This document shows positions 1 through 64,000 of a DNA stretch of 64,000 nt, one piece after another (within the stretch, counting starts at the first letter, position 1; every line of letters starts with the position of its first letter). A program made the position numbers and the translations under genes. The stretch lies in assembly GCA_035559815.1 (NCBI GenBank), contig DATMAT010000023.1, positions 248,001 to 312,000 of the forward strand, written 5' to 3'. The stretch comes from Thermodesulfobacteriota bacterium. Its GTDB lineage: Bacteria; Desulfobacterota_D; UBA1144; Nemesobacterales; CSP1-2. Under the pieces are notes generated by a model that made no database searches, was not told the DNA's origin, and worked only from the letters and a program-made list of their open reading frames with translations.

Positions 1-2
1 CA

Positions 3-506
3 AGCACGAATAAAATCAAGAAGCGAAACCGGCTAATAACACCAGAATCAACTAAATTTCAGGAAAAAGATATTTCACTCGGAGGAGACCTGGGCCAGGG
101 TCTACTCTCTGCTTACAAGAGGTTCGTCGAGACCAAAGACCCATTAGCCGTCGAAGAGTATCTAAAAATGGCTGGTTCAGACAGAGAGATAATATTTGTG
201 GTAGAACTTTCCCGAACCGCCGAGGATGACGTCAGGATTCAATTCGGGAAATCCGTAGAATACGTAGTCTCATCGGTAAGAGAAATCGACCCGGCAGAGT
301 TTCCAGGGATAGCCGTCAGAATAGCGGATTTCTTGAAAACCGTAAATACTGTCCATAAGGGTCCTAAGATCCATCTCGTCTTATCCATGCCCGTCGTATT
401 GGCATTCCAAATCGGACAGTGGGTAGGTATTTCCCACTATGACATAGAGCCGTATCATTTTGAAAGGGGTAGATACTTAAGAATTCCCTCCATAAAAAGG
501 GGATAA
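3..506 (+). CDS. SAVED-domain protein, C-terminal part (5' end outside window)
   Basis: An open frame enters from the left edge and runs without a stop to the TAA at 504-506, so this is the last ~167 residues of a larger protein. The segment reading KIHLVLSMPVVLAFQIGQ, followed about 15 residues later by a His-Phe and an R-x-L-R-I end, is the signature of the SAVED domain (pattern H-L-F-L-x-x-P-x-x-L-A-x-x-L-G). An upstream IIFVVELSRT strand fits the second half of the same fold. SAVED domains bind cyclic oligonucleotides in CBASS effectors (Cap4 type) and in type III CRISPR ancillary effectors such as CalpL; the effector domain (nuclease, protease, TIR or other) would be N-terminal and is not visible. 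The gene lies 47 bp upstream of cas4-cas1 on the same strand, which suggests an ancillary effector of a CRISPR locus extending left. The family call rests on motif recognition only. Confidence 0.72.
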   Translation, partial: STNKIKKRNRLITPESTKFQEKDISLGGDLGQGLLSAYKRFVETKDPLAVEEYLKMAGSDREIIFVVELSRTAEDDVRIQFGKSVEYVVSSVREIDPAEFPGIAVRIADFLKTVNTVHKGPKIHLVLSMPVVLAFQIGQWVGISHYDIEPYHFERGRYLRIPSIKRG

Positions 507-524
507 ATTAATCTTAAGCATTAA

Positions 525-553
525 CCTAAGCACTAAACACCAAACACTAAACC
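525..553 (+). repeat. Right arm of the AAACACCAAACACTA inverted-repeat family
   Basis: The gap between the SAVED gene and cas4-cas1 ends in CACTAAACACCAAACACTAA. This is the same arm that closes the ~155-bp elements downstream of the CRISPR array. The cas4-cas1 ATG follows directly, so the arm replaces a normal ribosome-binding site. Confidence 0.6.
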
Positions 554-2170
554 ATGTGGGACGAGCTTCTGCCTATATCTCTAGTTTCTGAAATTATTTT
601 CTGCCCCCGCAATTTTTACTACCGCGCCTGCGAAGGGGCAGAAGCAATAAACAAATTTGTGCTTGAAGGCACACTCCAGGATGAGAAAAGGAACGAGAGG
701 GAAAAAGTTAAAACTCGAGAAAAAATACAAATCAGGGAAGTGAGCCTTTCCTCTGAGACCTTAGGGATAATAGGGGTGCTCGATGCTGTCGAGGAAAAAG
801 GTAGTTTGTACCCGATAGAATACAAAAGAGGAGAATTAAAAGAGAGTTTACGGGACGACGTTCAACTTTGTCTCGAAGCAATGCTCTTAGAAGAGCAAAC
901 CGGGAAATCCATTCCCTATGGATACATCTACTACTCCGTTTCGAAAACTAGGAGAAGGGTCGACTTCACGGACGAACTAAGAAAAACCTCCCTGGAGACG
1001 ATAGCCAATGCGCGAGAGATTCTCTATAAGGGTGAAATCCCTGAACCGGTGGCCGATGAAAGATGCCCGGGATGTGCTCTATTTTCAATCTGTCTTCCCT
1101 TCGAAGTCAAGTCATTGAAGGAAAAAGAACCTTTGACCAAGCGCATTATCCCCGAACTTCACACGGGAAGGGTTCTTTACGTGGATGAACATGGAGCTTA
1201 CGTGGGAAAGAGAGGCGGGAAAATTATTGTTACGAAAGAGAAAGAGGTAATAGCAGAAATGCCTGCTTCTTATCTAAGCCAGCTTGTTCTTTTCTCAAAC
1301 GCCAATATCTCTACCCAAGCCATAAAATTCCTGCTGAGAATGAACGTGGAGATAATGTACCAATCCTCCTGGGGCAGGTTCGAAGGGAAATTCGTTCCAG
1401 AGGAGAACAAAAATTCGCTTCTCCGATTAGCACAATACAAATCACACCTAGATGAAGTCTTCGCTCTGAAGGTTTCAAAAGCCTTTGTCATGGGAAAGCT
1501 CTCCAACATGCGCACGCTTCTTCTTAGACAGAATAGAGAACTTTTGGATAGTGAAGTAGAAAAAGCATGCGTTGAAATCAAGAACGTAATAGATAGATTG
1601 GAAACGGTCGGAAGAAAAGATGAACTTTTAGGTTTTGAGGGAATAGCAACCAGGCAATATTTCGGTGTGTTTGGGAAGCTCATTAAACCAAAGGCGTTCG
1701 GCTTTGATTTTGAAAAAAGGACAAAGCGCCCGCCCCGCGACCCGGTGAATGCGCTTCTCAGTTTCGGATATAGTGTACTTGTCGGCGATATGGTTTCATC
1801 CTTGTCCACAGCCGGACTAGACCCCTATATCGGGTTTTTTCATTCTACAAAATACGGGCGCCCCGCGCTTGCGCTCGACCTTATGGAGGAGTTTCGCCCG
1901 GTGATAGTTGATTCCTTGGTGTTAACTTTGCTAAATAAGGGAATGGTTGCAGAGAAGGATTTCAAAGAGAAGTTCGGAGGAGTATTTTTCGAAGAAGATG
2001 GAAGGGAGGCATTTTTTAGGGCTTATGCAGGAAGAGTCCAAACCGAGATCGTGCATCCTGTGTTTGAATACCGGGTAAATTATCGAAGGGTCTTTGAAAT
2101 ACAAGCAAGGTTCCTGGCAAAGGTCCTGACCGGGGAGATTGACGAATATATGCCTTTTTTGGTGAGATAA
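554..2170 (+). CDS. cas1: Cas4-Cas1 fusion, CRISPR adaptation integrase
   Basis: The 538-residue protein joins a Cas4 nuclease (about 1-195) to Cas1 (about 204-538). The Cas4 part has the N-terminal FCPR cysteine (C17), the RecB-type residues D77 and E89-x-K91, and a C-terminal cysteine group C171-x2-C174-x5-C180 for an Fe-S cluster. The Cas1 part starts at TGRVLYV and has the metal site: E362 in GFEG, H430 in GFFHSTKYG, and an acidic residue in the DLMEEFRP motif near 442-446. Cas4 trims prespacers at the PAM side and Cas1 (with Cas2) inserts them at the leader end. Such fusions are known mainly from type I-G (formerly I-U) and some type I-B/III loci, so the fusion alone does not fix the subtype. 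cas2 starts 4 bp after the stop, implying one transcript. No clear Shine-Dalgarno precedes the ATG because a repeat arm sits there. Confidence 0.95.
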   Translation: MWDELLPISLVSEIIFCPRNFYYRACEGAEAINKFVLEGTLQDEKRNEREKVKTREKIQIREVSLSSETLGIIGVLDAVEEKGSLYPIEYKRGELKESLRDDVQLCLEAMLLEEQTGKSIPYGYIYYSVSKTRRRVDFTDELRKTSLETIANAREILYKGEIPEPVADERCPGCALFSICLPFEVKSLKEKEPLTKRIIPELHTGRVLYVDEHGAYVGKRGGKIIVTKEKEVIAEMPASYLSQLVLFSNANISTQAIKFLLRMNVEIMYQSSWGRFEGKFVPEENKNSLLRLAQYKSHLDEVFALKVSKAFVMGKLSNMRTLLLRQNRELLDSEVEKACVEIKNVIDRLETVGRKDELLGFEGIATRQYFGVFGKLIKPKAFGFDFEKRTKRPPRDPVNALLSFGYSVLVGDMVSSLSTAGLDPYIGFFHSTKYGRPALALDLMEEFRPVIVDSLVLTLLNKGMVAEKDFKEKFGGVFFEEDGREAFFRAYAGRVQTEIVHPVFEYRVNYRRVFEIQARFLAKVLTGEIDEYMPFLVR

Positions 2171-2174
2171 TAAA

Positions 2175-2453
2175 ATGAGAAGGCTAATTGTCGTATATGA
2201 CATATCAGATGACAAGAGAAGAATTAAGCTCTTTAAATCTCTTGAGGGTTATGGGATCCCGGTCCAGTTTAGTGTCTTCGAGTGCGAGCTAAGTGATCAG
2301 GACTTCCTTCTGATGAAAGATAAGGTGGAAAGAGTGATTGATAAAGACGAAGACACCGTTATCTATTACGAACTTTGCCCGAGGTGCTGGGATAGAACGG
2401 AGAGAGTGGGGATAAGAAAAAAGATTGTGCCCGATGAAGTGGTTGTGGTTTGA
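2175..2453 (+). CDS. cas2: Cas2
   Basis: A 92-residue ferredoxin-like protein of the usual Cas2 length. The first strand reads VVYDISDDKRR with the conserved Asp at position 9, followed by a LEGYGIPVQFSVFEC stretch typical of Cas2 dimers. Cas2 bridges two Cas1 dimers in the spacer-integration complex. It begins 4 bp after cas4-cas1 and is the last gene before the CRISPR leader. The C-terminal PRCWDR and EVVVV segments are ordinary for the family. Confidence 0.95.
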   Translation: MRRLIVVYDISDDKRRIKLFKSLEGYGIPVQFSVFECELSDQDFLLMKDKVERVIDKDEDTVIYYELCPRCWDRTERVGIRKKIVPDEVVVV

Positions 2454-2611
2454 AGAGCTTGACACCAGATTCAGATTTTTATAACATGGTGAAAAAGGCC
2501 AACTGGGGACACGTAGGTTCTTTGACAATTGAATAGAACTACAGTTTTTAGTGTTTATTCTTTAGTGTTTAGGGAGAATTAAGAATTAAAAACAAAAAAA
2601 CTAATATGAGC

Positions 2612-2640
2612 TTGACAAAGTTTTTGGATTTTAATAGGAT
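2612..2640 (+). promoter_or_regulatory. Candidate promoter for the CRISPR precursor
   Basis: TTGACA at 2612-2617, a 17-bp spacer, then TAGGAT at 2635-2640. The -35 is perfect and the spacing ideal; the -10 matches 4 of 6. It lies in the AT-rich leader and points into the array. Confidence 0.45.
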
Positions 2641-2789
2641 TGGGGTTAAGGACGCATCGTTACCTTAACGTTCTTTGACAATTGAATACTTTGCAAACAT
2701 GGGATTGGGAATGCAAACATATTATTGGTGGAGCTCTTATTCTTATCATGATTAACCTCCTTTATAGATTTAAATGAATGAAAAAAAAA

Positions 2790-2814
2790 CCTCTAACCCT
2801 ATAGGAATTGAAAC
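2790..2814 (+). repeat. Degenerate or foreign CRISPR repeat end
   Basis: The last 11 bases (GGAATTGAAAC) equal the array repeat, but the preceding part reads CTCTAACCCTATA instead of the array's CTAATTCCCGGAAG. It looks like the 3' half of a different CRISPR repeat or a decayed one. It sits 250 bp before the first perfect repeat. Confidence 0.5.
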
Positions 2815-3064
2815 CAAGCAGGCCAATATTTAGGATTCAGTTCTCAGGGATGAACCAAAATCGCAAACCTAGTATCAGGCACTACTTTTCGAGCGTCGAG
2901 GAAACACAAATAACGTGGGAGATGCTCGATGAGAAAATATTTAATGTTTCAGGGAAGTTAAAGAATATGGGCAAAAAGGGTCAATTGGATAAGTCCCATG
3001 CAAATGAGCATTCTCGCAAACTGCATTGTAATTCATTTAAAACATTCAGGGTTTCGAGGGTGCT

Positions 3065-5621
3065 GTGGAAAGACACTAATTCCCGGAAGGGAATTGAAAC
3101 GGGTGTAGGCGGATCTCGGTAAAATCCTGCTTCATCCGGTGGAAAGACACTAATTCCCGGAAGGGAATTGAAACCTGGGCGCGACGAGCCGTTACCCGTT
3201 CGCGGATGCCGCTGTGGAAAGACACTAATTCCCGGAAGGGAATTGAAACTAAAAATGGGCACTGGGGTTGTATATGCTGTTTATGCGTGGAAAGACACTA
3301 ATTCCCGGAAGGGAATTGAAACGGAAAGCCAAAAAAGCATACCAAGAGAAGATAGCTAAAGCAAGTGGAAAGACACTAATTCCCGGAAGGGAATTGAAAC
3401 ACTTTCACCATACTTTTTTTGTTTCTAGACATGGCATTTGTGGAAAGACACTAATTCCCGGAAGGGAATTGAAACGTAATTCCAAACTCTTCGTACTTTT
3501 GTCATGTTTGTTTTCGTGGAAAGACACTAATTCCCGGAAGGGAATTGAAACTGCTACTTCTTTTAGAAACCACCTTAAATTACTTACGTGGAAAGACACT
3601 AATTCCCGGAAGGGAATTGAAACCTTACAACCAAATCTTTTGCATAATTTCTGCAATAAAGTGGAAAGACACTAATTCCCGGAAGGGAATTGAAACATTC
3701 CATATACTTATCTGCTGACCAACCAGTTGCTTTAGTGGAAAGACACTAATTCCCGGAAGGGAATTGAAACACTAGCCACACCTTCCTGCCAAAACTAGGG
3801 TCAGTCTGTGGAAAGACACTAATTCCCGGAAGGGAATTGAAACATCATACTGGGCTGGTGTTAGCTTTTCTTGTGTATACCGTGGAAAGACACTAATTCC
3901 CGGAAGGGAATTGAAACGAAACTGAATCTTGATTGTATCAAGACTCTTTAGGTTTACGTGGAAAGACACTAATTCCCGGAAGGGAATTGAAACTTCTCGG
4001 CTAGTTGGGCTTGGAGCTTTTCTATCTGATGTGGAAAGACACTAATTCCCGGAAGGGAATTGAAACTTCATGATTGGAAGTCTACATTTGATTTTTCTAT
4101 TATGTGGAAAGACACTAATTCCCGGAAGGGAATTGAAACTTTAATTTTCTTTCTTGTTTATTCATTATACACCTCCGTGGAAAGACACTAATTCCCGGAA
4201 GGGAATTGAAACGTGGCAATATTGCGGCAATATTGCTTTTAGGACTTGGGTGGAAAGACACTAATTCCCGGAAGGGAATTGAAACTTTTTTTCTGCGTTC
4301 TCTAGTCTTTCTGTCGAATACGTGGAAAGACACTAATTCCCGGAAGGGAATTGAAACACGTTTAACCTTGCTGCCACCAAAGGTTGTTGCTGGACTCATG
4401 TGGAAAGACACTAATTCCCGGAAGGGAATTGAAACTTTCCATCTTAGGTTACCTCTCTTTGAAAAATGTCTTGTGGAAAGACACTAATTCCCGGAAGGGA
4501 ATTGAAACGTATTCCCGAACGTAAGTAAAAACTATCCATAATTTGTGGAAAGACACTAATTCCCGGAAGGGAATTGAAACATGAACCGGCAAATCTTCTC
4601 GGCCTTCTCCGGGTTCCAGTGGAAAGACACTAATTCCCGGAAGGGAATTGAAACTGACAAATTGTGTTTTGTCAGGGACAAGACACTTTTTGTGGAAAGA
4701 CACTAATTCCCGGAAGGGAATTGAAACGCTATCAATCATAGACAACGACCTTGATTTCGCTGAAGTGGAAAGACACTAATTCCCGGAAGGGAATTGAAAC
4801 ACCTTTAAAAAAGTCTCTCAGTGTTTTGAAATGCCTTGTGGAAAGACACTAATTCCCGGAAGGGAATTGAAACTTTTATTTTTTGCCACGGAAGGAAGGA
4901 AGACCTACATTTTGTGGAAAGACACTAATTCCCGGAAGGGAATTGAAACATCTTGACCATCGGTGAGTTGCTTCCATCTTCAAGATGGTGGAAAGACACT
5001 AATTCCCGGAAGGGAATTGAAACTGAATTGTGTCGTCATTGAATAGTGGATCATTGGCCATGTGGAAAGACACTAATTCCCGGAAGGGAATTGAAACTTA
5101 AGGTAGTTATCACGTTCCCGATGACTGGATAACCAGGTGGAAAGACACTAATTCCCGGAAGGGAATTGAAACCTAGAACACTTTATTAACCCGTTGTCCA
5201 TCAACCGATCATGTGGAAAGACACTAATTCCCGGAAGGGAATTGAAACAATAAAACACTGTTTGAGATGCTGCAGGACGAGGCTGTGGAAAGACACTAAT
5301 TCCCGGAAGGGAATTGAAACCTCAAGCAAAAATGACCGAACGTGAAACATTGATCGACGTGGAAAGACACTAATTCCCGGAAGGGAATTGAAACGGGGCA
5401 TATCTTCTTCGCTAAAAACTCGTCCTCGCTCATGTGGAAAGACACTAATTCCCGGAAGGGAATTGAAACAACCCAGGATTCAGTCATAAGGTCCACCTCG
5501 ATAAACCCAGTGGAAAGACACTAATTCCCGGAAGGGAATTGAAACATTAGTCTGTTGCAGTTGTCACAGTATTCACACTCTTCTAGTGGAAAGACACTAA
5601 TTCCCGGAAGGGAATTGAAAC
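3065..5621 (+). CRISPR. CRISPR array, 35 repeats and 34 spacers
   Basis: Thirty-five identical 36-bp repeats start at 3065, 3139, 3214, 3287, 3365, 3440 and so on to 5586. The repeat begins GTGGAAAGACACTAATTCCC and ends GGAAGGGAATTGAAAC. Its centre forms a 7-bp hairpin (AATTCCC / GGGAATT around a GGAA loop), and the last 8 bases ATTGAAAC would form the crRNA 5' tag, so transcription is rightward from the cas2 side. Spacers are 35-42 bp, mostly 37-40. I saw no duplicate spacers and no decay within the array, which suggests it is recent or maintained. No spacer was seen to match another part of this window. Many spacers, read as reverse complement, look like the sense strand of coding DNA. Confidence 0.98.
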
Positions 5622-6078
5622 TGAGCAAGGCTAGTGTTTAGGAGTTAGTAGTTAGTGATTAGGGGAATGATTGCGCAGCAGCATTGCTACAAACCGGCTA
5701 GGATTCAATGCCAATATGGCTCGAAGTTATTTCCTAATAACTAAACACCAAACACTAAACACTGCCTTTGGGGGATTGAAACCGAGCAAGGCTAGTGTTT
5801 AGGAGTTAGTAGTTAGTGATTAGGGGAATGAAGGCCCAGCAGCATTGCCACGAACTGGGTAGGATTCAATGCCAATATGGCTGGAAGTTATCTGCTAATA
5901 ACTAAACACTAAACACTGCCTTGGGGAATTGAAACCGAGCAAGGCTAGTGTTTAGGAGTTAGTAGTTAGTGATTAGGAGAATGAAGGCGCAGCAGCATAG
6001 CCACGAACTGGCTAGGATTCAATGCCAATATGGCTCGAAGTTATTTCCTAATAACTAAACACCAAACACTAAAAACCG
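5622..6078 (+). repeat. Three tandem ~155-bp elements capped by CRISPR repeat ends
   Basis: Copies at 5622-5782, 5783-5935 and 5936-6078 each start (C/T)GAGCAAGGCTAGTGTTTAGG, carry a left arm rich in TTAGTAGTTAGTGATTAGG, a ~75-bp centre, and a right arm TAACTAAACACCAAACACTA. The arms are imperfect inverted repeats, so each copy can fold as one long hairpin. Copies 1 and 2 end in GGGGATTGAAAC and GGGGAATTGAAAC, which are 3' ends of the CRISPR repeat. Each element thus sits where a spacer would be. No gene is seen. Confidence 0.85.
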
Positions 6079-6502
6079 TTTTCCAGGATTATAATTCCTT
6101 TATGAATGGGAAATTTGATTTTGAGGATCTAGAAATATACAAGAAATCCATTGATTTCATTAATCGTGTTTATAGAGTAACTAAGAGTTTTCCCAAGGAT
6201 GAGGTATTTGGTTTAACAAGTCAGTTTAGAAGAGCTGCTATATCCATAGCGCTCAACATAGCTGAGGGCTCTGGTAGAATTAAAAGATTAGAGAAGAGAA
6301 GATTTTATGAGATTGCAAGGGCTTCTGTATTTGAATGTATACCTATACTAGAGATATCAAAGTATCAGGGTTATATTGGTGAAGAGGATTGTAAGAAGTT
6401 GCGTGACATTTGTACGGAGCTAGGAAGGATGATAACCGGGCTTATGAAGTCCATCTCGGATAGAAAAAGTTTCTAATTCCCTAAACACCAAACACTAAAA
6501 AC
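6077..6502 (+). mobile_element. Candidate insertion carrying a four-helix-bundle gene
   Basis: A 22-bp direct repeat (starting CTAAACACCAAACACTAAAA) occurs at 6055-6076 and 6481-6502. At 9053-9074 the same flanks occur once with nothing between them, followed by the same TATAAACTGTTTCACGG that follows 6502. The 426-bp difference contains only the four-helix-bundle gene. This reads as an occupied and an empty site, although recombination between repeats could give the same picture. Confidence 0.5.
6102..6476 (+). CDS. Four-helix-bundle protein (23S rRNA IVS / S23 family)
   Basis: 124 residues from the ATG at 6102. An earlier in-frame ATG at 6030 lies inside the repeat element and would add a peptide encoded by the repeat arm. 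FEDLEIYKKS at the start, and QFRRAAISIALNIAEGSGR with its ANIAEG-type motif near residues 45-65, are diagnostic of the family first found in intervening sequences of bacterial 23S rRNA and related to the Avd accessory protein of diversity-generating retroelements. Molecular function is unknown; members form basic pentameric barrels. No reverse transcriptase or template/variable repeat pair is nearby. It lies in a possible insertion between copies of the inverted-repeat arm. Confidence 0.85.
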   Translation: MNGKFDFEDLEIYKKSIDFINRVYRVTKSFPKDEVFGLTSQFRRAAISIALNIAEGSGRIKRLEKRRFYEIARASVFECIPILEISKYQGYIGEEDCKKLRDICTELGRMITGLMKSISDRKSF

Positions 6503-6514
6503 TATAAACTGTTT

Positions 6515-6540
6515 CACGGACACTAATTCCCGGAAGGGAA
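6515..6540 (+). repeat. CRISPR repeat core fragment
   Basis: GGACACTAATTCCCGGAAGG and the following GAAT equal the middle of the 36-bp CRISPR repeat, without the first bases and without the TGAAAC end. It is joined directly to the GGGATAGG low-complexity block. An identical junction occurs at about 9089-9115. Confidence 0.7.
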
Positions 6541-6700
6541 TGGGATAGGAATGTAGGGGATAAGGGATAGGGGATAGGGGATAGGGGATAAGTGAAAAAG
6601 ACCAAACTAGTCCGTATTATCCCCAGTCCCTAATCCCTTGTCCCTTGTCCCTAGTTCCTAGTCCCTAGTCCCTAATGTGTCTCTAATCCCTAATATTGTG
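6541..6700 (+). repeat. GGGGATA / TCCCTAAT low-complexity inverted repeat
   Basis: Tandem GGGATAG-type units at 6541-6592 are followed, after a ~30-bp unique loop, by tandem TCCCTA/TCCCTTG units at 6625-6700. The two blocks are roughly complementary and would form a long imperfect hairpin. The block precedes a four-helix-bundle gene, similar C-rich sequence follows that gene (7091-7165), and a near-identical block lies at 9116-9260. Confidence 0.75.
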
Positions 6701-7202
6701 CTAAAATAGGCCATAATATGGCTGACATAAAGAGCTTTAATGACTTATTGGTTTGGCAAAAAGCACATAGGCTCTTTCTAGAAATCGTTAAATTAGTAGA
6801 AAAGTTACCTAAAAATAGGGTAGCGATGGTTATATCAGATCAAATCTTGAGGTCGGTCAGTTCAATAAGTGCAAATATAGCCGAAGGGTATGGAAGGAGA
6901 GGCAAGGATTATGAAAGGTTTCTGACGATAGCCAGAGGCTCGACAACGGAAAGTGAGGATTGGTTGATAAAGTTGAAAGATTTAGGATTGATGGAGGAAT
7001 ATATTTATAAGCAGATTATGGGAGAATGTGAGGAGATAATTAGAATGATAAATGGTTTGTTAAGTAGTTTAAGAAAGCAGAGGGAATAAATCCTGATTCC
7101 TATATCCCATGTCCCCAGTCCCATATCCCTAGTCCCTATTGCCTAATGTGTCCCTAATCCCTAATATTGTGCTAAATGAGCCATAAGATGGTTGACATAA
7201 AG
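6671..7202 (+). repeat. ~61-bp direct repeat pair flanking the second four-helix gene
   Basis: The left copy (6671-6732) and right copy (7142-7202) differ at only a few positions. Both read CCTAATGTGT...AATATTGTGCTAAA...ATGG(C/T)TGACATAAAG. The left copy includes the start codon of the gene at 6718. The right copy carries the same start, but it runs into TGA after five codons (M-V-D-I-K). This is a duplicated gene start, left by tandem duplication and deletion or by insertion. Confidence 0.75.
6718..7089 (+). CDS. Four-helix-bundle protein (IVS / S23 family), second copy
   Basis: 123 residues. FNDLLVWQKAHRLFLEIVKL at the start and SISANIAEGYGRRG near residue 60 mark the four-helix-bundle family; this copy is of the F-x-D-L-x-V-W-Q-K-A type and only distantly similar to the copy at 6102. 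Function is unknown. It is framed by GGGATA/TCCCTA low-complexity sequence and by the 61-bp direct repeats, one of which overlaps its start codon. No strong Shine-Dalgarno is seen. Placement inside repeats resembles how these genes sit in rRNA intervening sequences. Confidence 0.85.
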   Translation: MADIKSFNDLLVWQKAHRLFLEIVKLVEKLPKNRVAMVISDQILRSVSSISANIAEGYGRRGKDYERFLTIARGSTTESEDWLIKLKDLGLMEEYIYKQIMGECEEIIRMINGLLSSLRKQRE

Positions 7203-7331
7203 TGAGATAGTTATGCGGTGGCGTTCCTATTTGCTCTCCCGGATTAAATGCCGATCCGGCACCAGGTTATTCCCCTTGGACGTTGATACACTGGCGAAAC
7301 AATGTATCCTTATAGTAAGGGAGTAAGGAAA

Positions 7332-7571
7332 ATGCTCGCCAAAAAGACATCTAAAAACCAGCTCACCTTACCCAAAGAAATAGTCAAAGAATTCCCGGAT
7401 ACCGAGTATTTTGACGTTCAGGTCAAGGGTAGAACTATAGTGCTTACCCCGGTAAGGGTAAGTGCTGAAACCGATCTCCTCGAAGAAATTAGAGATAAAA
7501 TGGAGAAGCTAGGTATTGCAGAGAAGGACGTAACTGAAGCCATCAAATGGGCAAGAAGAAAAGCAAGATAA
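7332..7571 (+). CDS. AbrB/SpoVT-type antitoxin
   Basis: 79 residues from the ATG at 7332, which follows AAGGAAA; an upstream in-frame ATG at 7302 is also possible. The SKNQLTLPKEIVKEF stretch and the following strand with VKGRTIVLTPV form a swapped-hairpin AbrB DNA-binding domain. The C-terminal helical tail (LLEEIRDKMEKLGI...AIKWARRK) is where such antitoxins clamp their toxin. The PIN toxin gene starts 25 bp before its stop, a translationally coupled toxin-antitoxin arrangement, so autoregulation is expected. It lies between copies of the CRISPR-trailer repeat. Confidence 0.8.
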   Translation: MLAKKTSKNQLTLPKEIVKEFPDTEYFDVQVKGRTIVLTPVRVSAETDLLEEIRDKMEKLGIAEKDVTEAIKWARRKAR

Positions 7572-7972
7572 AGGTTGTTCTTGATACAAATGTTCTGGTA
7601 TCGGCGCTCCTTTTCAAGAAAGAAACATCCAAGATAGTAGCTTTATGGAAGAGTGGAAAAATAGTGCCGGTACTTTCTAAAGAAATTTTTGACGAGTTCA
7701 AAAGAGTCCTTGAGTACCCGAAATTTGCACTCACCAAAAACGAGATAAGTCATCTTATCCTCGAAGAGGTTCTTCCCTTCTTTGAAGTTATAGAAGTAAA
7801 AACCAGTATCAAGGGTATATGTAAAGACCTCGATGATGATAAGTTCATCTCATGTGCTCTCTCCGCCAAAGCTAGATTCGTAGTCAGCGGGGATAAAGAC
7901 TTATGGAGCCTTAAGAGCTTCAAATCAGTGAGAATTATCAGGCCTTCAGATTTATTAGACATTTTCTTGTGA
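7547..7972 (+). CDS. PIN-domain toxin (COG1569-like)
   Basis: 141 residues. VVLDTNVLVSALLF gives the first catalytic Asp at the start of the PIN fold. DEFKRVLEYPKF supplies the second acidic region, and CKDLDDDKFISCALSA plus VSGDKDLWSL give the remaining acidic residues. PIN toxins are Mg-dependent ribonucleases that typically cut tRNA, rRNA or mRNA. The gene overlaps the AbrB-type antitoxin by 25 bp, so the two form a type II toxin-antitoxin module. The length is normal for this PIN subfamily and the acidic residues appear intact. Confidence 0.85.
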   Translation: MGKKKSKIKVVLDTNVLVSALLFKKETSKIVALWKSGKIVPVLSKEIFDEFKRVLEYPKFALTKNEISHLILEEVLPFFEVIEVKTSIKGICKDLDDDKFISCALSAKARFVVSGDKDLWSLKSFKSVRIIRPSDLLDIFL

Positions 7973-7985
7973 AAAAGCCTGAGAG

Positions 7986-8113
7986 GTCAGCGTTTAGAAA
8001 TTAGTGGTTAGGGAAATAATGATTAAGTATCACCCCACATCCTGGCTTGCATTTGACGACGATGTGACAAGAGGTGATTTCCTAAAAACTAAACATCAAA
8101 CACTAAAAACCGT
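7986..8113 (+). repeat. Diverged member of the inverted-repeat element family
   Basis: CGTTTAGAAATTAGTGGTTA forms a left arm and CCTAAAAACTAAACATCAAA a right arm, as in the elements at 5622-6078. The ~70-bp centre is unrelated to theirs. Members of the family thus share arms, not cores. Confidence 0.6.
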
Positions 8114-8210
8114 CTTCGAGCCTACAATATCCGTAAGGGAATTTTTTGACTCCGGTTCTACGGAGTATATACTTATGGTAATACCGGATTCCTTTTTTGG
8201 AGAATTTGCC

Positions 8211-8447
8211 ATGTCCAAGCTTCTCTCCCTGAAATTACAGGATGAAGTGTTTAAAGAGGCTGAAGAAATTCTTAGGCTGAATCGGAAGAGGAGGAACTCC
8301 TACTTTAACGAGGCTATAAATCTTTACAATAAACTCTGGAAAAGAAAGCTTCTCAAAAAATCCTTAACCGAAGAATCGAGGCTGATTGCCGATGAATCCC
8401 TCAGCATTTTAGAGGCATTTGAATTGCTCGAAGACGAACTGGATTAG
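8211..8447 (+). CDS. mazE: MazE-like ribbon-helix-helix antitoxin
   Basis: 78 residues from the ATG at 8211, preceded by GGAG nine bases upstream. The longer open frame from 8004 is mostly repeat-element sequence and is not used. LSLKLQDEVFKEAEEILRLN at the start fits a ribbon-helix-helix strand and helix, followed by a basic helical region and an acidic tail (LSILEAFELLEDELD) suited to wrapping the toxin. The mazF-type gene starts 6 bp downstream, so this is a type II pair and probably autoregulated. Confidence 0.75.
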   Translation: MSKLLSLKLQDEVFKEAEEILRLNRKRRNSYFNEAINLYNKLWKRKLLKKSLTEESRLIADESLSILEAFELLEDELD

Positions 8448-8453
8448 TAACTG

Positions 8454-8792
8454 ATGGAGATCAAGAAATGGCATGTCTATCTTGCTGACCTAAACCCAAG
8501 AATAGGAACAGAACCCGGAAAGGTCCGGCCGGTAGTCGTTATTCAAACAGATCTTCTTAACGGATTACATCCTTCGACAGTTATATGCCCTGTGACCACT
8601 AAGGTACAGCCGAAGGCACGTTTCTTAAGAGTACATCTAGTTTCCGGGGAAGCCGGATTAAAAGAAAAGTCGGACATTATGGTGGACCAAATTCGAGCCA
8701 TTGATAATCGTCGTTTAATTAAACATCTCGGTAAAATTTCTCGTAAAAGCTCGGTTAAGTTGACCGAGAATTTGAGAGTTCTGCTAGCATAA
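8454..8792 (+). CDS. mazF: MazF/PemK-type endoribonuclease toxin
   Basis: 112 residues, the usual MazF length. The start has HVYLADLNPRIGTEPGKVRP, matching the family pattern G-D-(I/L)-x(n)-G-x-E-x-x-K-x-R-P-V-V. VICPVTTKV and a later DIMVDQIRAIDNRRL are the other conserved blocks, with the catalytic Arg (KVRP) and the Thr of the second block present. MazF cleaves single-stranded RNA at short sequence motifs. It follows its antitoxin by 6 bp. The module lies between the CRISPR trailer and the remnant repeat at 8898. Confidence 0.9.
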   Translation: MEIKKWHVYLADLNPRIGTEPGKVRPVVVIQTDLLNGLHPSTVICPVTTKVQPKARFLRVHLVSGEAGLKEKSDIMVDQIRAIDNRRLIKHLGKISRKSSVKLTENLRVLLA

Positions 8793-8897
8793 CTGGCAGC
8801 CCTGAGGCTAAAGGAATGTGCTATTTTCAAAAACTTTCTAATCATCCTAGGAAATTACTACTCCTTATCTGTTGTCAAGGTAAACCTTCTACACATT

Positions 8898-9260
8898 GAA
8901 GAAAAACTTCTAATTCCCGCAGGGAATTGAAACCGAGCAAGGCTAGTGTTTAGGAGTTAGTGGTTAGTGATTAGGGGAATGAAGGCGCAGCAGCATTGCT
9001 ACAAACTGGCTAGGATTCAATGCCTATATGGCTCGAAGTTATTTCCTAATAACTAAACACCAAACACTAAAAACTATAAACTGTTTCACGGACACTAATT
9101 CCCGGAAGGGAATGGGTTAGGAATGTAGGGGATAAGGGATAGGGGATAGGGGATAAGTGAAAAAGACCAAACTAGTCCGTATTATCCCCAGTCCCTAATC
9201 CCTTGTCCCTTGTCCCATGTCCCTAGTTCCTAGTCCCTAATGTGTCTCTAATCCCTAATA
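8898..9260 (+). repeat. Degenerate CRISPR repeat plus fourth element copy and low-complexity block
   Basis: A 36-bp degenerate CRISPR repeat (8898-8933, ending CGCAGGGAATTGAAAC) is followed at once by another copy of the ~140-bp element (8934-9074). Then come a CRISPR repeat core (about 9089-9115) and the GGGATA/TCCCTA block to 9260. 8934-9260 is collinear with 5936-6695, except that the 426 bp holding the first four-helix gene are absent. The gap 8793-9315 holds nothing else recognisable. Confidence 0.85.
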
Positions 9261-9315
9261 CGTTGACTTGAAACCTAAAAGGTGATAGTAGTGATGAGCT
9301 TGCTACAAGGTGAAG

Positions 9316-10107
9316 CTACCTGGGAACGGCTATTCTCCTGATTCCGATGCTCCTGCCGCTCTCTTTATCCAAGTCTATTACCACCCCATTGAGCCAGGCA
9401 TTAGCCTTAGCTGGTTCGTTTCTCTCCGGCATCAGCGTTAAAAACCTTTTAATGGCTATCTCCTTCTCCATTCCGATTACCGAGTCCATCGAGCCGGTCA
9501 TCCCCACATCGGTTATGTAGGAAGTTCCTTGGGGTAAAACCCTCTCGTCCGCGGTTTGGACATGGGTATGGGTGCCTATCACTGCGCTTACCTTCCCATC
9601 CAAGTACCATCCCATGGCCATCTTTTCCGAAGTGGCCTCGGCATGAAAATCAACTATTATGAGTCTGGTATGCTTTGCTACCTCTTCTACCAGAGCGGAA
9701 ACCTTTTGAAAACAGGGTTCGTAGGAATCCATGAAAAGGTTGCCGCAAAGATTAACCACCGCAATACTCAGCCCGTCTTTGACCTCGAAGATCCCGTGAC
9801 CGGCGCCGGGGGTAGCTGGCGGAAAATTCGCCGGCCTGAGGAGCCTCGGCTCTTTACCTATGTAGGGGATTATTTCCCTCTTGTCCCAGATGTGGTTTCC
9901 GGATGTAAGGACGTCTATACCGCAGTCAAATAGATATTCAGTGATCTTGGGTGTAATTCCCTTCCCGCCCGCGGCGTTCTCGCAATTGGCTATGACAAAA
10001 TCGATTTTATGCTTCTCAACCAAATTAGGAAGCAAAACCCGGACCGTTTCCCTTCCTGCTTCTCCTACTATATCCCCTATAAAAAGAACGCTTAGACCTT
10101 TGTCCAT
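9316..10107 (-). CDS. ymdB: YmdB-type (TIGR00282) metallophosphoesterase
   Basis: 263 residues from the ATG at 10107; a TTG start at 10164 would add 19 residues with no family match. Metal ligands are visible in order: FIGDIVGEAGR near 10, ANCENAAGGKG near 42, SGNHIWDKRE near 70, VDFHAEATSEK near 155 and GTHTHVQTADE near 182. The family hydrolyses 2',3'-cyclic nucleotides and is a dinuclear-metal phosphodiesterase of the cytoplasm; in Bacillus YmdB affects biofilm choice and RNA turnover. The gene stands alone at the right edge of the accessory region, with no partner on its strand. Confidence 0.9.
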   Translation of the reverse strand: MDKGLSVLFIGDIVGEAGRETVRVLLPNLVEKHKIDFVIANCENAAGGKGITPKITEYLFDCGIDVLTSGNHIWDKREIIPYIGKEPRLLRPANFPPATPGAGHGIFEVKDGLSIAVVNLCGNLFMDSYEPCFQKVSALVEEVAKHTRLIIVDFHAEATSEKMAMGWYLDGKVSAVIGTHTHVQTADERVLPQGTSYITDVGMTGSMDSVIGMEKEIAIKRFLTLMPERNEPAKANAWLNGVVIDLDKESGRSIGIRRIAVPR

Positions 10108-11330
10108 TGTTCTATTAAATCTATCTGGATTTTGGTTAAATTGGTAATGTTGTTTGCCTAACAAATTGTACTAATCTAGATTTGATCAGACGGACATGGT
10201 CATGTTAAATTTTATTCAAGGTGACGACTACATTGCACCTGGTTATCTCGAAACTCTTTTGGTTAATTCAAAAAGAAGTTTCTACATCCAAGAGCCTGCT
10301 CTGAGCACATTATCTGTACTCAGTGTAAAGAGAATAAATTACTTTTTAAGATTTCTCCCTGCAGTCGAAATGACAATTCATATAGTTATGTTCCGGGATT
10401 TTTGGTAGGCTGAGTTCTTTCCTTGTTATCATCATCCTAGCGGATGTAAATCCGCTCATCCTGAGTTTAATCGAAGGATGGTTTTCTTGAGGTGTTTACC
10501 CTTCGACTGCGCTCAGGGTGAACGGAGTTATCGAATGATTGCCCACTCATCCTGAGTCCTGAGCCTTGATGAAGAGCCTTTCCCGAACTAACTTGAGGGA
10601 GCATGCGAGGAATCTTAAACTTCAATATCAATAAGATTTCTGCATTTCAGTCCGACATGACAACGTATCTCTGTGCAAAAACTCGTGCAGACATTGCCTG
10701 AAAACTCAAATTCACACTATTACAACACTAAATACTTTTATGGTCTTTGAATTTTTAAATCGGACGGGGGTTAGATATAATCTTAGCTAATTGTAATTTA
10801 ACTTGAGAATTCACTGCGGCTTGCCAGAGAGTTTCTTCTGTCATTGCGAGCACGTTGGCCATGCTCAGTGTAAACTCCGCGAAGCAGTCTGACACAGGAC
10901 GTCATTTATTAATCTGACAATGGGTCATTACTCTGCAAAAACTATTACTTCTTGCTCCCGCGAAGCTTGTCCTTACCGAGGCGGGGAGCGGGAATTCAAG
11001 TTTTAAAAGATGGATCCCCGATTAATGCGTTCGGGGATGACAAATTGGAATAGGATTCCCGATTAATGCGTTCGGGGATGACAGGGTAGGTGGATTCCCG
11101 AATAAAAGATTTCGGGAATGACAGATGAGTGGATTTCCGATTAATGCACTCGGGGATGACATGCGTGAAGAATGCTCGATCGATCCCCTGGTTAAACCGG
11201 GGGACTGGGATGCAAACGGGGGGATGACTAAAGTTTGCCTCCGTACATCATTAGCGTGTAACGTTCGGACGTGACATTGGCAGGCTAATCCATACTTGAG
11301 GGATGGAGGAACCCATAAATAATAACCCAC
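10108..11330. other. 1.2-kb intergenic region with hairpin repeats
   Basis: No convincing gene is seen. 10430-10600 holds sequence of the CATCCTGAG...TCGAAGGATG and CCCTTCGACTGCGCTCAGGG type, which recurs at 20758-20880, 25400-25570, 60060-60180 and near 63820. A separate hairpin family occupies 11010-11165. The 70-codon frame at 10196-10408 lacks a ribosome-binding site and family resemblance. Confidence 0.7.
11010..11165 (+). repeat. Four tandem CCCGATTAATGC...TCGGGGATGACA hairpins
   Basis: Four units of ~30-45 bp repeat GATTCCCGATTAATGCGTTC followed by GGGGATGACA; each can fold with a TCCCCGA/TTCGGGGA stem. Related sequence occurs at 28430-28560 and 63560-63760. Unit spacing is short and variable with no spacer-like unique DNA, so this is a dispersed hairpin family rather than CRISPR. 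Confidence 0.7.
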
Positions 11331-12140
11331 ATGACCAATGACCCCAGCACCTCACCCATAGGCGTATTTGATTCCGGCATAGGCGGGCTCACCGTGGTGA
11401 GAGAGATTGTCAAGCTACTGCCTCATGAGAACCTTATTTACCTCGGTGATACGGCTAGGGTTCCATATGGCACAAAATCCAGCAAGACCGTGATCACCTA
11501 CTCCCAAAGCAACGCCTCGTTTCTCCTATCCAAGGGCATAAAGCTTTTAGTGGTGGCATGTAACACCGCCTCCGCTGTTGCACTCCCCAGCCTGAGGTGG
11601 GACCTGAGAATCCCAATAATCGGGGTGACAGAGCCTGGTGCGAGAAGGGCGGTCAGGGCGACGAAAACGGGCCGGGTAGGGGTTATAGGCACTCCGTCCA
11701 CCGTCAAAAGCAATGCCTATAAAAAGGCCATGGAGAATATAGCACCAGAGGTCAGCGTCTATTCCAAAGCCTGCCCTCTTTTTGTCCCCCTTGCCGAGGA
11801 AGGATGGACCGATGGGGAGATAGCGGAGCTTGCAGCCAGGAGATACCTGGAGGGTTTTAAAGAATCGGGGATTGACGTGCTTATTCTCGGTTGCACACAC
11901 TATCCGCTCCTCAAGAAGACGATTCAAAAAGTGGTGGGGGAGAATATAACGCTGGTCGATTCAGCCGAGGAAACGGCCCTAGAAATCAAGAGGGTTCTCG
12001 AGGAGGACGGAACAGCGAACCGTGGTCCCGGCATGGCCAAGAGGGAATTCTATCTGACCGATGTGTCCGAAACCTTCGTCTCGATTGCCGGGAGATTCTT
12101 GGGTGAGGATATCGGAGAGGTTCAGCAGGTCGATTTATGA
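11331..12140 (+). CDS. murI: Glutamate racemase
   Basis: 269 residues, normal for MurI. It makes D-glutamate for peptidoglycan in the cytoplasm. GVFDSGIGGLTV is at the N-terminus. The two catalytic cysteines are in VVACNTASA (about residue 76) and LGCTHYPLL (about 188), each with its conserved Thr/His neighbours, so racemase activity is expected. It appears monocistronic: hairpin repeats lie upstream, and a strong stem-loop shared with the convergent etfA lies 9 bp downstream. Confidence 0.96.
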   Translation: MTNDPSTSPIGVFDSGIGGLTVVREIVKLLPHENLIYLGDTARVPYGTKSSKTVITYSQSNASFLLSKGIKLLVVACNTASAVALPSLRWDLRIPIIGVTEPGARRAVRATKTGRVGVIGTPSTVKSNAYKKAMENIAPEVSVYSKACPLFVPLAEEGWTDGEIAELAARRYLEGFKESGIDVLILGCTHYPLLKKTIQKVVGENITLVDSAEETALEIKRVLEEDGTANRGPGMAKREFYLTDVSETFVSIAGRFLGEDIGEVQQVDL

Positions 12141-12149
12141 AAAAAGATA

Positions 12150-12174
12150 GGGGCGTATGATGGCCATACGCCCC
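12150..12174. terminator. Bidirectional terminator between murI and etfA
   Basis: A perfect 10-bp stem GGGGCGTATG / CATACGCCCC encloses ATGGC. An A-run on the left (12140-12146) becomes a T-run for leftward transcripts. It lies between convergent genes. Confidence 0.8.
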
Positions 12175-12184
12175 GTCTCCAAGA

Positions 12185-13180
12185 TTACTCCTGTACTAGA
12201 AGCTTCTTAACTTCCTCCGTCAGAGGCGGCAGCACCTCGAACAGGTCGCCGCAAATTCCATAATCGCATTTCTGGAAAATAGGCGCTTCCGGGTCTTTGT
12301 TGATTGCCACGATCACCTTGGATGAACCCATGCCGGCATAATGCTGAATAGAGCCAGAAATTGCAATGGCCACGTATAGAACGGGTGAAACCACCTTTCC
12401 GGTCTGGCCTACCTGCATCTCAAATGGGGCGTATCCTGAGTCCACCGCCGCGCGAGACGCGCCTGCCGCCGCGCCGAATGCGTCGGCAAGCTCGAAGATG
12501 TACTTGAAATTCTCTGCGCTTCCTAGTCCGCGCCCGCCGGAGACGATTCGCTCCGCTTCGGTAAGCTCGGGCCGCTCTGATTGCTTTCTTTTCACCTCTA
12601 TGACCTTGGTCACAATGTTTTCCGGTTTAAGGTCGACCGATTCGTTGACCACCTCGGCATTTTTGGGGGCTTCCTCTGTTTTAAACACGTTCGGCCTGAT
12701 GGTGGTCATCTGCGGTTTATGGTCGAGAAATTCTACGGTGGAAATGGATTTGGCGGAGTATTTGTATCTCTGGACCTTAAGCCTGTTATCGTCGGTCAGG
12801 TCCAACTCGACCGCGTCCATCGTAAGACCCGCTCCCACGTTAGCCGCTGCCCTGGGGAAAAAATCCTGGCCTATGGATGTGTTTCCGGTAATTACGATTG
12901 CCGGGCTGTGTTTTTTGATCAACCCGGAAAGCGCAGTGGCATATCCTTCAGGCGTATAATCTTTTAGCAGTTCGTTGTCTACGACGTAAACCTTTTCCGC
13001 CCCATACTTTCCCAGCTCTTCCGCTAGCCCGGAGACCCCGGAGCCGATCAGGACTCCGCAAAGCGGTCCTCCCATTTTACCGGCGAGCTTTTTTCTGGCC
13101 TCGGATAAGGCCTCAAAAGTTACCTTCCTCACTTTGCCGTCTATAGTAAGGTCTGCAACTACCCAGATTTCATTGCTCAT
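12185..13180 (-). CDS. etfA: Electron transfer flavoprotein, alpha subunit
   Basis: 331 residues. The C-terminal FAD domain carries IVSGGRGLGSAENF near 213-226, GASRAAVDSGYAPFEMQVGQTGK (about 240-262) and AISGSIQHYAGM with INKDPEAPIF, all conserved FAD-binding blocks of EtfA. The N-terminal half has the adenine-nucleotide-binding-like fold. With EtfB it forms the soluble heterodimer that carries electrons from acyl-CoA and related dehydrogenases to the membrane quinone pool. AAGGAGGAACAAA precedes the ATG. It follows etfB in the same leftward operon. Confidence 0.96.
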   Translation of the reverse strand: MSNEIWVVADLTIDGKVRKVTFEALSEARKKLAGKMGGPLCGVLIGSGVSGLAEELGKYGAEKVYVVDNELLKDYTPEGYATALSGLIKKHSPAIVITGNTSIGQDFFPRAAANVGAGLTMDAVELDLTDDNRLKVQRYKYSAKSISTVEFLDHKPQMTTIRPNVFKTEEAPKNAEVVNESVDLKPENIVTKVIEVKRKQSERPELTEAERIVSGGRGLGSAENFKYIFELADAFGAAAGASRAAVDSGYAPFEMQVGQTGKVVSPVLYVAIAISGSIQHYAGMGSSKVIVAINKDPEAPIFQKCDYGICGDLFEVLPPLTEEVKKLLVQE

Positions 13181-13242
13181 TTTGTTCCTCCTTGTTATCT
13201 ACATCTACTAAATGTTGGTGCACTTCGTGCCCGGGTTCGCGG

Positions 13243-14079
13243 TTAAATTACCTTGGCCTCTTCCCGGAGGAGCTTTACAAGCTCCCGGGCTGATTCAACA
13301 ATCTCGTTATCCTTTACCATGTCTTGTTTGGACCCCTTAATCACCTTCAGTTTTCTCTCTATCTGCGGAATCCTGTATGAAACGGTCTTGAATCTCGCTC
13401 CCGCCGGGCCGAGCGCTTCTTTGGTTAAACCCAATCCAGCCGGGTCAATGCCGTCTATGGTTACCTCTTTAAGCGGTTTTTTCTTTGCTTTCATTATCCC
13501 GGGAAGTGAAGCGTATCTCGGCTCGTTTAATCCCCTTTCGCAGGTGATTATGGCCGGAAGTGGAACCTCTACGATGACCTGCCCGCCCTCTATCTCTCTT
13601 TGACAGGTGGCCTTCTTTTGGTCGGATGATATCTCAAGCTTGGTGACTATGGCTACGTGGGGGATCCCCAACTCCTCTGCTACCTGGATCCCAACCTGTC
13701 CGGTCTCCTCGTCGATCATCTTCTTCCCGGTGAGGATTAAATCGAATTCACCGAGATTCTTGATCTCCTGGGCAATCGCCTTGGAGATGGCGTAAGGGTC
13801 CGTGTAGGCGAAGCTTTCGTCCTTTATGTGTACGGCGGTGTCTGCTCCCATAGCCAGGCCGGTACGGAGGGCCTCGGCGCATCTTGCCGGCCCCATGGTG
13901 ATGAGTACCACCTCGCCCCCTAACTTTTCCTTGATTCTTATGGCCTCTTCGATAGCAAACTCATCGTAGGGATTTACGATCCATTTTATCCCTTCGTTAT
14001 CGATCGTGTCCCCGCCCGAAGCCACTTTGATCTTAGCCTCGGTATCCGGGGTCTGCCTAACAATGACGATACTTCTCAC
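13243..14079 (-). CDS. etfB: Electron transfer flavoprotein, beta subunit
   Basis: 278 residues with a GTG start at 14079 behind GAGGAGG. VNPYDEFAIEEAIRIKEK (about 36-53), MGPARCAEALRTGLAMGAD and LTGKKMIDEETGQVG are the conserved EtfB AMP-binding and dimer-contact blocks. It is transcribed ahead of etfA, 62 bp apart. The pair suggests beta-oxidation or other flavoprotein dehydrogenase chemistry, consistent with the acyl-CoA synthetase and methylmalonyl-CoA genes elsewhere in the window. The protein is slightly longer than the classic 250-260 residues. Confidence 0.95.
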   Translation of the reverse strand: MRSIVIVRQTPDTEAKIKVASGGDTIDNEGIKWIVNPYDEFAIEEAIRIKEKLGGEVVLITMGPARCAEALRTGLAMGADTAVHIKDESFAYTDPYAISKAIAQEIKNLGEFDLILTGKKMIDEETGQVGIQVAEELGIPHVAIVTKLEISSDQKKATCQREIEGGQVIVEVPLPAIITCERGLNEPRYASLPGIMKAKKKPLKEVTIDGIDPAGLGLTKEALGPAGARFKTVSYRIPQIERKLKVIKGSKQDMVKDNEIVESARELVKLLREEAKVI

Positions 14080-14483
14080 GGCAGTCTACCTCCTCTTTAT
14101 TTTAGTTAGTATTCAAAAAATTCGTAAAGACGACTTGGCATTGGTTATAGCTAGTACTTTAAAACCAGTTCTAAATTGTAAGGAACGCATATATGCGTTC
14201 CTTAGGAGTTAAGGAAAATTAAAGTATTAGTAGCTGTTTAACAGTTCGATGAAAAACGTAAAAAACTAACGGATTGGCAATTGATTGTCAAGGAAGATGC
14301 CGGCTCTCTGGCGGAGCTTTAGCCCGGAAACCTCCGCAGCCGGGTCCGAGCGGGGAATTATATTGCAACTTCTTGCCGGTAATGGGATAATTACTGGGCA
14401 AAGAATCAGTAACTCTGAGATATAGCCCTGGAAACAGGAATTACCGTTTGACTCTAAAGGCTCTAGTATAAAGTGGATTATAA
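14080..14483. other. Intergenic region with a perfect palindrome
   Basis: Between the divergent etfB and LOG-family genes. Apart from the 26-bp palindrome at 14179-14204, no gene or clear promoter is seen. Confidence 0.5.
14179..14204. repeat. Perfect 26-bp palindrome, GGAACGCATATATGCGTTCC family
   Basis: TAAGGAACGCATA is followed at once by its exact reverse complement. Interrupted relatives occur at 22241-22290 and 33449-33494, both ending ATGCGTTCCTTACACTA, so this is a dispersed family and not a local operator. Confidence 0.75.
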
Positions 14484-15269
14484 ATGTCCTTAAACACAAG
14501 CGACCTGACCGAAGAGAAGAAACCCGGCCTACCTGAGCAAATCGAGCGTCCGATACCACTCGCCGAAGACCGTTTTTTCCTGGAAGGCCCCCATTCCAGA
14601 AAGAAGGAACTATGGATAGTTATTAAGGCGATGTATGAGTTCATAAAGGGATTTCGGAGCCTTCATTTCGTCGGTCCATGCGTTACCGTGTTCGGCTCGG
14701 CCCGTTTCAAGGAGGACCATCCATACTACGCCCAGGGAAGGATCATCGGGCGTCGGCTGGCCGAGATGGGGTTCACCGTAATAACCGGAGGGGGGCCGGG
14801 GATAATGGAGGCGGCCAACCGGGGAGCGAAGGAAGCAGGGGGAATGTCGGTCGGGTGTAACATTATTCTTCCCCAAGAACAAAAGCCCAATCCCTACCTG
14901 GACAGGTGGGTGACGTTTCATTATTTCTTTGTCCGCAAGGTCATGTTGTTCAAGTACTCCTATGCATTTGTAGTGATGCCCGGCGGCGTCGGCACCATGG
15001 ATGAATTCTTTGAAGCCATAACTTTGATCCAAAATAAGAAGATATTCAATTTCCCCCTGGTTCTAATAGGCAAGGATTACTTCCAGCCGCTCATGAATTT
15101 TCTAAAGAACATGGCCATAGAAGGCACGATCTCCTCTTCCGACCTGGAACTTCTTCTTTTGACCGATTCGGTGGATGAGGCGATGGAGCATATAAGGGTG
15201 CACGCAGTAGAAAAATTCGGATTAACCAGGCGGAAGATTCCGAGACCATCCAGATTACTCTGGGAGTAA
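14484..15269 (+). CDS. LOG-family Rossmann protein (TIGR00730)
   Basis: 261 residues. The core carries VFGSARF, then TGGGPGIMEAANRGAKEAGG (about 108-127) and MPGGVGTMDEFFE (about 165-177); PGGxGTxxE is the hallmark of LOG / lysine-decarboxylase-like proteins, many of which are nucleoside 5'-monophosphate phosphoribohydrolases. The N-terminal ~70 residues are an extension with no visible motif. It likely cleaves N-glycosidic bonds of (modified) nucleotides, but the substrate cannot be read from sequence. The DMT transporter gene begins 46 bp downstream on the same strand. Confidence 0.9.
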   Translation: MSLNTSDLTEEKKPGLPEQIERPIPLAEDRFFLEGPHSRKKELWIVIKAMYEFIKGFRSLHFVGPCVTVFGSARFKEDHPYYAQGRIIGRRLAEMGFTVITGGGPGIMEAANRGAKEAGGMSVGCNIILPQEQKPNPYLDRWVTFHYFFVRKVMLFKYSYAFVVMPGGVGTMDEFFEAITLIQNKKIFNFPLVLIGKDYFQPLMNFLKNMAIEGTISSSDLELLLLTDSVDEAMEHIRVHAVEKFGLTRRKIPRPSRLLWE

Positions 15270-15315
15270 ATCTTTCCTTCGGTTGCCTCAGTTAAATATA
15301 AAGGAGCATCAAAAA

Positions 15316-16209
15316 ATGGGACTGAATGTTGCACTCCTTATCTTTGTCATCATAACCTGGGGATATTCATGGGTTCTCATGAAGATAGGGTTGGATTTCA
15401 TGGAACCGTTTACACTGGCTACCTGGAGGTGTGCGTTGGGGGGATTATGTATGCTACCTTTCCTCTACGGCAAGTGGGCTTACTTGCCGAAAGGACGGAA
15501 ATGGCTCGACTATGCTATCGTAGGGTTTTTCCAAACCACGGCCATGTTCGGTTTCATGCTCTACGGGATGAAGTTTGTCACCGCCGGAAAAACCGCGGTT
15601 CTACTCTATACCATGCCTATATGGACGAGCCTTCTCGTTCATTTCTACCTGAAGGAAAGGCTCGATAGCTCGAAGTGGCTGGGGGTGGCAATCGGAAGCT
15701 TGGGGATTTTATGCATACTGGGCTGGGATACCATAGTGCATCAGGATTTGGAGATACTGACCGGAGAATTCTTAATCATTCTGGGAGCGATCTCCTGGGC
15801 TATGGCCAATATCTGGGTGAGAAGGCGGATGTTTGATGAAGATTCTTACGTGGTTAACGGTCTTCAGATGTTGATTGGAACTGGGGGTCTTGCCTTCCTA
15901 TCCATTCCTACAGTCGGGCTTTTTAAGGTTGAGATAACCTGGGTATCTGTAGGGGTTATTCTATTCACCGGCCTGGTGGCATCGGCAATAAACTTTACCA
16001 TCTGGTTTTACTTGATCAGGAAGCTCGACATAAACACGGCAACCTTCTCCTCGATGCTCGTTCCGGTCTTCGGACTGATATTTGACTGGTTACAACTGGG
16101 AAACAGGCTGGATATAGGGGTGATGGTAGGGGGAGCATTAATACTCCTGGGGATTTATCAGGTTTCCAATCAGAGAAGGCCTTATCCCTCTCAGGCGGAA
16201 ATTCGGTGA
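15316..16209 (+). CDS. DMT-family (EamA) transporter
   Basis: 297 residues from the ATG at 15316, which follows AAAGGAGCATCAAAAA; a TTG at 15283 is less likely. Ten hydrophobic segments in two EamA repeats are visible, beginning NVALLIFVIITWGYSW and repeating at FLIILGAISWAMANIWVRR. The W-G-Y-S-W motif and GKTAVLLYTMPIWTSLL are typical of drug/metabolite exporters. The substrate is unknown. It follows the LOG-family gene closely and may share its transcript. Confidence 0.9.
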   Translation: MGLNVALLIFVIITWGYSWVLMKIGLDFMEPFTLATWRCALGGLCMLPFLYGKWAYLPKGRKWLDYAIVGFFQTTAMFGFMLYGMKFVTAGKTAVLLYTMPIWTSLLVHFYLKERLDSSKWLGVAIGSLGILCILGWDTIVHQDLEILTGEFLIILGAISWAMANIWVRRRMFDEDSYVVNGLQMLIGTGGLAFLSIPTVGLFKVEITWVSVGVILFTGLVASAINFTIWFYLIRKLDINTATFSSMLVPVFGLIFDWLQLGNRLDIGVMVGGALILLGIYQVSNQRRPYPSQAEIR

Positions 16210-16213
16210 TTAA

Positions 16214-16495
16214 TATGTTTCGGAGCCCCATTTTTTTGTGGATGAACAGCGATTCGGTCCTTATCGATTCTGGCATCACAAGCATTTCTTTCGGGAAATT
16301 GAGACGGGGGTGGAAATAGAAGACGTAGTGGATTATGCTCTCCCGTTCGGTCCTATCGGCAGGAGCGTGAACGAGATGGTGGTGAAACACGAGCTTAAAA
16401 AAATCTTTGATTACAGAGAGGATGCCCTTGAAAGCATGTTTGGAGAATATGGCTCCCGGGAGAAAAGAATGGAGAGGGCTAAGGGTGTATTATGA
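16214..16495 (+). pseudogene. 5'-truncated SRPBCC-family gene
   Basis: The reading frame from the TAA at 16211-16213 onward gives FFVDEQRFGPYRFWHHKHFF, then DVVDYALPFGPIG and a long C-terminal helix. These are the second half of the SRPBCC/cell-division-inhibitor-like ligand-binding family (normally ~150 residues). The first ~70 residues, which form the front of the START-like barrel, are missing: an in-frame stop and the end of the DMT gene lie immediately upstream. A GTG at 16238 could start an 85-residue product, but it would lack half the fold. It appears to be a remnant. Confidence 0.75.
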
Positions 16496-16820
16496 CGGTT
16501 ATTTCATGAGATAAAAACAGTTTAATTCACGTAGAAATAAGTTGTAATAGTCAGAATTTGAGATTTCGGTCGATGTCAGCATAAGTTATCTTTAGAAATA
16601 ACTTTCAACGCTGTCATTCTGAACCGAAGGTGAAGAATCTAGATAGTATTAGATACTTCGCTTCGCTCAGCATGACAACGTAGGCCACTCGCGGATTCCG
16701 TCATGAATGTTAAGAAGTGCTCCAGAGTGACATTTATAAAAGTGAAATCATTCTATTAGATACAACTTGCAAAGGCGGTGTCCGTTTGATTAAGTCCTGG
16801 CTATTACAAATGGAGTAACC
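16496..16820. other. Intergenic region with a hairpin repeat
   Basis: 16610-16680 holds CTGTCATTCTGAACCGAAGG...CGCTTCGCTCAGCATGACA, a dispersed inverted repeat of the kind scattered through this window. No gene is seen. Confidence 0.5.
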
Positions 16821-17612
16821 ATGAAGAGGATTTATTTTGTTACCTTTCTTGCATTTTGGGTCCTTCTTTTAAGCGAAGCTCCCGGAATATCCCGGGATAA
16901 GGACGTAATATTCCAGGCCTCTACCATCGAAGCCCTCTCCGCCGGTGTTTATGACGGAGAGATAACTTATAAGGTGCTCAAAAAGCAAGGCGATTTCGGT
17001 TTGGGCACTTTTAATGCCCTAGACGGTGAGATGGTCGCCCTCGACGGCAAATTCTATCAAATAAAGTACGATGGTAAAGCCTATCTTGTAGATGACTCCA
17101 TGAAAACTCCTTTTGCCACGGTGAAGTTTTTCAAACCGGATAAGGTCATATCCTTGCATGAAGCAGTGAACTGTGAGAGCTTAGAAAAGAAGATAAACCA
17201 ATCACTTCCCACCGAGAACATCTTCTACTCAATCAGGCTCGAAGGGGTATTCAAGCAGGCCAGGGTCAGAAGCGTACCCGGACAAAAAAAGCCTTACCCT
17301 CCACTGGTTGAGGCCCTGGAAAAGGAAACGGTATTCGAGCTTAATGATGTGAGAGGGACGATAGTAGGGTTCCGAATGCCCGAATACATGGCCGGGCTTA
17401 ATGTCCCCGGTTATCACTTTCATTTTATAACCGAAGACAGAAAGGCCGGGGGACACGTACTCGACTGCAATGTTCAAAAAGCCAAAGTGGAAATAGATTA
17501 TTCCTCCGACTTCCGCTTGATATTGCCCGGGAGCGGGGAATTCCTGAAAACGGAGTTGGGAAAAGATAAAAGAACAGGCCTGTACAAGCTGGAGAGGCAG
17601 ACGCCAGAGTGA
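16821..17612 (+). CDS. budA: Alpha-acetolactate decarboxylase, apparently exported
   Basis: 263 residues. A signal peptide (MKRIYFVTFLAFWVLLLSEA) precedes the enzyme. GDFGLGTFNALDGEMVALDG (about 57-76) and a zinc-binding YHFHFITEDRKAGGHVLDC (about 194-212, three His) identify acetolactate decarboxylase, which turns acetolactate into acetoin. Catalytic residues look intact. No acetolactate synthase is adjacent, and it stands alone behind a hairpin repeat. A secretion signal is unusual for a butanediol-pathway enzyme acting on a cytoplasmic intermediate, though some Gram-positive AlsD proteins are secreted. Confidence 0.9.
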   Translation: MKRIYFVTFLAFWVLLLSEAPGISRDKDVIFQASTIEALSAGVYDGEITYKVLKKQGDFGLGTFNALDGEMVALDGKFYQIKYDGKAYLVDDSMKTPFATVKFFKPDKVISLHEAVNCESLEKKINQSLPTENIFYSIRLEGVFKQARVRSVPGQKKPYPPLVEALEKETVFELNDVRGTIVGFRMPEYMAGLNVPGYHFHFITEDRKAGGHVLDCNVQKAKVEIDYSSDFRLILPGSGEFLKTELGKDKRTGLYKLERQTPE

Positions 17613-17649
17613 ATTGACACCATATCTATCATCATATACCTTAATCTGA

Positions 17650-18999
17650 ATGAAAAATCTGGATGAATCTTGTACCTGCGGCAGCGGAAAGAGATTCCGG
17701 GATTGCTGCTATCATAACGATTCCGTTGTTGACCTCACCCAGTATAAGTTTGACCAGGCAGATAAAGAGCTCAGGATGAAGATTGTAGATTTTTCCCACC
17801 GTCCGGACATCCAGGCCCAGATTGGCGAAGCATTTTACATCTGGAAAAACGACCCGGAGATCTTGAACGAAAACATACTCGAAGATGATATAGATGACCT
17901 CATGTTCTCTAAATTCTTCGATTGGTTTATACACGATTTCAAACTGCTCGACGATGGGAAAAGGGTGATAGAGCGTTTCTACGAGGAGGAGAGGAAGTAC
18001 CTTTCCGAGGTCGAGGACCAGATACTTAACGACTGGATGGATAATCTATACAGCTTTTTCGAGGTAGAGGAGGTATTCCCTAAAAAGGGATGCCGGGTCA
18101 GGGATATTTTCAGCGGAGAGCTGATAGAGGTAAAGGACACCGCCTCGTCCGAGCGTATTTCCACTTCGGATATAATAGCGGGAAGGCCGCTTAAGACCGG
18201 GAACAATTATTATTTCTCAGGCGTGATATTGGTATATCCATCGTCGTTCAAGCCGCTAATCATAGATTTCTTCAATCGGGAATTCAAGGAGTACAAAAAG
18301 GTGTTCGGGAGAAAATCGACATCCAAGGACTATTTAAAAGATTGGGGATTTCTGATGGGGAATTACCTGGAAGACGCCCTCAAGCATCAGCGTTTCTTGA
18401 CCCCGGAGGGGGACGACCTGGTCCTGGCATCGGCGACCTACGACCTTAAGAACTACGACCGGGCGCTGGGAAATTTAAGAAAGGTCAACTCCCTTCAGGA
18501 GATGGCGGGAGGAACAGACGAACTCCGGATGTTTTCCTGGTTGAGGGCGGACAAGAGCACGATATACGGAACTATCGAGCTAGAAAAGGACAAGCTTAGG
18601 ATAGAATGCTACTCGGCTAATATACTCTCCAAAGCCAAGAATCTGGTAGAAAAAAGACTAAAAGGGCTGGTAGTTCATGAGGGGGATAAAATCAGGCAAC
18701 TGGAATCGCTCATGCCGAAAGGTAAATCTGGCCGGCCCAGTAAAGCTAATAAGAAGTCACGCGCCCGTAATAAGGTTGAAGTGAACCCGGTCCTGGACAG
18801 GTACTACGAAGACTGGATAGATAAACCCCTCAAGGTTCTCCAGGGTAAAACCCCCCGGCAGGCTATGCAGACAAGGCAGGGAAGGGATAAGCTAAACTCT
18901 ATCTTGGATGAGTTGCAGAACCTATACGAGCATGCCCGCGAGCGCGGCGAGCCCTATTACGACGTATCAAAGCTACGGAAGAAACTCAGGCTTGAGTAA
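17650..18999 (+). CDS. SEC-C motif protein, function unknown
   Basis: 449 residues. A SEC-C zinc motif lies at the very N-terminus (CTCGSGKRFRDCCYH, residues 8-22), not at the usual C-terminus. The middle ~330 residues are acidic and unrecognised. A basic linker (GKSGRPSKANKKSRARNK, about 358-375) leads to a C-terminal segment with LDRYYEDWIDKPLKVLQGKTPRQAM, which resembles the end of antitoxin-like Xre/MbcA-type folds (W-x-D-x-P-x-x-x-L-x-G-x-T-P-x-x-A). Such proteins are common in environmental bacteria but uncharacterised. The UbiB-type gene starts 2 bp after the stop, so the two are co-transcribed. Confidence 0.7.
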   Translation: MKNLDESCTCGSGKRFRDCCYHNDSVVDLTQYKFDQADKELRMKIVDFSHRPDIQAQIGEAFYIWKNDPEILNENILEDDIDDLMFSKFFDWFIHDFKLLDDGKRVIERFYEEERKYLSEVEDQILNDWMDNLYSFFEVEEVFPKKGCRVRDIFSGELIEVKDTASSERISTSDIIAGRPLKTGNNYYFSGVILVYPSSFKPLIIDFFNREFKEYKKVFGRKSTSKDYLKDWGFLMGNYLEDALKHQRFLTPEGDDLVLASATYDLKNYDRALGNLRKVNSLQEMAGGTDELRMFSWLRADKSTIYGTIELEKDKLRIECYSANILSKAKNLVEKRLKGLVVHEGDKIRQLESLMPKGKSGRPSKANKKSRARNKVEVNPVLDRYYEDWIDKPLKVLQGKTPRQAMQTRQGRDKLNSILDELQNLYEHARERGEPYYDVSKLRKKLRLE

Positions 19000-19001
19000 A
19001 G

Positions 19002-20657
19002 TTGAACGCCATTTCAATTTTTACCAAATTCGGGGATGTCCAAAGGCTAAGGCAAATATTCTCCGTATTAGCCAGGCATGGCTACGGGCATCTCATCGAG
19101 AGACTAGGGTTAAGGGATTCCCGTGTGCTTGGGGTTATTTTCCCCCAGCCGGCTACTCAGACCGCTTCCAATCCGGAGCGCATTCGCCTGGCCCTGGAAG
19201 AGCTGGGTCCTACCTTCGTTAAGTTCGGACAGATATTGAGCATACGCCCGGACCTGGTTCCGCTCTCCTATACCGAGGAGTTCTCGAAGCTCCAGGACAA
19301 CGTGCCGCCCTTTACGTTCGAGGAGGTTCAAGACCAGGTCAGGATGGAACTGGGCGTGGAGGTCAAGGAGTTATTTAAATCATTTGACCCCAGGCCGGTG
19401 GCCTCTGCTTCCCTTTCTCAGGTTCACCGGGCAAGCCTTAAGGACGGCACCTCGGTTGCAGTTAAAGTTCAGCGTCCGGGGATTAAACCGCTTATAGAGA
19501 GCGATATTGACCTGCTTTATCTCCTGGCACGGATGGCGGAGAGAAGCATCCCCGAACTGGGCTTCTACGCTCCCAGAAAAGTGGTAAGGGAGTTTGAGAG
19601 GGCAATAATGAGGGAGCTCGACTTTACCATAGAAGCGGCCAATGCGGAGAGGTTCAGGAGAAACTTCGACGGCGACCCCGATATATATTTCCCCGGCGTT
19701 TATAACGAGTTTTCAGGCAAGAGGGTGCTGACCATGGACTATGTGGAAGGGGTAAAGATTGTGGATATACCCCTTTTCGGACACGACCCCAAAGCGGTGG
19801 CCCGGCTCGGGTTGAGAGCAGTTGTAGAGATGATATTCCGTGACGGCTTTTTCCATGCCGACCCGCACCCGGGAAACGTATTCGTCCTGGAGGGAAACAG
19901 AATCGCCTATCTCGACTTAGGCCAGGTAGGCCGGGTAAGCGAGGAGGTAAGACAGAAGATGCTCTTCCTTCTCCTCTCCATAATAAGAGAGGATTTTGAG
20001 GAAGTGGTGCAAATACTCTATAAAATAGGGATTAAAGAGGACGAGGTCGATATGTCCGAGTTTCGGGCGGACGTCATCGATATTTGCGAAAAGCACTTTG
20101 GCAAGCCGCTAAAACACATGGAACTGGGAGCGTTCATAAAAGACCTCCTGGAGGGCTCGCTTAGACATCGAATCAGAATCCCCTACGAATACGCTCTAAT
20201 GTGCAAGGCTCTAATCACCATGGAGGGAGTGGGCAAGACCCTTGACCCGGATATAAACATTTTTAAGGAGTCTCATCCCTATTTAGTGGAAATATTCAAG
20301 AAGAGGTACAATCCGCATAGAATTTCCAAAGACCTGACCAAATCCTTGATCACCCTCTCCAGCGTCGTTCAAGAAACACCTCCTCAGATAAAGGGGATAC
20401 TGGATAGCCTGGAGAGCGGTAGGTTCAAGGTCCGTGTCGAAGACACAGGGATTGAGAAGAGGGCGATCAGGTGGGAGACAATAATAAACCGTGTTATTAT
20501 CACTCTTCTGATCTCGACCCTGGTTCTTGCTTCCCTTGCCCTGGTTATTCTTGGTGAATCAGGCTGGGCCACCTTTTTCAGCCTGGTGGGATTTTTGTTT
20601 GCCGGTTTTCTCGGCTTCTTTTTGATGCTCTCCATTTTAAAGTCCGGGAAGTTTTGA
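19002..20657 (+). CDS. ubiB: ABC1/UbiB-family atypical kinase
   Basis: 551 residues with a TTG start at 19002, 2 bp after the SEC-C gene. The K-x-G-Q motif (FVKFGQILSIRPDLVP, about 71-86), the VAVKVQRPGI lysine, the HADPHPGNVF catalytic loop and YLDLGQVGR metal loop are present. Two hydrophobic helices at the C-terminus (about 495-545) anchor it in the membrane. UbiB/COQ8 proteins support quinone biosynthesis by an unclear ATPase role. No ubi or menaquinone genes are adjacent, so the link to quinones rests on the family alone. Confidence 0.9.
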   Translation: MNAISIFTKFGDVQRLRQIFSVLARHGYGHLIERLGLRDSRVLGVIFPQPATQTASNPERIRLALEELGPTFVKFGQILSIRPDLVPLSYTEEFSKLQDNVPPFTFEEVQDQVRMELGVEVKELFKSFDPRPVASASLSQVHRASLKDGTSVAVKVQRPGIKPLIESDIDLLYLLARMAERSIPELGFYAPRKVVREFERAIMRELDFTIEAANAERFRRNFDGDPDIYFPGVYNEFSGKRVLTMDYVEGVKIVDIPLFGHDPKAVARLGLRAVVEMIFRDGFFHADPHPGNVFVLEGNRIAYLDLGQVGRVSEEVRQKMLFLLLSIIREDFEEVVQILYKIGIKEDEVDMSEFRADVIDICEKHFGKPLKHMELGAFIKDLLEGSLRHRIRIPYEYALMCKALITMEGVGKTLDPDINIFKESHPYLVEIFKKRYNPHRISKDLTKSLITLSSVVQETPPQIKGILDSLESGRFKVRVEDTGIEKRAIRWETIINRVIITLLISTLVLASLALVILGESGWATFFSLVGFLFAGFLGFFLMLSILKSGKF

Positions 20658-20757
20658 ATCTATAGTTTCCTATTGCCAGCTATGATGTTTATTCTCCATC
20701 CCCCCTTGACGGGGACAAGCTAAAAATGTATCGCTGAGGAGTAAACTGAGCCAAAAG

Positions 20758-20880
20758 CTCATGGTTCGACGGAGTTTATCCTGAGTTCATCGAAGGGCTC
20801 ACCATGATGGTTCGACTCCGCTCACCATGAAGGAGGAGGAAGCTTATTCCAATACTACTTCACCAGCGGAGTCGAAGGGT
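20758..20880. repeat. TTCGACTCCGCTCACCATGA dispersed repeat cluster
   Basis: Several short inverted units (GGTTCGACGGAG...TCATCGAAGGGCTC, then GGTTCGACTCCGCTCACC and GCGGAGTCGAAGGGTG) lie between ubiB and the GIY-YIG gene. Related sequence occurs at 10430-10600, 21230-21310, 25400-25570 and 60060-60180. Confidence 0.6.
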
Positions 20881-20896
20881 GAAACAGGAAAGCGAA

Positions 20897-21211
20897 ATGG
20901 AAAAGGCTTGGGTTTACATACTCAGATGTTCTGACGGAAGTTATTACACGGGCAAGTCACAGAACCTTGAGCGAAGAATTGCTCAACATAAGGACGGCAC
21001 ATTTGGCGGGTACACCTCAAGACGTCTTCCGGTCGAATTGGTCTTTACAGGATGCATCCCGACTTATGAAGAAGCGATCCGGGCCGAAAGACAGATTAAA
21101 GGTTGGTCCCGAGCTAAGAAAGAAGCCCTTATTAGAGGAGATTTCGATTTGCTTCATGAATTAGCTGAGTGCAGGAATGAGAGTCATTATAGGAATAAGA
21201 AAGTGGATTAG
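20897..21211 (+). CDS. GIY-YIG nuclease-superfamily protein (YhbQ/UvrC-like domain)
   Basis: 104 residues from the ATG at 20897 behind CAGGAAAGCGAA; a GTG at 20879 is possible. WVYILRCSDGSYYTGKSQNL gives the first motif (here Y-I-L ... Y-T-G), with RRIAQHKDG carrying the conserved Arg and His, and AIRAERQIKGW the Glu. Small stand-alone GIY-YIG proteins are widespread; their DNA substrate is largely unknown. It is flanked by the TTCGACTCC-type hairpin repeats on both sides, and such association of repeats with small nuclease genes may be incidental. Confidence 0.88.
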   Translation: MEKAWVYILRCSDGSYYTGKSQNLERRIAQHKDGTFGGYTSRRLPVELVFTGCIPTYEEAIRAERQIKGWSRAKKEALIRGDFDLLHELAECRNESHYRNKKVD

Positions 21212-21709
21212 CAGTATGGAATCATACCCCGACTTCGCTCGGTATGAAGTTATCTGAAAAAGCTTTGCAACCTTTCTTCACCCTGAGCGAAGACGAAGGG
21301 TGGAGGAAGTGGGAGGTTAGGCCAGGCGAAGAGGGATTAGAAGAGATTGCAGTTACACCTCAAGTAAAAGCCTGTTTATTGTAGGGGTAAACCTCGTGTT
21401 CACCCTTTAAAGAACCGGAGCGAATACTGGATGCGCCTCTACGCGATTGCTACATTAGTTATGTTAACCAGGGTCAGAAAGGCTATTTGAACGAATTAGG
21501 GTTAGAATAGTTACCGCTTTATCAACAAAGTTGACAAAAATGTCAACTTTGTCACTCTTGGGGTCTTTACTTATTAACCTAAAAATAAAAAGCAAAAAAA
21601 CAAAAAAGCCTTGTTTTACAAAGAGTTACATCCACTTATCCCCCTTCCTGATTTTAGGCATACCTGTTGCAATCACTGCAAATATGCTCTGGAAGGAGGG
21701 CGAAAGGGA
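21212..21709. other. Intergenic region, repeat remnants only
   Basis: 21230-21310 holds CCCCGACTTCGCTCGG and CCCTGAGCGAAGACGAAGGG units of the dispersed family. The rest shows nothing recognisable. Confidence 0.4.
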
Positions 21710-22153
21710 ATGAACGCTTTTGCTGAAACGAACCGCTTATCCAGCGAGTTGAAAACCATACACGGATGGATACGGAGGAAATTAGGTGTCATGCGGAATA
21801 AGAGCCTTACAAAGTATAAACTCAGCGAAGTAGATATAAATGAAAACAAGTACAACCCAAAGCATATAGCTAGGCTCTTAGCTGAAAAACATCCCGCGGC
21901 AAGAGCTCTGTTCTATTTTGGCAGAAACGATTACATCACCCTCTCTTCAAACGGACACTTAAATGTCAGAGGAGGGGGAGAAGAGCTTTTCAAGGCATGG
22001 GGACTTTCGGAGTTCGGTGACTTCAAGCCACAGACCATATTTAGAGAACTAGAAAACGAATTGCTAAAAATAGCAGTTAGAGACGCAGCGGGCAATGAGA
22101 CTCACTCCTTTGATTCTTACAGCGCTTTCTTGGACTGGCTTGGGTATTACTGA
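21710..22153 (+). CDS. Hypothetical protein
   Basis: 147 residues from the ATG at 21710 behind GAAAGGGA. The frame is open further upstream to a TTG at 21611 and would add a CCNHCKY segment that might be half of a zinc site. The body is mixed alpha/beta with YNPKHIARLLAEKHPAARAL and a C-terminal FDSYSAFLDWLGYY. I do not recognise the family. It stands alone, preceded by an AT-rich stretch containing TTGACAAAAATGTCAACTTTGTCA, a small inverted repeat that could be regulatory. Confidence 0.5.
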   Translation: MNAFAETNRLSSELKTIHGWIRRKLGVMRNKSLTKYKLSEVDINENKYNPKHIARLLAEKHPAARALFYFGRNDYITLSSNGHLNVRGGGEELFKAWGLSEFGDFKPQTIFRELENELLKIAVRDAAGNETHSFDSYSAFLDWLGYY

Positions 22154-22240
22154 TCTGAATAGGATCTAAGCTCTAAAAAACTGTAATGGCTAGAAGTTGA
22201 GATTCAAGACGATATCAGACAATTTCGATAAAGAAACTGT

Positions 22241-22290
22241 AGGGAACGTATATACTTCGACCTCGCTCAGTACAGGTATGCGTTCCTTAC
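22241..22290. repeat. Interrupted GGAACGTAT...ATGCGTTCC hairpin
   Basis: GGGAACGTATATAC and GGTATGCGTTCC flank ~20 bp containing a TTCGACCTCGCTCAG unit. Same family as 14179-14204 and 33449-33494. The gap 22154-22515 otherwise holds only the putative vapBC operator. Confidence 0.6.
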
Positions 22291-22468
22291 ACTAGTCCGG
22301 TAAATGGTAAACGTCCCCATCTATCATTGCCTAATTAATTTCTTGAGAGAAGTATTCTGCTTGAAGCTATCTGATTCAACATTCCTTTCTCGACCTCTGG
22401 ATTAGGCTCTCAGAAGTCTTAACCGGGTTTTCCACCTCATACATTTAAACTTGCCGAATTTTATTGTG

Positions 22469-22496
22469 TGTGTAATATTAATATCAAACTTACACA
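22469..22496. promoter_or_regulatory. Putative vapBC operator
   Basis: TGTGTAA (22469-22475) and TTACACA (22490-22496) form an inverted repeat with a 14-bp AT-rich spacer. It lies 20 bp before the antitoxin ATG, where a toxin-antitoxin autorepressor would bind. Confidence 0.4.
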
Positions 22497-22515
22497 TATT
22501 TGAAATATCCGAGCT

Positions 22516-22722
22516 ATGAGAAAGAAAAGCTTGCGTTTGGAGAGGAAGAACCTTATCATCAGCGGAGAAAAGCTGAAACGTCTCCAGAAGGTTCTCAGAG
22601 CTAAATCGGAATCCGAAGCGGTTCGTTTGGCGATTGATAGAACGCTCGATTCGGAAGAAGCTATAACCGCCTTAAAGCGTTTGAGGGAGAGGGCAACCTG
22701 GGGTAAGAACCTTGATGCCTGA
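22516..22722 (+). CDS. VapB-like antitoxin
   Basis: 68 residues. The strand KKSLRLERKNLIISG and the helices EKLKRLQKVLRAKSESEAVRLAIDR resemble a short ribbon-helix-helix or VapB domain. The C-terminal tail ends KRLRERATWGKNLDA, a toxin-binding segment. The downstream PIN gene overlaps its stop by one base (TGATG), so translation is coupled. It may be autoregulated through the TGTGTAA/TTACACA site upstream. Confidence 0.75.
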   Translation: MRKKSLRLERKNLIISGEKLKRLQKVLRAKSESEAVRLAIDRTLDSEEAITALKRLRERATWGKNLDA

Positions 22723-23156
22723 TGACGAAGTTGTGGGTTGTTGACTCTTCTATATTAATTTCCTACCTGCGTTTTGGGAAATATGAAGATTTTCTCTTCA
22801 AAAACCTGTCTAAAAAAACTCTATTTTTCCCCGGGCCAGTTATTGGAGAGCTTTACGCCGGCGCAACTACAAAAGAAGACCGAAAGGACTTGGAATCCTT
22901 GCGTCAAGCCCTGGGAAAAAATATTGTAGAAACGACGGTAGAGGATTGGATATTAGCAGGAAGATGCATAGCACTCTATACGATGCGATACGGCAAAGTA
23001 AGACCGAGAGATCATATTCTAGATATTCTCATTGCTATAACAGCGGCCAATGTAGGAGCGGTTTTAGTGACAGAAAACCTAAGGGATATGAAGAGGTGGA
23101 AGGATATGCTTGGCAGAATGGGGAAAGGGGTCAAATTGGAAGCCCCTAAGGGTTAA
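22722..23156 (+). CDS. vapC: VapC-type PIN-domain toxin
   Basis: 144 residues. WVVDSSILISYLRF gives the first Asp, GPVIGELYAGA the Glu, RPRDHILDILIAITA the middle acidic pair, and LVTENLRDMKRW the end, where VapC proteins usually have T-x-D-x-D/N-F. The last motif has Glu-Asn in place of Asp-x-Asp, which might weaken metal binding. PIN toxins of this class cut initiator tRNA or rRNA. It is coupled to the antitoxin by a one-base overlap. Confidence 0.85.
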   Translation: MTKLWVVDSSILISYLRFGKYEDFLFKNLSKKTLFFPGPVIGELYAGATTKEDRKDLESLRQALGKNIVETTVEDWILAGRCIALYTMRYGKVRPRDHILDILIAITAANVGAVLVTENLRDMKRWKDMLGRMGKGVKLEAPKG

Positions 23157-23284
23157 AAAGATTTATCAAAGTGTGTCATTTGCCAGACTAAGACGAACGA
23201 CCCATAACCCCTAAAAAGTGCAAAAGTACATCTGAAAGATATCTTTTTTGTCGGCGAATTAGAAATTTCTTCATTGCAAATCTT

Positions 23285-24634
23285 CTATTTCAACATTCCT
23301 TCTTTCCTTAACCTTTTAATTGTGTTCTCAAAAGCCCTGACCGTCTTCTCCACATCCTCATCGGTGTGGACGGAGCTGACCAGACCGCCCAGGTGGAAGA
23401 AATCTATTCCTTCAACCAGCATGGACAACTGAAAGAGTTTGGCCAGATTCTTTTCCATTCCATTTTTGAGGATTTCGGGAGGGAGCTTAGGATTTTTTAT
23501 ATCTCCACCAGTAAAATCCTTTGGTCTCACACCCATGGTAATATGGAAAACCGAGCTATCGCCATACACACATCCTTCTACTTCATACGACCTTATTATT
23601 TCGTTCAGGGCTTTTCTAATCTCGGCCGCTTTGTTGGCCGCCTCTTTCTGAGGCTGGCCGGTTGAGACAATCTGAAGACAGGTGATCCCGGCAGCAGCCG
23701 AAACCGGGTTTGCATTGAACGTGCCCTGATGCCTAATCTTCCTTCTGTGGTCTTTCTCATCATCACCGCTAAACTTGAGTAAATCCATTACCTCGCTCCT
23801 CCCGGCGACTGCTCCGCCCGGAAACCCGCCGGCAAGGATTTTGGCAAGAGTCGTCAAGTCCGGTGTTATTCCATATGCTTGTTGAGCGCCGCCCGGAGAC
23901 CATCTGAATCCGGTTACCACCTCATCAAAAATAAGTACGACACCGTGCCTATCGGTCAGTTCTTTTAATTGATGGAGAAACCCGTCCGGAACCGGTACCT
24001 TTCCCCAGGAGCCGCCCGAAGGCTCTATTATTATTCCGGCTATATCCTCGTCGGATGCTAAGATACCTTCGACTAACGATGAGTCGCAGGGGAGCGCTAC
24101 CACGGTTTTTAAGACCCCAAAGGGAACACCGGCGGGGGCTTGTTCCCATGGCGGCCTTTCCGCCCTTATGAGGTAATCATGCCATCCGTGAAAGTGTCCT
24201 AAGAACTTAATTATCTTGCTCTTTCCGGTGAAGGCCCTGGCCAGCCGTAGGGCAAGCAGGGTAGCTTCGGTCCCGGAACCGGTGAATTTTACCCTTTCTG
24301 CCGACGGAATAAGGTTTTTTACTATCTCTCCCCATTTCACTTCAAGCTCGCTCGACCCGCCGTAGTGGGTTCCTTTGCCCATTAGCTCCCTTACGGCGCT
24401 GACTATCTCTTCTCTCCCGTGCCCCAGGAGCAATGCACCGTGGCCCATGGCAAAATCCACATATTCGTTCCCATCCACGTCCCATTTCCTCGACCCTTTC
24501 GTCTCGGCTATGTAGTTCGGGAATGGAAGTATATAACGGATGTCATGGGTCACCCCGCTGGGGAAGACATTTGCCGCCCTTTCGTAAAGGGCTTTTGACT
24601 TTGGTCTTTGCTTTATGTAGGTATCCTCTATCAT
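23285..24634 (-). CDS. Class-III PLP aminotransferase, GSA-aminomutase-like
   Basis: 449 residues. DVDGNEYVDFAMGHGALLLGH (about 52-72), FTGSGTEATLLALRLARAFTG (about 115-135), IFDEVVTGFRWSPGG (about 226-240) and the PLP lysine in TLAKILAGGFPGG are all present. The nearest named family is glutamate-1-semialdehyde 2,1-aminomutase, but true HemL is ~430 residues with a different C-terminus; this is more likely a relative with unknown substrate. It is monocistronic, with no heme genes nearby. Intact. Confidence 0.85.
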   Translation of the reverse strand: MIEDTYIKQRPKSKALYERAANVFPSGVTHDIRYILPFPNYIAETKGSRKWDVDGNEYVDFAMGHGALLLGHGREEIVSAVRELMGKGTHYGGSSELEVKWGEIVKNLIPSAERVKFTGSGTEATLLALRLARAFTGKSKIIKFLGHFHGWHDYLIRAERPPWEQAPAGVPFGVLKTVVALPCDSSLVEGILASDEDIAGIIIEPSGGSWGKVPVPDGFLHQLKELTDRHGVVLIFDEVVTGFRWSPGGAQQAYGITPDLTTLAKILAGGFPGGAVAGRSEVMDLLKFSGDDEKDHRRKIRHQGTFNANPVSAAAGITCLQIVSTGQPQKEAANKAAEIRKALNEIIRSYEVEGCVYGDSSVFHITMGVRPKDFTGGDIKNPKLPPEILKNGMEKNLAKLFQLSMLVEGIDFFHLGGLVSSVHTDEDVEKTVRAFENTIKRLRKEGMLK

Positions 24635-24730
24635 CTAAGCCCTCAGACACACGCCATCCGGAGTTTCATACATCTCTAGATAAATATGTTATATTCTAAA
24701 CAGTATAACTGGGCTAAAGATGATAATGCT

Positions 24731-25330
24731 ATGAAGAGATTAGTTCTTTTGATACCGGTAATCTTTATTATTAGCTGTTCCACCGTTTTCCCGCCTTCCA
24801 GAGAGGTAAGACCTTACCGGGCGCCTGAAACCCACCACCCGCCCAAGCCGAAGACGGTAGAGCCAGTAGCAGGCAACGTGTTTAATGCCTCTTTTAACGA
24901 CGTTTGGTCGGCAACGCTTGACGGACTTAAATGGATGAAGTGGGCCCCTGCCTTCACCGACGAGTTGGAGGGGACGATAAGATTGAAGGAGGCTTATGTC
25001 TACAGAAACTCGGGTAAGCTATTAAGGATATATAACTGGCCGCCGAGCCAGGAGACGGCTCAATCCAACATAGACGATTATCTTCTTAAAGTTTCCGATT
25101 ATAACCCGGGCTTTAATCTCGGTCGTCCGGTCTTTACCCAGGAGAGCATGATAGTCAGGCTAGGCGGGCTTTCCGAATCGAAGGTCAAGGTGGATATAGA
25201 TTACGAGATCAGGCCTTATTTTACTTCGATCGGCTTTACCGATGCGGTGAAATCAAGCGGGTATATAGAATCGCTTCTACTGGAGAGGATTAGAGAGAAC
25301 CTGAGCGGAAGACCTCAAGCCAGAAGATGA
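24731..25330 (+). CDS. Lipoprotein, unknown function
   Basis: 199 residues from the ATG at 24731. MKRLVLLIPVIFIISCS is a lipoprotein signal with the lipobox IISC (Cys16). A proline-rich stretch (about 20-47) spans out from the membrane. The folded part contains FNDVWSATLDGLKWMKW and a pattern of alternating strands, resembling BamC/NlpB-like domains in outline (F-x-x-x-W-x-x-L...). No catalytic motif is seen. Divergent from the aminotransferase, so a shared promoter region of ~95 bp is likely. Confidence 0.65.
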   Translation: MKRLVLLIPVIFIISCSTVFPPSREVRPYRAPETHHPPKPKTVEPVAGNVFNASFNDVWSATLDGLKWMKWAPAFTDELEGTIRLKEAYVYRNSGKLLRIYNWPPSQETAQSNIDDYLLKVSDYNPGFNLGRPVFTQESMIVRLGGLSESKVKVDIDYEIRPYFTSIGFTDAVKSSGYIESLLLERIRENLSGRPQARR

Positions 25331-25637
25331 TTTTTGCCAAATTTAGACTGAATAGTGGATATAACCCATGCATGGCAAACAAGCTCTGAATGTTGTCATA
25401 GCAAGATCATACATCCTGAGCCGGGTCGAAGGATGATTTTTTGAGGTGTTCGTTCTTCGACTGGGCTCAGAATGAACGGATTTTTATCTCTCTTTTTTAG
25501 CGGATGCTAATCCGCTCATACTGAGCTTGTCGAAGTATTAATTTAAGGAATTCGCCCTTCGACTCTGCTGGCTAACGGCTCGAGTGCGCTAAAGCCGGAT
25601 TATTTTAAGGGGAAATCAAGGTTTAATTGGATACTAG
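25331..25637. repeat. Intergenic region with dispersed inverted repeats
   Basis: 25400-25570 contains CATCCTGAGCCGGGTCGAAGG, TTCTTCGACTGGGCTCAGAA and CATACTGAGCTTGTCGAAG units of the same family as 10430-10600. No gene. Confidence 0.55.
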
Positions 25638-26162
25638 ATGACCACCATTCTAATCATCCTTGCTTTCGTAATCTGCACGGCGCTTCTGTTCTGGCTGGAT
25701 AGAAAAGATAAAGAAGATAAAGAGAAAGAAGAAAAGATAGACGAAGGTGTTTTTGACCTCCTCAGCAAGTTAAGCTGGAATAGTTCTCGTCATCAGATGG
25801 ATGGAAAATTACCGGAAATGGAATTTCTTGACCTGGAGGAGCAAGGTAAGCTTGACTGCATCAACTACAGGCATAAATTTAATGAAGATTTTATCGTGAG
25901 CTTTTATTTCCTCAAGGAAAAGAGCGGTAGCCTTTTGGGAGCTGATTTTTATCTTCCCCGTTTATCCAGAAGAAAACTGGACGCGATCTACAGCAGGCTC
26001 TGCAAGAAATATGGGGAACCGGTACAAAGCGGCCTGGTCGATGAAAATTCTCTTGAGTGGCATACTGGAGATAGCGTATTGGTCTTGGAAACAACCGACA
26101 GCGGCAACCTGGTCTTAGGTTTCTGGAATAAAGAGTTCTATCAAAGTCAATCGGAAGGATAA
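25638..26162 (+). CDS. Membrane-anchored protein, unknown function
   Basis: 174 residues. One N-terminal membrane helix (TTILIILAFVICTALLFWL) is followed by a highly charged stretch (DRKDKEDKEKEEK) and a soluble domain with LEWHTGDSVLVLETTDSGNL near the end. I do not recognise the family. The body has an alternating strand pattern and two cysteines. It stands alone, convergent with trpS. Confidence 0.5.
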   Translation: MTTILIILAFVICTALLFWLDRKDKEDKEKEEKIDEGVFDLLSKLSWNSSRHQMDGKLPEMEFLDLEEQGKLDCINYRHKFNEDFIVSFYFLKEKSGSLLGADFYLPRLSRRKLDAIYSRLCKKYGEPVQSGLVDENSLEWHTGDSVLVLETTDSGNLVLGFWNKEFYQSQSEG

Positions 26163-26322
26163 GATGCCCGCCCAGCGACTCTCATCGCCTCTTCGCCGTT
26201 CCTGGACCTGGAGCGGCTTACCAGTACCAGATGGATTTTTATCCTTTGCCATTTGGTGAATGTTGCTTATTACCTGTGTATGTCGCTGCTTACGAAGCTG
26301 GAATAATTCTAACCAGGTCGGT

Positions 26323-27327
26323 CTAAGGCCTGAACAAACCCATATGACTGATGATTTCCTCCATATTCTCCCCGCCGATCGCTCTGGCTCTAGCCGTCCC
26401 CTGGCGAAGAATATCCCTGACCTCATCAATCCGTTTTTCGTAGTAATTCCTCTTTTCTCGAATCGGGTCGAGAAGTTCGTTGATTGCTCTACTCAACTTT
26501 TGCTTTACTTCCACGTCGCCGACCTTTCCGGAACGGTAGCGCGTTTTCAGGTCTTCCACCTCTTCTTTATTCTTGTTGAAGGCATCGTGGTAGATGAAGA
26601 CCGGATTTCCCTCCACAGTTCCGGGTATATCCGCCCTTATTCTATTGGGGTCCGTGTACATACTGCGCACGCGCTTTTCCACGGTCTTGGGGTCATCGGA
26701 AAGATAGATACAGTTGTCCAGGCTTTTGCTCATCTTCCGATTACCGTCGGTCCCGACCAACCGGGAGGTCTCGCTCACGACCGCTTCGGGTTCGGGAAAG
26801 AACTGGCCGTATAAATAATTAAAACGCCGGGCCAGTTCGCGGGTAAGCTCCAGGTGGCTTAACTGATCCTCTCCGACCGGCACTTTCGTCGCCTTGAATA
26901 TGAGAATATCGGCCGCCATCAAAATAGGGTATCCGAGAAGGCCGACAGAATAGTTCTCTCCGATCCCCATGTCCTGAATCTTCTCTTTCAGGGTTGGTAT
27001 TCTCTCCGCCCTGGGCACCGGGCAAAGCATCGCCAGTATGGCATATAGTTCGGTAATGGCGGGTACCTGTGACTGGATGTAGAAGGTGGAACGGGTGGGG
27101 TCCATGCCCACGCTTAGCCAGTCGATTACCATCTCTAATACGTTCTTCTCCACCTCCTCAATTTTGTCATAATGAGTGGTGAGCATGTGCAGGTCAGCGA
27201 CCAGGAAAAAGCATTGGTAGTCATGCTGGAATTTTATTCGGTTGTATAGAGAGCCAACCAGGTGTCCCAGATGCAGTCGCCCCGTAGGTCGGTCTCCGGT
27301 TACCAGTATCGGCTTAGCGGTTGACAT
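26323..27327 (-). CDS. trpS: Tryptophanyl-tRNA synthetase
   Basis: 334 residues, the usual bacterial TrpS length. The class I signatures are [10 protein letters not shown] (HIGH-type, about 16-25) and RKMSKSLDN (KMSKS, about 196-204). [14 protein letters not shown] and [21 protein letters not shown] are the tryptophan and tRNA contact blocks. It charges tRNA-Trp in the cytoplasm. AGGAGG lies about 10 bases before the ATG. It is monocistronic here. Confidence 0.96.
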
Positions 27328-27433
27328 TTATTCAGTATTCCTCCTGGCTTCAAGTAAGTAAGCGGAACTAAATAGCGACGATTATGGATTATACTTGCGT
27401 TGATGGCAGAATTAAAGACTCCGGGCATTACTG

Positions 27434-27463
27434 TGTAGAGACGCAAAATGTTGCGTCTCTACA
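27434..27463. repeat. TGTAGAGACGCAA/TTGCGTCTCTACA hairpin
   Basis: A perfect 13-bp stem with an AATG loop. Relatives occur at 50363-50395 and 51692-51724. It might double as a structural element upstream of trpS, but dispersal argues for a repeat family. 27328-27644 holds nothing else. Confidence 0.7.
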
Positions 27464-27620
27464 AGAATTCAAACGTAAACCTTCATTTTCTAACGGTCAT
27501 GTCTTTCCTGCGGTTAAACCGGGGGGATTAATCCACGTTTTTGTTTAAAATAGGACGAAGTCCACAGGGTTTTGACACAAGAAATGATATAAAAATTGAC
27601 ACAAATTACAATATGCCATT

Positions 27621-27833
27621 TCCAACATAAAGGCCCTAGGATTAGTGATCCATTCTTTTGAAGAGGACGAGGCTAAAATTTGCGCAGAACTTTACTCTGT
27701 TGGTAAGTCTCTTGGGCTCTCTCTTGGGGATAGAGCGTGTCTCGGCTTGGGGTTAAAGCTTGGATTACCGATACTGACTGCAGATAAGACATGGTCTAAA
27801 CTTAATTTAGAGATAGACATACGCATCTTATGA
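27621..27833 (+). pseudogene. 5'-truncated VapC-like PIN gene
   Basis: The frame gives ALGLVIHSFEEDEAKICAEL and then SLGLSLGDRACLGLGLKLGLPILTADKTW, which are the last ~65 residues of a type II VapC (normally ~125-130). The first half, including the first catalytic Asp, is missing, and no antitoxin precedes it. A GTG at 27645 could start a 62-residue peptide, but it would not be an active nuclease. Confidence 0.75.
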
Positions 27834-27902
27834 TAAAGACACAGAGTGTAATCAAATACCAATAACCTTTAAGAATTCCTGGTTAATTCTCCGCTTCGTG
27901 GA

Positions 27903-28449
27903 ATGCGGCCTCCCATGAAACAAATAAATAAAAATCAAATCCACACCATCGGCCACTCAAACCGAAGCCTCGAAAATTTGATTAAAATTCTAAAATACTA
28001 CGATATTGAGGCCTTGGTGGACGTCAGGCTGTTTCCTACCTCCGGGCACAATCCTCAGTTCAAGAAAGAGGTGCTGGAAACCGAACTCCCGGAAAGCGGG
28101 ATTGAATACGTCTGGATTGAGAATCTGGGAGGGTTCAGGGTACGTGGAATATACGGAAACGGAGGAATTCTGGGTTTATTTGGAGAAATTAATCGAGATT
28201 GCAAAACAAAAGAGAACGGCGGTGATGTGCGCCGAGCTTTTGTGGTTTAAGCGCCACCGCAATTTTATTACTAATGTCCTTACCGGGCTGGGTTGGGAAG
28301 TTATTCATATTTACGACGATAGGAAATTGGATAAGCACAAGTTTGTGGAGAGCCTCTTTTGCTGGCCGGATTGCTGTGTTCATAAATTATTAACCTGGGG
28401 ATTAATCGGATATCATCTCCGCATGTCATCCTCGAACGTTCCCCGCTAA
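27903..28449 (+). pseudogene. Frameshifted DUF488-family gene
   Basis: The first frame from 27903 gives IHTIGHSNRSLENLIKIL, VDVRLFPTSGHNPQFKKE and EYVWIENLGGFR, all DUF488. The match then continues in the next frame as GYVEYTETEEFWVYLEKL, MCAELLWFKRHRNFITNVL and WEVIHIYD. The family normally has ~13-17 residues between these blocks that are absent, so a deletion of a length not divisible by three occurred near 28140. The CHR motif is altered to KRHR. The distal end runs into hairpin-repeat sequence. Confidence 0.8.
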
Positions 28450-28560
28450 AGGCATGCGGGGATAAGCTTAATCGGGGATCCATAATTAAAAACTGGATTC
28501 CCACTTCCGTGGGAATGACAAATTGCTATGTCTTCTCGCTTCCGGAAATGACAGTTATAG
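28430..28560. repeat. Hairpin repeat cluster
   Basis: TTCCCCGCTAAAGGCATGCGGGGA, split around a loop, is followed by AATCGGGGATCC and GGATTCCCACTTCCGTGGGAATGACA. These are the GGGGATGACA family seen at 11010-11165 and 63560-63760. Confidence 0.55.
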
Positions 28561-28741
28561 GCCGGGGCTGATAGGATACCGATTTAAGACCCTAGGTATA
28601 GTGAGTCAAAACCTTAGGTCGCGATTATAAGAACGGTGCTGGAGCTTTCTTCTAGCTCGGTCACCAATGGGACAATCATCTCTGAGCATTGCCCATTCTT
28701 CACATTGTCCATTATCCTCGAAAATGATTATGGCGGCGTTC

Positions 28742-30256
28742 TCAATGAGGCAGATAATCATACAATTTTTTGTGGTCGATCTTTCCGCTGGGTGTGAGCG
28801 GCATACGCTCGATGAAATAAATACGAGCGGGGGTTTTGTAAGCGGCTATTTGCTTCAGGGCAAAATCCCTCAATGCCTGTTCAGTCAGGGTTGCTCCCGA
28901 TTTAGTTACCACAAATGCAACTGGGACATGACCTTCTTTAGGATCGGGAACGCCTATGACAGCGGCTTCCGCCACGTCCGGGTGTTTATAAAGCGCCTCT
29001 TCTACCTCTCCGGGCATAATGTTGGACGTGTTTCGTATGATTATATTTTTGATACGGCCGGAGAACCAATAAGCCCCGGATTCATCCCGGCTGGCGCAAT
29101 CACCAGTCCTGAACCAGCCGTCGACAAAGGCCTCTTTTGTCGCCTGCTCATTATTCCAATAGTGCGACATTACCATATCGCCTTTGACCCAGATTTCACC
29201 TACCTCTCCAACTGGCTGGTCGTTGCCGATGCCGTCCACTATGCGCAGTTCGACGCCGGAAACCGGTTTCCCGATGCAGCCCGGGCGTTTCCATTCCGCC
29301 CTCCGGCAAATGGTTAGCCAAATTGCCTCGGTCATGCCGTAGCCCAGTTGGATGGGTTTTCCGGTTAGCTCGAAAAACCTTTTTTGCAGGGACCCGGGCA
29401 AATCATCCCCCCCGGTATAAAGCCCCCGGAGGGATGAGAACGTGTTCCGGGTACATCGGCCTGAATCGAGCAGCTTCAAGAAAATATCTATATGAGTGAT
29501 GATCAGTGTGGGCTTTTTCTCTTCTAGGCTGGTCAAGTAGGCGTCGAGGTCAAAGCCGTCATGCAAGACGGCCATTCCGCCATTCAGAAGAACGGTGAGT
29601 GTTTCCATGAGACCGCTAATGTGGCACTGGGGGTCGCATACGAGAATGATGTCTTTTCTGGTGACGCCATCTAAGGCGCTTGCGGTTGACTCCAGAATGC
29701 CTTTAACAGATCGATGGGTATGAACCACGCCTTTAGGCTCTCCGGTGGAACCAGAGGTGTAGAAGATGACGGCAGGTTGTTGTGGGGCAAAATCAGGCGG
29801 TGTAAAGTGCTCCGGTCCTTCCAGCAATGTATTAAAATCAGTGAAATCAGTGTTACTTTGCTGCCCCACTACAAATATCTTTTCAATACCAGTCTCCTTT
29901 AAATCAAGGTTGTTTAATAGCGCCAATCTGTCAGACTCGATTATGAGCCATTTAGGCAGTGCGTTTGCAAGGACGCGATGTAATTCCGGCTGTGCATAAC
30001 GGCGGTTTAACGGCATGGCTATAGCTCCCGACTTGAAACAAGCCAGATAAGTAGTCAGTATCTCAAATCCGTTTGGGAGCATGAATGCCACCCGCTCGCC
30101 TCCCAGGTCAGCACCTTTAAAATGGGAGGCGATTATATTGGCAGCGGTATCGAGGTCTTTGTAGCTGTAAGATTTATCACCAAGGATTATGGCCACCCGG
30201 CTGGGGTCCTGTCTCAATGCAGATTCCAAAAGTTGGCTGATTGCTGGGGAATTCAT
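28742..30256 (-). CDS. AMP-binding acyl-CoA synthetase/ligase
   Basis: 504 residues from the ATG at 30256, behind GGGAG. The P-loop motif FYTSGSTGEPKGVVHTHRS (about 166-184), YGMTEA (about 313), TGDCASRDESG and a GKIDHKKL end with the catalytic lysine near 495 are present. The family activates a carboxylate with ATP and transfers it to CoA; a medium- or long-chain fatty or aromatic acid is likely, but the substrate cannot be read. No partner genes are adjacent. It is divergent from mnmG. Confidence 0.9.
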   Translation of the reverse strand: MNSPAISQLLESALRQDPSRVAIILGDKSYSYKDLDTAANIIASHFKGADLGGERVAFMLPNGFEILTTYLACFKSGAIAMPLNRRYAQPELHRVLANALPKWLIIESDRLALLNNLDLKETGIEKIFVVGQQSNTDFTDFNTLLEGPEHFTPPDFAPQQPAVIFYTSGSTGEPKGVVHTHRSVKGILESTASALDGVTRKDIILVCDPQCHISGLMETLTVLLNGGMAVLHDGFDLDAYLTSLEEKKPTLIITHIDIFLKLLDSGRCTRNTFSSLRGLYTGGDDLPGSLQKRFFELTGKPIQLGYGMTEAIWLTICRRAEWKRPGCIGKPVSGVELRIVDGIGNDQPVGEVGEIWVKGDMVMSHYWNNEQATKEAFVDGWFRTGDCASRDESGAYWFSGRIKNIIIRNTSNIMPGEVEEALYKHPDVAEAAVIGVPDPKEGHVPVAFVVTKSGATLTEQALRDFALKQIAAYKTPARIYFIERMPLTPSGKIDHKKLYDYLPH

Positions 30257-30438
30257 CAAGAGGGTCTCCCATAGTTTTTCTGGATGAACATACTAAACAT
30301 TCTAAGACGGATAAGTCAAGGGCAATGAAGCAGTTTTTAGGGCCGATTTCTCCGAGCAGGAGAAGGCCGATCAATTTGACGGTTTATTGTGGAGTATTTA
30401 GAATTCTCTCAGCTAATTTTAGGGGTTTGGTGAAAACT

Positions 30439-32349
30439 ATGGCTATCACTTATCTGAAAAAACATCAGGTGATCGTAATCGGAGCGGGACACGCCGGATG
30501 CGAGGCAGCGCTCGCTTCGGCCAGGATGGGCTGTAAGACACTCGTCCTCACCGCTAATATTGACACGATCGGGCTTATGTCCTGTAATCCTTCTATTGGC
30601 GGGGTGGGAAAGGGGCATCTGGTGAAGGAGATAGATGCTTTAGGCGGCGAGATGGGAAAAGCAGCAGACGCCACTGCCATTCAATTCAGAAGACTTAACA
30701 CAAGAAAGGGAGCAGCGGTTCAGGCAACCAGGGTTCAGGCAGACAGGCAGGCTTACAAGACATACATGAGGAGAGTTCTCGAGGCAGAGAAGAACATCGA
30801 CATAAAACAGAGAATGGTGGAAGGATTCCTGGTTGAGGGGGGTAAGGTGGCAGGCGTGAAAACGAACCTGGGAGAGCATTTTTTTGCAGAGGCGGTGATA
30901 GTCACTCCGGGTACTTTTCCAAACGGTTTGATCCATATAGGGCTTACTCAGATTTCGGCAGGGCGTGCCGGGGAGGCGCCGGCATTGGGGATCTCAGATT
31001 CGTTTGACAGCCTAGGTTTTAAGATTGGTAGGCTCAAGACCGGTACTCCTCCCAGGTTGGACGGACGGACCATAAGATGGGATATTCTAGAATTGCAGCC
31101 CGGCGACCCCACTCCCAAGCCCTTTTCCTTCTCCAATTATAGGATTGAAAGGGAACAGCTTCCATGCTATATAACCTACACTAACCAGAGAAGCCACCAG
31201 GTTATCAAAAATAATCTTCATAAGTCGCCTCTCTACTCCGGGGTGATCAAAGGGGTTGGTCCTAGGTATTGTCCTTCTATCGAGGACAAAGTGGTTAAGT
31301 TTCCGGATAAGGAAAGGCATCAAATATTCCTCGAACCGGAAGGTATCGGCACCTACGAGATTTATCCTAACGGGATCTCCACCAGCCTTCCGCTCGATGT
31401 TCAATACGAATTCATAAGAACGATTAAAGGTTTAGAGGATGTGGAGATTATGAGGCCGGGATATGCGGTTGAGTATGATTTCTCCGACCCTACTCAGCTA
31501 AAGCCCACGCTAGAAACGAAGATCGTCGAGAATCTTTTTTTTGCCGGGCAGATAAACGGTACTACTGGATACGAAGAAGCGGCTTCTCAGGGTCTCATTG
31601 CCGGGATAAACGCTGCCCTTCGCCTGAGGGGAGAGGCCCCTTTCATACTAGACCGTTCGGAGGCCTATATCGGAATACTCATTGATGACCTGGTAACAAA
31701 GGGTGTAGACGAGCCCTACCGGATGTTCACCTCGCGAGCGGAGTATCGTCTCATCTTGAGAGAGGATAACGCAGACCTAAGGCTTAGGGAGAAAGGTTTC
31801 AATATTGGGTTGGTAAGAGAGGATGATTTTGAGAGATTTCTCGATAAAAGGAAAAGAATTAAAGAGGAACTGGATAGATTGCAGCATACCAAGGTTCTTC
31901 CTAATGCTCACTTCAACGAAATGTTAATACAGTTGGGTTCTTCTCCGTTGAAGAAACCGCAAACTTTGGCAGAGATCCTAAGAAGGCCGGAGATCACCTA
32001 CCGGGAACTCAGTGCAATCGACCAATCTTCTCATGCTTTGATTGATTCCGATATTTCCTTGCAAGTGGAAATGGAGGTTAAATATGAGGGGTATATTCAA
32101 AAGCAGATGGAACAGGTAGGTAAGTTTAGACAGCTTGAAAACACGAGAATACCGGATAATTTCAGCTATGAAAGCATCCCCGGCCTCTCCCGGGAAATCG
32201 TCCAAAAGCTGACACGAATCCGCCCAAGCTCTCTGGGGCAGGCAAGCAGGATATCCGGTATCACGCCTGCTGCAATTTCTGTATTAATGGTTTATCTTAA
32301 ACGAAGAGAGATGCAAAATAGGGATGTTTATTCTTCCTCGGGTTCCTGA
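30439..32349 (+). CDS. mnmG: tRNA uridine 5-carboxymethylaminomethyl modification enzyme MnmG
   Basis: 636 residues from the ATG at 30439; GTG at 30430 is an alternative. The FAD site VIGAGHAGCEAALASARMG (about 12-30), CNPSIGGVGKGHLVKEIDAL (about 50-69), and the two cysteines in PCYITYTNQ (about 237) and RYCPSIEDK (about 272) of the MnmG catalytic face are present. GTTGYEEAASQGLIAG and EYRLILREDNADLR follow. With MnmE it modifies U34 of several tRNAs. The partner mnmE is not in the window. Its 3' end overlaps a small gene on the other strand by 22 bp. Confidence 0.96.
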   Translation: MAITYLKKHQVIVIGAGHAGCEAALASARMGCKTLVLTANIDTIGLMSCNPSIGGVGKGHLVKEIDALGGEMGKAADATAIQFRRLNTRKGAAVQATRVQADRQAYKTYMRRVLEAEKNIDIKQRMVEGFLVEGGKVAGVKTNLGEHFFAEAVIVTPGTFPNGLIHIGLTQISAGRAGEAPALGISDSFDSLGFKIGRLKTGTPPRLDGRTIRWDILELQPGDPTPKPFSFSNYRIEREQLPCYITYTNQRSHQVIKNNLHKSPLYSGVIKGVGPRYCPSIEDKVVKFPDKERHQIFLEPEGIGTYEIYPNGISTSLPLDVQYEFIRTIKGLEDVEIMRPGYAVEYDFSDPTQLKPTLETKIVENLFFAGQINGTTGYEEAASQGLIAGINAALRLRGEAPFILDRSEAYIGILIDDLVTKGVDEPYRMFTSRAEYRLILREDNADLRLREKGFNIGLVREDDFERFLDKRKRIKEELDRLQHTKVLPNAHFNEMLIQLGSSPLKKPQTLAEILRRPEITYRELSAIDQSSHALIDSDISLQVEMEVKYEGYIQKQMEQVGKFRQLENTRIPDNFSYESIPGLSREIVQKLTRIRPSSLGQASRISGITPAAISVLMVYLKRREMQNRDVYSSSGS

Positions 32350-32495
32350 TTCGATTCGTCCTCCTCGGCATCAGCCAATTCCCTTTCAAGCTGTTCCATA
32401 ATATCTTCATAGTCTCCGCCGACGTAGCCCGAATTTTCCGGGTCCTCAAGCATGTCCACAAGGTCCTTTATTTTTTTACGACCCTTCTTAGCCAT
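32328..32495 (-). CDS. Small acidic protein, 55 residues
   Basis: Start ATG at 32495 behind GGAGGAAATGAATA, stop at 32328-32330. The sequence starts MAKKGRKKIKDLVDMLEDPE, then has YVGGDYEDIMEQLEREL and a very acidic tail ending EPEEE. A basic head and acidic tail with a strong ribosome-binding site make it a credible gene. It overlaps the 3' end of mnmG in antiparallel orientation. I do not recognise the family; function unknown. Confidence 0.6.
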   Translation of the reverse strand: MAKKGRKKIKDLVDMLEDPENSGYVGGDYEDIMEQLERELADAEEDESNQEPEEE

Positions 32496-32892
32496 TATTC
32501 ATTTCCTCCGTACCTTACTTGAGAATATCAGAATGAAGTCGAATTTGTTAGTGCGTCACGAGAATAGTTAAAATTAGTATTAGCACCAGATTAGCTTAGC
32601 ACGAAACAAAAATATTGGTTACGCTCTAGCTTTCGTAAAATTATAAGACCTAGTTCCTGAAAAACAAGTTTTTTCCTCTCAAGGTTGAATTACTTTCCAT
32701 CATATAATAACCTATTTTCTTCGCAGTGTATACGAAGTAGAAACAGGATTATAGACCGCTCTTGGCGCGGGGAATCGGGGGGGCTTGAAGTCGATTGCGT
32801 GTCTTGATTTTTTTCGGGCATAGGGTTATTATTTCCTACCCAAAAGGATAAATCCCCAAGAAGAAGGAAAGAGGCGGAGGTAGAAACAAAAC
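32496..32892. other. Intergenic region
   Basis: No gene or repeat recognised. The final part before the PUR-type gene contains AAGAAGAAGGAAAGAGGCGG, which supplies its ribosome-binding site. The promoter of the small acidic gene must lie in the left part. Confidence 0.4.
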
Positions 32893-33123
32893 ATGGAAAA
32901 ACTAGAGAAAGAGCATGTAAGCAAGCACGTCGACATCGAGTCCAAGAGGTTTTTTTTCGATGTGAAGGAAAACCACAAGGGGAAGTACCTAAGAATCACC
33001 GAACTAAGCGGTGGAAGGTCCTGCATAGTAATTCCACTTGGTGGAATTAGGCTTTTCAAGGAGAGATTGGGAGAAATTATACAAGAGGCTGAGAAGCTGA
33101 TCACAGTCGAAGAGGAATTTTAA
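32893..33123 (+). CDS. PUR-domain nucleic-acid-binding protein (DUF3276-like)
   Basis: 76 residues. KRFFFDVKENHKGKYLRITE and GGRSCIVIPLGGIRLFKERL follow the PUR repeat pattern (F-x-F-D-V-K-E-N-x-x-G-x-Y-L-x-I-x-E). A single PUR repeat as here dimerises to bind single-stranded DNA or RNA in bacteria. Role in this organism unknown. It is a single gene, 66 bp upstream of a tRNA. Confidence 0.85.
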   Translation: MEKLEKEHVSKHVDIESKRFFFDVKENHKGKYLRITELSGGRSCIVIPLGGIRLFKERLGEIIQEAEKLITVEEEF

Positions 33124-33189
33124 GATTCATCCCTGGGATGGGGAAGTGGAAGGGCTTTTATTTTTTCCTTTCATATAAAATTAATATCA

Positions 33190-33264
33190 GGGCGGTTAAC
33201 TCAGCGGAAGAGTGCCATCCTCACACGGTGGAAGTCACTGGTTCAAATCCAGTACCGCCCACCA
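33190..33264 (+). tRNA. tRNA-Val (CAC)
   Basis: A complete cloverleaf: acceptor GGGCGGT/ACCGCCC, D-stem ACTC/GAGT, anticodon stem CCATC/GGTGG with loop CTCACAC (anticodon CAC), T-arm ACTGG-TTCAAAT-CCAGT, then A and an encoded CCA end. Confidence 0.95.
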
Positions 33265-33582
33265 TTTTAGGTAAATGCTGATTGGTTTAATCAGACCTAG
33301 AAATCCGGCTAATCGCTGGTATCGAGCTGTCGAGCGATTTGGTGGAAAATACCGTTTCACAGCGTGGAAAGCATAGTTCTATATGGGCCTTATTTGCCGA
33401 TAACTGGTTACTTACTACTAATTAATTTGTCATTGCTCCAACAGTAGGGGGAACGCATATCCATCGACGTGCGGGGACAGGTATGCGTTCCTTACACTAA
33501 TATAGGGTTGATATATCCACATCACAGAAATAGTTATTTTTTGAACTGCCTCGAATAGAATTTTCGATAAAGCGATTGAAAA
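33265..33582. other. Intergenic region with a GGAACGCAT...ATGCGTTCC hairpin
   Basis: 33449-33494 holds GGGGGAACGCATATCC and GGTATGCGTTCCTTACACTA, the third member of that palindrome family. Nothing else is recognised. Confidence 0.5.
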
Positions 33583-35235
33583 TTACCGAGCGGTGATTAT
33601 CCTCTTGTCGACCAAGGAAAGAAAGGCCTCAACCACCTGAGGGTCGTATTTTATTCCTCTTCCCCTGATCAGTTCGGAAATGGATTCCTCGGTTCTAAGG
33701 GCAGAACGGTATGGGCGGTGGCTGTGCATCGCATAAAAGGCGTCGGCTACGGCAATTATCCTAGCCTCCAGGGGTATGTATTCGCCGGCCAGGCCAAAGG
33801 GATAACCCTGTCCGTTGACCCACTCGTGGTGGTAGAGCACTATGGACAGAACTTCACGTAAAACGGCGAATTGCTGAATCATCCGTCCACCGATGATAGT
33901 ATGATGCTTGACCAACTCGTACTCATCGGGAGTGAGGCGGGAGCTTTTGAGCACGATCTTTCTGGGAACCGCTATCATGCCGATATCGTAGAGTATCGCA
34001 CCAAGCCTAAGGTTTTGGAGACGGCTCTCTGGCAGGTTCAGTTCTCTACCTAGACTAAGTGCATAGTTAGAAACGCCGGCCGGCTTTTGGTAAAGCAACT
34101 GGTCGTCTTTACTCAAGGACGAGTAGAAAGAGGCCAGTTGCTCTGTGGCAAATTCCTTTAACCGAATATTTATATCTTGGGCAAGACGTTTGATCTCTTC
34201 GTCAAAGGGCAATTGGTCAGCTTCAGTTTGGGTGTTTTCATCCTGATGAAAGAATATCTGGTTCTTCCCTCTCTCCTTTGCCAGGTATAGCGCCCTGTCC
34301 GCTTGCCTTAAAACCTCATCTGCTCCCGGGGTTTTGTAGGGGTTAATCTCTACAATGCCTCCGCTCAGAGTGACCCGGACATTTCTTGTAATTGAGATTT
34401 CCCGGATGATCCGTTTTAGGGCTGTATAAGCCTCTTTCTTGTCAGTTTTCATGATCGCAGCAAACTCGTCTCCCCCCAGCCGGAAGACCTTATCCTCTTC
34501 CCTCAGCAGCTTTTTGAACTGCGCCGATACCTGTTTCAGAATCATGTCTCCAAAGGAATGACCATAGGAATCGTTTATCTGCTTGAATCCGTCTACGTCA
34601 AATATGGCCAGGCTCAGGGCGTTGCCATTTCTTCGCGCCTCGGCTATATCCTGGGGGAACAACCGGTAAAAAGCATGACGGTTGAATACTCCGGTGAGAG
34701 AATCGACAAAAGCCAGTTTTTCGATATTTCTCCTTTCTTCGAATTCCCTTATTTCCCGCTCCCATAGGGCTGAAAGGAAATCGGCTATTAAATTGATATA
34801 AGGGATATCGTTTTCCTCCGTATTCACCGGCCCACTCGTGGAGAAATTAATAAGTGCTCTTATTTTGCCCTGAGCAAATATCGGTATGGTCAACGAGAAT
34901 TTAGGCTCGTTGGGCCCCTCGCTACCGATAAACTCTTCTTTGGGATGAATGGCCAGTTGGTATTCGAACGGCTTTATATCGACCGAATTATTGAGAGCAA
35001 ATTCTCTAATGCTTTCCTGGATACGGGATAGATAGTTTTCTTTAACCTTCCTATGGGCATATATGAAACATTTCCGGGTATCTAATTCTATCGAGACGAA
35101 GAGGGATAGGTTTGAGATTAAACGTCTGGAGTTTGCTCCCAGATAGGATACAGTATCCATGAAACTATTTTTCAGTGAATAATCGAACAAATCGCTCAGA
35201 AAAAGAAGTTTCTTACTCTCCTTTTGCTTGTCCAT
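33583..35235 (-). CDS. GGDEF diguanylate cyclase with a degenerate HD-GYP domain
   Basis: 550 residues. An N-terminal GAF-like region (about 1-165) is followed by a GGDEF domain with LGGDEF intact (about 259-264) and an inhibitory RxxD site (REED) five residues before it, so cyclase activity with product inhibition is likely. The C-terminal HD-GYP domain (about 385-550) keeps HHTIIGG, HHEWVNGQGYP and VADAF. Its first dyad, however, reads LYDIGM instead of L-H-D-I-G-K, losing a metal His and a Lys. c-di-GMP hydrolysis may therefore be impaired and the domain may be a sensor or scaffold. No transmembrane segment is seen. Confidence 0.88.
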   Translation of the reverse strand: MDKQKESKKLLFLSDLFDYSLKNSFMDTVSYLGANSRRLISNLSLFVSIELDTRKCFIYAHRKVKENYLSRIQESIREFALNNSVDIKPFEYQLAIHPKEEFIGSEGPNEPKFSLTIPIFAQGKIRALINFSTSGPVNTEENDIPYINLIADFLSALWEREIREFEERRNIEKLAFVDSLTGVFNRHAFYRLFPQDIAEARRNGNALSLAIFDVDGFKQINDSYGHSFGDMILKQVSAQFKKLLREEDKVFRLGGDEFAAIMKTDKKEAYTALKRIIREISITRNVRVTLSGGIVEINPYKTPGADEVLRQADRALYLAKERGKNQIFFHQDENTQTEADQLPFDEEIKRLAQDINIRLKEFATEQLASFYSSLSKDDQLLYQKPAGVSNYALSLGRELNLPESRLQNLRLGAILYDIGMIAVPRKIVLKSSRLTPDEYELVKHHTIIGGRMIQQFAVLREVLSIVLYHHEWVNGQGYPFGLAGEYIPLEARIIAVADAFYAMHSHRPYRSALRTEESISELIRGRGIKYDPQVVEAFLSLVDKRIITAR

Positions 35236-35264
35236 TTAGCCGCTCTATACAGATGCGAACCCTC

Positions 35265-36863
35265 TTACCTTATCGCCGATGCGTCTATGACCTTTATATC
35301 GATCTCGTCGGGAATCGTGTTTAAATACCCGATTTTTACCCTTCTAAGCACCTTTTCGCTATAAGGCGGCAGCACTTCGTTAACCGTTACCCTGTTTGAG
35401 CCCATCGGTCTTCTCGGAGACTCGGCAAAAAACTCTACGCTAAGAAGTATGTTGGTGTAGGTTATTCCGCTTCTATTCTCCAGTACGATTTCATCGAGCA
35501 CGCCTACAGTCCCGGGAACCCCTCCTCCGGCCCAGGTATAAGCCTTGACCAATATATCATCCCTGGGAATGGCCACTTCCTCTTCTTCCTCCTCTTCCGG
35601 AACCTCTCTAACCGTGGCTGCTTCTCCCGGGGTTACAGCTACCTCACCCTCTTCTTCGAGTTCCTCCTCTCTGGCAGAAGGCCTATCCTCCTCGACATAT
35701 TCTTCGGAATCGCCCTTGAATATTCCTACAATTCTTTTTCCCAACTTCGATACGCTACCCATAATTCCGCCATTCTCTTCCACCTCGGCTTCTTCCTCTG
35801 TGGCGGTAACGGTTTCAATCTCTTCTTCCGAAGCCCCTTCCGTTTTTGTAGGACTCTCCGCTTTACTTTCCCTTACTTCACTCGCCTCGGGGATAGAAGG
35901 TTCTTCGGTCTTTTGAGCAAGCTTTTGCCGATATCTCTCTGAGAGGCTCAAAGAGGACTTTTCAGAGGAGGTTTCTCCAGATGCCGGAGCCTCAGCCTCG
36001 CTTTTTTCCTTTGTAGTTTTCTTGGCTACCTTTTTGTAGCGTTTTTTAACGGGCTTACCCTCCTTTTCGGCCAGACGGTAGTTCAGTTCTTTAGTGGATA
36101 TGGCAACGGCGTCAGAGACGCTTATATGGCTGTTCTTGGTGTCCGGGTGCTTGAACCCTACGTTTATGTTATTGAAGGTTTTAGTGCTGCCTGCGGGAAG
36201 CACATCGTGGATTACTATCCTGCTGGTATAACCCTCATAACCCACCTTGCTGGAGCCGCCTACTCCCAGGTTATCTACCTTTATCTTTATGTCTTTATAG
36301 TGTTGTCCGCTTTTGTTCTCCAGGGTGATTTCCTTGAGTATAGCTTCCGTACCATATTGACCACCTGTCCATTGCCAGTCCTTGACCAAAATTAAGTCTT
36401 TTGGCGAACCGGGTGGGCCTTGTTCAATCGTTTCGGCGCTAACTATTCTTAGCACCGTTTTCTCTAGCGGCGAGTGCATGATGCCAAAATTAACCCGGTG
36501 GAATGTGTTTTCACTTCCGGCTGGTAGCGTCTCGTGAATCGTCGACCTCAAGGATCCTAGGGGTATATCGTTTGTGGTGAAAAGCTCTACCTCGACCTGT
36601 AGGTTTTTGTAGTCCTTCTTGCCTTTGTTCTCCAGGGTTATGTCTTTCAGTATCGCTGCCTGGCCCATGCCACCCGATAGCCACTTATAATCCTTGACTA
36701 CAACTACGTCCTCGGGAGACTCTACTTTTTTGCTGGCGGCGTTCACACTTAAGGTCAAATTAGCCGATAGAAAAAGGTAGACAAATAAAAAAAGAGCAGG
36801 GTTTACGGCGAGGGATAGGAACAAATTTAGCCTGTTAATACTCAATACTTTATCATGCTGCAT
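35265..36863 (-). CDS. Secreted/membrane protein with three related beta domains
   Basis: 532 residues. A hydrophobic N-terminal segment (about 13-43) is a signal or anchor. Three copies of an ~90-residue domain follow, at about 52-145, 155-250 and 440-530. Each begins V-K-x-Y/W-x-W-x-G-G, continues A-I-L-K-(D/E)-I-T-L-E-N, then Y-K-(N/D)-(L/I), and ends with V-L-P-A-G-S-x-x-T-F. They resemble Ig-like FxLYD-type folds. Copies 2 and 3 are separated by ~190 residues of low-complexity charged linker rich in Ser, Lys and runs of Glu (a VPEEEEEEEVAIP stretch near 430). Function is unknown. Confidence 0.65.
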   Translation of the reverse strand: MQHDKVLSINRLNLFLSLAVNPALFLFVYLFLSANLTLSVNAASKKVESPEDVVVVKDYKWLSGGMGQAAILKDITLENKGKKDYKNLQVEVELFTTNDIPLGSLRSTIHETLPAGSENTFHRVNFGIMHSPLEKTVLRIVSAETIEQGPPGSPKDLILVKDWQWTGGQYGTEAILKEITLENKSGQHYKDIKIKVDNLGVGGSSKVGYEGYTSRIVIHDVLPAGSTKTFNNINVGFKHPDTKNSHISVSDAVAISTKELNYRLAEKEGKPVKKRYKKVAKKTTKEKSEAEAPASGETSSEKSSLSLSERYRQKLAQKTEEPSIPEASEVRESKAESPTKTEGASEEEIETVTATEEEAEVEENGGIMGSVSKLGKRIVGIFKGDSEEYVEEDRPSAREEELEEEGEVAVTPGEAATVREVPEEEEEEEVAIPRDDILVKAYTWAGGGVPGTVGVLDEIVLENRSGITYTNILLSVEFFAESPRRPMGSNRVTVNEVLPPYSEKVLRRVKIGYLNTIPDEIDIKVIDASAIR

Positions 36864-37037
36864 ACCAAATCTCCCGTCTGGATTTGAATTAGATTATACA
36901 TTATAAGATTTAAAATAGTAGCGTCCGATATCTTCCTGAATCTAGTACACCGGCACAAGAAATGGGCAAAACCCCTTGATTAATGATAGGGAAAAATGTT
37001 ATAAGATAAACATAAGCTCAAATTAAGGAGGGATATT

Positions 37038-37397
37038 ATGGGCACATACATTCTAATAAGCAAGCTTACACCAGATGGGAGAAAAACCATAAAGGAAAGA
37101 CCGGGAAGAATAAAGGAAGTGGATATGGAGCTAGAAAAAATGGGGGTGAAAGTTTTGGAACAATATGCCACGCTTGGTCCGTACGATTTCGTGAACATAG
37201 TCGAGGCCCCTGATAACGAAACTATCGGGAAGGTTTCGGTGGACCTTTGCTCTAGGGGGACTGTAGAGATAATGACCCTTGCTGCGATTTCCGTGGACAG
37301 GTTCATCTCTGCCCTTAAGTCCGCAAAAAAAAGCAAGCCTAGGAGTAAACCAAAAAAAGCCAAAGCGGCTAAGCCGAAGTCAAAGAAGAAAAGATAA
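37038..37397 (+). CDS. GYD-domain protein with a basic tail
   Basis: 119 residues. The first ~90 match the GYD family (TYILISKLTPDGRKTIKERP, LEQYATLGPYDFVNIVEAPD, with GPYDFV at the G-Y-D position). The last ~25 residues are almost only Lys, Arg, Ala and Pro, as in nucleic-acid-binding tails. The GYD domain is small and uncharacterised. AAGGAGGGATATT precedes the ATG. It is a single gene. Confidence 0.8.
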   Translation: MGTYILISKLTPDGRKTIKERPGRIKEVDMELEKMGVKVLEQYATLGPYDFVNIVEAPDNETIGKVSVDLCSRGTVEIMTLAAISVDRFISALKSAKKSKPRSKPKKAKAAKPKSKKKR

Positions 37398-37630
37398 CCC
37401 AAACAACCTATCTATTTTGCTCTGCTAATCGTCTCGGTTTTACTCTTGGAATCTAGGCATATGGTTTGATGTTATTCTCGAGTATGACGCTTTTTCGAGG
37501 AGGAAGCTAGTTGTATAAATCACCTGGGGATAGTATTATCCGAAATCAAGATTTAAGCGTTTTTATCTGGTTGCTCTCTTATTATATCCATTCTTAACGG
37601 GTTTGAGATAGGTTTGACATTATCTTTTCT

Positions 37631-37659
37631 TTGACTGTCTTAGTCCTTTTATGTAAACT
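37631..37659 (+). promoter_or_regulatory. Candidate promoter for the mutL operon
   Basis: TTGACT (37631-37636), 17 bp, TAAACT (37654-37659). The same TAAACT -10 with 17-bp spacing serves the tRNA at 42578. The transcript would start only a few bases before the mutL ATG at 37673, so the 5' UTR would be very short. Confidence 0.35.
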
Positions 37660-37672
37660 GGCTGGTTATTAG

Positions 37673-39481
37673 ATGGGTAAAATCAGACTTCTTCCTGACG
37701 AGCTGGTGTCCAAAATTGCGGCTGGGGAAATTGTGGAGAGGCCGGCATCTGTGGTAAAAGAGCTCATCGAGAACTCCCTCGATGCCGGAAGCACGCTGAT
37801 AAGGCTAGATGTAAGAGCGGGTGGTAAAAGATTAATAAGCGTTTCCGACAACGGCGAGGGGATGACCAGAGACGATGCTCTTCTTTCCCTCGAGCGTCAT
37901 GCCACTAGTAAAATAAGAGAAATAAAGGACCTTTTTTCTATAAAAACTCTAGGGTTTCGCGGGGAGGCCCTACCCAGCATTGCCGGCGTATCCAGGTTTA
38001 GGCTTACCTCAAGAACCAGGGGGGAAATAGTCGGTGTCCGGATTTCGGTTAACGGCGGAACCTTAAAGTCAGTCGAGGAAATAGGCTGTCCGGAGGGAAC
38101 AACTGTTGAAGTTGCCAATCTCTTCTACAATACGCCGGCCAGGCTAAAATTCATGAAATCCGACGAGACCGAGCTTTCCAACATTCTTGACATCGTACAA
38201 AGAGAGGCTTTATCCCACACCGATGTAGGGTTTGAATGTCTTCACGAGGGAAGGATGCTGATTCAGCTCCCTGCGAGAAAAACGGTGAGAGAGAGGTTAT
38301 CAGAAATCTTTCCGGATACAGAGCTTTTCGAGGTGAGGGCAGAATCCGATGGAATTAGGGTTTTCGGGTATATGGGCGGTCCCCAAGATGCCCGGTCTAC
38401 GGCGCAGAGGTTATATACCTACGTGAACGGCCGGGCGGTCAGAGACAGGTTCCTCTCTCGTATGATGATCGACTCTTACGGAAGGTTGATAGACAAGGGA
38501 AAATTTCCTCAAGGGGTTCTCTTTGTGGAGGCGCCGGCAGATGAAATAGATATAAACGTTCATCCCACGAAAAACGAGGTCAGGTTTAGAAGGAGCAGAA
38601 TGGTGGGGGATTTAATTAAATCTTCGGTCATGTCCATGCTTCGAGACGCACCTTGGATAAAGGGTTATCATCAAAGGGTCGAGAACGCCGTAAGGAGTTT
38701 TTACGAGGGTAGGGATAGCCTTGATTACACCTCCACCAAATTGACTATGGGCGCTTCCCCGCATGAGAGTAGAAGCAGCATTGTCGAGAGCAAGGACAGT
38801 CTGAAATTGCACTCGAACGAGAGGCTTAACCTCTCTGATGAAGGACCTGCAGATTCTATGGAGCCCGAAGCCCAGGCTCTTTTCGGCAAAAGAGGCTTTT
38901 TCTCCAGCCTGGAAATACTAGGACAGCTTGGACGGCTTTATATAGTTTGCGCGTCAAAAGAGGGGATGATTCTAATCGACCAGCACGCCGCCCATGAGAG
39001 GGTCAATTATGAGAGGTTGAAAAATGCATATTTGAAGAGGAAGGGGCTCGAAAATCAGGAACTCTTGATACCGCTGACCATTGACCTTTCTCCCCAGGAA
39101 GAAATGGTATTGTCAAAACATAAGGAAGATCTGGAGTCTCTGGGGATAAAACTGGAGGAATTTGGGAACGGCTCTTTTGTGGTAAGGTCAATCCCTTCGA
39201 TACTTAAAAATGCCGATGTGGAAGGGATCATGAAGGATGTGATCGGGGAACTTTCCTTGCTGGAGGAGGAGAGGAGCCTGGATAATAAGGTGGATCATTT
39301 AATATCGACTATGGCCTGCCACTCTTCTGTCCGGGCCAATGACTGGCTTAATCGGGAAAAGATGATAGCCCTTTTAGAGGACCTAGACCGCGCCGAATTT
39401 CCGCATTCTTGTCCCCACGGCAGACCGGTGGCCAGGGAGATTACCTTTGAAGAGCTTGAGAAGATGTTCAAGAGATCATGA
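37673..39481 (+). CDS. mutL: DNA mismatch repair protein MutL
   Basis: 602 residues. The GHKL ATPase has IAAGEIVERPASVVKELIEN (about 14-33), DNGEGM, ATSKI and GFRGEAL. The C-terminal domain has the endonuclease motif DQHA-x2-E-x4-E (DQHAAHERVNYE, about 434-445), plus ACHSSVRAND and CPHGRPV metal-site motifs, so it should nick DNA as in MutH-less bacteria. mutS is not in the window. gmhA overlaps its stop by 4 bp, making it first in a cluster running to efp. Confidence 0.96.
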   Translation: MGKIRLLPDELVSKIAAGEIVERPASVVKELIENSLDAGSTLIRLDVRAGGKRLISVSDNGEGMTRDDALLSLERHATSKIREIKDLFSIKTLGFRGEALPSIAGVSRFRLTSRTRGEIVGVRISVNGGTLKSVEEIGCPEGTTVEVANLFYNTPARLKFMKSDETELSNILDIVQREALSHTDVGFECLHEGRMLIQLPARKTVRERLSEIFPDTELFEVRAESDGIRVFGYMGGPQDARSTAQRLYTYVNGRAVRDRFLSRMMIDSYGRLIDKGKFPQGVLFVEAPADEIDINVHPTKNEVRFRRSRMVGDLIKSSVMSMLRDAPWIKGYHQRVENAVRSFYEGRDSLDYTSTKLTMGASPHESRSSIVESKDSLKLHSNERLNLSDEGPADSMEPEAQALFGKRGFFSSLEILGQLGRLYIVCASKEGMILIDQHAAHERVNYERLKNAYLKRKGLENQELLIPLTIDLSPQEEMVLSKHKEDLESLGIKLEEFGNGSFVVRSIPSILKNADVEGIMKDVIGELSLLEEERSLDNKVDHLISTMACHSSVRANDWLNREKMIALLEDLDRAEFPHSCPHGRPVAREITFEELEKMFKRS

Positions 39482-40098
39482 GTATGAAAGAACAGATAAT
39501 ATCTAAACTGAGGGAGAGCGCCGAGCTTAAGCTTAGGTTCGCAAAGGAGTCCTTGAAGGAGATAGAGGAGGCCACCGAGACTATAAATAAGACGCTGAAA
39601 TCGGGCGGGAAAGTTCTTATATTTGGGAACGGGGGAAGCGCCGCCGATGCCCAACACATAGCGGCGGAATTTGTAAACCGTTACCAGAAGGAGCGTAAGG
39701 CCCTTCCGGCCATTGCCCTCACCACCGATACATCCATTCTCACATCGGTGGGAAATGATATTTCATTCGATAATATCTTCATTAGACAGATCGAGGCTCT
39801 TGGAAAAAGAGGGGACGTGGCCTGGGGAATCTCTACCAGCTCTAAGTCACAAAACATAATAAAGGCGCTTGAATATGCCAAGTCAGAAGGACTAAAAACA
39901 ATAGGTTTTACCGGCGGGGATGCCGGAAAGATAAGTAAGATCGTGGACGTTTGCATAAATATTCCTTCCACGTCGACACCAAGGATACAGGAGCTTCACA
40001 TCACCATTGCTCATATAATATGTGAGCTGGTAGAGGATGCAATTTGTAAGAAAGACGAATTAAAGAAGGAACCCGCCAAGAAAGACCAGTCCAAGTGA
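39478..40098 (+). CDS. gmhA: Phosphoheptose isomerase-like SIS protein
   Basis: 206 residues. FGNGGSAADAQHIAAEFVNR (about 50-69) carries the sedoheptulose-phosphate-binding block of GmhA, followed by ALTTDTSILTSVGNDI and GISTSSKSQNIIKAL. The usual S-T-S-G-N-S has become S-T-S-S-K-S, a change in the phosphate loop that may affect specificity. The family makes ADP-heptose for LPS, consistent with an outer membrane. A Lys-rich C-terminal tail (KKDELKKEPAKKDQSK) is extra. Start overlaps mutL (ATGA). Confidence 0.85.
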   Translation: MSMKEQIISKLRESAELKLRFAKESLKEIEEATETINKTLKSGGKVLIFGNGGSAADAQHIAAEFVNRYQKERKALPAIALTTDTSILTSVGNDISFDNIFIRQIEALGKRGDVAWGISTSSKSQNIIKALEYAKSEGLKTIGFTGGDAGKISKIVDVCINIPSTSTPRIQELHITIAHIICELVEDAICKKDELKKEPAKKDQSK

Positions 40099-40751
40099 TG
40101 AAGTATTATCCCATCAATCTGAACCTCAGGGGAAAAAAGTGTGTAGTTATTGGGGGAGGACGGGTTGCCGAGAGAAGGGTATTAGGACTTCTTGAATGTG
40201 GAGCGGATGTAGCCGTCATAAGCCCGAAGCTTACCCCTAAACTCAGTGAGCTTTCAAAGAAAAATGAGATCCGGTATATAGAAAGGCCCTACCGTCCCCA
40301 GGATTTAAAGGGTGCCCACCTGGTAGTGGCTTCGACGGATAATCAAGGGGTAAATCGCCGGGTTTGCCGAGAAGGGAAAAAGCTGGGCATCTTGGTGAAT
40401 GCGGCAAGCGCGCCCCTATTATCTGATTTCACGGTGCCATCGGTGGTAAGAAGAGGGGATCTTATGATTACCATTTCTACTTCCGGAAATAGCCCCGGGC
40501 TTTCCCGGAGGTTGAGAATGGACTTGGAGAAGATATTTGGCGAGGAATACGAAGCCTTTACCGAGATTTTAGGCCGGGTAAGGAGAAGGTGTTCTAGCCT
40601 CTCCTATGGAGAAAGGGAGCGTATATACCGGGAGGTGGCGATGTCGGATATCCCTCTCCTCTTGAGAGAAAAGCGATTCAAGAGCGCGGAAAAAAAGCTT
40701 AAAAAGATCACTGGATTAGGCTTTGGGGATATCGAATTTTCGCCTGGTTAG
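40098..40751 (+). CDS. Precorrin-2 dehydrogenase / sirohydrochlorin ferrochelatase (Met8-like)
   Basis: 217 residues. VIGGGRVAERRVLGLL is an NAD-binding Rossmann motif, followed by LVVASTDNQGVNRRV and ITISTSGNSPGLSRRLR, which are the CysG N-terminal/Met8 signatures. It oxidises precorrin-2 and may insert iron to make siroheme. The ATG overlaps the gmhA stop. No uroporphyrinogen methyltransferase is next to it. The usual c-type-cytochrome or glutamyl-tRNA reductase neighbours are absent. Confidence 0.9.
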   Translation: MKYYPINLNLRGKKCVVIGGGRVAERRVLGLLECGADVAVISPKLTPKLSELSKKNEIRYIERPYRPQDLKGAHLVVASTDNQGVNRRVCREGKKLGILVNAASAPLLSDFTVPSVVRRGDLMITISTSGNSPGLSRRLRMDLEKIFGEEYEAFTEILGRVRRRCSSLSYGERERIYREVAMSDIPLLLREKRFKSAEKKLKKITGLGFGDIEFSPG

Positions 40752-40805
40752 AGACCGGGCGATAACTTGATTTATCCCCCCTCCTTAGACATAATTTCAA
40801 AATAC

Positions 40806-40985
40806 ATGCGGGTTAAATGTCCGAGATGCGGCACGGTGGTAGAGTGGCAGGGGAACGAATGGAGGCCATTTTGCTCGGAAAGGTGCAAATTGATCGATCT
40901 TGGAGCCTGGGCATCGGAGGAATATAGAATCCCCGAAGAGTCGTCGATGAAAGAGAATATAGAAACTGTGAAGAAGAACGATTAG
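40806..40985 (+). CDS. yacG: YacG-type zinc protein, DNA gyrase inhibitor
   Basis: 59 residues from the ATG at 40806; a TTG at 40767 adds an unsupported leader. [12 protein letters not shown] and [20 protein letters not shown] give the C-x2-C...C-x3-C zinc site and the LxDLxxW motif of YacG. E. coli YacG binds GyrB and inhibits gyrase. It lies mid-operon between the siroheme gene and a ferritin-like gene. Confidence 0.9.
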
Positions 40986-40990
40986 AGAAG

Positions 40991-41422
40991 ATGAGCACAA
41001 GTCACGTACTCAAGCTGGTGTATATATCAAAAAGGGCTACAATCGGCGTTTACGAGTCTCTCTCGAACCTCTATCTGGTACCAGACAGCTTGATTAAGAT
41101 AGAGGAGTTCATGAGGGAAGAGGGCCGGCACACCATGATGACGGTAAAACGGCTTGATGAGCTAGGAATCGAGACCCCGAAGAGAGGAGGAGAGCTAGCG
41201 GAGAGGTTCGGCGAGACCATCGGCCGAGCGGCTACCGTCCTCGGTTGGAGGGGAACCTGTTTTTTTATGCAGATCGGGGAGGAGGTGGAAAGACTCTTTT
41301 TAAAAGCGGCTTTCACGGTATGCCGGAATAGAAGTGACCGCGAGGTACTCAATCTTATTATATTCGACGAGAAAAAGCACAGCGAATGGTGGAGAAGAAA
41401 ACTATCCGAGAGGAGGCATTAA
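40991..41422 (+). CDS. Predicted ferritin-like di-iron protein, uncharacterised
   Basis: 143 residues, four predicted helices. Helix 1 carries VYESLSNLY (Glu), helix 2 FMREEGRHTMM (E-x-x-H), helix 3 MQIGEEVERLF (Glu) and helix 4 IIFDEKKHSEWW (E-x-x-H). This order, E / ExxH / E / ExxH, is the di-iron site of ferritin-like proteins. No named subfamily comes to mind. It starts 5 bp after yacG and 2 bp before the efp ATG, so it is embedded in the operon. Length is as expected for a minimal four-helix di-iron protein. Confidence 0.55.
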   Translation: MSTSHVLKLVYISKRATIGVYESLSNLYLVPDSLIKIEEFMREEGRHTMMTVKRLDELGIETPKRGGELAERFGETIGRAATVLGWRGTCFFMQIGEEVERLFLKAAFTVCRNRSDREVLNLIIFDEKKHSEWWRRKLSERRH

Positions 41423-41424
41423 CA

Positions 41425-41997
41425 ATGTCAGTCGTGGATACGAGCGGCTTTTACAAGGGGCTAAAGATCGAGCTGGAAGGCGGGATCTGGGAGGTTCTGG
41501 AATATCATCACTCGAAGATCGCCCAACGGAGCCCTGTGGTGAAGACAAAGTTAAGAAACGTCATTACCGGTGCGGTGCAGGAAATGAACTTCCGGTCGGG
41601 AGAGACGTTTCATACCCCGGACATCGAAAGGAGAACCATGCGGTTTCTCTACAAAGATAACATCGGATACCATTTTATGGACTCGGAAACATATGAACAA
41701 TTTGGGTTCAGCCAAGGCCAGGTTGGGGACGTCGCCAGATTCTTAAAAGAGCAGCAAGAGGTGAATATCTTTTTCTACAAGGATGAGCCTATAGGTATCG
41801 ACCTTCCCACCACCGTGGAGCTAATAGTAACCGAGACCGAACCCGGGGTGAAGGGGGACACGGTATCGAATACCACCAAGCCGGCAACTGTTGAGACCGG
41901 GGCGACCCTTTCTGTACCTTTATTCGTGGATATCGGCGATGTAATTAAGGTAGATACCAGAACGGGGACCTATATCGAGAGAATAAAAAAGAAATAG
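41425..41997 (+). CDS. efp: Elongation factor P with Gln at position 34
   Basis: 190 residues from the ATG at 41425, 2 bp after the ferritin-like gene. Three OB/KOW domains of EF-P are present, with DTSGFYKGLKIELEGGIWEV at the start and VDIGDVIKVDTRTGTYIERI at the end. EF-P rescues ribosomes stalled at polyproline. The loop that enters the peptidyl-transferase centre reads K-I-A-Q-R-S-P. In a gapless alignment with K-P-G-K-G-Q-A of E. coli, Gln34 replaces the modified Lys34 (Arg32 in the EarP group). No epmAB or earP gene is in the window. Confidence 0.93.
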   Translation: MSVVDTSGFYKGLKIELEGGIWEVLEYHHSKIAQRSPVVKTKLRNVITGAVQEMNFRSGETFHTPDIERRTMRFLYKDNIGYHFMDSETYEQFGFSQGQVGDVARFLKEQQEVNIFFYKDEPIGIDLPTTVELIVTETEPGVKGDTVSNTTKPATVETGATLSVPLFVDIGDVIKVDTRTGTYIERIKKK

Positions 41998-42004
41998 TAT
42001 TCAT

Positions 42005-42316
42005 TCAACCCCCGCTTAACTCCGCATTCCAATCGACGGTCTCTTCGGCATGCAGCTTTTCTAGCGGCCAGTTTATCGGAAACCCAAAATTTGGAAAAGG
42101 TTGCCATACGCCGCTATCTATTACCCTTGCCCCGTTATCCTTGAAGGTTCTAAGCAGGGTTAGGACAAAATCGTTTGAACTAATATCCGCATTGCCAAAA
42201 AGCATCCCGTCGGGCATCTTGCCCCAGTTAACGAATTGCTTTAAATCATCCGAGTGAGTCATAATAAAGTTATTGACCAGACTCTCGAACTCTTTTAAGA
42301 TCTGCTCTTTTTTCAT
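42005..42316 (-). CDS. Hypothetical protein
   Basis: 103 residues with a good ribosome-binding site (AAGGAGAGGGCA before the ATG at 42316). It contains FESLVNNFIMTHSDDLKQFV near the start and WQPFPNFGFPINWPLEKLH near the end, with several tryptophans and Phe-Pro pairs. I do not recognise it. Convergent with efp, 7 bp apart. Confidence 0.55.
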   Translation of the reverse strand: MKKEQILKEFESLVNNFIMTHSDDLKQFVNWGKMPDGMLFGNADISSNDFVLTLLRTFKDNGARVIDSGVWQPFPNFGFPINWPLEKLHAEETVDWNAELSGG

Positions 42317-42524
42317 TGCCCTCTCCTTGTAATATTTTTCCTGAAGCTATAAAAGCCAGGATACGACACTTCTCACCGTAACCCTTTTATATTAAAGAAA
42401 ATTATAATGCTAATTAACAGTGCATACAAAAAAATCTCACCTATGTGTTTTAGGGTTAAACGATAGCATACGATGAATAGGGCTAGAAGGTGATTGTCTG
42501 TCAATGGTTAGTAAGCAAGCGAAT

Positions 42525-42553
42525 TTGACAAAGCAAGCCCCTTTATCTAAACT
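42525..42553 (+). promoter_or_regulatory. Promoter of tRNA (CAT)
   Basis: TTGACA (42525-42530), 17-bp spacer, TAAACT (42548-42553). Perfect -35 and ideal spacing, 25 bp before the mature tRNA 5' end. The remainder of 42317-42577 shows nothing. Confidence 0.6.
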
Positions 42554-42577
42554 AAATTGTTTACGTATGGAGTAATA

Positions 42578-42651
42578 GGGCCCATAGCTCAGTTGGTTAG
42601 AGCGGCGGACTCATAATCCGTTGGTCCCTGGTTCAAGTCCGGGTGGGCCCA
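42578..42651 (+). tRNA. tRNA with anticodon CAT, probably Ile2 (otherwise Met)
   Basis: The cloverleaf has acceptor GGGCCCA/TGGGCCC, D-arm GCTC/GAGC, anticodon stem GCGGA/TCCGT with loop CTCATAA, and T-arm CCCTG/CCGGG with one mismatch. ACTCATAATC around the anticodon is typical of lysidine-modified Ile2 rather than initiator tRNA. CCA is not encoded (ATAT follows). Confidence 0.85.
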
Positions 42652-42782
42652 TATGTAAGACAGGCTTCAGAGTCTATAGATGCACAAGGAAATTCATAAC
42701 CCCCTTTATCTTAACCCTCAGTTTCATTCCCATCCATACTTACTAAGAATAAAAAAATCAATCAAAAAAAGAGGAGGAAGAA

Positions 42783-43511
42783 ATGAGAGACCAAATTACA
42801 GCTCTCGAATCACTTCAACAGCTTGATTTGGAGCTCAGAGAGTTGGAAGATAATCTCGAAAGATATCCACGAGAAGTATTGTATTATAAACACGAACTGG
42901 AGAAACTCGAGGAATCAATCCGTAAAGCTAAGGAAGAGCTGGACACGGTTAAGAAAAGAAAGAGTGCCACCGAACTCCGGCTTGCTCAAAATCAGGACTC
43001 TATAAAAAAGGCAGAACAGAGGCTCTTTGAAATAAAGACTTATAAAGAGTATGAAGCCCTTCAAAAAGAAATCGGTGAGACCAAAAGAGTTAATTCTGAA
43101 CTGGAAGAGCGGATTCTCGAAGAAATGGAAGAAGCGGAAAGACTGGAGAGACTGGTCAAGGAAAACGAGCTTGAACTCTCTCAAAAAGAGCAAGAGTACG
43201 AGAAGATAATCAATGAGCATGCCCTGAAGATAGATGAATTGAAGGGTATATATGAAATCAAAAAAGGAGAGAAGAAGAAACTGGCTTCGCTCCTTTCCCC
43301 GGATATACTTTCCATTTATGAAAGGATTAGAAAGAAAAATGGAGTGGCACTCGCCTCGGCCAGAAACGAAGTGTGTACCGGTTGTAATATGAACATTCCT
43401 CCACAGCTCTTTAACGAGGTGTTAACCCTGTCCAAAATGGTCCAGTGCCCTAATTGCCATAGGATTCTCTATTGTGAAGAAATATTCAACGGTGAAGCCC
43501 AAACAGCATAG
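42783..43511 (+). CDS. Coiled-coil protein with C4 zinc ribbon (COG1579)
   Basis: 242 residues. About 1-190 is a long antiparallel coiled coil (LESLQQLDLELRELEDNLER and further heptads). The end carries CTGCNMNIPPQL and QCPNCHRILYC, a C4 zinc ribbon. The family is conserved and its role is unclear; nucleic-acid binding or ribosome rescue has been suggested for relatives. The RNase H gene overlaps its 3' end and rnpB follows, an arrangement that recurs in bacteria. GAGGAGGAAGAA precedes the ATG. Confidence 0.88.
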   Translation: MRDQITALESLQQLDLELRELEDNLERYPREVLYYKHELEKLEESIRKAKEELDTVKKRKSATELRLAQNQDSIKKAEQRLFEIKTYKEYEALQKEIGETKRVNSELEERILEEMEEAERLERLVKENELELSQKEQEYEKIINEHALKIDELKGIYEIKKGEKKKLASLLSPDILSIYERIRKKNGVALASARNEVCTGCNMNIPPQLFNEVLTLSKMVQCPNCHRILYCEEIFNGEAQTA

Positions 43512-43935
43512 CCTCTCCTTGAATAGTACGGTAAAAACAACCGCCGAAATATTCATCGACGGTGCCTCTAGAGGAAATCCCGGTAGCTCGGGGCTAGGAG
43601 TATTGATAAAAGACGAGGATGGCAACATCCACGAGATAAAAAGGCCTTTGGGCATCCTCACCAATAACCAAGCAGAATACGAAGCATTATTAACCGCACT
43701 CACTAAAGCAAAAGAACTCAAAAAAAGCCATCTCAAGATTTATACCGATTCACTCCTTCTGGCCAATCAGATAAACGGCAAATGGCGCGTAAATAATCCT
43801 AAAATTACAACCCTCTATAATAAGGCCAGAGAACTAATAGCCCAGTTTGAAAGAGTGGAAGTCAATCACATTCCCAGAGAATTTAACCAAGAAGCGGACA
43901 GACTTGCCAATCTGGCAATAGATGAATATTCTTAA
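43474..43935 (+). CDS. rnhA: Ribonuclease HI-like protein
   Basis: 153 residues with a GTG start at 43474, overlapping the zinc-ribbon gene by 38 bp; a slightly later start is possible because the first ~20 residues lack a match. FIDGASRGNPG (first Asp), NNQAEYEALLTAL (Glu), IYTDSLLLANQI (Asp) and FNQEADRLANLA (last Asp) are the four catalytic positions of RNase H. It degrades RNA in RNA-DNA hybrids. rnpB starts 5 bp after its stop. Confidence 0.9.
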   Translation: MKKYSTVKPKQHSLSLNSTVKTTAEIFIDGASRGNPGSSGLGVLIKDEDGNIHEIKRPLGILTNNQAEYEALLTALTKAKELKKSHLKIYTDSLLLANQINGKWRVNNPKITTLYNKARELIAQFERVEVNHIPREFNQEADRLANLAIDEYS

Positions 43936-43940
43936 TTGAA

Positions 43941-44324
43941 GAGACGAGTGAACTAAGCGGTCGCTTGCTTTTCTAGCAAGAGGAAAGTCCGAACTCCAGA
44001 GGGCAGAGTGCTGGGTAACTCCCAGGTGTCGTGAGACAACGGAAAGTGCCACAGAAAATAAACCGCCCAAGTTTTCTGGCACAGGAAAACAGGCAAGGGT
44101 GAAAAGGTAGTGTAAGAGACTACCGCGCAGGCTGGTGACATCCTGCGGCACGGTAAACCCCACTTGGAGAAAGACCGAATAGGGAAGCATTCGTGGCCTA
44201 TTATAGGCCACGGGCAGGTTGCCCGCCTGAAGCTTCCGGGTGGGTTGCTCGAGGCATCCAGAAATGGGTGTCCTAGATGAATGACCGCTCTAGACAGAAT
44301 TCGGCTTACCGGTTTACTCGTCTC
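43941..44324 (+). ncRNA. rnpB: RNase P RNA (class A)
   Basis: The universal cores are present: GAGGAAAGTCCGAACTCC near the 5' end, and GACAGAATTCGGCTTACCGG near the 3' end. GAGACGAGT at 43941 pairs with ACTCGTCTC at 44316-44324 to close P1, and internal cores such as GGTAAACCCC match the type A RNA. It folds the tRNA 5'-processing ribozyme. It lies downstream of rnhA. Confidence 0.95.
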
Positions 44325-44330
44325 TTTTTT
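44316..44330 (+). terminator. rnpB end and T-run
   Basis: The closing helix ACTCGTCTC of rnpB is followed by six T residues (44325-44330) and serves as the terminator. It runs into the end of the convergent OsmC gene. Confidence 0.6.
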
Positions 44331-44787
44331 ACTCTTTGAGCTTTGTTTTTACCACTACTTCGGAATGGAGGGTGCGATGCACCGGGCATCTGTCGGCGAT
44401 TTGGAGAAGCCTCTGGCGTTGTTCCTTATCTAAGGGCCCGGTGAGCTCGATCTCACGTTCTATAAGGTCAATCTTGCCGGTCTTGGTCTCACATTCCTCA
44501 CAGTCCTGAGCGTGAATCTTTTGATGCCTAAGAATCACCGAGACCGATTCAAGAGGCCAGCCCTTTCGGTCGGCATACATACGGATGGTCATGGAGGTAC
44601 ACGAACCAAGGGCGGCGGTCAGGTAGTCGTAGGGGTTAGGTCCCATACCGGTACCGCCGACCGAGACGGGTTCATCAGCAATTAGCTTGTGGCCCCCGGC
44701 CTGGATTTCGGTTCGGTATCCCTGTCCTGTTATTGCCACCACCCAGTTGTTTGTCTCATCTGCATTCGATTTCTTTTCCTCTGCCAA
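44329..44787 (-). CDS. OsmC/Ohr-family protein
   Basis: 152 residues, TTG start at 44787 preceded by AAGGAGG. The redox cysteines are in [14 protein letters not shown] (about 62-75) and [10 protein letters not shown] (about 131-140). OsmC/Ohr proteins are thiol peroxidases that reduce organic hydroperoxides. [12 protein letters not shown] insertion adds two further cysteines, seen in some OsmC subfamilies. Convergent with rnpB, its stop codon overlaps the rnpB T-run. Confidence 0.92.
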
Positions 44788-44939
44788 ATCAAGCCTCCTT
44801 TTTTACTTTGCAAGAAGAGTTTTATCGTTATCTATATTAACATACTTTTATTTATCACCTCCCTATCTTATGCTTGTCCATTCAAGAAAGGCCGGTTGAA
44901 AAATGTCTTCTATTGTTTGATAATCATCTCAGCACTAAT

Positions 44940-45227
44940 ATGCTAGAGAGAATAATAAAAAAAAGATTATCTATAAAACAAAACATATCCCTCTATTGTG
45001 CTTTGTATAGTGACCCCCGGGTCCCCCGGATAGCAAAGTGGCTCTTATGGATTGCGGTCAGCTATATTGTATTGCCGTTTGACCTAATCCCCGACTTCAT
45101 CCCGGTGATAGGACATATAGACGATGTCGTTATCGTCCCGCTCTTGCTCGGCTTGGCGCTATGGATGATCCCAAGAAAAGTATATGAAGAACATCGTAGG
45201 CGGATATTTGAAGAAGCAGTAGAATAA
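44940..45227 (+). CDS. DUF1232 (YkvA-type) membrane protein
   Basis: 95 residues from the ATG at 44940. SDPRVPRIAKWLLWIAVSYI and VLPFDLIPDFIPVIGHIDD are the DUF1232 signature: a short helical hairpin with P-x-D-L-I-P-D-x-x-P-x-x-G-x-x-D-D. Two hydrophobic helices place it in the inner membrane. Function unknown. It is followed 93 bp later by the DUF389 gene on the same strand. Confidence 0.88.
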   Translation: MLERIIKKRLSIKQNISLYCALYSDPRVPRIAKWLLWIAVSYIVLPFDLIPDFIPVIGHIDDVVIVPLLLGLALWMIPRKVYEEHRRRIFEEAVE

Positions 45228-45319
45228 TGCCCTGGCCGAAGGATTGAAACAGTTCTTTTTTCGAAACCGGTGTGATATGAAGCCTTGTTATCATATCAAG
45301 CTATAAGGATAAGGATGAA

Positions 45320-46350
45320 ATGGCGCTCCGTTTGATCGAGATGTTTTTACCTGCCGAAGAGAACCTGGATAGAGTTCAGGACCTCCTCAAGGACCATCCG
45401 GCATTAGGGATATGGCAGGAAAATCTATCTGAAAACCATTCACTCATAAAGGTTCTCATCGATGCCGAAGAAACCGAGGAGGTTATTGATATTCTGGAGA
45501 AATATTATTCCAACCGAAATGACTTCAGAATACTAATCCTTCCGGTAGAGGCGACTCTACCCCGGCCAGAAAAAAAGAAGACATTTCCTTAAAAGAGCAG
45601 GAGACTCAGTCTGCCCAGGGCTCTTCATCCTCCAAGGTATTCCGAATAAGCCGTGAGGAGCTGTATTCCGATATCGTGGATACGACTAAACTATCAAAAG
45701 TCTATATCATCCTAGTCATCTTATCCTCTATCGTTGCCGCAGTCGGTATATTGCGAGATAACGTAGCCGTCATAATAGGGGCTATGGTTATTGCGCCGCT
45801 CCTCGGGCCTAATATAGCCTTGTCTTTTGCCACTACGTTGGGGGACATGGATTTGGTACAGAGAGCGATGAAGGCCAATCTGGTCGGCCTCCTAATAGCA
45901 TTTATTTTTTCTGCGTTGATCGGTTTTATTTTTGAGATAAACCCGGAGGTTCCGGAGCTTTCTTCCAGGACGAATGTGGGTCTGGCCGATGTTGCCCTTG
46001 CCCTGGCCTCTGGCAGTACCGGGGTGTTGTCATTCACCGCCGGGGTGGGGAGTGCCATAGTGGGCGTGATGGTAGCGGTGGCATTGCTTCCTCCCTTGGT
46101 TTCTTTTGGAATGTTGCTCGGCTCGGCGCATTTTAATCTGGCGTTGGGGGCGATGTTGCTGCTTTTAGTAAACGTGATTTGTGTTAACCTGGCCGGAGTT
46201 ACCACCTTTTTGGCGCAGGGCATACGTCCTAAAACCTGGTGGGAAGCGGACAGAGCTAAAAAAGCAACCCGTGTGGCTATCCTGCTATGGACCTTTTTAC
46301 TGCTGGTACTAATAGTGGCGATTCTTCTTTCGCAGAAGAAAGTAACATGA
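45320..46350 (+). CDS. DUF389 (TIGR00341-type) membrane protein in two frames joined at a -1 slippery site
   Basis: The first frame (45320-45592) encodes the soluble N-domain (MALRLIEMFLPAEENLDRVQ to VEATLPRPEKKKTFP) and stops. The second frame, 1 base back, continues as KEDISLKEQETQSAQ and KVFRISREELYSDIVDTTKLS, then five to six membrane helices with VAVIIGAMVIAPLLGPN and VGVMVAVALLPPLV. Family members are one protein of ~320-340 residues. The frames meet at A AAA AAG (45571-45577), in the exact phase for -1 slippage as in dnaX. A 7-bp stem with a GCGA loop (45544-45561) lies just upstream. Programmed frameshifting, phase variation of the A7 run, or a sequencing indel are all possible. The second frame also has a GTG at 45676 in place of a genuine start. 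Confidence 0.8.
45544..45577 (+). promoter_or_regulatory. Stem-loop plus A AAA AAG slippery heptamer
   Basis: GGTAGAG-GCGA-CTCTACC (45544-45561) is a perfect 7-bp hairpin with a GNRA loop. Nine bases later comes the heptamer A AAA AAG (45571-45577), read as GAA AAA AAG in the zero frame. Zero-frame translation stops at TAA 45590-45592. In dnaX the stimulating stem lies downstream; here the clear stem lies upstream. Confidence 0.5.
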
Positions 46351-46532
46351 TCTAGTTTTTTGATTCCTCAGGGTCATTGAACATTGTCTCAGAGCTATTC
46401 CGTCAGCTTGTAACTGCTTTGGTTTTGTATAAAATGAATTGTCCTCGCTCGCTTGCCAGACGGAAACTCAGTTGTCGAAGAGTTTTGCCGAGCATTGGAC
46501 CGGATAATAATTGGACAAAAAGGAGGTAGAAG

Positions 46533-46991
46533 GTGAAGGTAAAAGAAATCATGGTGCAGCCAGCCATCGTGGCCGAAGAGGACACCACTTTGGAAGAAAT
46601 AGCCAGAATGATGCTGGATAACCGTATTGGATGCGTACCGGTTGTGGACGGCAAAGGTAAGTTGACCGGGATTATAACCGAGTCGGACTTTCTAGCCGAG
46701 GAGCACTCTGTTCCATTCTCCACGTTTCAAGCTCCGCAACTGTTCGGCAGGTGGTTGCCTAAGGAGGGGATTGAGGAAATTTACAAAGCTGCTCGCACTA
46801 TAACTGCCAAAGAAATCATGACCAGTCCGGTGGTAACGGTATCAGAGGATGATCCCATAGAGGAAGCGGTTAGAAAACTGCTAAGCCATGATATTAACCA
46901 CGTGCCGGTTGTACGAGAGGGGTTCCCGGTAGGGATAGTGGCGAGACACGACTTATTGAATCTTATGATCCAAAATAAGCATCCAAAATAG
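46533..46991 (+). CDS. Protein with two CBS domains
   Basis: 152 residues with a GTG start behind GGAGG. Two CBS motifs (about 5-60 and 90-145) are visible: VKEIMVQPAIVAEEDTTLEE with RIGCVPVVDGKGKLTGIITESD, then AKEIMTSPVVTVSEDDPIEE with INHVPVVREGFPVGIVARHD. A pair of CBS domains binds adenine nucleotides and works as a regulatory module. Its partner is unknown; it stands alone downstream of the DUF389 gene. Confidence 0.92.
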   Translation: MKVKEIMVQPAIVAEEDTTLEEIARMMLDNRIGCVPVVDGKGKLTGIITESDFLAEEHSVPFSTFQAPQLFGRWLPKEGIEEIYKAARTITAKEIMTSPVVTVSEDDPIEEAVRKLLSHDINHVPVVREGFPVGIVARHDLLNLMIQNKHPK

Positions 46992-47183
46992 TTGTTATAG
47001 GGTTTTTAGGATTAAATTGTGTTTCTTTGTTCAATTACTATGATTTTAAGCCGGTCGTGTGGTAGGAATCTATTGGAGTTGTAATAGGGGAATGATATAT
47101 GCTATAATGTAGGGGTAATATTTATTGCTGGTTGTGGCAGGGGTGGATGACAGGTGGAATCCACAAAATAGGGGGAAAGTAAT

Positions 47184-47525
47184 ATGATGGAAGATCGAAG
47201 AGGCTCTAGAAGGATTCCTTTTAGAACCAAAGTGAAGTATGGGTCTTCTACTCCTAATTTGGGTGGCTATGCGTTTAATCTTTCTGAAGGTGGAATTGGT
47301 ATTAAAGCGTACCGAGTGTTCCCTCCTCAATCTAAGATTGCCATTTTTCTTTACATGGGTGATGAGATAATGAGACTGGAAGGAGTTGTAAGATGGGTAT
47401 CTCCCACTTTACCCGGTACCCGTTCCGCTATGGGCGTAAAGTTCATCAGCCGCACCGATAACATCAGGTCTCTTTACCAGCAAAGAATAAACCGCATGAC
47501 TGCAGACCTTCCCAACGTAGCTTAG
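47184..47525 (+). CDS. PilZ-domain protein
   Basis: 113 residues. RRGSRRIPFRTKVKY provides the R-x-x-x-R arm, and AFNLSEGGIGIKAY the (D/N)-x-S-x-x-G motif of c-di-GMP-binding PilZ domains; the rest is a beta-barrel with GVVRWVSPTLPG and AMGVKFI. It is a likely c-di-GMP receptor, which suits the GGDEF protein at 33583. It is a single gene; 46992-47183 upstream holds nothing recognised. Confidence 0.88.
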   Translation: MMEDRRGSRRIPFRTKVKYGSSTPNLGGYAFNLSEGGIGIKAYRVFPPQSKIAIFLYMGDEIMRLEGVVRWVSPTLPGTRSAMGVKFISRTDNIRSLYQQRINRMTADLPNVA

Positions 47526-47653
47526 GACTGATCGGCTGAATTACCTGGTCTCGAGGTTGCGCGGTTGTTCCGATTGTCCTTACAAACTGATAAAGTCATT
47601 AATTGACATCACTGCTCTTTCCGGTAACATTTGGAAGTGAAAGGAGATAAGAA

Positions 47654-47905
47654 ATGTTTGGCGCATTTGGCGGGCTAGGTGGATGGGAACTAGTCATAAT
47701 TCTGGTAATTCTCCTGCTTATATTTGGTCCAAGCAGGTTAGGTGACTTGGGCTCTGCGTTGGGGAAAGGCATAAAGGGATTCAAAAGGGCCATGAAGGAA
47801 CCGGACGAAATCGATGTCACCCCGGAGAAGGATGAGACCAAAAAGATTCAAGATACCGGCCTGGACACCCCAAGCAAGGCTAACGAGAAAAAAGAAGCAG
47901 GTTAA
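47654..47905 (+). CDS. tatA: Sec-independent translocase subunit TatA
   Basis: 83 residues. A membrane helix (ELVIILVILLLIFGPSRLGDLGSALG) with the F-G-P-x-x-(L/I) elbow and the amphipathic GKGIKGFKRAMKE helix identify TatA/E. The C-terminal tail is short and charged. TatA oligomers form the pore for folded, twin-arginine proteins. tatC is not nearby. AAAGGAGATAAGAA precedes the ATG. Confidence 0.92.
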   Translation: MFGAFGGLGGWELVIILVILLLIFGPSRLGDLGSALGKGIKGFKRAMKEPDEIDVTPEKDETKKIQDTGLDTPSKANEKKEAG

Positions 47906-47915
47906 CTCCCCCGAT

Positions 47916-48341
47916 TTAACTCTCAGGCATTTCGGCAAGCTCGATTAAAACCCCGTTCATGGCTTTCGGATGGATAAAGGCTACTCTCGCACCATAAGCT
48001 CCCGGACGGGGAGATTCATCGATAAGCTGGATCCCTTCCTCTTTCAATCTTTTGAGTGCTAATTCGATGTTGTCTACAGTAAAACAAATATGATGAATTC
48101 CTTCACCCCTCTTTTCCAGAAACTTTGAAATAGGCGAGGCATCGCTTAGCGGTTCTAGAAGTTCTATCGGGGTTCCTCCATCCTCTGGTTCGAGCATGGA
48201 AGACCTTACCCCCTGGTCTTCAACTACCTCCCTGTGGGTGACCTTAAGTCCCAATGCGGTTTGATAGAGCCTTTCTACTTGAGCAATGTTTCTCACCGCA
48301 ATGGCTACGTGGTAGAGACTCCCCGTTTTTCCACTCTTCAT
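47916..48341 (-). CDS. mce: Methylmalonyl-CoA epimerase
   Basis: 141 residues, the normal length. Metal ligands of the vicinal-oxygen-chelate fold are in LYHVAIAVRNI (His, about 11), TPIELLEPL (Glu), GIHHICFTVDNI (His, about 85) and MNGVLIELAE (Glu, near the end). It interconverts (R)- and (S)-methylmalonyl-CoA. MeaB, the GTPase chaperone of the mutase, is at 60352, so the propionyl/methylmalonyl pathway is probably used. Convergent with tatA, 10 bp apart. Confidence 0.93.
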   Translation of the reverse strand: MKSGKTGSLYHVAIAVRNIAQVERLYQTALGLKVTHREVVEDQGVRSSMLEPEDGGTPIELLEPLSDASPISKFLEKRGEGIHHICFTVDNIELALKRLKEEGIQLIDESPRPGAYGARVAFIHPKAMNGVLIELAEMPES

Positions 48342-48479
48342 AATCGCCTCCTCACTGGCTATTTTGTAGGAATTCTAATTGTCAATCGAGAAAATTCAAT
48401 TCTCTGTTGTTAGAGACACTTGGATTAATGGTGGCAAGGGGTAAAATTACAAGACTAAATGACTCACGGAGATTCGAGG

Positions 48480-49499
48480 ATGAAGTCGCATCATGATGTA
48501 CAAAGGATTACCCTAATACCCGGAGACGGTATAGGCCCGGAGGTTACCGATGCTGCGATGAAAATCATAGAGGCGTCCGGGGCCAAGATAGAATGGGAGA
48601 TAGCACCCGCTGGTGCTGAAACCGTGGATAAATATAAAGCCATCGTTCCGGATATGACGTTTGAGTCGATTAAGAAGAATAAGGTGGCTCTAAAGGGGCC
48701 TATAGGCACTCCGGTTGCCGGCGGGTTCAAGAGCGTAAACGTGACCATAAGAAAGACGCTCGACCTTTATGCCAATTTGAGGCCGGTAAGAAGCTTTCCC
48801 GGTGTTAAATCAAAATACGAGGGGATTGATATCGTAGTGGTGAGAGAAAATACGGAGGACCTGTATTCGGGGCTGGAGTATGAGATTGCTCCGGGGGTGG
48901 TCGAGACCCTCAAGGTCATAACCGAAAAGGCATCTCTCCGGATTGCCAACTTCGCCTTCCGGTTTGCCAAAAAACGGGGGCGAAAAAAGGTTACCGTGCT
49001 TCATAAGGCGAATATTATGAAGCTAAGCGACGGGCTATTCCTTAATTGCGTGAGAAAGGTAGCCAGTGATTATCCCGGGATCAAGTATGAGGAGATGATA
49101 ATCGATAATGCGTGTATGCAGCTTATTTTGGATCCTAATCGTTTTGATGTCATCCTCACCGAAAATCTGTATGGGGATATAGTCTCCGAAATATGTGCCG
49201 GTTTGGTCGGGGGACTGGGATTTGCCCCAGGAGCAAATATAGGGGATGAGTGTGCTGTTTTCGAGGCAGCCCACGGAAGCGCGCCGGACATTGCCGGGAA
49301 AAACCTGGCCAATCCCATTGCTATAACACTTTCCGCGGCTCTTCTCCTTAAATACATCGGCAAAGGCAGGGAAGCCAGGTCGATAGAAAACGCCATATCC
49401 AGGGTATTGATTAAAGGAGAGGTTCTCACCAGGGATATGGGCGGGCACGCGACCACTACCGAAATGAGGGATGCGATTATCGAAGAGTTAAAGCGCTAA
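48480..49499 (+). CDS. Isocitrate/isopropylmalate dehydrogenase family, NAD-type ICDH-like
   Basis: 339 residues from the ATG at 48480, with GGAG ten bases before; an ATG at 48459 is an alternative. ITLIPGDGIGPEVTDAAMKI at the start, VTIRKTLDLYANLRPVRSFP (substrate arm with S/N-x-x-(I/L)-R), VLHKANIMKLSDG, NLYGDIVSEICAGLVGGLG and AAHGSAPDIAGK follow the family closely. The Asn/Ile pattern in the cofactor loop suggests NAD. It most resembles mitochondrial-type NAD-ICDH and homoisocitrate-type enzymes; exact substrate uncertain. Confidence 0.88.
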   Translation: MKSHHDVQRITLIPGDGIGPEVTDAAMKIIEASGAKIEWEIAPAGAETVDKYKAIVPDMTFESIKKNKVALKGPIGTPVAGGFKSVNVTIRKTLDLYANLRPVRSFPGVKSKYEGIDIVVVRENTEDLYSGLEYEIAPGVVETLKVITEKASLRIANFAFRFAKKRGRKKVTVLHKANIMKLSDGLFLNCVRKVASDYPGIKYEEMIIDNACMQLILDPNRFDVILTENLYGDIVSEICAGLVGGLGFAPGANIGDECAVFEAAHGSAPDIAGKNLANPIAITLSAALLLKYIGKGREARSIENAISRVLIKGEVLTRDMGGHATTTEMRDAIIEELKR

Positions 49500-49559
49500 C
49501 GTGCTTTGAGTTGTCTGGCGTTTTGTTTGGTAAATCAAGATTGCGAATAGCGGCTGCTT

Positions 49560-49970
49560 TTATCCTTTAGTAGTTCTTTCCAGTTTCCTTCTTATCCCTC
49601 TTTCAAACCTCTCTTCGTTGATTACGTACATATCGTTATAGCCCGAGGCGATTTCTTCCATCTCGTCGAAGGCTTGAACCTGGAAGAAAATTCTATTCCT
49701 GTCTAGCTCTTTAACTTCGGCCCTTATGGTTATAGCCATGCCTATCGGGGTTGAAGCAAAATGGTTCACTTCGATCCTGGTGCTAACCGCCATTTCTCCT
49801 TCATCCAGGAAAGGAGCCATTAAATCGGCGCAGGTGGTTTGGAGAAAGGTGATCAGTGAGGGTGTCGAAAGCACTCTGGGCGAACTTTCGTGAAAACGGG
49901 ATGCGGCCATATCCGGGCTTGTCTCGATCCTTTTTTCTATGAACATCCCCGGCTCGAGTTTATTCTTCAT
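49560..49970 (-). CDS. Hotdog-fold thioesterase (FlK-like)
   Basis: 136 residues. The strand-helix order PSLITFLQTTCADLMAPFLDEG, TRIEVNHFASTPIGMAITIRAEV, and the end HF-x-S-x-x-P-x-G pattern follow the fluoroacetyl-CoA-thioesterase-like hotdog family. It likely hydrolyses an acyl-CoA. AAGGAGGAACC precedes the ATG at 49970. Single gene, opposite to the ICDH-like gene. Confidence 0.8.
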   Translation of the reverse strand: MKNKLEPGMFIEKRIETSPDMAASRFHESSPRVLSTPSLITFLQTTCADLMAPFLDEGEMAVSTRIEVNHFASTPIGMAITIRAEVKELDRNRIFFQVQAFDEMEEIASGYNDMYVINEERFERGIRRKLERTTKG

Positions 49971-50493
49971 GGTTCCTCCTTGACGTACGCCGGGCTATAA
50001 TTATATCTAATCTTTTTTTCATGTGAACATTCGTTTGATTTAATTGTTGGTTATTTGAAGAAGGAGTGGAAATCAGGTCAACTTTATATAATGTCCCTTC
50101 AAAACTCTCGTCATTGACCTAAGAAAGATTCCTAACATGCTGATTGCTCCCGACTCAAGACCCTTAGTCTCAGTATGTGTATTTTTTTCGATACTCCTGT
50201 TATTTCTCTCTGCCTATAGAACCGGCCGTGGTGAGGTCGTGTGGAAGGGGACTAAGGTATAGAGCGCTGACTGATGAAAGCATTGATGTTGCCTCTTCCA
50301 CTGATCGAGTTGTATCCAGGTAATCTCGGGAAAATCTGTCTTCGAGTTTCGGTATTTCCCTATTGTAGAGCGGACCCAGCGGGTCGTCTCTACGTAGAAC
50401 GGTTAATTCCTCCTTTATTTCTTGGAATTCAAGAAGTAGAAACGATTTTTAACTGGCCAGAGATTAGTATTCTCATGTACGGATAGAGCTAGC
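49971..50493. other. Intergenic region with a TTGTAGAG...CTCTAC hairpin
   Basis: 50363-50395 holds TTGTAGAGCGGACCC and GGGTCGTCTCTAC, a member of the TGTAGAGACG family. The 70-codon frame at 50274 overlaps this repeat and lacks family support. Nothing else is recognised. Confidence 0.5.
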
Positions 50494-51660
50494 CTATTTA
50501 ATCTTCTCTTTCCTATTGGAAACTGAGTCTGCTTGGTTGGGATTAGCGTATCCGGTAAGTTCCACGTAGCCGTTTCCGAAGATGTCCTCTCCTTCAACCT
50601 TAACTGCGCCCTCCCAGTAGGTGAAAGTAAGTGAGAGTTCCTGATTGGACTGATGCGGGGTAACGGTGAGGTCTATGTTATACCTGGGGATTTTTATTCG
50701 CCATTTTGAAGGGTATATAGCACCGCTATTGGGACTCTTCCAGTTATCGAGTACTTTTATACTGAAATCATCAACACCAAGATGGCGTACAGCGCCGTCA
50801 CTCTCGATTAAGCTTCCCGAAGAGTAGGGGTCGATACCGCCGTTCTTAAGGCGTATCTGGTAGAGCATGACCTCCCGGTTATCGCTCAGTTGAAGCGAAA
50901 ACCAGTCCCAGCCGGCTTGTTCCTTGCTGAGCGCGCTCGTGCTCCATTCGCGGTCAAGCCAGCTAAAACCGGCTACCACGAGTGTCTCTCCCTTGACCGT
51001 GATGGTTCCCTTAGTATGGAGGCGTGTTTCTGAATAGTAATAGGAGGCGTTTCCCGGCTCGGCGCTTTTCTTACTAAGACCGTTGTCCCCATGAAGTATA
51101 GTTGGCTTCTTTGGCGTGAGTATCAGGTCTATTTCTGCTGAATCGTTTTTGGCTCGAAGGCGAACGGATTTCCCCTCGGCAGTGGCCGACCAGTCTTCGA
51201 CCCAGACCCGGTATGGATTGCCCTCGGCTCCGGCCAGCCCTATTACGCCCCGGCTCCATCTTTCGCTCGGATAAAAGGCACGGTTTTTAACGTCGCTCAC
51301 GGCAAAGTGGGCGAAATAAACCTGGTTCGTGGCCCATTTGGATAAACGTTTATTTCCGTCCGGGCTTAGCGCCCTCCTGAAGAAGGTGAGCTGAAACCCA
51401 AAATGGCGCCCGCTTTCATCGGTCAGGTTGCCGGTATAGTACCACCATTCCGTCTGGAATTGAGGATGAGGCCCGGCGTCATCGGGGAAAACAAATTCTC
51501 TAACCCGGTCGGCCCGGGCGAATCCGGAAGCGTTGTCTTCATTAGAGAGTGTATCGACGACGCTTGCTCCGAATCCATGCTGGTGTTGCGGACGGGTAAT
51601 GTAGACCAATCCGGTTACAATTGCCGCCAGTATAAATAGAACTGATAAGAGAAACTTCAT
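50494..51660 (-). CDS. AttH-like lipocalin-type protein (carotenoid 1,2-hydratase fold)
   Basis: 388 residues. An N-terminal hydrophobic segment (MKFLLSVLFILAAIVTGLVY) exports or anchors it. REFVFPDDAGPHPQFQTEWWYYTGNL (about 49-74) is the hallmark of the AttH/CrtC lipocalin-like family, with W-W-Y-Y-x-G, and the second barrel has SWLDREWSTS. In the AttEFGH ABC systems this is the AttH component, next to the permease and ATPase, as here. It is last in the leftward operon. The role is probably transport or processing of a lipid-like molecule across the envelope; the substrate is unknown. Confidence 0.82.
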   Translation of the reverse strand: MKFLLSVLFILAAIVTGLVYITRPQHQHGFGASVVDTLSNEDNASGFARADRVREFVFPDDAGPHPQFQTEWWYYTGNLTDESGRHFGFQLTFFRRALSPDGNKRLSKWATNQVYFAHFAVSDVKNRAFYPSERWSRGVIGLAGAEGNPYRVWVEDWSATAEGKSVRLRAKNDSAEIDLILTPKKPTILHGDNGLSKKSAEPGNASYYYSETRLHTKGTITVKGETLVVAGFSWLDREWSTSALSKEQAGWDWFSLQLSDNREVMLYQIRLKNGGIDPYSSGSLIESDGAVRHLGVDDFSIKVLDNWKSPNSGAIYPSKWRIKIPRYNIDLTVTPHQSNQELSLTFTYWEGAVKVEGEDIFGNGYVELTGYANPNQADSVSNRKEKIK

Positions 51661-51691
51661 TATAAATAACCTCGATAAAAATTGTCCAATA

Positions 51692-51724
51692 TTGTAGAGA
51701 CTACCCGTCGGGTCGTCTCTACAA
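51692..51724. repeat. TTGTAGAGAC...GTCTCTACAA hairpin
   Basis: TTGTAGAGACTACCC and GGGTCGTCTCTACAA pair around CGTC, with small mismatches. It lies between the permease and attH genes of one operon, so it could cause partial termination or stabilise mRNA. Confidence 0.6.
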
Positions 51725-51744
51725 AGTCATATTATTCACTTTAT

Positions 51745-54309
51745 TCACTCCATCCGCAATGCGGATGCAATCTCGGTCCGCCCAAAACGAATGGCCGGAT
51801 ATATTCCGGCCAGGACAGCCGCGGTTATGGCTATGGCCAGAGCGGCAAAGAAGTATTCTCCGCGCAGTATAAACTCGATGGTCCATCCGAATGAGCGAAC
51901 ATTTATTACGTGAACCAGGATAAGAGCAAGAACTGTTCCCACTGGCAATGCGATAAGTCCTGAGGTAAAGCCGATCAGGCCGGTCTCTAGGATGACCATA
52001 CGCCAGACCTGAGAAATGCTCATTCCGTTTGCGCGGAGCACCGCGATTTCTCTCGCTCTCTCTAATTGCAGTGCCATCAGGGTGCTGAAGACCCCGATGA
52101 ATGCGACTATCCCCACTAGAAGCCTTAGCGCGGTGGTGGTGATGAAGGTACGGTCGAAGACATCGAGTGCCGAGAGGCGAAGGGCTTGGTTCGATTGTAC
52201 GAGCAGGCTGTGACGGCCGGCGAAGCTCTCTTGTAGGCTCTGTATAATGGAGTCTAAATTCTGGCCAGGAGCAACAAAAGCGGCGATAGATGTGATTTGA
52301 TTATCGTTCCAGAATCTTCGGTAGGTCGAATCTGACATCATTACTATCCCACCCGGGGAGGCGTAGTCGTAGTATATGCCGGCAATCTCAAAAAGTTGGG
52401 GCCCCTTATCGGTCGGTAATTCTATGGTGGTGTCCGGTTTTGCCGAAATCTGATTGCGGTAGGCAAAGGGCTCGGAGACCAGTACTGCTCCCTTCTCTAC
52501 TTCATTCCAAATGTTGCTGACGTTTCCCTTGGCCCAGATAAACCGGCGATTCCTAGAGATGTTGTCGCTGACTGCAACCAAGTTAACCGGGCCGTATCGA
52601 GGTGTAATGATTTGCACCCTTCGTGCTGTAGCGATGCCCAGAATGCCCGGGAGCTTGCTTATATCCTGTCCTATCGAAGGATCAAAGCCCTCTTTGCTGC
52701 CGATACCGGTAGAGGGTGCGGAGACAAAGATGTCGGCGGTGAGGGTGTTATCGAGCCAGGCGGCTACGGTGTTACGAAAACTGCCTATCATGATGTCCAC
52801 ACTGATAATGACGGAAACGGAGACCATGAGTGCGGCAATGGCTACCCCAGTGCGGCTCTGAGAGCGGATAATGTTCCGCAGAGCCATGAGTCCGATAACT
52901 CCGGCGAACTTAGCGGAAAGGGGGGTTAACAGTCTTAGCAAAAGGCTTGTCGAGACCGGCACCAGAAAGGCGGCTCCGAGTAGGACGGACAGTAGCCCGA
53001 AGAAGCTTATTTCTACACTGCGAGTGGACAAAAAGAGGGCTAAGAATCCCAAAAAGCAAAGTGTGAGACCCCCGATACTCACTCCGGGTAAAACACGGCT
53101 GACCCGATTCTCGATTTCGGAGCGCCGGAGAACGCTAACAGGCACTACATTGCTGGCTTCCCACGCCGGTATAAGCCCGGCAACGAAGGATGCGCTGACG
53201 CCGATGAAGGCTCCTTTTATGAAGCTCAAGGGTGACAGGCTGAAACCGGTTACGGTAAGGGTGAAGTAAAGGTCATTTATGGTTTGAGAGACGAGTTGAA
53301 TCAATCCTTTTCCCAAGATTATTCCCAAACCTAAGCCAAGTAATGTTCCTAAAGCGCCTAGTATTAAAGTCTCGGATATTATCATGCCGAATATTTGCCA
53401 CTTGGTGACGCCCAGGGCGCGAAGCTCCCCTAGCACGGGGCGGCGCTTGATTACCGAGAAAACAACGGTGTTATAAATCAGGAAGGCTGCGACTACGAGA
53501 GATAAAAGGCTCAGAGCAAAAAGGTTAAATTCAAAAGCGCTCTTTATCTCCTCGATGACTGCGGTACGGCTCTCTGAAAGATCAACACTCGCGCCCGGCG
53601 GCAAGATCCGGCGAATTTGTTCGATTTCGGTCTTTTCGGAATTTGAAGTGGCATCTATGAGGAGGTCGATATAGCTTAGTCGGCCTATTTGATCGAGGGT
53701 CTCTTGCGCCGTAGATATATCGGTAATAATAATCCCGCTTAGAGCCTGGCGGCTTATTCGGTCATCCGGTTGTAATAGCCCGGCTATGAACACTTCGATA
53801 TTGCGCGAGCCGTGCTCCAGAGTTAACTTGCTGCCCGTTGTCATACCGGTAGAGCGGGCTAGGTCTTCGGATAAAAGCACTGAATTAGGCCGGGTGAGGA
53901 TGATATTTAAGGTTTCAACGGGCAAGGCTTCATCGGTATTAGCAACATAGTTTCTGAAGGGAGCCTCGGCAAATGGGTCTAAGCCCAGCAACTTCATCGG
54001 ACGTTGGTTTAGTTCGATAACAGTGACATAGTCCTCGACTACCGGGGCTGTTTTCTCCAAACCCAGTTCCAGTCGGAGACGTCTATAGAGATCCTCATCA
54101 AGACCGGAAGGCCCGCCGGTAATCCGGTGAGTGGACCTGCCGGTTATGCTCTCGGCGGAGATTTGGAAGGAACGGGAGGCGCTCTCATTGGCCAGGTCAA
54201 CTGCTACTATGACAGCTACTCCGATGGCTACACTGATGATGAGCAAAACCGTCTGCAAGGGATTTTGGTTTAAGTAGCGTAATCCAATACGAAGCAATAT
54301 AGGTTTCAT
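51745..54309 (-). CDS. ABC transporter permease, FtsX/MacB type, fused double unit
   Basis: 854 residues. Two FtsX domains, each with a large periplasmic part and three to four membrane helices: the first set starts at about 15-35 (VLLIISVAIGVAVIVAV) with helices near 250-400, and the second includes ALMVSVSVIISVDIM (about 490) and the last helices near 740-845. LGELRALGVTKWQIFGMI and EIAVLRANGMSISQVWRM are the two coupling helices with E-x-A-x-x-R-A-x-G. One long protein replaces the AttF-AttG pair. It sits between the ATPase (upstream) and the AttH gene. Confidence 0.88.
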   Translation of the reverse strand: MKPILLRIGLRYLNQNPLQTVLLIISVAIGVAVIVAVDLANESASRSFQISAESITGRSTHRITGGPSGLDEDLYRRLRLELGLEKTAPVVEDYVTVIELNQRPMKLLGLDPFAEAPFRNYVANTDEALPVETLNIILTRPNSVLLSEDLARSTGMTTGSKLTLEHGSRNIEVFIAGLLQPDDRISRQALSGIIITDISTAQETLDQIGRLSYIDLLIDATSNSEKTEIEQIRRILPPGASVDLSESRTAVIEEIKSAFEFNLFALSLLSLVVAAFLIYNTVVFSVIKRRPVLGELRALGVTKWQIFGMIISETLILGALGTLLGLGLGIILGKGLIQLVSQTINDLYFTLTVTGFSLSPLSFIKGAFIGVSASFVAGLIPAWEASNVVPVSVLRRSEIENRVSRVLPGVSIGGLTLCFLGFLALFLSTRSVEISFFGLLSVLLGAAFLVPVSTSLLLRLLTPLSAKFAGVIGLMALRNIIRSQSRTGVAIAALMVSVSVIISVDIMIGSFRNTVAAWLDNTLTADIFVSAPSTGIGSKEGFDPSIGQDISKLPGILGIATARRVQIITPRYGPVNLVAVSDNISRNRRFIWAKGNVSNIWNEVEKGAVLVSEPFAYRNQISAKPDTTIELPTDKGPQLFEIAGIYYDYASPGGIVMMSDSTYRRFWNDNQITSIAAFVAPGQNLDSIIQSLQESFAGRHSLLVQSNQALRLSALDVFDRTFITTTALRLLVGIVAFIGVFSTLMALQLERAREIAVLRANGMSISQVWRMVILETGLIGFTSGLIALPVGTVLALILVHVINVRSFGWTIEFILRGEYFFAALAIAITAAVLAGIYPAIRFGRTEIASALRME

Positions 54310-54532
54310 CTAATTTGTATATACAAGATTAAGATTCGGAATAGTGAAGTTTGCCATCCTCAACTGGAGCAACAGGGCGGTGTGTTGAGAGCTTGCTGGA
54401 TAGTATATATAGAACAGACAGGAATGTCCGTTCTACCAATACCCATACGGTGGGTCAGACATTCTTGTCTGACTCTTGCACTCTCCGGTTTTCAATTTAT
54501 TTTTATGATATCAATCCGTTAGCTATAATCCA

Positions 54533-55246
54533 TTATTTCCTGGCAATTAAAAACTCACTTTGCGTAGAGAATTTTACCAGTCGGCAGTTCTCAATTTTAT
54601 ACACCTCGTCGGCAAGGGAAATTATATCTACACTGTGCGTGGCCACTATCATTGTCTTACCCTCGTCTCGGGTCAATTCCAGCAGGAGTTCCATCACCTG
54701 TTTCCCGGTCTCTATGTCTAGATTGCCGGTCGGTTCATCGGCTAACAATAGGTCAGGGTCATTGGCCAGCGCCCGGGCGATTGCTACCCGTTGCTGTTCG
54801 CCCCCGGAAAGGAGGTCCGGAAAAACCTTATAGCGGGTCTCCAGGCCAACCCTTTTTAAGAGGCTCATCGCTTTTTTCTTAGAATCGCTTTCGCTAAATC
54901 CGTTTAGCTCCCGGGGTAGGGTCACGTTCTCCAGCACGGTCAGGGTGGGAATTAAATTGAAGAATTGAAAGATGATTCCTATATGATTACGCCGAAAAAC
55001 GGTGCGTTCATACTCGGAAAGGCGGGTGATCGGGGTATTATCGACCCAGACCAAGCCGCTACTCGGACTATCTATTCCGCTTATGAGGTTGAGCAAGGTG
55101 CTCTTGCCCGAGCCGCTTTTGCCGAGAATAGCGGTAATTTTCCCGGCAGGGAACTCCGTCGAAATATTGTCCAGTATGTTTAGGCGTATGCCGCCTTCTG
55201 AATAAAACTTGCTGACTCGTTCGAATCGTACGCTAACGGTCTTCAT
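54533..55246 (-). CDS. ABC transporter ATP-binding protein (LolD/MacB class)
   Basis: 237 residues. Walker A GKSGSGKSTLLN (about 42-53), Q-loop FQFFNLIP, ABC signature LSGGEQQR (about 145-152) and Walker B LLLADEPTGNLD (about 168-179) are intact, and the H-loop is in VATHSVD. LolD/MacB-class ATPases drive mechanotransmission by FtsX-type permeases instead of classic transport. It is first in the leftward operon with the permease and AttH. Confidence 0.95.
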   Translation of the reverse strand: MKTVSVRFERVSKFYSEGGIRLNILDNISTEFPAGKITAILGKSGSGKSTLLNLISGIDSPSSGLVWVDNTPITRLSEYERTVFRRNHIGIIFQFFNLIPTLTVLENVTLPRELNGFSESDSKKKAMSLLKRVGLETRYKVFPDLLSGGEQQRVAIARALANDPDLLLADEPTGNLDIETGKQVMELLLELTRDEGKTMIVATHSVDIISLADEVYKIENCRLVKFSTQSEFLIARK

Positions 55247-55356
55247 GGATAATACTTTAGAATGCTCGGCAATCTGGTTTGGTCTTGAAGAATGATCTTT
55301 ATGAGAGATTCCAAGAGATTAGAAAGCCTACTTGATAATTCAATCGAATGGAAATA

Positions 55357-56091
55357 CTAGGGGGTTTCGGAAGGGATGTTCAAGGTGAGAATTTGTATGT
55401 CTTTGGCTCCTTCAGAATCGGAGGCTATGACTTCAATCCGGTGCTCCCCGATGTCTTTCTCCCCGAATTCCCAGGTTACAAGTCCGCTTGCCGGCTCTAT
55501 GCTCATTCCCCCTGGGGCATTCTTGAGCGCAAATTCAATCGGGTCGCCATCCGGGTCTTCCGCTCTCACCTGATAGGTGAACTTCCCGCCTTCCATCCTT
55601 GCTTCCGGCTGAGAGATAATCTTAGGCGGGGAGTTAGGGATGGTAAACCCCTCTTCGCTCCTCCAAATTCCTTCATCTTCTCCGTCAAATGGAACTATCT
55701 CCACCGATATGTAATCCCCTTTTTTAAAATCCTCTTGCCAGGGAAGCACCTCTTCCACTGCTCCTACTATGTCTTCCTCGTTCTTTTTCCACTGATACCG
55801 GAGGCTCACTTCATCTCCATCCGGGTCTTGTGCCTCAACATCTACCCGGAATCCGGCCCTAGGGTCGCTCTCGGAGGCGCTGGCGATTCTTATCGATTTT
55901 ATCTGAGGGGGTTGGTTCTTCCCAAAGTCGGCCTGACCGGCCTCAGTCTTGGCGCCTTCTACCTCGGCAACGTTATTTTCTTGAGTGTCGTCTGATTTTG
56001 CTCTTCCGGTATTTTTTTTACTTTCGCCGCCGCTACAAGATAGGGACAGAATCAATAAAATGGGAATAAGACTGATAACAATCCTATTCAT
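55357..56091 (-). CDS. Lipoprotein with PKD/cadherin-like domains
   Basis: 244 residues. Signal [20 protein letters not shown] with lipobox SLSC (Cys19). A charged linker (about 22-60) leads to two beta domains, marked by [15 protein letters not shown] (about 92-106) and [20 protein letters not shown] (about 176-195). D-P-D-G-D is the calcium-type motif of PKD and dystroglycan-type cadherin-like domains. It likely sits in the outer membrane or periplasm. Its start overlaps the end of rpsU by 8 bp, an odd partner for a ribosomal protein gene. Confidence 0.75.
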
Positions 56092-56284
56092 CTCTTCTTC
56101 TGCCAGAATTCTTTTGTTGTCTTATTATTGCCGCTCGTACCCTTTTCTTTCTCTTCTCGCTGGGCTTTTCATAGTGGTCTCTTTTCTTGATTTCCGAGAG
56201 TATTCCCTCTTTTTGGACGAGCCTCTTGAATCTCTTGAGTGCGTTGTCCAGGCTTTCATTTTTTCCGACTATTACTTCGGCCAT
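56084..56284 (-). CDS. rpsU: Ribosomal protein bS21
   Basis: 66 residues, very basic. [20 protein letters not shown] at the start and [18 protein letters not shown] are the bS21 signature. It helps translation initiation on the 30S platform. The gene overlaps the lipoprotein start by 8 bp and lies 99 bp downstream of rng. Confidence 0.95.
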
Positions 56285-56383
56285 CTATTATCACCTTTAT
56301 AAACGTTAAGATATAAACCGGTCTATGTCAACTTGGGAACAAGCATAATGGTCTCCTATAAACGGGCAAGGTAGCGTAATAGC

Positions 56384-57871
56384 TCACTCGGCCCTGACCC
56401 AGAAGTCGGCCAATTTGCAGTCTTCAGCCTCTAAGTGTATTCCCACCGAATACTCTTCCTCCAGTCGTTTTAGGTTCTTCCCCTCGATTTCCCTGAGTGT
56501 GGTTATAACCTCCGGATTAGCTCGAACGATTATTTTTCTGACCAGGGGCTTGGCGATATGAGCCTTTATCTCTCTCAGGATTTCGTAGGAGACGGTATCC
56601 CTTGACTTCTCGTAGCCTATACCGCCGCAGTGGCTGCAGGGCTCGGCCAGAATCTTTAGAAGGCTCTCCCTGACCCTTTGCCTGGTCATCTGTACTACCC
56701 CGAAAGGAGACATGTCCAGTATTACCGAGCGGGCCTTGTCTTTCTTGAGTGCCTCGGCAAAGCTCTGAAATACGTCGTCTCTTTTCTGGCGGTTCTTCAT
56801 GTCGATAAAGTCGATCACGATGATACCTACCAGGTTTCGAAGTCTTATCTGACGGGCTGCTTCAGAAGCCGCCTCCATGTTGATGTCGAATATGTTGTCT
56901 TCATGATTGTCGCTGCTTATATATCTGCCCGTATTTATGTCCATCACAGTTAGGGCTTCGGTTTCCTCTATGATTAAATATCCGCCGGATTTAAGCCAGA
57001 CTTTTTTCTCAAAAATAGTTTTTATCTCTGGCTCGACCCCGTATTTAACGAATAGCGGGGTGGGCTCTTTGTGCAGTTCAATCCTGGTATTGGAACCGGG
57101 AAAATGCGCCTGCAAATAATCAAATATTTCTTGATAGGCTTCGTTGGTATCAATAACGATGGTTTTTATTTCTTCGGTGACCAGGTCTCTTATAGCTTTT
57201 ATATGAAGGCTAGGCTCTTCATAGAGAAGGACAGGGGCTTTGTGCTCCTCTGATTTTCTTTTAATCTCTTCCCAGATTCCTGCCAGATATTGCATGTCCT
57301 TCTCGATTTCATCTTTTGTTTTTCCTACGCTGGCAGTCCTGGCAATAAAACCAATCCCTTTAGGCTTGGACTCTTTTATGATAGATGTTAGCCTCTTCCT
57401 CTCCTCTTTGTCGTCGATTCTTCTGGATATACCCACTAAATCCACTGTCCCCAGGAGTACCAGATACTTTCCGGGAAGCGCTATATAGGAGGACAGCTTT
57501 GCTCCTTTCCCTCCGACCGATTCTTTTAAAACCTGAACCAGAACCTCCTGCCCTTCCCGTAGCATATCCTGTATGAGATACTTGTTTGTCTTCTTACTAC
57601 TAGGGATTTCCTCCTCTTCTTCCAGAAAAAACTCGGGAAATGAATCCTCCTGAACGTCTTCTACGGAGATAAAGCCAGATTTCTCCAGTCCCAGTTCTAC
57701 AAAGGCGGCTTGCATTCCGGGGACTATCTTTCCGACCCGACCCTTGTATATGTTTCCAACTATCTGCGGGCGGGATTTCCTCTCCAGATATAACTCGGCT
57801 AGCGCACCATTCTCCATAACCGCGACCCTCGTTTCGTTGAACGTCGAATTGATTAGAACTGTACTTTCCAT
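56384..57871 (-). CDS. rng: Ribonuclease G/E
   Basis: 495 residues. The S1 domain (GNIYKGRVGKIVPGMQAAFVEL, about 39-60) is broken by an acidic insertion (FFLEEEEEIPSSKK). The catalytic aspartates are in VIDFIDMKNR (about 354) and VILDMSPFGVVQMTRQR (about 394), and the zinc-link reads EPCSHCGGIGY (about 418-428), all intact. It processes rRNA and decays mRNA. No C-terminal scaffold as in RNase E is present, so this is RNase G. 57872-58061 upstream holds nothing recognised. Confidence 0.94.
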   Translation of the reverse strand: MESTVLINSTFNETRVAVMENGALAELYLERKSRPQIVGNIYKGRVGKIVPGMQAAFVELGLEKSGFISVEDVQEDSFPEFFLEEEEEIPSSKKTNKYLIQDMLREGQEVLVQVLKESVGGKGAKLSSYIALPGKYLVLLGTVDLVGISRRIDDKEERKRLTSIIKESKPKGIGFIARTASVGKTKDEIEKDMQYLAGIWEEIKRKSEEHKAPVLLYEEPSLHIKAIRDLVTEEIKTIVIDTNEAYQEIFDYLQAHFPGSNTRIELHKEPTPLFVKYGVEPEIKTIFEKKVWLKSGGYLIIEETEALTVMDINTGRYISSDNHEDNIFDINMEAASEAARQIRLRNLVGIIVIDFIDMKNRQKRDDVFQSFAEALKKDKARSVILDMSPFGVVQMTRQRVRESLLKILAEPCSHCGGIGYEKSRDTVSYEILREIKAHIAKPLVRKIIVRANPEVITTLREIEGKNLKRLEEEYSVGIHLEAEDCKLADFWVRAE

Positions 57872-58061
57872 TAGGTAGTTTTAATGTTTTGTTTTTAGAA
57901 CCCTCGAAGAAGCCTCCTTAATTATAGACAATAAATTAAGTATGTTAAAGCTTGGAAAAGGCAAAACCTCTTTTAATTATTCGAAAAAGGTGTTAAATTT
58001 TAACTGATTTGAGGTTGTTTACTTAGTTTTCGGAGAAAATCTTAAATGGAGGTTGGGTGGA

Positions 58062-59066
58062 ATGCGCTTAAAATCAGCTTTGATTGCCCTTCTTTTAGGT
58101 GGTATGGCTTTCGCCCAAGGTGGGCTCCCGGAGCCCAAGGGTGGCGTGACCGTATATGTAATCAGGCCGGGGGATACGCTCTGGGATATATCCAAGAAGT
58201 TCTTTAATAACCCCCTTCTGTGGCCCCGTCTCTGGCAGATAAACCCGTTTATCGATAACCCGAACCTTATTTATCCCGGAGAGTTACTCAGTCTAAAACC
58301 CAGGCCGCCTGCGCTTCCGGTAGTCAAAATTACCCCTCAAGCTGAAACCGTATCCCTGGAGGAGGTGGCGGAGCCTCCACCTCCCGTATTCTATTATTCC
58401 CGGGGAGGACATGAAGGGTTCATCGCCGCGGATGAGTGGGAGCATATGGGAACGGTTCTAAGTTCTGAGCCCCCCAAGATACTTCTGGGTGAGGGGGATA
58501 CGTTGTACGTGAATGTAGGCTGGGATGATGGGGTCATGTCCGGAGATAAATTTACGGTGTTTCGTACCTCAAAGGTGGTTCTGAATCCTCTAACCGGAAA
58601 GAGGGTGGGATACAAGGTGGCAATACTGGGAGAGGTGGAGATAGCGGAGGTTCTGGGTAAGAAAATGTCCTCGGCTAAGATTATCCAGTCTTACCGGGAG
58701 ATCACCCGCGGTGCCAGGGTCAGGCCGGCCGGGCCGGTTGTGAAAGAGGTGGTTCTCAAGAAGGGAACGGAAAGGTTAGACGGAATCATTGTTGAGACCC
58801 TCAACAATATCGAACTTAGCGGCCAGTGGGATATTGTTTACATAGATGTGGGAGAGGCTGATGGGGTGGTTCCCGGTAATACCTTCTCCATCTATACACT
58901 TCCCCGTAAGGTTTTTGACCCCGATGCCGGGACAACGGTCACTATCCCTCCGGCGCTTAAGGGTAAGCTCGCTGTGCTCAACGTTCACACGGATACGGCT
59001 ACCGGCATCATTCTCCAAAGTTCAAGGCAGATAGAGAAAGGGGATATGGTAAGCTTGGATCTTTAG
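58062..59066 (+). CDS. LysM-domain exported protein
   Basis: 334 residues from the ATG at 58062, behind TGGAGG; TTG at 58053 is less likely. A signal peptide (MRLKSALIALLLGGMAFAQG) is followed by one LysM repeat (YVIRPGDTLWDISKKFFNNP to LIYPGELLSL, about 32-80), which binds peptidoglycan glycan. The rest has two related beta blocks with GWDDGVMSGDKFTVFRT and GEADGVVPGNTFSIYTLP (D-G-V-x-x-G-(D/N)-x-F). It is probably a periplasmic envelope protein. Convergent with pcm and separated from it by a bidirectional terminator. Confidence 0.88.
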   Translation: MRLKSALIALLLGGMAFAQGGLPEPKGGVTVYVIRPGDTLWDISKKFFNNPLLWPRLWQINPFIDNPNLIYPGELLSLKPRPPALPVVKITPQAETVSLEEVAEPPPPVFYYSRGGHEGFIAADEWEHMGTVLSSEPPKILLGEGDTLYVNVGWDDGVMSGDKFTVFRTSKVVLNPLTGKRVGYKVAILGEVEIAEVLGKKMSSAKIIQSYREITRGARVRPAGPVVKEVVLKKGTERLDGIIVETLNNIELSGQWDIVYIDVGEADGVVPGNTFSIYTLPRKVFDPDAGTTVTIPPALKGKLAVLNVHTDTATGIILQSSRQIEKGDMVSLDL

Positions 59067-59109
59067 CTTTGATGAGCGGTGAAGCTTACCGTAGCCTTCG
59101 TGAGGATTG

Positions 59110-59136
59110 CCGGGGCTTTCCGATAGATAGCCCCGG
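59110..59136. terminator. Bidirectional terminator between LysM gene and pcm
   Basis: CCGGGGCT / AGCCCCGG, an 8-bp stem around an 11-base loop, is followed by TTATTTCT on the right. It lies between convergent genes. Confidence 0.65.
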
Positions 59137-59147
59137 TTATTTCTACA

Positions 59148-59888
59148 TCAGTTCTTCCTCGTTTTTTGCGCCTCTCCGGTCATGGGGACAAAACGAACCG
59201 GGGTTATGGTTTTCATATCCACGCCCTTTTCCTTCTTCTTGATAAGAACGAGCTCCTGATACAGGTCTCCAACCGGTATTATCATCCTTCCGTTTATCTT
59301 GAGCTGGTCGATAAGGGGTTGGGGGATGTGGTCAGGCGCGGCAGTAACTATTATTGCATCAAAAGGGGAGAATTCCTCCCAGCCTTTGTATCCATCGCCC
59401 GTTCGATAACGGATGTTATCATAGCCTAGAGATTCCAGGGTCTTCCTTGCTCTTTCTAGAAGTGGCTCCAGTATCTCTACGGTGTAAACCTCGCATCCCA
59501 TCTCGGCCAGTATGGCCGTCTGATACCCGGAGCCGGTGCCTACTTCCAATACCTTTTCCTTTTCCTTGAGCTTTAGAAGCTCGGTCATCAGGGCAACTAT
59601 GTAAGGCTGGGAAATTGTCTGGTCCATACCTATAGGAATCGGGTTATCGCCGTAGGCCGACTCTCTTAAATCCTCGGGCACGAACATATGCCTGGGTATT
59701 TTGAGCATGGCCTGGATGAGCCTTGAATCTTGGATTCCCCGGGATATTAGTTGGTTCTCTACCATTTCCCAACGGTGGGGCATGTATTCATCGGGGTCTT
59801 CCTCTACAGTGGGAAAATCGGTCAATAAGAAAATAGGTAAAAGGGTGAATGTTAAAAATACAATTTCCACCACATAAATATAACCCAA
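59148..59888 (-). CDS. pcm: Protein-L-isoaspartate O-methyltransferase with hydrophobic N-terminus
   Basis: 246 residues with a TTG start at 59888; a GTG a few codons later is possible. An N-terminal hydrophobic stretch (VVEIVFLTFTLLPIFLLTDF) precedes the usual enzyme. The methyltransferase is intact: MFVPEDLRESAYGDNPIPIG, TISQPYIVALMTELL, VLEVGTGSGYQTAILAEMG (AdoMet site, about 114-132) and IIVTAAPDHIP. It repairs isoaspartyl residues. The leader suggests periplasmic export or membrane anchoring, as in some proteobacterial PCMTs. Confidence 0.9.
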   Translation of the reverse strand: MGYIYVVEIVFLTFTLLPIFLLTDFPTVEEDPDEYMPHRWEMVENQLISRGIQDSRLIQAMLKIPRHMFVPEDLRESAYGDNPIPIGMDQTISQPYIVALMTELLKLKEKEKVLEVGTGSGYQTAILAEMGCEVYTVEILEPLLERARKTLESLGYDNIRYRTGDGYKGWEEFSPFDAIIVTAAPDHIPQPLIDQLKINGRMIIPVGDLYQELVLIKKKEKGVDMKTITPVRFVPMTGEAQKTRKN

Positions 59889-60351
59889 GTAAACGATTTA
59901 AAGAAACCGAAGGCAACCTCAGTTAAGGTGTAGGGTTTGTAATTGCAGCTATGTTTATTGAGTAAGAGGCTAAGCTAAACTTGTCCGAAATAATAGATTG
60001 GTTGTCGCTAAAAGAGAGCGGCCCTCGCGGAGGGGAGCCAGTATTGGTCTTGACTAAGGGTCTATGGTTCGACTCAGTTTATCTTGAGCGCAGTCGAAAG
60101 GCTCACCATGAAGGCAGATCTAAAACTCGCAGCAATACCTACCATGCCCTTCACCCTGAGCGGAGATGAAGGGTGAGCAGGTTAAAAAGCTATTTCAACA
60201 AATAGGATTAGGATGGCGATTGCACAGCAAACATAAGGGAGTGACCTGACTTTAAAAAGACGTTTTTAACATCTAAAGGCCTTGCTTTACTAGTATGAAC
60301 CCCTGGTTTCTAATATTTGGGACAGCAGCAAGGAGAAGTATTAAATAAGTC
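59889..60351. repeat. Intergenic region with TTCGACTC-type repeats
   Basis: 60060-60180 has GGTTCGACTCAGTTTATC, GCGCAGTCGAAAGGCTCACC and CCCTTCACCCTGAGCGGAG units, as at 20758-20880. The 62-codon frame at 59981 covers this repeat and is rejected. No gene is seen. Confidence 0.5.
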
Positions 60352-61329
60352 TTAAAGTATTTTCGATAGCACGATCTCGGCGCCCTCGTAGGGGTCTATC
60401 TCTCCGTTTTTAACCTGGTTTAAGACCCTTTTAATCTCTCCCTCTTTTAGCTTTTCCGAGATCTTGCGCTCGATAATTTCAGAGAGTATCTGGGAAAATT
60501 CTTCTTCCCTTCTTTTCTCCCTTTTTTCCCGGAGAAGGGTTCTTTCGCTCTGAAAAGCCTGGTGCTTTTCGATTTCTTCGACTAATTCCTTTATTCCCCG
60601 TCCTTCATGTGCCGAGGTAAGCATCACCGGAATAATCCAGTCATCCTCTCTAGGCTTCAGTGAAACCATGAACCTGATTTCCCTGGTGATTTTGTCCGCA
60701 CCCTCCCTGTCCGCCTTGTTGACTATGAAAATGTCCGCTATCTCCATAAGACCGGCTTTCATGGTTTGTACTACGTCGCCTGCTTCAGGTACCAGCACAA
60801 CCAGTACCGTGTCGGCAAGCTGGATGATATCAAGCTCAGTCTGACCTACCCCTACCGTTTCGATGATGATGTAATCCATTCCGAATGCGTCATAAAGCTT
60901 TATTATTTCCTTTGTCGCCCTGGACATCCCTCCATGGCTTCCCCTGCTTCCCAGGCTCCTTATGAATACATTCTCATCTAGTGCATGGTCCTGCATGCGG
61001 ATCCGGTCTCCCAGGACGGCTCCGCCGGTGAAGGGACTGGATGGGTCAACCGCCACCACCCCGACTTTCTTGTCTTTTTTTCGGTAGGATACAATCAATT
61101 CGTTTACTAAAGTGCTTTTTCCTGCTCCCGGGGGACCGGTAATACCGATTATGTAGGAATGTCCTAAGTCTCTTGGAGAGGCATTACTTGCCTTTGAATT
61201 TACCCTTTTGAGGATTTCAAAAACAGAAGAGTGCCTGCTTTCAACAAGCGTTATGAGACGCGCCAACGCCACCCGGTCGCCGCTCAGCATCCGGTCCACA
61301 AGCTCTAATTCTTTCTCAGAAATGGGCAT
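60352..61329 (-). CDS. meaB: MeaB/ArgK-type GTPase, methylmalonyl-CoA mutase chaperone
   Basis: 325 residues. P-loop GITGPPGAGKSTLVNELI (about 63-80), DPSSPFTGGAVLGDRIRMQDH (about 97-117), the Walker B-like IIETVGVGQTELDI and the NKAD base motif (about 207) are present. MeaB protects and reloads adenosylcobalamin on methylmalonyl-CoA mutase. The mutase is not in the window, but mce at 47916 fits the same pathway. Intact, single gene. Confidence 0.94.
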   Translation of the reverse strand: MPISEKELELVDRMLSGDRVALARLITLVESRHSSVFEILKRVNSKASNASPRDLGHSYIIGITGPPGAGKSTLVNELIVSYRKKDKKVGVVAVDPSSPFTGGAVLGDRIRMQDHALDENVFIRSLGSRGSHGGMSRATKEIIKLYDAFGMDYIIIETVGVGQTELDIIQLADTVLVVLVPEAGDVVQTMKAGLMEIADIFIVNKADREGADKITREIRFMVSLKPREDDWIIPVMLTSAHEGRGIKELVEEIEKHQAFQSERTLLREKREKRREEEFSQILSEIIERKISEKLKEGEIKRVLNQVKNGEIDPYEGAEIVLSKIL

Positions 61330-61403
61330 GGGAATACGATAAATTGGGGTAGGAGGTTTGTCAAAGTTATCTTAAGTGAGCATGCTATTAAGCATTTTGT
61401 TTA

Positions 61404-61820
61404 TTATCGCTCTTTGCTTCTACCTTTAGCCACGATAACATCAAACTCTTCCTTAGTAAGCGGCATGACGGAGAGGCGGCTCTGCTTGATGAGGGGAATA
61501 TTTTTTAAGCGTTTGTCGTTTTTGATTTCTTCCAAAGGAACCGGTTTCTTCAGGGTTTCGACCGGCTCAAGGTCGACCACCACCCATCTTTCATCGCTGG
61601 TAGTGGGGTCCTGGTAGGATTCCTTTGTGACCTTGGCGATTCCTACCACCTCGAGGCCCTCGTTGCTGTGGTAAAAAAGCACCAGGTCGCCCTTTTTCAT
61701 GTTATTCAAATTATTTCTGGCCTGAAAGTTCCTTACCCCATCCCAGTAGGTCCAGCCGTCTTTTAAAAACTGTTCCCAAGAGTATTTGAAAGGTTCTGAT
61801 TTCACCAGCCAGTAGTTCAT
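61404..61820 (-). CDS. EVE-domain protein
   Basis: 138 residues, a complete EVE domain. MNYWLVKSEPFKYSWEQF at the start, then WDGVRNFQARNNLNNMKKGD and LVLFYHSNEGLEVVGIAKV, match the PUA-like family that binds modified bases in RNA or DNA. Function in bacteria is unclear, though a link to modified-base sensing and defence has been proposed. It is a single gene between meaB and the metallophosphoesterase. Confidence 0.93.
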   Translation of the reverse strand: MNYWLVKSEPFKYSWEQFLKDGWTYWDGVRNFQARNNLNNMKKGDLVLFYHSNEGLEVVGIAKVTKESYQDPTTSDERWVVVDLEPVETLKKPVPLEEIKNDKRLKNIPLIKQSRLSVMPLTKEEFDVIVAKGRSKER

Positions 61821-61948
61821 GGGTTTATATTATAGAATGAAGAGCCATATATTTTCAACTTCAGGGTAAAGCGGTAGATGTATATTATTAATATCGTCAA
61901 TTCAGGGATTGGCTTGAACAAAATAAAAACTGGAATAAGGAAAATCCT

Positions 61949-63214
61949 ATGCCATTCATTCTAAAAATCGTTCTCTCGGTATCCATTATTTTCATCTTGG
62001 TGTATTCATACGTAAGCTCGAGGATAATAGGCGCGCTAAGGCTGATTACTGGCTGGAATCGCCACTATATAAAATTGGCAGTGTTAGCCATCGCAGTTTA
62101 CATTCTCATTTATCCACTTATCGCCCTTGCTACCTATTTCTCGGGCTCGGAGCATTTCTCGTCCGCAATTCGCGAGGGAAACAAGTTTATTGATTATGTC
62201 TTCATGTATCCATTCTGGCTCGGGGTTATTTTTGTCCTCCAGGCGGGTGTTCTATTTCTCTCCCTGGAAATCATAAGGTTCCTCGGTTCTTTGATATTCA
62301 AGCCAGAGATTATCAGGTTAGCCCATGCCTGGCTTGTGTTAGTGATTTCTGCTATATGTCTCGTCTACGTCCCGGCAAAGATATATTTCGACACAAAAAC
62401 GGTCAGGACTGAGCGGGTGCAAGTGATGATTCCGAACCTGCCTGAAAATTTAGACGGATTCAAAATAGCCCATATAAGCGACCTCCAGGCGGATAATAGG
62501 ACGGTCAGACCCAGGATGGAAAACTACATAAACGCCGTCAACAAACTGGCTCCCGACATAGTTGTATTCACGGGCGACCTGGTAACGTATGGCGAAGAAC
62601 ATATAGACATAGGGGCAGAAATGATGGGAAGGCTCAAGTCAAGATACGGAGTGTATGCCTGCTTGGGCGACCATGATTACTGGGCCAATCCGGAGATAGT
62701 TATGCGGAGTCTGAGAGAAGCCGGTGTAATTATTCTTGAGAATGAAGATTATACTCTCGATGTCAAGCCTGAAAAATCAGGGTTGATGGGGCTAGATATG
62801 GCGACCGAAGATGGCTCATTTACCGGAAGCACAAACATCCACATGACATTTGTGACAAACATCTATAGTAAGCGGCCGAACAAGGAAATTCTGAAGACCC
62901 TCGCCACTGAGGACACTGATCCCACTATCAAAATCTTTGTTACTCATCAGCCGTCGGATGGGCTTGTCCGGTTTGCAGCGAAAAACAATTACGACATTTT
63001 TCTTGCCGGGCATACACATGGGGGTCAGGTTGTTATCACGCTTTTCGGGGTCAAGCTCACTCCGGTTTTGTTTGAGACCAGCTTTTTATCCGGTCAATAT
63101 CGGTTTGATTCAATGTTTGTGAATGTAAATAACGGTCTCGGTCTGACCTTCTCCCCGGTTAGATATAATTCCCCGGCTACCGTTACCCTCATAGAATTGA
63201 AGAAGGGGTCTTAA
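61949..63214 (+). CDS. Membrane metallophosphoesterase (YkuE-like)
   Basis: 421 residues. Four to five membrane helices occupy about 1-145 (FILKIVLSVSIIFILVYSYV and others). The phosphoesterase domain has FKIAHISDLQADNRT (about 171), IVVFTGDLVTYGEEH (about 208), LGDHDYWANPE (about 236), VTHQPSDG and LAGHTHGGQVV (about 352). The first metal motif reads D-L-Q instead of the usual D-x-H and the third reads G-D-H-D for G-N-H-D; both variants are seen in a subgroup of these proteins. The active site faces the periplasm. Substrate unknown. Confidence 0.85.
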   Translation: MPFILKIVLSVSIIFILVYSYVSSRIIGALRLITGWNRHYIKLAVLAIAVYILIYPLIALATYFSGSEHFSSAIREGNKFIDYVFMYPFWLGVIFVLQAGVLFLSLEIIRFLGSLIFKPEIIRLAHAWLVLVISAICLVYVPAKIYFDTKTVRTERVQVMIPNLPENLDGFKIAHISDLQADNRTVRPRMENYINAVNKLAPDIVVFTGDLVTYGEEHIDIGAEMMGRLKSRYGVYACLGDHDYWANPEIVMRSLREAGVIILENEDYTLDVKPEKSGLMGLDMATEDGSFTGSTNIHMTFVTNIYSKRPNKEILKTLATEDTDPTIKIFVTHQPSDGLVRFAAKNNYDIFLAGHTHGGQVVITLFGVKLTPVLFETSFLSGQYRFDSMFVNVNNGLGLTFSPVRYNSPATVTLIELKKGS

Positions 63215-64000
63215 AAGGTTTAGTAATCAAGATTTATTCTGTCAGACAATGTCAGCAGGATTTTCTTCCTCTCTAAATTCTCAAGACTGTCACTTTGAGC
63301 CCTTAGATGCTTCAGAGTCAGCCCTAGCGGTAAAGCGAAGTAATATGCTTGGCAAAGTAATCTGATAAAAGGTGTCATTTCTTAAGGCTAAGATTTCTCC
63401 CCCATGAGATATGACCCCGTGGGATAGTAAAACTTATCCCACTGGTCTCATGTGGTCGAAATGCCTGTGCTAAGCAGTTTGACTAGTTCACTACTCGAAG
63501 GAACAGGGAGGTGGCCGAGATGACAAAGAGAAAGTCGAACTGACCGTCCAATTTGTTATCATTCCCGCGAGGCTTATCCTCGCGTACGCGGGGGTGGGAG
63601 TCCGCCGGTCTGTCATTCCCACGCAAGCGGGAATCCATTGTTTTGAGTATGGATCCCCGATTAATGCATTCGGGGATGACAACCAGGGTGGATCACCCGA
63701 TAAAGTTTGTCCCCGCACTCTTTTAGCCGGAACATTCAGGGCTGACATGCAGAGAGGGTTAAAGACGGGGGACCTAAGCTAAGAATAAATGGGTACTTTC
63801 ATTGTTTTCCCAGCGGATGAGTATCCGCTCATCCAGTCTTAATCGAAGGATGGGAATTCTTTAGGAGTTTGTCCTTCGATCCTCCTTAGAATAAATTCCT
63901 ATGAGGGAGCTTATGAGGAAGTCAGTTAAGTTCCAAGGGTTCTCACTTTCTTGTCATTCCGAACGCATGTGAGGAATCTTGAACTATAATAATGCTGGAA
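63215..64000. repeat. Terminal 786-bp intergenic region of hairpin repeats
   Basis: GGGGGTGGGAGTCCGCCGG, CATTCCCACGCAAGCGGGAATCC, split around short loops, and GGATCCCCGATTAATGCATTC with GGGGATGACA fill 63560-63760. 63815-63990 holds CATCC...TCGAAGGATGG and GTCATTCCGAACGCATGTGAGG units. These are the same families as at 10430-11165 and 28430-28560. No gene is supported. Confidence 0.6.

Follow-up and report, generated by a model that had tools for sequence, protein, structure and literature searches.

Spacers of a type III-B CRISPR array from a Thermodesulfobacteriota bacterium and their likely orientation towards invader mRNA

Do the spacers of the CRISPR array described here direct crRNAs against messenger RNA, and are they drawn to the places where translation starts? 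Both had been proposed in a first-pass annotation. We examined the array within a window of 64,000 nucleotides taken from a 4.0-Mb genome assembly (contig C23:248001-312000). We consider it likely that the array serves type III-B (Cmr-Cas10) immunity and that, through selection, most of its spacers, about 87% but not all, are antisense to the mRNA of invaders. The features discussed below are collected in Table 1.

Table 1. Array, neighbouring genes and individual spacers, with positions in the window
Feature	Position	Strand	Description
SAVED-domain protein, C-terminal part	3..506	+	PF18145 above cut-off; PADLOC SAVED4
Cas4-Cas1 fusion (Cas4g/Cas1g type; adaptation nuclease and integrase)	554..2170	+	NF049935, 611.6 bits (cut-off 560)
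Cas2	2175..2453	+	TIGR01573, 61.1 bits (cut-off 24.5)
Presumed leader	2454..3064	+	Position between cas2 and first repeat
CRISPR array	3065..5621	+	35 identical 36-nt repeats GTGGAAAGACACTAATTCCCGGAAGGGAATTGAAAC, 34 spacers of 36-42 nt
Spacer 15	4140..4176	-	Reverse strand GGAGG, 6 nt, ATG AAT AAA (ATGAATAAA); best start-site case
Spacer 19	4436..4472	-	Reverse strand AGAGG, ATG close to end
Spacer 21	4581..4618	-	Reverse strand WNPEKAEKICRF, weakly trpA-like
Spacer 33	5470..5509	-	Reverse strand GAGGTGG, then ATG ACT

The type III-B locus and its array

The locus is a complete type III-B (Cmr) system in which no reverse transcriptase was detected. Before the cas4-cas1 gene and on the same strand, the locus (L010) carries cmr1, cas10/cmr2, cmr3, cmr4, cmr5 and cmr6, together with cas6 and genes for a ring-nuclease-like protein of the Cas_APE2256 type, a Csx1-like CARF-HEPN protein, a CARF protein of the NE0113 family and a SAVED protein, the gene of which spans L010:14928-15506 in full. 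Cmr1, Cmr3, Cmr4, Cmr5 and Cmr6, encoded consecutively in one operon on L010, each scored above their own cut-off. Cas10/Cmr2 matched TIGR02577 with 283.8 bits and carries the palm motif GGDD at residue 707, and Cas6 scored above the cut-off of TIGR01877 in the presence of a Cas6-type repeat.

Between cas6 and the CARF genes (L010:10912-12141) we found a MazE-like antitoxin, a toxin with a PIN domain and a nuclease of the Uma2 family (PADLOC PDC-S03). A protein of 143 amino acids without a family match is encoded directly 5' of the small SAVED gene (L010:14493-15506), within the type III-B locus, and the two may together form a cyclic-oligonucleotide effector of a kind not yet studied. The Cas4-Cas1 fusion passes a type I-G model yet serves a type III-B locus. 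Such type I-G fusions were reportedly described from Geobacter (Almendros, 2019, as cited in PMC9048733); the fusion found here is alike, as seen in its NF049935 match, whereas the effector is of type III-B and not of type I-G.

The repeat folds into a stable hairpin (-12.7 kcal/mol, z = -4.1), and its 3' end is ATTGAAAC. A repeat end of this type is the usual 8-nt 5' handle of crRNAs in Cas6 systems. Because of the hairpin and the handle end, we take the array to be transcribed on the + strand, a direction read from the repeat rather than from RNA. The presumed leader contains a decayed repeat end at 2804-2814, seen as a partial repeat match, and promoter-like matches in it were no more frequent than expected by chance.

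Strand bias of the spacers

The crRNA strand of the III-B array is biased in base composition: 24 spacers were pyrimidine-rich, 6 purine-rich and 4 tied (sign-flip p = 0.0024). R-Y amounted to -0.121 per nt on this strand and thus to +0.121 on the opposite one. On the mRNA strand of four annotated phages the values ranged from +0.094 to +0.145, and purines outnumbered pyrimidines in 70-78% of its 38-nt windows. No bias was seen in the type I-B array that this genome also carries, where 33 of the 80 spacers were pyrimidine-rich and 41 purine-rich (-0.006 per nt); the difference between the two arrays was clear (Fisher p = 0.001).

A logistic strand classifier, trained on sense and antisense phage windows and 73-83% correct on a left-out phage, gave the III-B array a fraction antisense to mRNA of 0.87 (interval 0.69-0.98), a value estimated from composition rather than from mapped protospacers. 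Compared to a fraction of 0.5, twice the log-likelihood ratio of this fit was 13.2. For the 80 spacers of the I-B array the antisense fraction was 0.47 (0.33-0.61). A gradient of the bias along the III-B array was tested and was absent. Base composition can thus be used to estimate the orientation of spacers without known protospacers.

The first-pass annotation had held that the crRNAs of this array would pair with mRNA. As a tendency this was supported by the purine loading, by the I-B control and by the adjoining Cmr locus. The test is an indirect one, since no trusted protospacer turned up. The argument from which it had started, namely that the reverse complements of many spacers read as open coding sequence, fails: in the 34 spacers the antisense strand had 55 open frames out of 102 and the sense strand 54 out of 102, and with both strands equally open this feature is uninformative.

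A different origin of the pyrimidine bias has to be considered, namely a sequence preference of Cas4-Cas1-Cas2 or a limit on crRNA composition rather than mRNA targeting. The signal is indeed mostly one of composition. A composition-free classifier gave p = 0.11 with a held-out accuracy of only 0.54-0.58, which is too little power to decide. With composition taken out the signal is weak, and the estimate of orientation draws nearly all its force from purine loading. Furthermore, T occupies spacer position 2 in 19 of the 34 spacers, as a preference during adaptation might produce. However, the bias is as large as the one seen on coding strands of phages, the start sites described below occur on the purine-rich strand only, and a bias towards mRNA is known in type III systems (PMC8482600). 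We therefore regard this origin as unlikely and retain mRNA targeting as the preferred reading.

Spacers at translation starts

The second proposal was that several spacers cover translation starts. All spacer readings quoted in the annotation were correct: the reverse complements of spacers 13 and 34 read QIEKLQAQLAE and EECEYCDNC, spacer 29 holds a TGATG junction and spacers 18, 27 and 32 end in CAT, as does spacer 29. To count start sites we required a run of 4 or more nt from TAAGGAGGTGA located 3-13 nt before an ATG, with the frame open to the end of the spacer. Five spacers (9, 15, 19, 23 and 33) carried such a site on the antisense strand and none on the sense strand. Random mRNA-sense windows of the four phages scored 6.6-8.7% under the same rule, so that 2.2-3.0 sites would be expected in 34 antisense spacers against the 5 seen (P(>=5) = 0.08-0.18). 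The enrichment at start codons that had been proposed was therefore not established. Given the uncertainty of the phage null, the strand bias alone is enough to account for the start sites.

Could regions of translation start nevertheless be a specific source of the spacers, or a place where they are selected, so that the crRNAs cover ribosome-binding sites and start codons? Two observations speak in favor of this. With a stricter Shine-Dalgarno rule (at least 5 nt), 3 sites were seen where 0.45-1.28 were expected, and CAT terminates 4 of the 34 III-B spacers versus 0.68 per internal position. Across all type III arrays examined, terminal CAT was found in 7 of 87 spacers with 1.45 expected, whereas none of the 80 I-B spacers ended in it. 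The stricter count, however, has P = 0.01-0.14 depending on the phage taken as null, and the weaker rule does not reach significance. The CAT test was post hoc among 64 trinucleotides, with TTT tied at 4, and can only serve as a lead. The type III arrays of relatives did not show a clear excess either (4 antisense sites versus 2 sense), and no protospacer was found that would support a start site. A specific origin at start regions thus appears quite improbable. Even less credit can be given to the reading that the system prefers protospacers with the ATG as their very first bases and is enriched for ribosome-binding sites and start codons by more than the strand bias would give. A literature search on spacer enrichment at start codons returned nothing relevant; targeting of start codons would be new, but it is unsupported.

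Protospacers, known systems and related arrays

Matches of the array to phages and plasmids in blastn remained at chance level. Scans of viral contigs with exact or back-translated patterns of spacers 15, 32, 34, 27, 1, 18 and 29 gave no match, nor did a 25-mer of spacer 15 match any of these contigs exactly. A search of 57 genomes of the phylum scored only the top five candidates in each genome, so that weak protospacers could escape. It found no protospacer; what it did find were arrays of a related kind and, for spacer 21, a single weak match resembling trpA. In this match, to a relative, 29 of 38 nt agree, in frame and antisense, and it was rejected as a protospacer: its E-value of 0.00125 per genome is weak over 57 genomes. 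Spacer 21 was rejected as a self-target as well, matching the genome's own trpA at only 26 of 38 nt, with no other site within 3 mismatches in its own genome.

How could the orientation of the spacers come about? Cas4-Cas1-Cas2 would capture DNA fragments in either orientation. Cmr-Cas10 would be activated, for RNA cleavage and for cyclic-oligonucleotide signalling to the CARF and SAVED effectors, only by crRNAs that pair with a transcript. Hosts with a spacer in the right orientation would survive infection, and we propose that the strand bias is what selection leaves behind. A few spacers would cover start sites because, in gene-dense phage genomes, a few per cent of fragments sampled antisense to mRNA would include a ribosome-binding site and start codon. 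Of this scheme, the array, the locus and the strand bias in base composition are observed; how each single spacer is oriented, that selection is responsible and that phages are the source are inferred.

Two further explanations concern the bias as a whole. The sample of 34 spacers is small and the pattern had been picked by a pattern-seeking reader, so chance was considered; given p = 0.0024 on a test different from that reader's, and a negative control in the same genome, we find it very hard to hold chance responsible. Acquisition from RNA through a reverse transcriptase-Cas1 would yield transcript-derived spacers but is extremely improbable, since Cas1 is fused to Cas4 here, the scanned locus proteins contained no reverse transcriptase domain, and the Marinomonas RT-Cas1 itself yields just a moderate orientation bias (PMC5576922).

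Selection of functional spacers, the explanation that we prefer, has precedents, and the array is mostly an ordinary case: a further instance of the known type III strand bias, which the literature explains in this way. For type III crRNAs, an orientation antisense to the targeted RNA is stated to be a necessity (PMC5576922, Marinomonas, 2017). The coding strand is targeted by 65% of type III spacers on average, by 88% in the Moraxella III-B system and by 55% in type I-B (PMC8482600, Genome Biology 2021). The locus shares with the Moraxella system Cmr1-6 with Cas10, a Cas6-type repeat and a closely similar antisense fraction (an estimated 87% versus 88%). It differs in its adaptation module, a Cas4-Cas1 fusion, and in that its bias was estimated from composition rather than from mapped protospacers. 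In Thermus, a type III system that likewise lacks a reverse transcriptase acquires spacers from both strands when unselected, and a strong bias arises from the survival of cells with functional spacers (PMC7515739, 2020). The phage spacers of Thermus thermophilus end up antisense to transcripts; selection was shown experimentally there, whereas it is deduced here. Our data add an array without reverse transcriptase, of type III-B and with spacers that look antisense to mRNA, from a little-studied lineage. A biased III-B array and an unbiased I-B array in one genome also provide a contrast that bears on an idea already known, namely that the orientation of type III spacers is set by interference and not by acquisition.

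Kindred repeats were found in two relatives, HR37 and NC_groundwater_453; additional Cas1 loci of the relatives belong to other repeat families and were left out. The Cas10 proteins of HR37 fall below the Cmr2 cut-off, for which reason its system is probably another type III subtype; no Cas3 scored above the cut-off. Its arrays, with 47 spacers, gave an antisense fraction of 0.67 (0.47-0.84), a non-significant trend. NC_groundwater_453 contributed only 6 spacers.

The genome under study holds other arrays as well. Its type I-B locus comprises 81 repeats (G000:C22:16001-36000, L048), and a second, type I-B-like CRISPR locus (Cst2/DevR) lies at a contig end (G000:C63:1-8000, L049).

Within the window, a short interspersed repeat family occurs at 5589-6086 and 8889-9163, adjoining genes for four-helix-bundle (TIGR02436) proteins. 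Its members start with the CRISPR repeat end GGGAATTGAAAC, and the bases before this end at 8921 resemble a whole diverged repeat (AACTTCTAATTCCCGCAGGGAATTGAAAC). Exact 23-nt fragments of the repeat were detected outside the array at 6519 and 9091. In a relative, the array is likewise followed by a similar interspersed element (L014:484-557).

Follow-up and report, generated by a model that had tools for sequence, protein, structure and literature searches.

Between 3 and 9.3 kb of the analysed window (the whole 64,000-nt stretch of the Thermodesulfobacteriota genome termed G000 here) lies a cluster of small repeated elements that starts at the end of a CRISPR array, beside a cas4–cas1 fusion and cas2 (Table 1). 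The sequence from 5628 to 6076 consists of three tandem gene-less hairpin copies (A1, A2 and A3) of one element. In copies A1–A5, a left arm (TAGTGTTTAG...GATTAGG) is followed by a loop of ~70 nt and a right arm (CCTAATAACTAAACACCAAACACTA), and the fold of A3 beats 200 of 200 shuffles (z −2.8). Gene 1, with no other ORF and no transposase in its unit, is situated between the CRISPR array and toxin–antitoxin genes, and not in an rRNA gene. The toxin–antitoxin modules stand among the element copies at 7302–7972 and 8211–8792, one being MazE-like with a PIN partner and the other PemK/MazF-like with a small ORF preceding it. In the gene 2 region (6718–7202), 87-nt direct repeats flank the gene and are followed by a truncated copy of the gene's own start; this region is a decayed tandem copy.

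Table 1. Features of the element cluster, numbered from the first nucleotide of the window
Feature	Position	Strand	Remarks
CRISPR array	3063–5621	+	Repeat GTGGAAAGACACTAATTCCCGGAAGGGAATTGAAAC; neighbourhood of the cluster
Gene-less hairpin element A1	5628–5772	+	Left arm TAGTGTTTAGGAGTTAGTAGTTAGTGATTAGG, right arm CCTAATAACTAAACACCAAACACTA
Gene-less hairpin element A2	5789–5923	+	
Gene-less hairpin element A3	5942–6076	+	Right arm contains the first 22-bp repeat (6055–6076)
Junction missing the left arm of the gene 1 copy	6077–6101	+	Compared with L068; ~50–60 nt lost
Gene 1, S23/IVS-type four-helix-bundle gene	6102–6476	+	124 aa; PF05635; 82% amino-acid identity to L068
Right arm of gene 1 element	6481–6502	+	Second 22-bp repeat
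Hairpin B	6543–6705	+	Left arm GGGATAGGGGATAGG..., right arm ...CCCTAGTCCCTAATCCC; upstream of gene 2
Gene 2, second PF05635 four-helix-bundle gene	6718–7089	+	
Element B right arm and truncated gene 2-like start	7090–7202	+	Gene 2-like start at 7174–7202
Diverged gene-less element A5	7984–8116	+	~70% to other copies
Gene-less element A4	8940–9074	+	Right arm with the third 22-bp copy (9053–9074), the claimed empty site
Duplicate of the segment 3′ of gene 1	9075–9260	+	TATAAACTGTTTCACGG, CRISPR-repeat remnant, hairpin B

An identical 22-bp sequence (CTAAACACCAAACACTAAAAAC) occurs at 6055–6076, 6481–6502 and 9053–9074, and TATAAACTGTTTCACGG stands directly 3′ of both 6502 and 9074; the three copies, their positions and the shared flanks are thus exactly as the sequence-only reading of this DNA had described them. 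Whole-genome similarity searches, on which our genome-wide repeat counts for the 22-bp and element A family are based, returned, beyond these, only copies nearby and a small number of dispersed, incomplete ones, and because the matches are confined in this way, the 22-bp identity is not a matter of chance. It represents the terminal part of the right arm of the gene-less elements. Upstream, a repeat search of the window revealed a family of 175-nt repeats at 5589, 5750, 5903 and 8901 (91% identity between 5589–5763 and 8901–9075), and the downstream flanks are repeated as well, in a 122-nt pair at 93% and a 135-nt pair at 96%. Over 153 nt, A1 and A3 differ at 9 positions, A1 and A4 at 7, and A3 and A4 at 6; since the three are about equidistant, the upstream match of the occupied and the 'empty' site is a match within a repeat family and does not mark one locus. 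The sole stretch that the two sites have in common in particular is the segment from the right arm to hairpin B. A further gene-less element A lies away from the array, at ~111391–111541 of contig C8 (L014), and keeps a CRISPR-like AATTGAGACGGGGCAAGGC at its left end.

Against PF05635 (cut-off 33.8), gene 1 scores 121.2 bits and gene 2 scores 110.6 bits. The structural model of gene 1 (mean pLDDT 93.5) contains four helices and matches 2GSC (TMq 0.83–0.89, E 7e-8) and 2RLD, and a profile match reaches E 1.6e-38; by family score and by structure, the gene between the repeats encodes a four-helix bundle like the solved members. A more distant match (TM about 0.75–0.77) is Avd of diversity-generating retroelements, which has the same fold; however, the bAvd model scores 32.1, below its cut-off of 40, and PF00078 had no match in G000, so a reverse transcriptase was rejected as the mover in this genome. 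G000 encodes eight PF05635 proteins, most of them outside the cluster, and all eight genes sit amid 7-base words of their own. The phage collection searched yielded no match.

The history of the locus can be read from a relative, G005, which belongs to another genus of the same family and carries at locus L068 an orthologue of gene 1 (82% amino-acid identity). With dN 0.095 and dS 0.99 between the two, the four-helix protein is under purifying selection. Around the L068 gene, too, copies of this element are clustered in tandem, and the cluster again adjoins the end of a CRISPR array, one with a different repeat. There, the order is inverted left arm (GCTAGTGTTTGGATGTTAGTTTTTAGTG), gene and right arm, and in the RNA fold the arms pair around the whole ORF in a 17-bp stem, the total fold energy of this gene-carrying element being not unusual relative to shuffles (z −1.5). 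Aligned with L068, the window copy is devoid of the left arm, and thus, other than its orthologue, has no terminal inverted repeats around the ORF; it is as a result of this loss, presumably through deletion, that the right arms of gene 1 and A3 look like 22-bp direct repeats. A second L068 copy (1296–1495) retains both arms together with the first and last parts of the gene, the middle being absent, and by its sequence is visibly a gene-less element in the making, formed by internal deletion.

These observations bear directly on the proposal that a 426-bp unit, consisting of the gene and one 22-bp arm, was inserted into the right arm of a gene-less element, or swapped there through site-specific recombination, with the copy at 9053 representing an unused target. 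The geometry of the three 22-bp copies is exact, and a similar hairpin–gene–right-arm order recurs at L108, L112, L115, L120 and L151. However, in G005 the inverted left arm of the orthologue is present at the corresponding place of the cluster, arms at most loci of the family are inverted and not direct, and in the Nostoc group both arms are found inside the inserts, which makes this scenario quite improbable. The comparison with relatives, which the sequence-only reading had itself named as a refuting test and in which the gene-containing form could emerge as the older one and the 'empty' form as a product of deletion, came out against an insertion pair in the window, on the basis of the orthologue with its inverted left arm inside the cluster and of the neighbouring copy with an internal deletion of the gene. 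A 426-bp insertion unit is therefore probably wrong, the real unit being arm–gene–inverted arm, as at L068 and in the Nostoc inserts, and nothing in the data calls for a circular intermediate made of gene and arm.

Instead, we consider it likely, with good confidence, that gene 1 belongs, as a damaged copy, to a class of small mobile cassettes, that its left arm has been deleted, and that the gene-less copies are not unused targets. Each such cassette would consist of one S23/IVS-type four-helix-bundle ORF between two inverted arms of imperfect 7-base repeats, the arms belonging to the mobile unit, and the window would hold a cassette and its gene-less relatives as a tandem cluster at the end of the CRISPR array. 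Internal deletion, or else recombination between right arms, would give rise to the gene-less copies, including the one at 9 kb. Accordingly, 9053–9074 is better explained as a gene-less relative or a deletion product than as an empty target; deletion or arm-to-arm recombination is its likely origin, and it may never have held the gene. In the latter variant, to which we assign a real yet less than even chance, the 9-kb copy would be an independent gene-less hairpin, and the segment downstream a segmental duplication joined via right-arm recombination. In its favour, A4 is about equidistant from A1 and A3, and on its 5′ side lies a degenerate CRISPR repeat that is more like the one in G005 than that of the local array, but the A4 right arm and downstream segment are close to the gene 1 copy, and loss of the gene between right arms would give the same arrangement. 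As it concerns a single copy, this variant can hold alongside the main explanation given for the cassettes.

Heptamer arms around members of the family were analysed at 69 loci from many bacterial and archaeal phyla, with windows from the same loci as controls. Self-similarity at period 7 (≥0.60 over 35 nt) characterizes 62% of the 138 flanks and 2.4% of the control windows, the excess being located at lags 7 and 14 and almost nowhere else. Upstream and downstream flanks are inverted-complementary above the 99th percentile of same-locus controls at 47 of the 69 loci. The complementarity score amounts to 18.9 within a locus and to a mean of 9.8 for mismatched partners, which implies that each cassette has its own word, common to both arms. 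A sample from the phylum of G000, not chosen by similarity, gave comparable values, with period 7 in 64% versus 3.6% and inverted arms at 21 of 28 loci; both window genes are among the few in this sample that have no inverted arms, which fits the lost left arm. Among PF05635 genes, roughly one quarter to one third lack strong arms, and some of these members may be domesticated. In Bacteroidetes, a four-helix cassette is repeatedly found just upstream of an apparent fumarate reductase/succinate dehydrogenase iron–sulfur subunit gene (L097, L102, L103, L108, L110, L112, L115, L117 and L120).

Clean occupied and empty sites come from plasmids of the Nostoc group, in which the inserts measure about 420–500 bp, arms included. 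At site X, orf441 and orf288 lie 3 nt apart in pNsp_b, pC052_A, p057_H and pNsp_c, and are separated by a 419-nt cassette with both arms in pNsp_a and pC052_D. At site Y, pNsp_c carries a 503-nt cassette with a 3-bp duplication (ATG), and other plasmids have an overlapping stop/start or a gap of a few nt. The TraM site spans 496 nt when occupied versus 52 nt, and the nrdB–nrdA site 497 nt versus 40 nt, with no clear target duplication at site X or at the TraM and nrd sites. Duplications being absent or 3 bp long, cassette ends were set by the comparison of occupied and empty sites only. The cassettes of pNsp_a and pC052_D differ at 3 of 417 positions (0.7%), and their flanking ORFs at 33 of 440 and 23 of 284 (about 8%); as the element is far less diverged than its flanks, it arrived after the surroundings had diverged, at the same site, and the sequences therefore point to independent insertion or to a transfer limited to the element. 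The same tendency is seen at the gmd–fcl site of two genera, where the four-helix genes are 82.5% identical and the flanks 73%. Two other candidates were discarded: in Calothrix, plasmids H1 and H2 have a longer identical segment in common, which makes the apparent recent transposition a duplication of a plasmid segment, and Dolichospermum is not a clean empty site relative to Anabaena sp. 90, because another palindrome is present there. Gene-less heptamer hairpins or tracts stand at L174 (1289–1593) and L180 (755–836), intergenic sites that are occupied by full cassettes in other plasmids of Nostoc and Pseudanabaena.

Comparative evidence thus supports the mobility of S23/IVS-type cassettes, and of the earlier proposal it is this part that stands, through the clean occupied and empty sites of the Nostoc plasmids, and the 426-bp unit of gene plus one repeat that does not. 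Arms and gene are inserted together, gene-less derivatives form by internal deletion, and insertion spares host genes. The steps observed comprise the family-wide arm structure, the presence and absence of cassettes at the level of strains, the internal deletion in a relative, and the purifying selection that acts on the protein.

Considering that clusters are found at the ends of CRISPR arrays in both G000 and G005, we also asked how well the four-helix gene would fit a CRISPR accessory gene, with arms that represent leader or array debris. PF05635 is named in a figure legend of a CRISPR-linkage survey (PMC10910872), and a cassette lies between cas6 and cas4 in Anabaena sp. 90 and Pseudanabaena galeata. 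Nevertheless, the cas6–cas4 site is empty in relatives, most of the eight genes of this genome are elsewhere, and cassettes occupy many other sites, so that such a role is very improbable. Remnants of CRISPR repeats occur within the cluster at 6512–6553, 8898–8939 and 9084–9125, the one at 8898 (CTTCTAATTCCCGCAGGGAATTGAAAC) being closer to the G005 repeat than to the adjoining array; a likeness between the sequence upstream of gene 1 and such a remnant was considered a chance match.

A mover acting in trans is another alternative, in which the gene itself would be immobile and the palindromes would be carried by a Y1 transposase (HUH, RAYT-type). Enzymes of the HUH type act on hairpin ends without duplicating the target, and at least two Y1_Tnp genes were found in 10 of 61 genomes (G000–G006, G020, G058 and G060), all of which have PF05635, that is, in 10 of 11 genomes with the family versus 0 of 50 without it. 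However, shared ancestry confounds the correlation, as 7 of the 10 genomes come from a single family, and the 20 Y1_Tnp genes examined have no heptamer arms, being accompanied by short inverted repeats of their own or by none; we therefore regard this alternative as unlikely. At L187–L199 (e.g. L194, L195 and L188), the ORFs of RAYT-type genes are directly bordered on both sides by short inverted repeats (GGGGTCAGGCATGCATATTGAC; AAAAGGGTTGCGTCCCC). REP/RAYT systems and MITEs resemble the cassettes as small palindromic mobile units with gene-less derivatives, but cassettes have no transposase in the unit, their target duplications are absent or 3 bp long, and the RAYT genes examined have no heptamer arms.

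The closest known counterparts are the intervening sequences (IVS) of 23S rRNA genes in Leptospira and Coxiella, which encode the same protein family within terminal inverted repeats that enclose the ORF in one stem, are about 430–500 nt long and sporadic, and are thought to have moved horizontally, as are the cassettes (PMC4990558). In Coxiella, the IVS with its S23 ORF has 28-bp terminal inverted repeats, and its mobility has only been hypothesized (PMC4990558). Unlike these IVS, the cassettes described here lie between genes or inside protein genes and not in rRNA, their arms are made of period-7 words that vary by element, and empty sites are found at the strain level. The heptameric G-rich repeats (STRR) of Xanthomonas and Nostoc, often inverted pairs in intergenic regions (PMC4692102), share with the cassette arms the 7-base words and this arrangement, and the solved relative XCC0516 (2GSC) comes from Xanthomonas campestris, a member of an STRR genus. 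Neither 'S23' nor 'helix bundle' appears in PMC4692102, and we found no earlier description in the open-access literature that joins an S23 gene with heptamer arms. Our data suggest that the heptamer repeats known for a long time from bacterial genomes are in part the termini of such cassettes or what is left of them. The movement of S23/IVS sequences has been an open question ever since their discovery in 23S rRNA. It can now be tested directly, because the inverted period-7 arms define the ends, pairs of strains that differ in the presence of the cassette can be named, and the distribution is wide. As to mechanism, the arms may act as ends through hairpin pairing, in DNA or in RNA, with an arbitrary word and a fixed period, and the four-helix protein, which is pentameric in solved relatives, could recognize the heptamer arms, perhaps with one heptamer per protomer.

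The cassette class to which gene 1 belongs is widespread, being located elsewhere in intergenic gaps or out of frame inside essential protein genes. A four-helix gene within a larger, continuous host ORF extending at least 150 nt on both sides (a nested cassette) was identified at 25 of 105 loci, a proportion inflated by the retrieval of 80 of the 105 with a single nested protein as query, and hence biased towards its relatives; a single query was used because no stretch among 13 diverse proteins was conserved enough for a profile scan of contigs. In the phylum sample, nested cassettes account for approximately 1 in 30. The host frame is offset by 2 from the four-helix frame in all 25 cases, and never by 1. 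Nested loci include L096 (758–3733), L114 (1144–3423), L143 (1124–4255), L140 (71–4303), L081 (1421–3961) and 20 more, and the hosts are Eco57I/MmeI-type methylases, where the insert lies just before the motif DPACGSGH, DUF1156 methylases, helicases, Mfd, the large subunit of carbamoyl-phosphate synthase (CarB) and leucyl-tRNA synthetase (LeuRS). When aligned to the solved proteins, the host LeuRS and CarB show ~145 and ~160 additional residues, respectively, each at a single point. Shuffling of synonymous codons, with protein and codon usage kept, predicts 55.5 host-frame stops where 0 are seen, although the definition of a nested cassette itself demands their absence; independent support comes from the two flanks, which code for portions of a single known protein. 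With 17% ILMFVWYC versus 33–35% in host and four-helix proteins, the peptide of the shifted frame is a hydrophilic linker, with the composition that a soluble linker should have.

Nested and free forms are intermixed on the tree, with at least 13 changes between them. Taken as a whole, we lean towards viewing heptamer-arm cassettes as a mobile class that came repeatedly to the same sites, and that can reside inside essential genes by dual coding, with one frame for its own protein and another that supplies the host protein with an innocuous hydrophilic linker. An out-of-frame gene of ~120 codons, across which the host frame stays open, seems to be tolerated by LeuRS, CarB, Mfd and many methylases. 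Should the hosts be made at full length, this would amount to a dual-coding strategy for a mobile gene, and we know of none elsewhere. Rickettsia palindromic elements (RPE) are palindromic insertions tolerated in protein genes, whose frame they leave open, and have no gene of their own. Compared by description, RPE and nested cassettes both keep the host frame open, but the cassette also encodes a conserved protein in another frame. The copies in the window are intergenic and so do not form in-frame inserts of this kind; 25 related loci outside the window do. In the Treponema metagenome-assembled genome, which may be incomplete, the one clear LeuRS is the interrupted one, and a second, weak match lies in a 936-aa ORF. 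The interrupted LeuRS (L096), in its alignment to solved LeuRS, also displays apparent in-frame gene-less heptamer inserts at residues about 250–261 and 800–840, which read KGLGTGDWGLG and PSPQSPVPSPQTPQS.
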